Source: Thermoplasmata archaeon (lineage in GTDB: Archaea; Thermoplasmatota; Thermoplasmata; Thermoplasmatales; Thermoplasmataceae). Taken from it: 7,659 nucleotides of DNA. The stretch is from contig JAJZXP010000178.1 in NCBI GenBank assembly GCA_021806345.1, forward strand, positions 1 to 7,659. Reading direction: 5' to 3'. Under the pieces are notes generated by a model, which was given only the letters and a program-made list of their open reading frames with translations, was not told the DNA's origin and searched no databases. Position numbers and translations under genes: made by a program. Below are positions 1 through 7,659 of this stretch, piece after piece (positions within the stretch are counted from its first letter, which is position 1; each line of letters begins with the position of its first letter).

Positions 1-450
1 ATCACCACTTTTTATAATTGCAGCAGTGAGGTTTCGAATGTTTCTTGACTCATCTGAATATTTTTTAACTGGAAACATGTCGTTGGTTATTATTGTAGAT
101 TCATACCCTTTTTTGGACAGGTCAACAGCTCTTTGCCATATGACTTCATCAGCTGTTATACCTGCAGCACATTGATAGATTTTTCCCTTATTTATAAGCG
201 ACCTAAGATTATTTATGTTATCTATGCGATACATTATACTTGCATCCACATATGTTTCAATGTTGTCGTATGTTTCTTCAAGTTTATGTATCATATTAAG
301 AATATCGCCAAGTCTCGCTTTGTGCTTGTCATTCCTGGCCAGCGCCACATTCATCCCATCAACGATAGCATAGGTTTCCAAATTCCCGGACTCGCCAGTG
401 GGAGTTTTCACATCAAGTATTTCAATTCTTTTCGAATTTGTGTTACTCAT
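1..450 (-). CDS. NYN (PIN-like) ribonuclease, Zc3h12a type, C-terminus beyond left edge
   Basis: Reading the minus strand from ATG at 450-448 gives 150 codons without a stop to base 1, so the gene is cut by the window edge. The protein has the order expected of a Zc3h12a/MCPIP1-like NYN nuclease: a strand ending in VDGMN (D31, N34), a Rossmann-like alternation, then AGITADEVIW with acidic D101, and TIITNDMF with N123-D124. In this family such acidic residues bind a metal ion and cut RNA. About 25 residues precede the domain. The start is supported by a TATA-like box about 24-27 bases upstream, implying a leaderless transcript. The gene is divergent from a CARF regulator and probably co-controlled with it. 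The family call is by motif recognition; other PIN-like subfamilies remain possible, and the actual substrate is unknown. Confidence 0.72.
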   Translation of the reverse strand, partial: MSNTNSKRIEILDVKTPTGESGNLETYAIVDGMNVALARNDKHKARLGDILNMIHKLEETYDNIETYVDASIMYRIDNINNLRSLINKGKIYQCAAGITADEVIWQRAVDLSKKGYESTIITNDMFPVKKYSDESRNIRNLTAAIIKSGD

Positions 451-470
451 AATATGTAAATGAATAAAAA

Positions 471-477
471 ATATAAA
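471..477 (-). promoter_or_regulatory. TATA-like box for the NYN ribonuclease gene
   Basis: On the minus strand this reads TTTATAT, centred about 25 bases before the ATG at 450. That is the normal archaeal TATA-to-start-site distance, so transcription would begin at or next to the start codon and the mRNA would be leaderless. No Shine-Dalgarno sequence is visible, which agrees. Confidence 0.5.
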
Positions 478-485
478 TTAGTATT

Positions 486-510
486 TGGAAATTGTTTCCA
501 TCTTAGGAAA
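486..510. promoter_or_regulatory. candidate shared operator between divergent promoters
   Basis: TGGAAA (486-491) and TTTCCA (495-500) form a perfect 6+6 bp inverted repeat around a 3-base centre. A further GGAAA follows at 506-510, so three half-sites alternate in orientation. The element sits between the two opposing TATA boxes, where a dimeric winged-helix protein could control both genes. The adjacent CARF-wHTH product is the natural candidate to bind it. Binding is inference. Confidence 0.4.
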
Positions 511-513
511 TTA

Positions 514-521
514 TTTATTTA
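514..521 (+). promoter_or_regulatory. TATA-like box for the CARF regulator gene
   Basis: TTTATTTA is centred about 31 bases before the ATG at 549. The predicted start site is near 543-545, leaving a leader of only a few bases. No convincing Shine-Dalgarno precedes the ATG, consistent with near-leaderless translation. The same spacing argues for ATG 549 rather than the in-frame ATG at 567. Confidence 0.5.
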
Positions 522-548
522 TGAACGACATTTAACTTTGGATAACAT

Positions 549-1301
549 ATGAAAAAAGATGCCCCAATGGAAAACATTCACGTTTTCACTTCGGGAGAAC
601 ATATTGTGGAGACATTCAAGTCTGCAGTGAAGAAATTCAGCATCGACAGATTAGTTGTCTTCAGCGAAGTGTCCGATGGTGAAAAAAGCAAAGAAGGTAT
701 AAATAAGGCTATTAATGACCTCCGGAAACTTTCCGGGGAACTTGGTATAAAGTTTGAAACGGTTGAGGTTAGGGAAGGCAGCGTGGATGATGTAAGAGAC
801 CAGGTCATAAAGCTTACCAGAGATCATAATTGCAAGCTGTTCTTCAATCTTACTTCAGGCAAGAAAGTGCTATCACTTAACCTCTTTACCATGGCTCTAT
901 GGGTCAATGGGAATCCGTACTATGTTTATTTATCTGGCAAAATCGTTGAACTCAGCATCCCCCGGATACATGCGGACGAGCTTACCGGCAACCCTAATCT
1001 TGTCAAGATCCTCTCCATTGTTAATAATGAACAGGAAAAGATTAGAGGACCAGTCAGAAATGCCGATGTTTTTAAAATGGTCACAGAAGAGTATACACCT
1101 AATAAACTATTGCAGGAGAGTGGCAATTCCAGACTTCAGAGAGGGACATTCTCAAAGTGGGTTAGGCTCCTGATAGAAAGAAATCTGCTGGAAGAACAAT
1201 ATGTGGAAAATAACCACAAGAGCAAAACTCTGAGCATAACTCAGGACGGAATTTTTGCCGTAAAGTTTTTCGATGGATCATCAGCTTTGCGGCGTACCTG
1301 A
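549..1301 (+). CDS. CARF-domain winged-helix transcriptional regulator
   Basis: A 250-aa protein in two parts. Residues 8 to about 130 form a Rossmann-like CARF domain. The first strand runs into IHVFTSGEH (T14-S15-G16), and the later strand ends in FFNLTSGKKVLSLNLF (N100 to K106), matching the N-x-T-x-G-x-K signature that contacts ligand in CARF proteins. Residues 150-245 look like a winged helix: a predicted recognition helix around TFSKWVRLLIERNLLEE, a basic wing, then LSITQDGIFAVKFF. This architecture resembles Csa3 and the haloarchaeal DUF6293/HFX_2341 regulators. CARF domains bind cyclic oligoadenylates made by type III CRISPR systems, so the protein may sense such a signal, but no cas gene is in view. 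It is divergent from a NYN RNase. By eye it is more G/C-rich than the helicase gene downstream. The ligand is unknown. Confidence 0.8.
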   Translation: MKKDAPMENIHVFTSGEHIVETFKSAVKKFSIDRLVVFSEVSDGEKSKEGINKAINDLRKLSGELGIKFETVEVREGSVDDVRDQVIKLTRDHNCKLFFNLTSGKKVLSLNLFTMALWVNGNPYYVYLSGKIVELSIPRIHADELTGNPNLVKILSIVNNEQEKIRGPVRNADVFKMVTEEYTPNKLLQESGNSRLQRGTFSKWVRLLIERNLLEEQYVENNHKSKTLSITQDGIFAVKFFDGSSALRRT

Positions 1302-1588
1302 ATTATAGGATAATTAAATTGTTGCAGTTAAAATTAGAAATTGTAGTTATTGAAAGAGTTCACTTAAGGCCGCAAATACACAAACTATCTTAACAGAGAT
1401 ATCAGGTGAGTAATTGCGTCGTTAATGCTTTAGATACTTTAATGAAGAATCCTATATCGTCTTAAATTGTTAAATTTTACTCAAACCCTCTATATTGAAC
1501 TGCTTAACATTCTGACCGTTTAAAAATAGAGCCTTGACAGGGTGGGAAAGTTCTCCATGGCAGATGAGGAATATGACAGAGGTGTAGA

Positions 1589-1609
1589 ACTGAAACACTA
1601 TGTTTCAGT
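1589..1609. promoter_or_regulatory. 9+9 bp perfect inverted repeat, candidate operator of helicase gene
   Basis: ACTGAAACA (1589-1597) and TGTTTCAGT (1601-1609) are perfect reverse complements separated by CTA. The element lies about 45 bases before the proposed TATA box. Its 3-base centre and GAAA/TTTC arms resemble the smaller inverted repeat at 486-500, so one regulator might bind both. If translation really started at 1542 or 1557 the element would be inside the coding sequence, which makes the downstream start more attractive. Confidence 0.45.
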
Positions 1610-1652
1610 CAAATATTCTTTAAAGATGAGGATGTATTCTTTACAAGAATGT

Positions 1653-1660
1653 TTTATATA
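1653..1660 (+). promoter_or_regulatory. TATA-like box for helicase-nuclease gene
   Basis: TTTATATA is centred about 26 bases before the ATG at 1683, the canonical archaeal spacing for a leaderless mRNA. This is the main reason for preferring 1683 over the more upstream GTG 1542 or ATG 1557. Confidence 0.5.
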
Positions 1661-1682
1661 TTGTGATAAACTTATAATCTTA

Positions 1683-4442
1683 ATGGATAGAATTCTTAAT
1701 AAAATATTGAATGAACCATTCCAACTATCAGATGACCAACAAATTGCCATAAATTCTAATTCAAGATATACAAGAATAATCGCAGGTGCGGGTGCAGGTA
1801 AGACTGAGACTTTGGCTAGAAAGATTTTATACTATCTCATTTACAAAAAAATAGCACCATCATCGATTGTTGCATTCACTTTCACCGAAAAGGCAGCAGA
1901 AAGCATGAAAAGCAGGATTCACCAACGCTTATTGGAACTTGGTGAATTAGACTTGCTAAGAAAATTTGGCGAGATGTACGTAGGAACAATCCATGGCTAT
2001 TGTACTAGACTTTTACAGGATAAATATGAGTTTTCTAATTATACAGTACTAGATGAAAATCAGCAAATGGCATTTATAATAAGAGAAGGTTATAATATCG
2101 GATTGAACAAGACAGAATATGCCAAATATGGTTCATACCTTATGCGATGCAAGATTTTTATAGCGACATTAAATGCGTATTATTCTGAGTTAATTGATTT
2201 AAATTCGTTACAAGGTGAAGATGAACACTTCAAGATAATGCTGAAAAGATATGAATCTTTATTGAAGGAACACCATAAATTAACATTCGACACCTTAATC
2301 ACCACAAGTATTTTGAAATTACAGGAAGATCAGACTCCATTAAGTAATCTCAACTGTTTAGTTGTTGATGAATTCCAGGATGTTAACAAGGCTCAATATG
2401 TACTTATTAGACTTATGTCTCAAAAGGCAGAAGTCACAATAGTGGGAGACCCTCGTCAAAGCATATACCAGTGGAGAGGAGGGAATCCTAAATTCTTTGA
2501 AGATTTCATTAAAGAATTTGAAAGGGTACAAACCTATGAAATAAGTGAGAATAGACGAAGCCCAAGGGAAATCGTTCAGATGTCCAACCGCGTTTCCAAA
2601 AATTTTTCAGATGCTAAATTTAGTGACATGACGTGGAAAAGGGAGAACAGAGGTCTGATTAGTAAAGTAAATTTTCTTAATGCTGAACAAGAAGCAAATG
2701 AAATAGCAAATGAAATAGCATACTTAGCAAAAGACAAACACGTGCCATACTCAAATTTCGGTATTTTATTGAGAAGCATTAAAACATCCGCAGATCCCTT
2801 AATTAATGCCTTTAAGAGCATCAATATTCCATATATTGTTGGTGGTAAGGTAGGACTTTTCAAGAGGGACGAAGCACAGGCACTGGGTATGTTCATTACG
2901 GGCTTATTGGATAATGGCTATTGGCAATTAGATGCGTATGGTAGTCAAACAATAAGTGGAGAAAATTTAAGATTACAAGCTTTATCAAAGTGGAAGGGGG
3001 CCATTAGATACGATTTAATTGACGACGAGGTCGAAACCGGTCTAGTGCAATGGAAAAAGAAGGTGCTGAATTCTGTACCTTCAGACAATTATGGATATAA
3101 AGATGTATTACACGAATTGCTTAACATTTTAGGTTACAAGAAACTGAATCAGGATGATATTCTTGATGCAGTTGTAATGGCAAATGTTGGCGCATTTAGC
3201 AAAATATTAGGGGACTTTGAAACATCATTCAGGTTAGGTGGGAAAAGAAGAAGATTTGAAACCGAGTTAAGAGACCTTTGTAATTTCTTGAATGGATATG
3301 CATTAATGTCATACGATGAACAGCCATATGAGGAGGAGGAAGGTTTAAATGCGGTAAGTATAATGACGATTCACCAGTCAAAAGGTCTTCAATGGCCCAT
3401 TGTTTTCTTACCATCTATGATAAACAGCAGGTTTCCTTCTAGACGGAAAACAAACCCAGAAAAAATCTGGATGATTAATCCCGGCGTCATTTCTAATGAC
3501 GGATATTTCGAAAAGGAAGATAGTGAATTGAGGTTATTCTATGTGGCAATTACCAGAGCTATGAATGCAGTCATACTATCTTATTTTGATAAAAATACCA
3601 AGCAATCTACAAAACCCAGTGAATATTTTGATGTAATAAACGATTTCTGCCTATCAGTAAAAGAATTGCGTAACCTAAAACTGTTTGATTTTACAACAAA
3701 AGTCATGGCTTTACCTAACGTTATTGAATCGTTTCCAGTTAAAGAGTTAATAGATTACGAAATGTGTCCTTTCCACTATAGGCTCTCCAAAAAATGGAGA
3801 TACATTCAAGGAGTAAATACATTCATGGGATACGGAGACGCCCTTCACCATATCCTGCAGCTAACATCTCAAAAAATAAAGAATAATGGTGAAAAATACG
3901 ATGTTGCACTGGACGATGCTATCAAAAATTTTTACCTGCCTTATGCATCCCCAGAATTCAGAGATGAATTGCTCAAAAATGTAAAGCATGAACTGTTAGA
4001 TTATATGATTAAAAACGGGGAATATCTTGCAAATGTCAAAGAAACAGAGATGAGAATAGAATTCCCGGCCAAAAATGCAACAATAATAGGAAAAGTGGAT
4101 GTTATATTGCGTTCCAATATCGGACTAGAAGTCAGAGATTATAAATCATCTGAGAGTGTTATGAAAAGTGAACACTCTGTGTTACAGGTTCTGCTTTATG
4201 CGAAAGGATTAAGGGATCTAGGTTGGGATATTATTAAAGGGTCTGTGGCAAACTTGAAGAATAACAAAGTCGAAGATGTTACGGTCTCAGAAAATAATTT
4301 GAAAGAAGCGATGGAACGTGCAGAAGGAATAATTGATAAAATTAAGGCCCACTCGTATCAACCAAAACCGAGTGAATTTTGTGAAAAGTGTGAATATAGA
4401 ACTATTTGTTATAAAGCAGCTTCAAATGTGAGCAGTACTTAA
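1683..4442 (+). CDS. UvrD/AddA-type SF1 helicase fused to RecB/Cas4-like Fe-S nuclease
   Basis: A 919-aa protein that should unwind and degrade DNA from ends using ATP. Helicase motifs appear in order: LSDDQQ, Walker A GAGAGKT (K40), FTFTEKAA, GTIHGYC, Walker B DEFQD (D229-D233), GDPRQSIYQWRGG (D256), ENRRSP, TIHQSKGLQWP (H564) and LFYVAITRA (R625). A PD-(D/E)XK nuclease follows at about 690-910, with H722 in GDALHHIL, D806 in GKVD, D819-Y-K821, and QVLLYA. Cysteines C695, C900, C903 and C909 match the 4Fe-4S pattern of AddB and Cas4 nucleases. All catalytic residues look intact. The in-frame GTG 1542 and ATG 1557 would add up to 47 residues of poor domain character. I chose ATG 1683 from the TATA spacing and because UvrD proteins usually begin just before the Q motif. 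The likely role is end resection in repair or destruction of invading DNA. AdnAB-like single-chain enzymes are the closest comparison I know. Confidence 0.9.
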   Translation: MDRILNKILNEPFQLSDDQQIAINSNSRYTRIIAGAGAGKTETLARKILYYLIYKKIAPSSIVAFTFTEKAAESMKSRIHQRLLELGELDLLRKFGEMYVGTIHGYCTRLLQDKYEFSNYTVLDENQQMAFIIREGYNIGLNKTEYAKYGSYLMRCKIFIATLNAYYSELIDLNSLQGEDEHFKIMLKRYESLLKEHHKLTFDTLITTSILKLQEDQTPLSNLNCLVVDEFQDVNKAQYVLIRLMSQKAEVTIVGDPRQSIYQWRGGNPKFFEDFIKEFERVQTYEISENRRSPREIVQMSNRVSKNFSDAKFSDMTWKRENRGLISKVNFLNAEQEANEIANEIAYLAKDKHVPYSNFGILLRSIKTSADPLINAFKSINIPYIVGGKVGLFKRDEAQALGMFITGLLDNGYWQLDAYGSQTISGENLRLQALSKWKGAIRYDLIDDEVETGLVQWKKKVLNSVPSDNYGYKDVLHELLNILGYKKLNQDDILDAVVMANVGAFSKILGDFETSFRLGGKRRRFETELRDLCNFLNGYALMSYDEQPYEEEEGLNAVSIMTIHQSKGLQWPIVFLPSMINSRFPSRRKTNPEKIWMINPGVISNDGYFEKEDSELRLFYVAITRAMNAVILSYFDKNTKQSTKPSEYFDVINDFCLSVKELRNLKLFDFTTKVMALPNVIESFPVKELIDYEMCPFHYRLSKKWRYIQGVNTFMGYGDALHHILQLTSQKIKNNGEKYDVALDDAIKNFYLPYASPEFRDELLKNVKHELLDYMIKNGEYLANVKETEMRIEFPAKNATIIGKVDVILRSNIGLEVRDYKSSESVMKSEHSVLQVLLYAKGLRDLGWDIIKGSVANLKNNKVEDVTVSENNLKEAMERAEGIIDKIKAHSYQPKPSEFCEKCEYRTICYKAASNVSST

Positions 4443-4563
4443 AAGTTAGCAACCTCATAGAATTTTTCCTATTATGAATTACATTGCTATATTCTACAAG
4501 TATCTGAGAAAAATTACCGACTTAGGAATTAATCCTTTACCTGATACGGACCGTTGCTGCATG

Positions 4564-4580
4564 TACCCACAGCGTGGGTA
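4564..4580. repeat. 7+7 bp inverted repeat (hairpin)
   Basis: TACCCAC (4564-4570) pairs perfectly with GTGGGTA (4574-4580) across an AGC loop. It is G/C-richer than its surroundings and has no T-run after it on either strand, so it is not a typical intrinsic terminator. Confidence 0.5.
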
Positions 4581-4596
4581 GCTTACTGACAAATGG

Positions 4597-4613
4597 GAAG
4601 GATGAAATCCTTC
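4597..4613. repeat. 7+7 bp inverted repeat (hairpin)
   Basis: GAAGGAT (4597-4603) pairs perfectly with ATCCTTC (4607-4613) across GAA. An overlapping alternative pairing GATGAA (4601-4606) with TTCATC (4611-4616) is also possible. It has the same 17-base size and 3-base loop as the hairpin 33 bases upstream. Confidence 0.5.
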
Positions 4614-4715
4614 ATCACTAACTATTCTTACATATGGAAAGAGATATCTCCTTCTCCAATCATTTTGAAGAGCTACCTTGTTTCCACAGTAAGTATGCAA
4701 CTGGGCATTATATTT

Positions 4716-4730
4716 TTGTCATGGTGACAA
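4716..4730. repeat. TTGTCA/TGACAA inverted repeat, isolated copy of the array motif
   Basis: TTGTCA (4716-4721) and TGACAA (4725-4730) flank TGG. The arms share the TGTCA/TGACA core that is repeated many times at 6005-6604, though the spacing here is 3 bases against 4 to 6 there. It may be an outlying binding site for the same protein, or chance. Confidence 0.35.
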
Positions 4731-4842
4731 GGCGGAAAAGAGTATCTAAAACGCGAGTATTACTGAACTCCTAAAAACGGTCAAATGAGTTGATCTCAGT
4801 CGATTCAACACTGAAGTAAGTGCCTTGATGGGAACTGTGAAA

Positions 4843-5403
4843 TCATATGCTATAAGAATTGAATGGAATTTTATTTCCATTTATAAATTCGTGTAGTTCA
4901 TTTATCTCACTGGCATCCAAAGTATATTTTTCTTCATCAACACTATTAAAACAGAATCCTGACCTAACCCTTATGGGTTTCTTCAAATCAATGTATATGA
5001 ATTGTATCGGTGAAAAATTGTTACCTTCCTTAAAAAGCCTCATCAATTTCAGCTTTTCTTGAACATTCCTACCCCATTCTTCTCTCAATTTAAAATGATC
5101 TTTCTGAAATGTACGAATTTCAATAAAACTTGTATTACTATCAACCTTTATTCCCGGTTCTATGACCTTCTTAATTGTATAAAATGAATCAAATGGTGTA
5201 CTAAAAATACCAGTGTTTGTATATCCTATAATTACTTCGTTTTCATTATTGCTATTTCTGAGCAGTTTTAATAATTCTATACCTGTTGATTTATCAATCT
5301 TTTCTGCAATAAACTCATATTCAAACTTAACTTGAAGGATCGAATCATCACAATTCGAAAGAAATCCTATAAAAACAAGTTTTGGACTAATCTGATCAAC
5401 CAT
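4843..5403 (-). CDS. hypothetical protein, 186 aa
   Basis: I do not recognise this protein. It starts MVDQISPKLVFIGFLS and appears soluble, with no signal peptide or membrane segment. The pattern suggests mixed alpha/beta: strands around residues 8-30, a helix about 38-50, strands 55-70 and 95-105, and a charged helix about 105-125. A strand near QFIYIDLKK and a C-terminal helical stretch rich in acidic residues follow. No catalytic motif stands out. The start is well supported because a strong archaeal Shine-Dalgarno lies just upstream, which also argues that the gene is real. It faces the helicase-nuclease convergently and its upstream side borders the long non-coding region. It may be an accessory protein of this island; function unknown. 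Confidence 0.72.
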   Translation of the reverse strand: MVDQISPKLVFIGFLSNCDDSILQVKFEYEFIAEKIDKSTGIELLKLLRNSNNENEVIIGYTNTGIFSTPFDSFYTIKKVIEPGIKVDSNTSFIEIRTFQKDHFKLREEWGRNVQEKLKLMRLFKEGNNFSPIQFIYIDLKKPIRVRSGFCFNSVDEEKYTLDASEINELHEFINGNKIPFNSYSI

Positions 5404-5406
5404 TCG

Positions 5407-5417
5407 ATCACCACCTC
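5407..5417 (-). promoter_or_regulatory. strong archaeal ribosome binding site
   Basis: On the minus strand this reads GAGGTGGTGAT, containing both GAGGTG and GGTGAT, complements of the 16S rRNA 3' end. It ends three bases before the ATG at 5403, with the GAGGTG part at more usual spacing. It fixes the start of the 186-aa gene and shows that this mRNA has a leader, unlike the apparently leaderless NYN, CARF and helicase genes. Confidence 0.65.
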
Positions 5418-5470
5418 TAATGAATTTTTAATTTTAATCTCTCTCTAAATTCCGAAGTAGTCATTCCTAT

Positions 5471-5482
5471 TATTTGCAAATA
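5471..5482. promoter_or_regulatory. 12-bp palindrome upstream of the 186-aa gene
   Basis: TATTTGCAAATA is a perfect palindrome 68 bases upstream of the ATG at 5403. On the minus strand a TATA-like ATATTTATC lies immediately before it (around 5483-5491), so the palindrome would fall between a TATA box and a start site near 5461. That is a repressor-type position. Promoter placement is tentative because another A/T run at 5423-5438 could also act. Confidence 0.3.
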
Positions 5483-5635
5483 GATAAATATGGTAAACAC
5501 CGAGGGATGAATTATGCGAAGTTACATTATTTAAAAATATACACAGTCTATCGCGCATTTGCCTTTAAAGATAAGCGTGAACTATTAGCAGGATTTGCAT
5601 ATTGTGGTTCAGGCTCCAAAATACTCTTTTAGGAA

Positions 5636-5809
5636 CTATATTTCCAACGTCAAATGTCTGGAAGTCAGGATAGTAGCTATTCACGTTTGTGCCAAGCATA
5701 TATATTTCCTTCTAACTCTTTTGTATTGGTTCTTACAATTTCCTGATGCCATTGCCTGTATGAACAACAGCTTCAATCTGGCATTAGTTGAAATCACCAG
5801 ATAATGTGC
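5636..5809 (-). pseudogene. decayed transposase fragment, possibly IS110-like C-terminus
   Basis: The minus strand reads open from 5809, carrying NARLKLLFIQAMASG, then NCKNQYKRVRRKY and ICLAQT, a TGA at 5683-5681, and in the same frame IATILTSRHLTLEI before a TAG at 5638-5636. The order resembles the end of IS110-family transposases: an N-x-x-L-(R/K)-x-x-L-x-x-A helix, a basic Y-x-R-x-(R/K) stretch, then an A-R-K-(I/L)-A-x-I-(I/L) helix. The TGA would sit where that last helix normally has its arginine-lysine. Two in-frame stops and no upstream transposase mean it cannot be active. No terminal repeats were found. The family call is tentative; it could be another transposase class or coincidence. 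Confidence 0.3.
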
Positions 5810-6000
5810 TTACAAATTCCACTGAATATATTTTCAAACTCCCATAACAATTCTTAAATTATTTTTTTTATCCAAATCTTCATGTCATGGAAATGATGAT
5901 CCCTTTCACTGTAACCATGTCCACTTTTTAAATATTGATTTTTTTCATTCATAATTTTTTCATCTTAGTTAATTCTACCATGTTATTGATATGAGTATAG
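5810..6000. other. A/T-rich non-coding stretch flanking the array
   Basis: No gene is seen. The stretch contains several runs of six or more A or T residues (for example near 5860-5870, 5935-5945 and 5954-5960) and the first copy of the 17-bp direct repeat. Its low melting character next to an iteron-like array is what a DNA-unwinding element would look like, but that is only a resemblance. Confidence 0.35.
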
Positions 6001-6079
6001 AGGTTGTCACACCTGTCACACCCATAATTTTTTTTCTTGTTTTTCCGATCTTCAACTTTTTGATCTTAGTTAATTCTAC
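5962..6079. repeat. 17-bp direct repeat, 101-bp period
   Basis: ATCTTAGTTAATTCTAC occurs at 5962-5978 and again at 6063-6079, each preceded by a T run with one or two differences. In both copies a TGTCAC motif starts exactly 43 bases after the repeat starts (6005 and 6106). The whole 101-bp period is therefore conserved as a unit, indicating an old tandem duplication whose remaining parts have diverged. Confidence 0.7.
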
Positions 6080-6604
6080 TAAGACGTATGTCTATTTTAG
6101 GGGGGTGTCACCCCTATAATGCTTGTCATATATAGTCGCTTTTTAGGTGTGACAGTGTGACAGGTGTGACAGTGTGACAGCATTGCCTAAATCTTACGCG
6201 TTTTACTGCTTTTTTAAGCTGTCACACCCATGAAAAGGGGCTGTCACATGTGACAGGGGTGTGACAGGTTTTAGTTGTCACTCATGACAGGTGTGACAGG
6301 AGGTGTGACAAGGGGTGTTCTGATATTACGTGTTTTACTGACTATTTAGGCTGTCACACCTGTGACAGGTAGTGTGACAGGGGGTGTGATAGGTAAATCT
6401 CAGATATTGTGTATTTTAGGGTGTTTTTAAGATGTCACACCTGTGTCTTGGGAGCTGTCACATGTGACAGGTAGTGTGACAGCCTTTTAGACAAAAAAGA
6501 TGATCTGACCTGTCACATGTGACAGGTAGTGTTCTAAAAAGGTATATTTTACAGCGTTTACAAGCTGTCACACTGTGACAGGTAGTGTGACAGGGGGTGT
6601 GACA
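6005..6604. repeat. dense TGTCAC/GTGACA inverted and direct repeat array
   Basis: About 600 bases carry 12 TGTCA and 17 TGACA copies by hand count, most extended to CTGTCACA or TGTGACAG. Three perfect palindromes are present: CTGTCACATGTGACAG at 6241-6256 and 6455-6470, and an 18-bp version at 6509-6526. Near-palindromes lie at 6351-6368 (2-base centre) and 6565-6581 (1-base centre). G-rich linkers such as AGGGGGTGTGA join direct copies. Higher-order units begin at TGTCAC 6220, 6352, 6433 and 6566; the first three have 27-base T-rich lead-ins (6193-6219, 6325-6351, 6406-6432) and the first two of those match at 21 of 27. TGA stops occur throughout and no protein is encoded. It resembles a replication, partition or regulator-binding array; function is unknown. 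Confidence 0.85.
6146..6179 (+). repeat. perfect 17-bp tandem duplication inside the array
   Basis: GGTGTGACAGTGTGACA at 6146-6162 is repeated without change at 6163-6179, so four TGTGACA cores lie head to tail at intervals of 8 or 9 bases. Perfect identity in a region that otherwise drifts suggests a recent duplication by slippage or unequal exchange. Confidence 0.75.
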
Positions 6605-6867
6605 AAGTTATAGGTAGAGGCAAGTTTGACATTTGAATGGCATGACAGTAGTGAAATAATTCCACCACTAATTAACAGTCTTCTTTCACATTTTATGATG
6701 TGGGCAAGTCTTTATTGTGCAATGTGTTTGTATCAAGAGAATGTGTGTCTTAATAGCATATGCTATTTCCTGTACAGTGATGCATTTATAATTTCATGTA
6801 TGGAGTATCATTTTGTTATGATTTCCAGGTTTGCAAAAATAATACCATGGAAATCTTCTTCATGATC
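6605..6867. other. non-coding stretch between the array and hairpin cluster
   Basis: Two last degenerate TGACA copies occur at 6627 and 6643, after which the motif stops. A plus-strand open frame of 79 codons (6626-6865) has a random-looking, cysteine- and aromatic-rich composition, no ribosome binding site and no domain, so it is not called. The only other structure is the palindrome at 6752-6767. Confidence 0.4.
6752..6767. repeat. 16-bp perfect palindrome
   Basis: AATAGCATATGCTATT reads the same on both strands. It is unrelated in sequence to the TGTCAC array and is not followed by a T-run. It could bind a dimeric protein; no gene start lies close by. Confidence 0.55.
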
Positions 6868-6923
6868 TCATGGATACAAAATCCATGATCATTTATCATA
6901 CTGTGATAAATGATTTCACAGTA
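6868..6923. repeat. cluster of three consecutive, partly exclusive hairpins
   Basis: Hairpin 1 pairs TCATGGAT (6868-6875) with ATCCATGA (6881-6888). Hairpin 2 pairs ATCATTTATCA (6888-6898) with TGATAAATGAT (6904-6914), 11 perfect pairs with a 5-base loop. Hairpin 3 pairs TACTGTGA (6899-6906) with TCACAGTA (6916-6923) and cannot form together with hairpin 2. CATGATC is also directly repeated at 6861-6867 and 6884-6890. The arrangement resembles a switching RNA, an origin with nested palindromes, or a recombination site. No T-run follows on the plus strand that would make it a simple terminator. Confidence 0.65.
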
Positions 6924-6937
6924 GGTGTGTTCCCTTA

Positions 6938-6949
6938 TTTGTTAACAAA
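6938..6949. repeat. 12-bp perfect palindrome
   Basis: TTTGTTAACAAA is palindromic and lies 15 bases after the hairpin cluster. It may be part of the same element. Confidence 0.4.
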
Positions 6950-7181
6950 CAGAAATTTCAGACAGGATTAATTGTGAAATAGATCAATCCAGTATTTTCT
7001 GATTTTTGCATGGAAGGCAAATTCAGTGAAAATATAGGGATATTTGAAAGATTTTATATCATTTATTTGTGCCATTATGAAGTCTTTCTGATCAAAATCT
7101 CACCTTCAACTTCATAAAATCCAATGTGTTCTGATTTTGAAATATTTATTCTAAATTCCAGTTCCTTAAATAAGTTTATAT
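6950..7181. other. A/T-rich non-coding stretch downstream of the LabA-like gene
   Basis: No gene, RNA or clear terminator is visible here. It is the downstream side of the minus-strand NYN gene. TATA-like strings occur by base composition but none is positioned before a supported gene. Confidence 0.4.
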
Positions 7182-7659
7182 TTAGCGATGGAGAGTTGAA
7201 TATTTAACAAGCACATCTTCAGTAAGAGGGTTTGCTCCATCACAGTTTCTTGCGAGTTCCCCATTATTATCTTTATTTGCAGACCAAAGATATACCCTGG
7301 TTCCCTGATCTTGGACGTATTTGACTACTGGAATGAAATCAGTATCTCCAGATACAAGAATGATATTTTGTATATTTGATTTTGAGAGTGTGATCATGTC
7401 CACTGCAAGCTGGATATCTACCTGTTTCTGTACAAAATGAAATCCTACCTTTTTTTTCTCTCCACGCCTAATTTTAAAATTAGCCAGTTTTTCTAACCTG
7501 TCAAGGAGGACTTCGTTTGATTTGAACTCACAATCATACACATAAGTTCTAAACAAAGAAGAATTATGTTTCTCGCATAATAAATCACAAAATGATTTAT
7601 AATCAAGTTTGAAGGTGCCTTCCATGTGATTCAGCACTTCCTTTTTCAAATAATAGTTG
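7182..7659 (-). CDS. LabA/DUF88-like NYN-domain protein, N-terminus beyond right edge
   Basis: 158 residues are visible before the stop at 7184-7182. The frame stays open to the window edge, and the first visible residues, NYYLKKEVLNHMEG, fit the position just after the D-G-x-N motif that opens NYN domains. The real start is therefore outside, and the in-frame TTG at 7649 is an internal leucine codon. The visible part shows LFRTYVYDCEF, KQVDIQLAVDM (the conserved K-x-V-D with aspartates) and ILVSGDTDFIPVVKYVQDQGTRVYLW, whose GDTDF aspartates form the PIN-like metal site. The C-terminus is short, with no added domain. NYN proteins of this group are putative RNases acting on RNA processing or decay, and some are linked to defence or toxin loci. 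It belongs to a different subfamily from the NYN gene at the left edge. Confidence 0.85.
   Translation of the reverse strand, partial: NYYLKKEVLNHMEGTFKLDYKSFCDLLCEKHNSSLFRTYVYDCEFKSNEVLLDRLEKLANFKIRRGEKKKVGFHFVQKQVDIQLAVDMITLSKSNIQNIILVSGDTDFIPVVKYVQDQGTRVYLWSANKDNNGELARNCDGANPLTEDVLVKYSTLHR

Follow-up and report, generated by a model that had tools for sequence, protein, structure and literature searches.

Gene context and make-up of the array

The window considered in this study (the whole stretch of 7,659 nucleotides analysed, from an acidophilic archaeon) contains an array of short repeats, placed between genes for a CARF/Csa3-like regulator and a UvrD helicase and an ORF on one side, and a gene encoding an NYN-domain protein on the other (Table 1). 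Within the approximately 1.8 kb around the array (5404-7181) all listed ORFs are shorter than 80 codons, and none of those with at least 60 codons overlaps the array itself, which rules out a coding repeat at this place. Heptamer repeats residing in long ORFs (e.g. of the VTPP type, according to our reading, in loci L003 and L022) were seen and set aside. A known RNA family or tRNA was also rejected, since none was found in the window, as was a CRISPR array or leader, because of the irregular spacing of the repeats.

Table 1. Coordinates of genes, flanks and repeats in the window
Feature	Position	Strand	Remarks
CARF/Csa3-like regulator	549..1301	+	variable left neighbour; Pfam match below cut-off, PADLOC Csa3 match strong
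UvrD helicase with PD-(D/E)XK/Cas4-like nuclease domain	1542..4442	+	variable left neighbour, outside the element
ORF	4843..5403	-	function unassigned
A/T-rich left flank	5408..6000		no convincing gene
Array	6005..6604		25 heptamers, TGTGACA (>) or TGTCACA (<), and 4 further TGTCA/TGACA cores
Tightest direct block	6148..6179	+	four TGTGACA, gaps 1, 2, 1
Higher-order repeat	6201..6573	+	27-nt piece with CTGTCACAC (or ATGTCACAC) at its end
Perfect 16-bp palindrome	6241..6256		CTGTCACATGTGACAG; two heptamers, gap 0
Perfect 16-bp palindrome	6455..6470		CTGTCACATGTGACAG again
Perfect 20-bp palindrome	6508..6527		ACCTGTCACATGTGACAGGT; read off the sequence, 17- and 18-base parts listed by the repeat search
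Right flank	6605..7181		no convincing gene; kept in G052
NYN-domain gene	7182..7658	-	runs off the window end

The earlier note on this DNA reported some 29 copies of a five-base core in 600 bases, and our recount gave the same number (12 TGTCA and 17 TGACA at 6005-6604). In 2000 first-order Markov sequences built on the array's own dinucleotides the expected number is 3.94 +/- 1.90 and the maximum 12; chance clustering can therefore be ruled out. Twenty-five cores belong to full heptamers, TGTGACA (16 copies) or TGTCACA (9 copies), which occur nowhere else in the 7659 bases of the window. Their order along the array is <<>>>><<>>>><>><<>><><>>>, and the gaps between neighbouring heptamers within clusters are mostly of 0, 1, 2, 4 or 5 bases. 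The palindromes are perfect in three cases (16, 16 and 20 bp), while two further inverted pairs are imperfect, with a centre of 1-2 bases between the arms, so the previous mention of "many" perfect palindromes of 16-18 bp was an overstatement. The 27-nt piece starts at 6201, 6333, 6414 and 6547, i.e. with steps of 132, 81 and 133.

Two other features noted previously are borne out. The linkers of the array are G-rich (GG, GGTAG, GGGGG), and 84% of the 25 heptamers have G as the next base in a flank logo, from which 8 near-duplicate viral loci and clusters of fewer than 6 copies were omitted. The DNA alongside the array is A/T-rich, with an A+T content of 74-75% at 5801-6000 vs 65% for the whole window.

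The array in other archaeal genomes

A search for the inverted pair plus one further copy in 117 genomes of the order revealed a single matching genome (G052), and a search for the direct triple in 389 genomes taken from the phylum identified the same genome and two others of the Thermoplasmatota (G151 and G311). In G052 the array is located at 1,558,381 of a contig of 1,938,699 bp, of which 40,000 bases read N. This genome is probably that of Cuniculiplasma divulgatum S5, since its CRISPR-cas region, with 58 repeat copies (57 exact), agrees with that published for strain S5 (57 spacers, cas4/cas1 and cas2; PMC5155288). All TGTCACA-N0-10-TGTGACA pairs of G052, and all heptamer pairs whose starts are less than 40 bases apart, fall in the single array. 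Apart from a TATATAT microsatellite, no heptamer cluster on the chromosome is denser, and the CRISPR repeat ranks next. Similar arrays dispersed through the genome, named in the earlier note as a finding that would speak against its proposal, were looked for in G052 and not seen: there is one cluster in 1.94 Mb, which rules out a satellite or dispersed mobile repeat.

The alignment of the window with G052 runs rightwards from about position 5408, and there is no match to the left of it. Within the array the motif columns are identical at 118 of 118 positions and the linkers at 260 of 276; according to a hand estimate, which alignment within repeats may flatter, the odds that all 16 differences spare the motif are about 0.003. 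Identity reaches 95.8% (545/569) in the left flank (5430-6000), 90.7% (407/449) at 6611-7060 and 95.0% at 7061-7181 in the right flank, and 469 of 477 positions in the NYN gene. The 25 heptamers of the window correspond to 17 in G052, a difference that probably reflects gain or loss of units of the 27-nt type.

The genes placed to the left are not the same: the window carries the UvrD-nuclease and CARF genes, while G052 contains an MvaI/BcnI-type restriction system. Rightwards, the NYN gene of G052 is followed by the CRISPR, cas2, cas4-cas1 and then genes called Cas5/6g (I-U) and GSU0053 (PADLOC, Pfam). Since the array and its right side align while the left-hand genes differ, the array is a constant feature inside a changing defence island in the window and G052. 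This arrangement also rules out a CRISPR leader, given that the CRISPR of G052 begins about 1.2 kb from the array, past the NYN gene, and that cas2 is placed at the far end of the CRISPR.

No replication initiator was recognised among the 6 window ORFs scanned, nor among the 8 scanned ORFs of the array neighbourhood in G052 (L218). When all G052 ORFs of at least 100 codons were searched with viral replication proteins, none was found near the array; the primase- or helicase-like ORFs of this genome are at least 168 kb from it. Candidate initiators elsewhere in G052 are a weakly DUF5906-like protein at 1,174,823 and putative helicases at 1,388,181 and 869,979. The Rep_3 family (PF01051) has no match in G052. 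The raw GC skew of G052 has its extremes at 522,770 and 1,683,696, while the detrended GC maximum lies at 1,420,532 and the RY maximum at 1,299,459; since the skew is weak and these measures disagree, no origin is firmly located by it.

Motifs in the two other genomes are arranged differently. In G311 five TGTGACA/TGTCACA sites (L411:10348-10447, also L328) fall inside one gene adjoining an integrase gene. We read the product of the site-bearing gene as a putative helicase-type ATPase, its sole Pfam match being a sub-threshold winged-helix HTH, and the sites, which encode Val-Thr (TSVTSVTS, NVTNVTHVT), are possibly iterons embedded in the coding part of an initiator gene. In G151 (63% G+C in this region) five direct TGTCACA copies with 4-6 base gaps (L412:7006-7060) are located, in our reading, between two ORFs.

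A part of the left flank (5771-5978) has a second copy (68-69%) elsewhere in G052. This copy lies in a region (L299:3763-18998; 1,384-1,399 kb) which we read as a probable integrated element, containing a putative integrase gene adjoining tRNA-Pro, a primase-like ORF, type I and C5-methylase restriction genes, and a gene for a putative helicase related to the G311 protein (E 1.8e-22); none of the putative integrase, helicase and primase has a Pfam match. A short IS-like ORF occupies the place where the array would stand. The helicase-like protein of G052 gave no match in a sequence search of solved structures, and that of G311 has no relatives in the viral scan. Among 17 regions encoding thermoplasmatal relatives of the G052 protein, TGTGACA clusters are present only in those of G311 and G151, which had entered this set through the motif search. 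Because the related elements elsewhere have no TGTGACA cluster, the arrival of the left flank with a mobile replicon can be treated only as a lead.

Heptamer clusters of plasmid F and of viruses

The 10 kb of plasmid F that were scanned contain 10 TGTGACA/TGTCACA copies, of which 9 are located at repE: four direct copies upstream of the gene, an inverted pair, and three copies downstream. They sit where PMC13028717 places the iterons of oriS (four), the operator (two inverted repeats, to which RepE binds as dimers, in the interval between the repE promoter and gene) and the iterons of incC (five). According to the same source, the F origin (oriS, or ori2) contains A/T-rich DNA, and its authors concluded that an oriS plasmid was blocked when incC was present in high dosage. 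F and the archaeal array share the identical heptamer and its use in direct repeats and an inverted pair, which in F are found at a replication locus; A/T-rich DNA occurs at the F origin and also beside the array, in a window with 65% A+T overall. The two differ in several respects, however. Three of the four upstream copies of F extend as AATTGCCCT, which none of the 25 copies of the window was seen to do; the starts of the F copies are at least 21 bases apart, whereas archaeal copies are separated by 0-5 bases within clusters; the F pair is TGTGACA-N11-TGTCACA, the opposite order to the archaeal TGTCACA-N0-2-TGTGACA; F has 9 copies, compared with 25; and F encodes RepE, a protein whose family, Rep_3, is the one lacking a match in G052.

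Viral contigs (IMG/VR) were searched with motif triples, and this yielded 35 loci for the inverted form and at least 120 for the direct one. In 34 of the 155 listed loci there are at least 6 copies, in both orientations and mostly outside ORFs. The reversed motif, used as a control, gave 38 loci, of which 3 pass the same criterion, all with near-even tandem spacing. With TCTGACA as the control, 26 of 32 loci pass, and this is a warning that such clusters may be specific neither to TGTGACA nor to origins. All but one of the 32 TCTGACA loci (L179-L210) form one DNA family, whose intergenic cluster has copies on both strands in most members; a replication gene was recognised in 8 loci, 7-10 kb from the cluster.

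Intergenic clusters, defined by at least 4 copies in 600 bases with no more than 34% of the copies in ORFs of at least 120 codons, are present in 68 of the 178 listed viral loci, and these 68 belong to 59 DNA families. We collected the 105 nearest flanking ORFs of about 150 codons or more, dropped 22 placed more than 700 bp away and scanned the remaining 83. Among the 25 of 35 Pfam families listed for them are DUF5906 (13), VapE (4), DUF3987 (4), D5_N (3) and Prim-Pol (3); terminase small subunits account for 3 ORFs. None of these five families is found among the 25 of 38 listed for 83 control ORFs of the same viral contigs, taken more than 1.2 kb from the cluster.

Each of eight large cluster-flanking proteins has a match to a primase, helicase or polymerase family of PHROG. 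They served as seeds in a further search, and, having been selected as neighbours of clusters, are a biased choice. A homologue of a seed was recognised in 17 of the 68 cluster loci, and in 16 of the 17 it overlies the cluster or is no more than 600 bp away (0.11 for random placement). In the wider set of 152 loci (L027-L178) a homologue is present in 24, and within this distance or over the cluster in 22. At 51 of the 68 viral clusters the DNA examined contains no homologue of the eight seeds.

As a sample not selected by the motif, named phages were chosen by tblastn with four of these proteins, 12 of the 48 listed matches being hand-picked for variety. TGTGACA clusters are absent from all 12 regions. 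In six there is a cluster of another heptamer that exceeds every one of 60 Markov resamplings and lies 8-534 bp from the primase/helicase gene: CCGCACA (11 copies) in Stenotrophomonas phage S1, TCAGACA (9) in Halomonas phage vB_HmeY_H4907, CTGTCCC (7) in Haddon, CGTTACA (9) in Alteromonas phage vB_AmaS-R9Y1, GACTACA (5) in AeroV_348 and GGGGTGA (8) in Marinobacter phage PS3. Some of these clusters fall in small hypothetical ORFs; the other six regions have no clear cluster of any heptamer. Heptamer clusters would therefore commonly accompany phage primase/helicase replication genes, with TGTGACA as one word of several. Four of the phage heptamers (CCGCACA, TCAGACA, CGTTACA and GACTACA, at L413:2471-2733, L415:4673-4901, L417:1961-2224 and L418:812-1065) end in ACA like TGTGACA, perhaps reflecting a single iteron code in which the ACA end is fixed.

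The clusters beside phage primase and SF3-type helicase genes resemble the archaeal array in that direct and inverted copies of one heptamer are gathered within a few hundred bases, for the most part in DNA outside genes or inside small ORFs. They differ from it in the presence of a primase/helicase gene nearby in the recognised cases, while none was recognised beside the archaeal array, and the phages S1, vB_HmeY_H4907, vB_AmaS-R9Y1 and PS3 use other heptamers.

Possible functions of the array

Compared with the viral clusters, the array has the layout of an iteron origin, i.e. clustered short repeats in both orientations, with irregular gaps and outside genes. Our best explanation, to which we give a probability of roughly 0.47, is that the repeats are iterons for an initiator of plasmid or viral type, and that the array is the retained or relict origin of a mobile replicon in the defence island. 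Binding by such an initiator is proposed because the heptamer is shared with the replication start of F and recurs in many phages, and the origin in a mobile replicon because the array has no recognised initiator gene beside it and is placed inside the defence island of a Cuniculiplasma chromosome. The initiator would bind as dimers on the TGTCACA-TGTGACA pairs and side by side on the direct repeats, the A/T-rich left flank might melt as a candidate unwinding region, and the locus would be derived from a mobile replicon that entered the island. The iteron-like part of the earlier proposal (an origin, centromere or protein-binding platform) is thus retained, on account of the F repE heptamer and the clusters beside some viral primase/helicase genes. 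Since no adjacent initiator was found, we do not assign the array to any named family.

If this reading is correct, it would place a candidate origin of the iteron type in a thermoplasmatal chromosome, and would link the array to the heptamer of the F replication locus and of 59 viral DNA families, in some of which it lies directly beside the replication module. The thermoplasmatal group is hard to manipulate genetically, and the array, if active, offers an origin for vectors within it.

Our partial search of the literature found no account of such heptamer arrays in connection with iterons or origins. Comparable arrangements are known from bacterial islands. SaPI Rep and SCCmec Cch2 are initiator helicases with downstream iterons (PMC7581432), so that, as predicted for the array, short repeats are bound by an initiator at an origin or putative origin; the SCCmec iteron is AAGTG, however, and the initiator gene of these islands is adjacent. 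The PLE satellite of Vibrio cholerae also has an iteron origin within a phage-defence island, and its replication lowers that of phage DNA (PMC7145576). Unlike the array, PLE encodes its own RepA_N initiator and is mobile, and the parts of this source drawn on here do not describe it as a passive decoy. Plasmid pRN1 of Sulfolobus is, like the array, archaeal, and has a primase-helicase initiator, but its origin is a stem-loop, explicitly free of iterons (PMC4234260).

The main rival to the iteron reading is an operator platform, on which a dimeric winged-helix regulator of the host would bind cooperatively and thereby regulate either the NYN/CRISPR island or some non-coding transcript. The TGTCACA-(0-2)-TGTGACA pairs suit a dimer site, defence genes flank the array on both sides, and there is a CARF/Csa3-like regulator in the window. 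We nevertheless consider this unlikely: 25 sites in 600 bases are more than an ordinary operator has, and G052 has no close motif pairs outside the array. Moreover, the NYN gene is transcribed towards the array, which is therefore placed behind its 3' end, and the nearest gene start in the window (5403) is about 0.6 kb away. The difference between the left-hand genes of the window and G052 also argues against this function.

A further possibility is a partition site resembling a centromere (as the earlier note also suggested), serving either the chromosome or an element integrated into it. It would agree with a long array of short repeats at a single locus, yet it appears improbable, given that the ParB HTH domain (PF17762) has no match in G052, while the same search found this family in 9 of 14 control genomes, and that no ParA-like gene was recognised among the neighbouring proteins scanned (window and L218).

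It is similarly improbable, in our estimation, that the array is a passive decoy, i.e. a sponge resembling incC of F in trans. Invading plasmids and viruses with TGTGACA iterons would have their initiators titrated or handcuffed by it, and their replication would so be blocked. Several observations are in line with this idea: the array sits within a defence island, with restriction or CARF genes on one side and the CRISPR on the other, no initiator was recognised beside it, its motif bases are conserved, the motif is present at viral replication modules, and incC has the effect on oriS described above. Nevertheless, no virus or plasmid of the host with TGTGACA iterons was found in searches that were narrow (BLAST of the whole window against plasmids and of 5700-7000 against phages, and an exact 17-mer and the conserved left flank in the viral scan), and the heptamer is contained in none of the 56 G052 spacers lying between exact CRISPR repeats. 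If true, the decoy would represent a new kind of protein-free defence, and TGTGACA a widely shared initiator code, jammed by one cheap chromosomal array.

Least probable of all, and only barely plausible, is an Orc1/Cdc6-dependent chromosomal origin of Cuniculiplasma, also raised in the earlier note: the array is a single locus, with repeats beside A/T-rich DNA, kept in two genomes, and no obvious repeat array was seen at the cdc6 gene of G052, but the sole Cdc6 match is at 1,408,255, i.e. 150 kb from the array, none of the GC, RY and MK disparities turns at the array, and the pattern is missing from 116 of the 117 genomes of the order. A literature search found no work joining "Cuniculiplasma divulgatum" with "origin of replication".

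Several minor observations concern the DNA on both sides of the array. The UvrD/nuclease fusion protein (966 aa) has the GajB helicase model as its top PADLOC match, and no relative in the genome-contig scan. Relatives of the CARF protein are encoded in three Thermoplasmata MAGs and one "uncultured archaeon" genome. The left end of the window (1-1301) is similar to part of a MAG (L211:7693-9104), in which a divergent pair, composed of an NYN-like ORF (our reading, with no Pfam or PADLOC match) and the CARF/Csa3-like regulator gene, is kept while the surrounding genes differ. On the other side, 64 bases just behind the NYN gene (7083-7146) have 79-81% matches in four other genomes of the order, occurring twice in two of them; in another frame this piece looks like the end of a small ORF.
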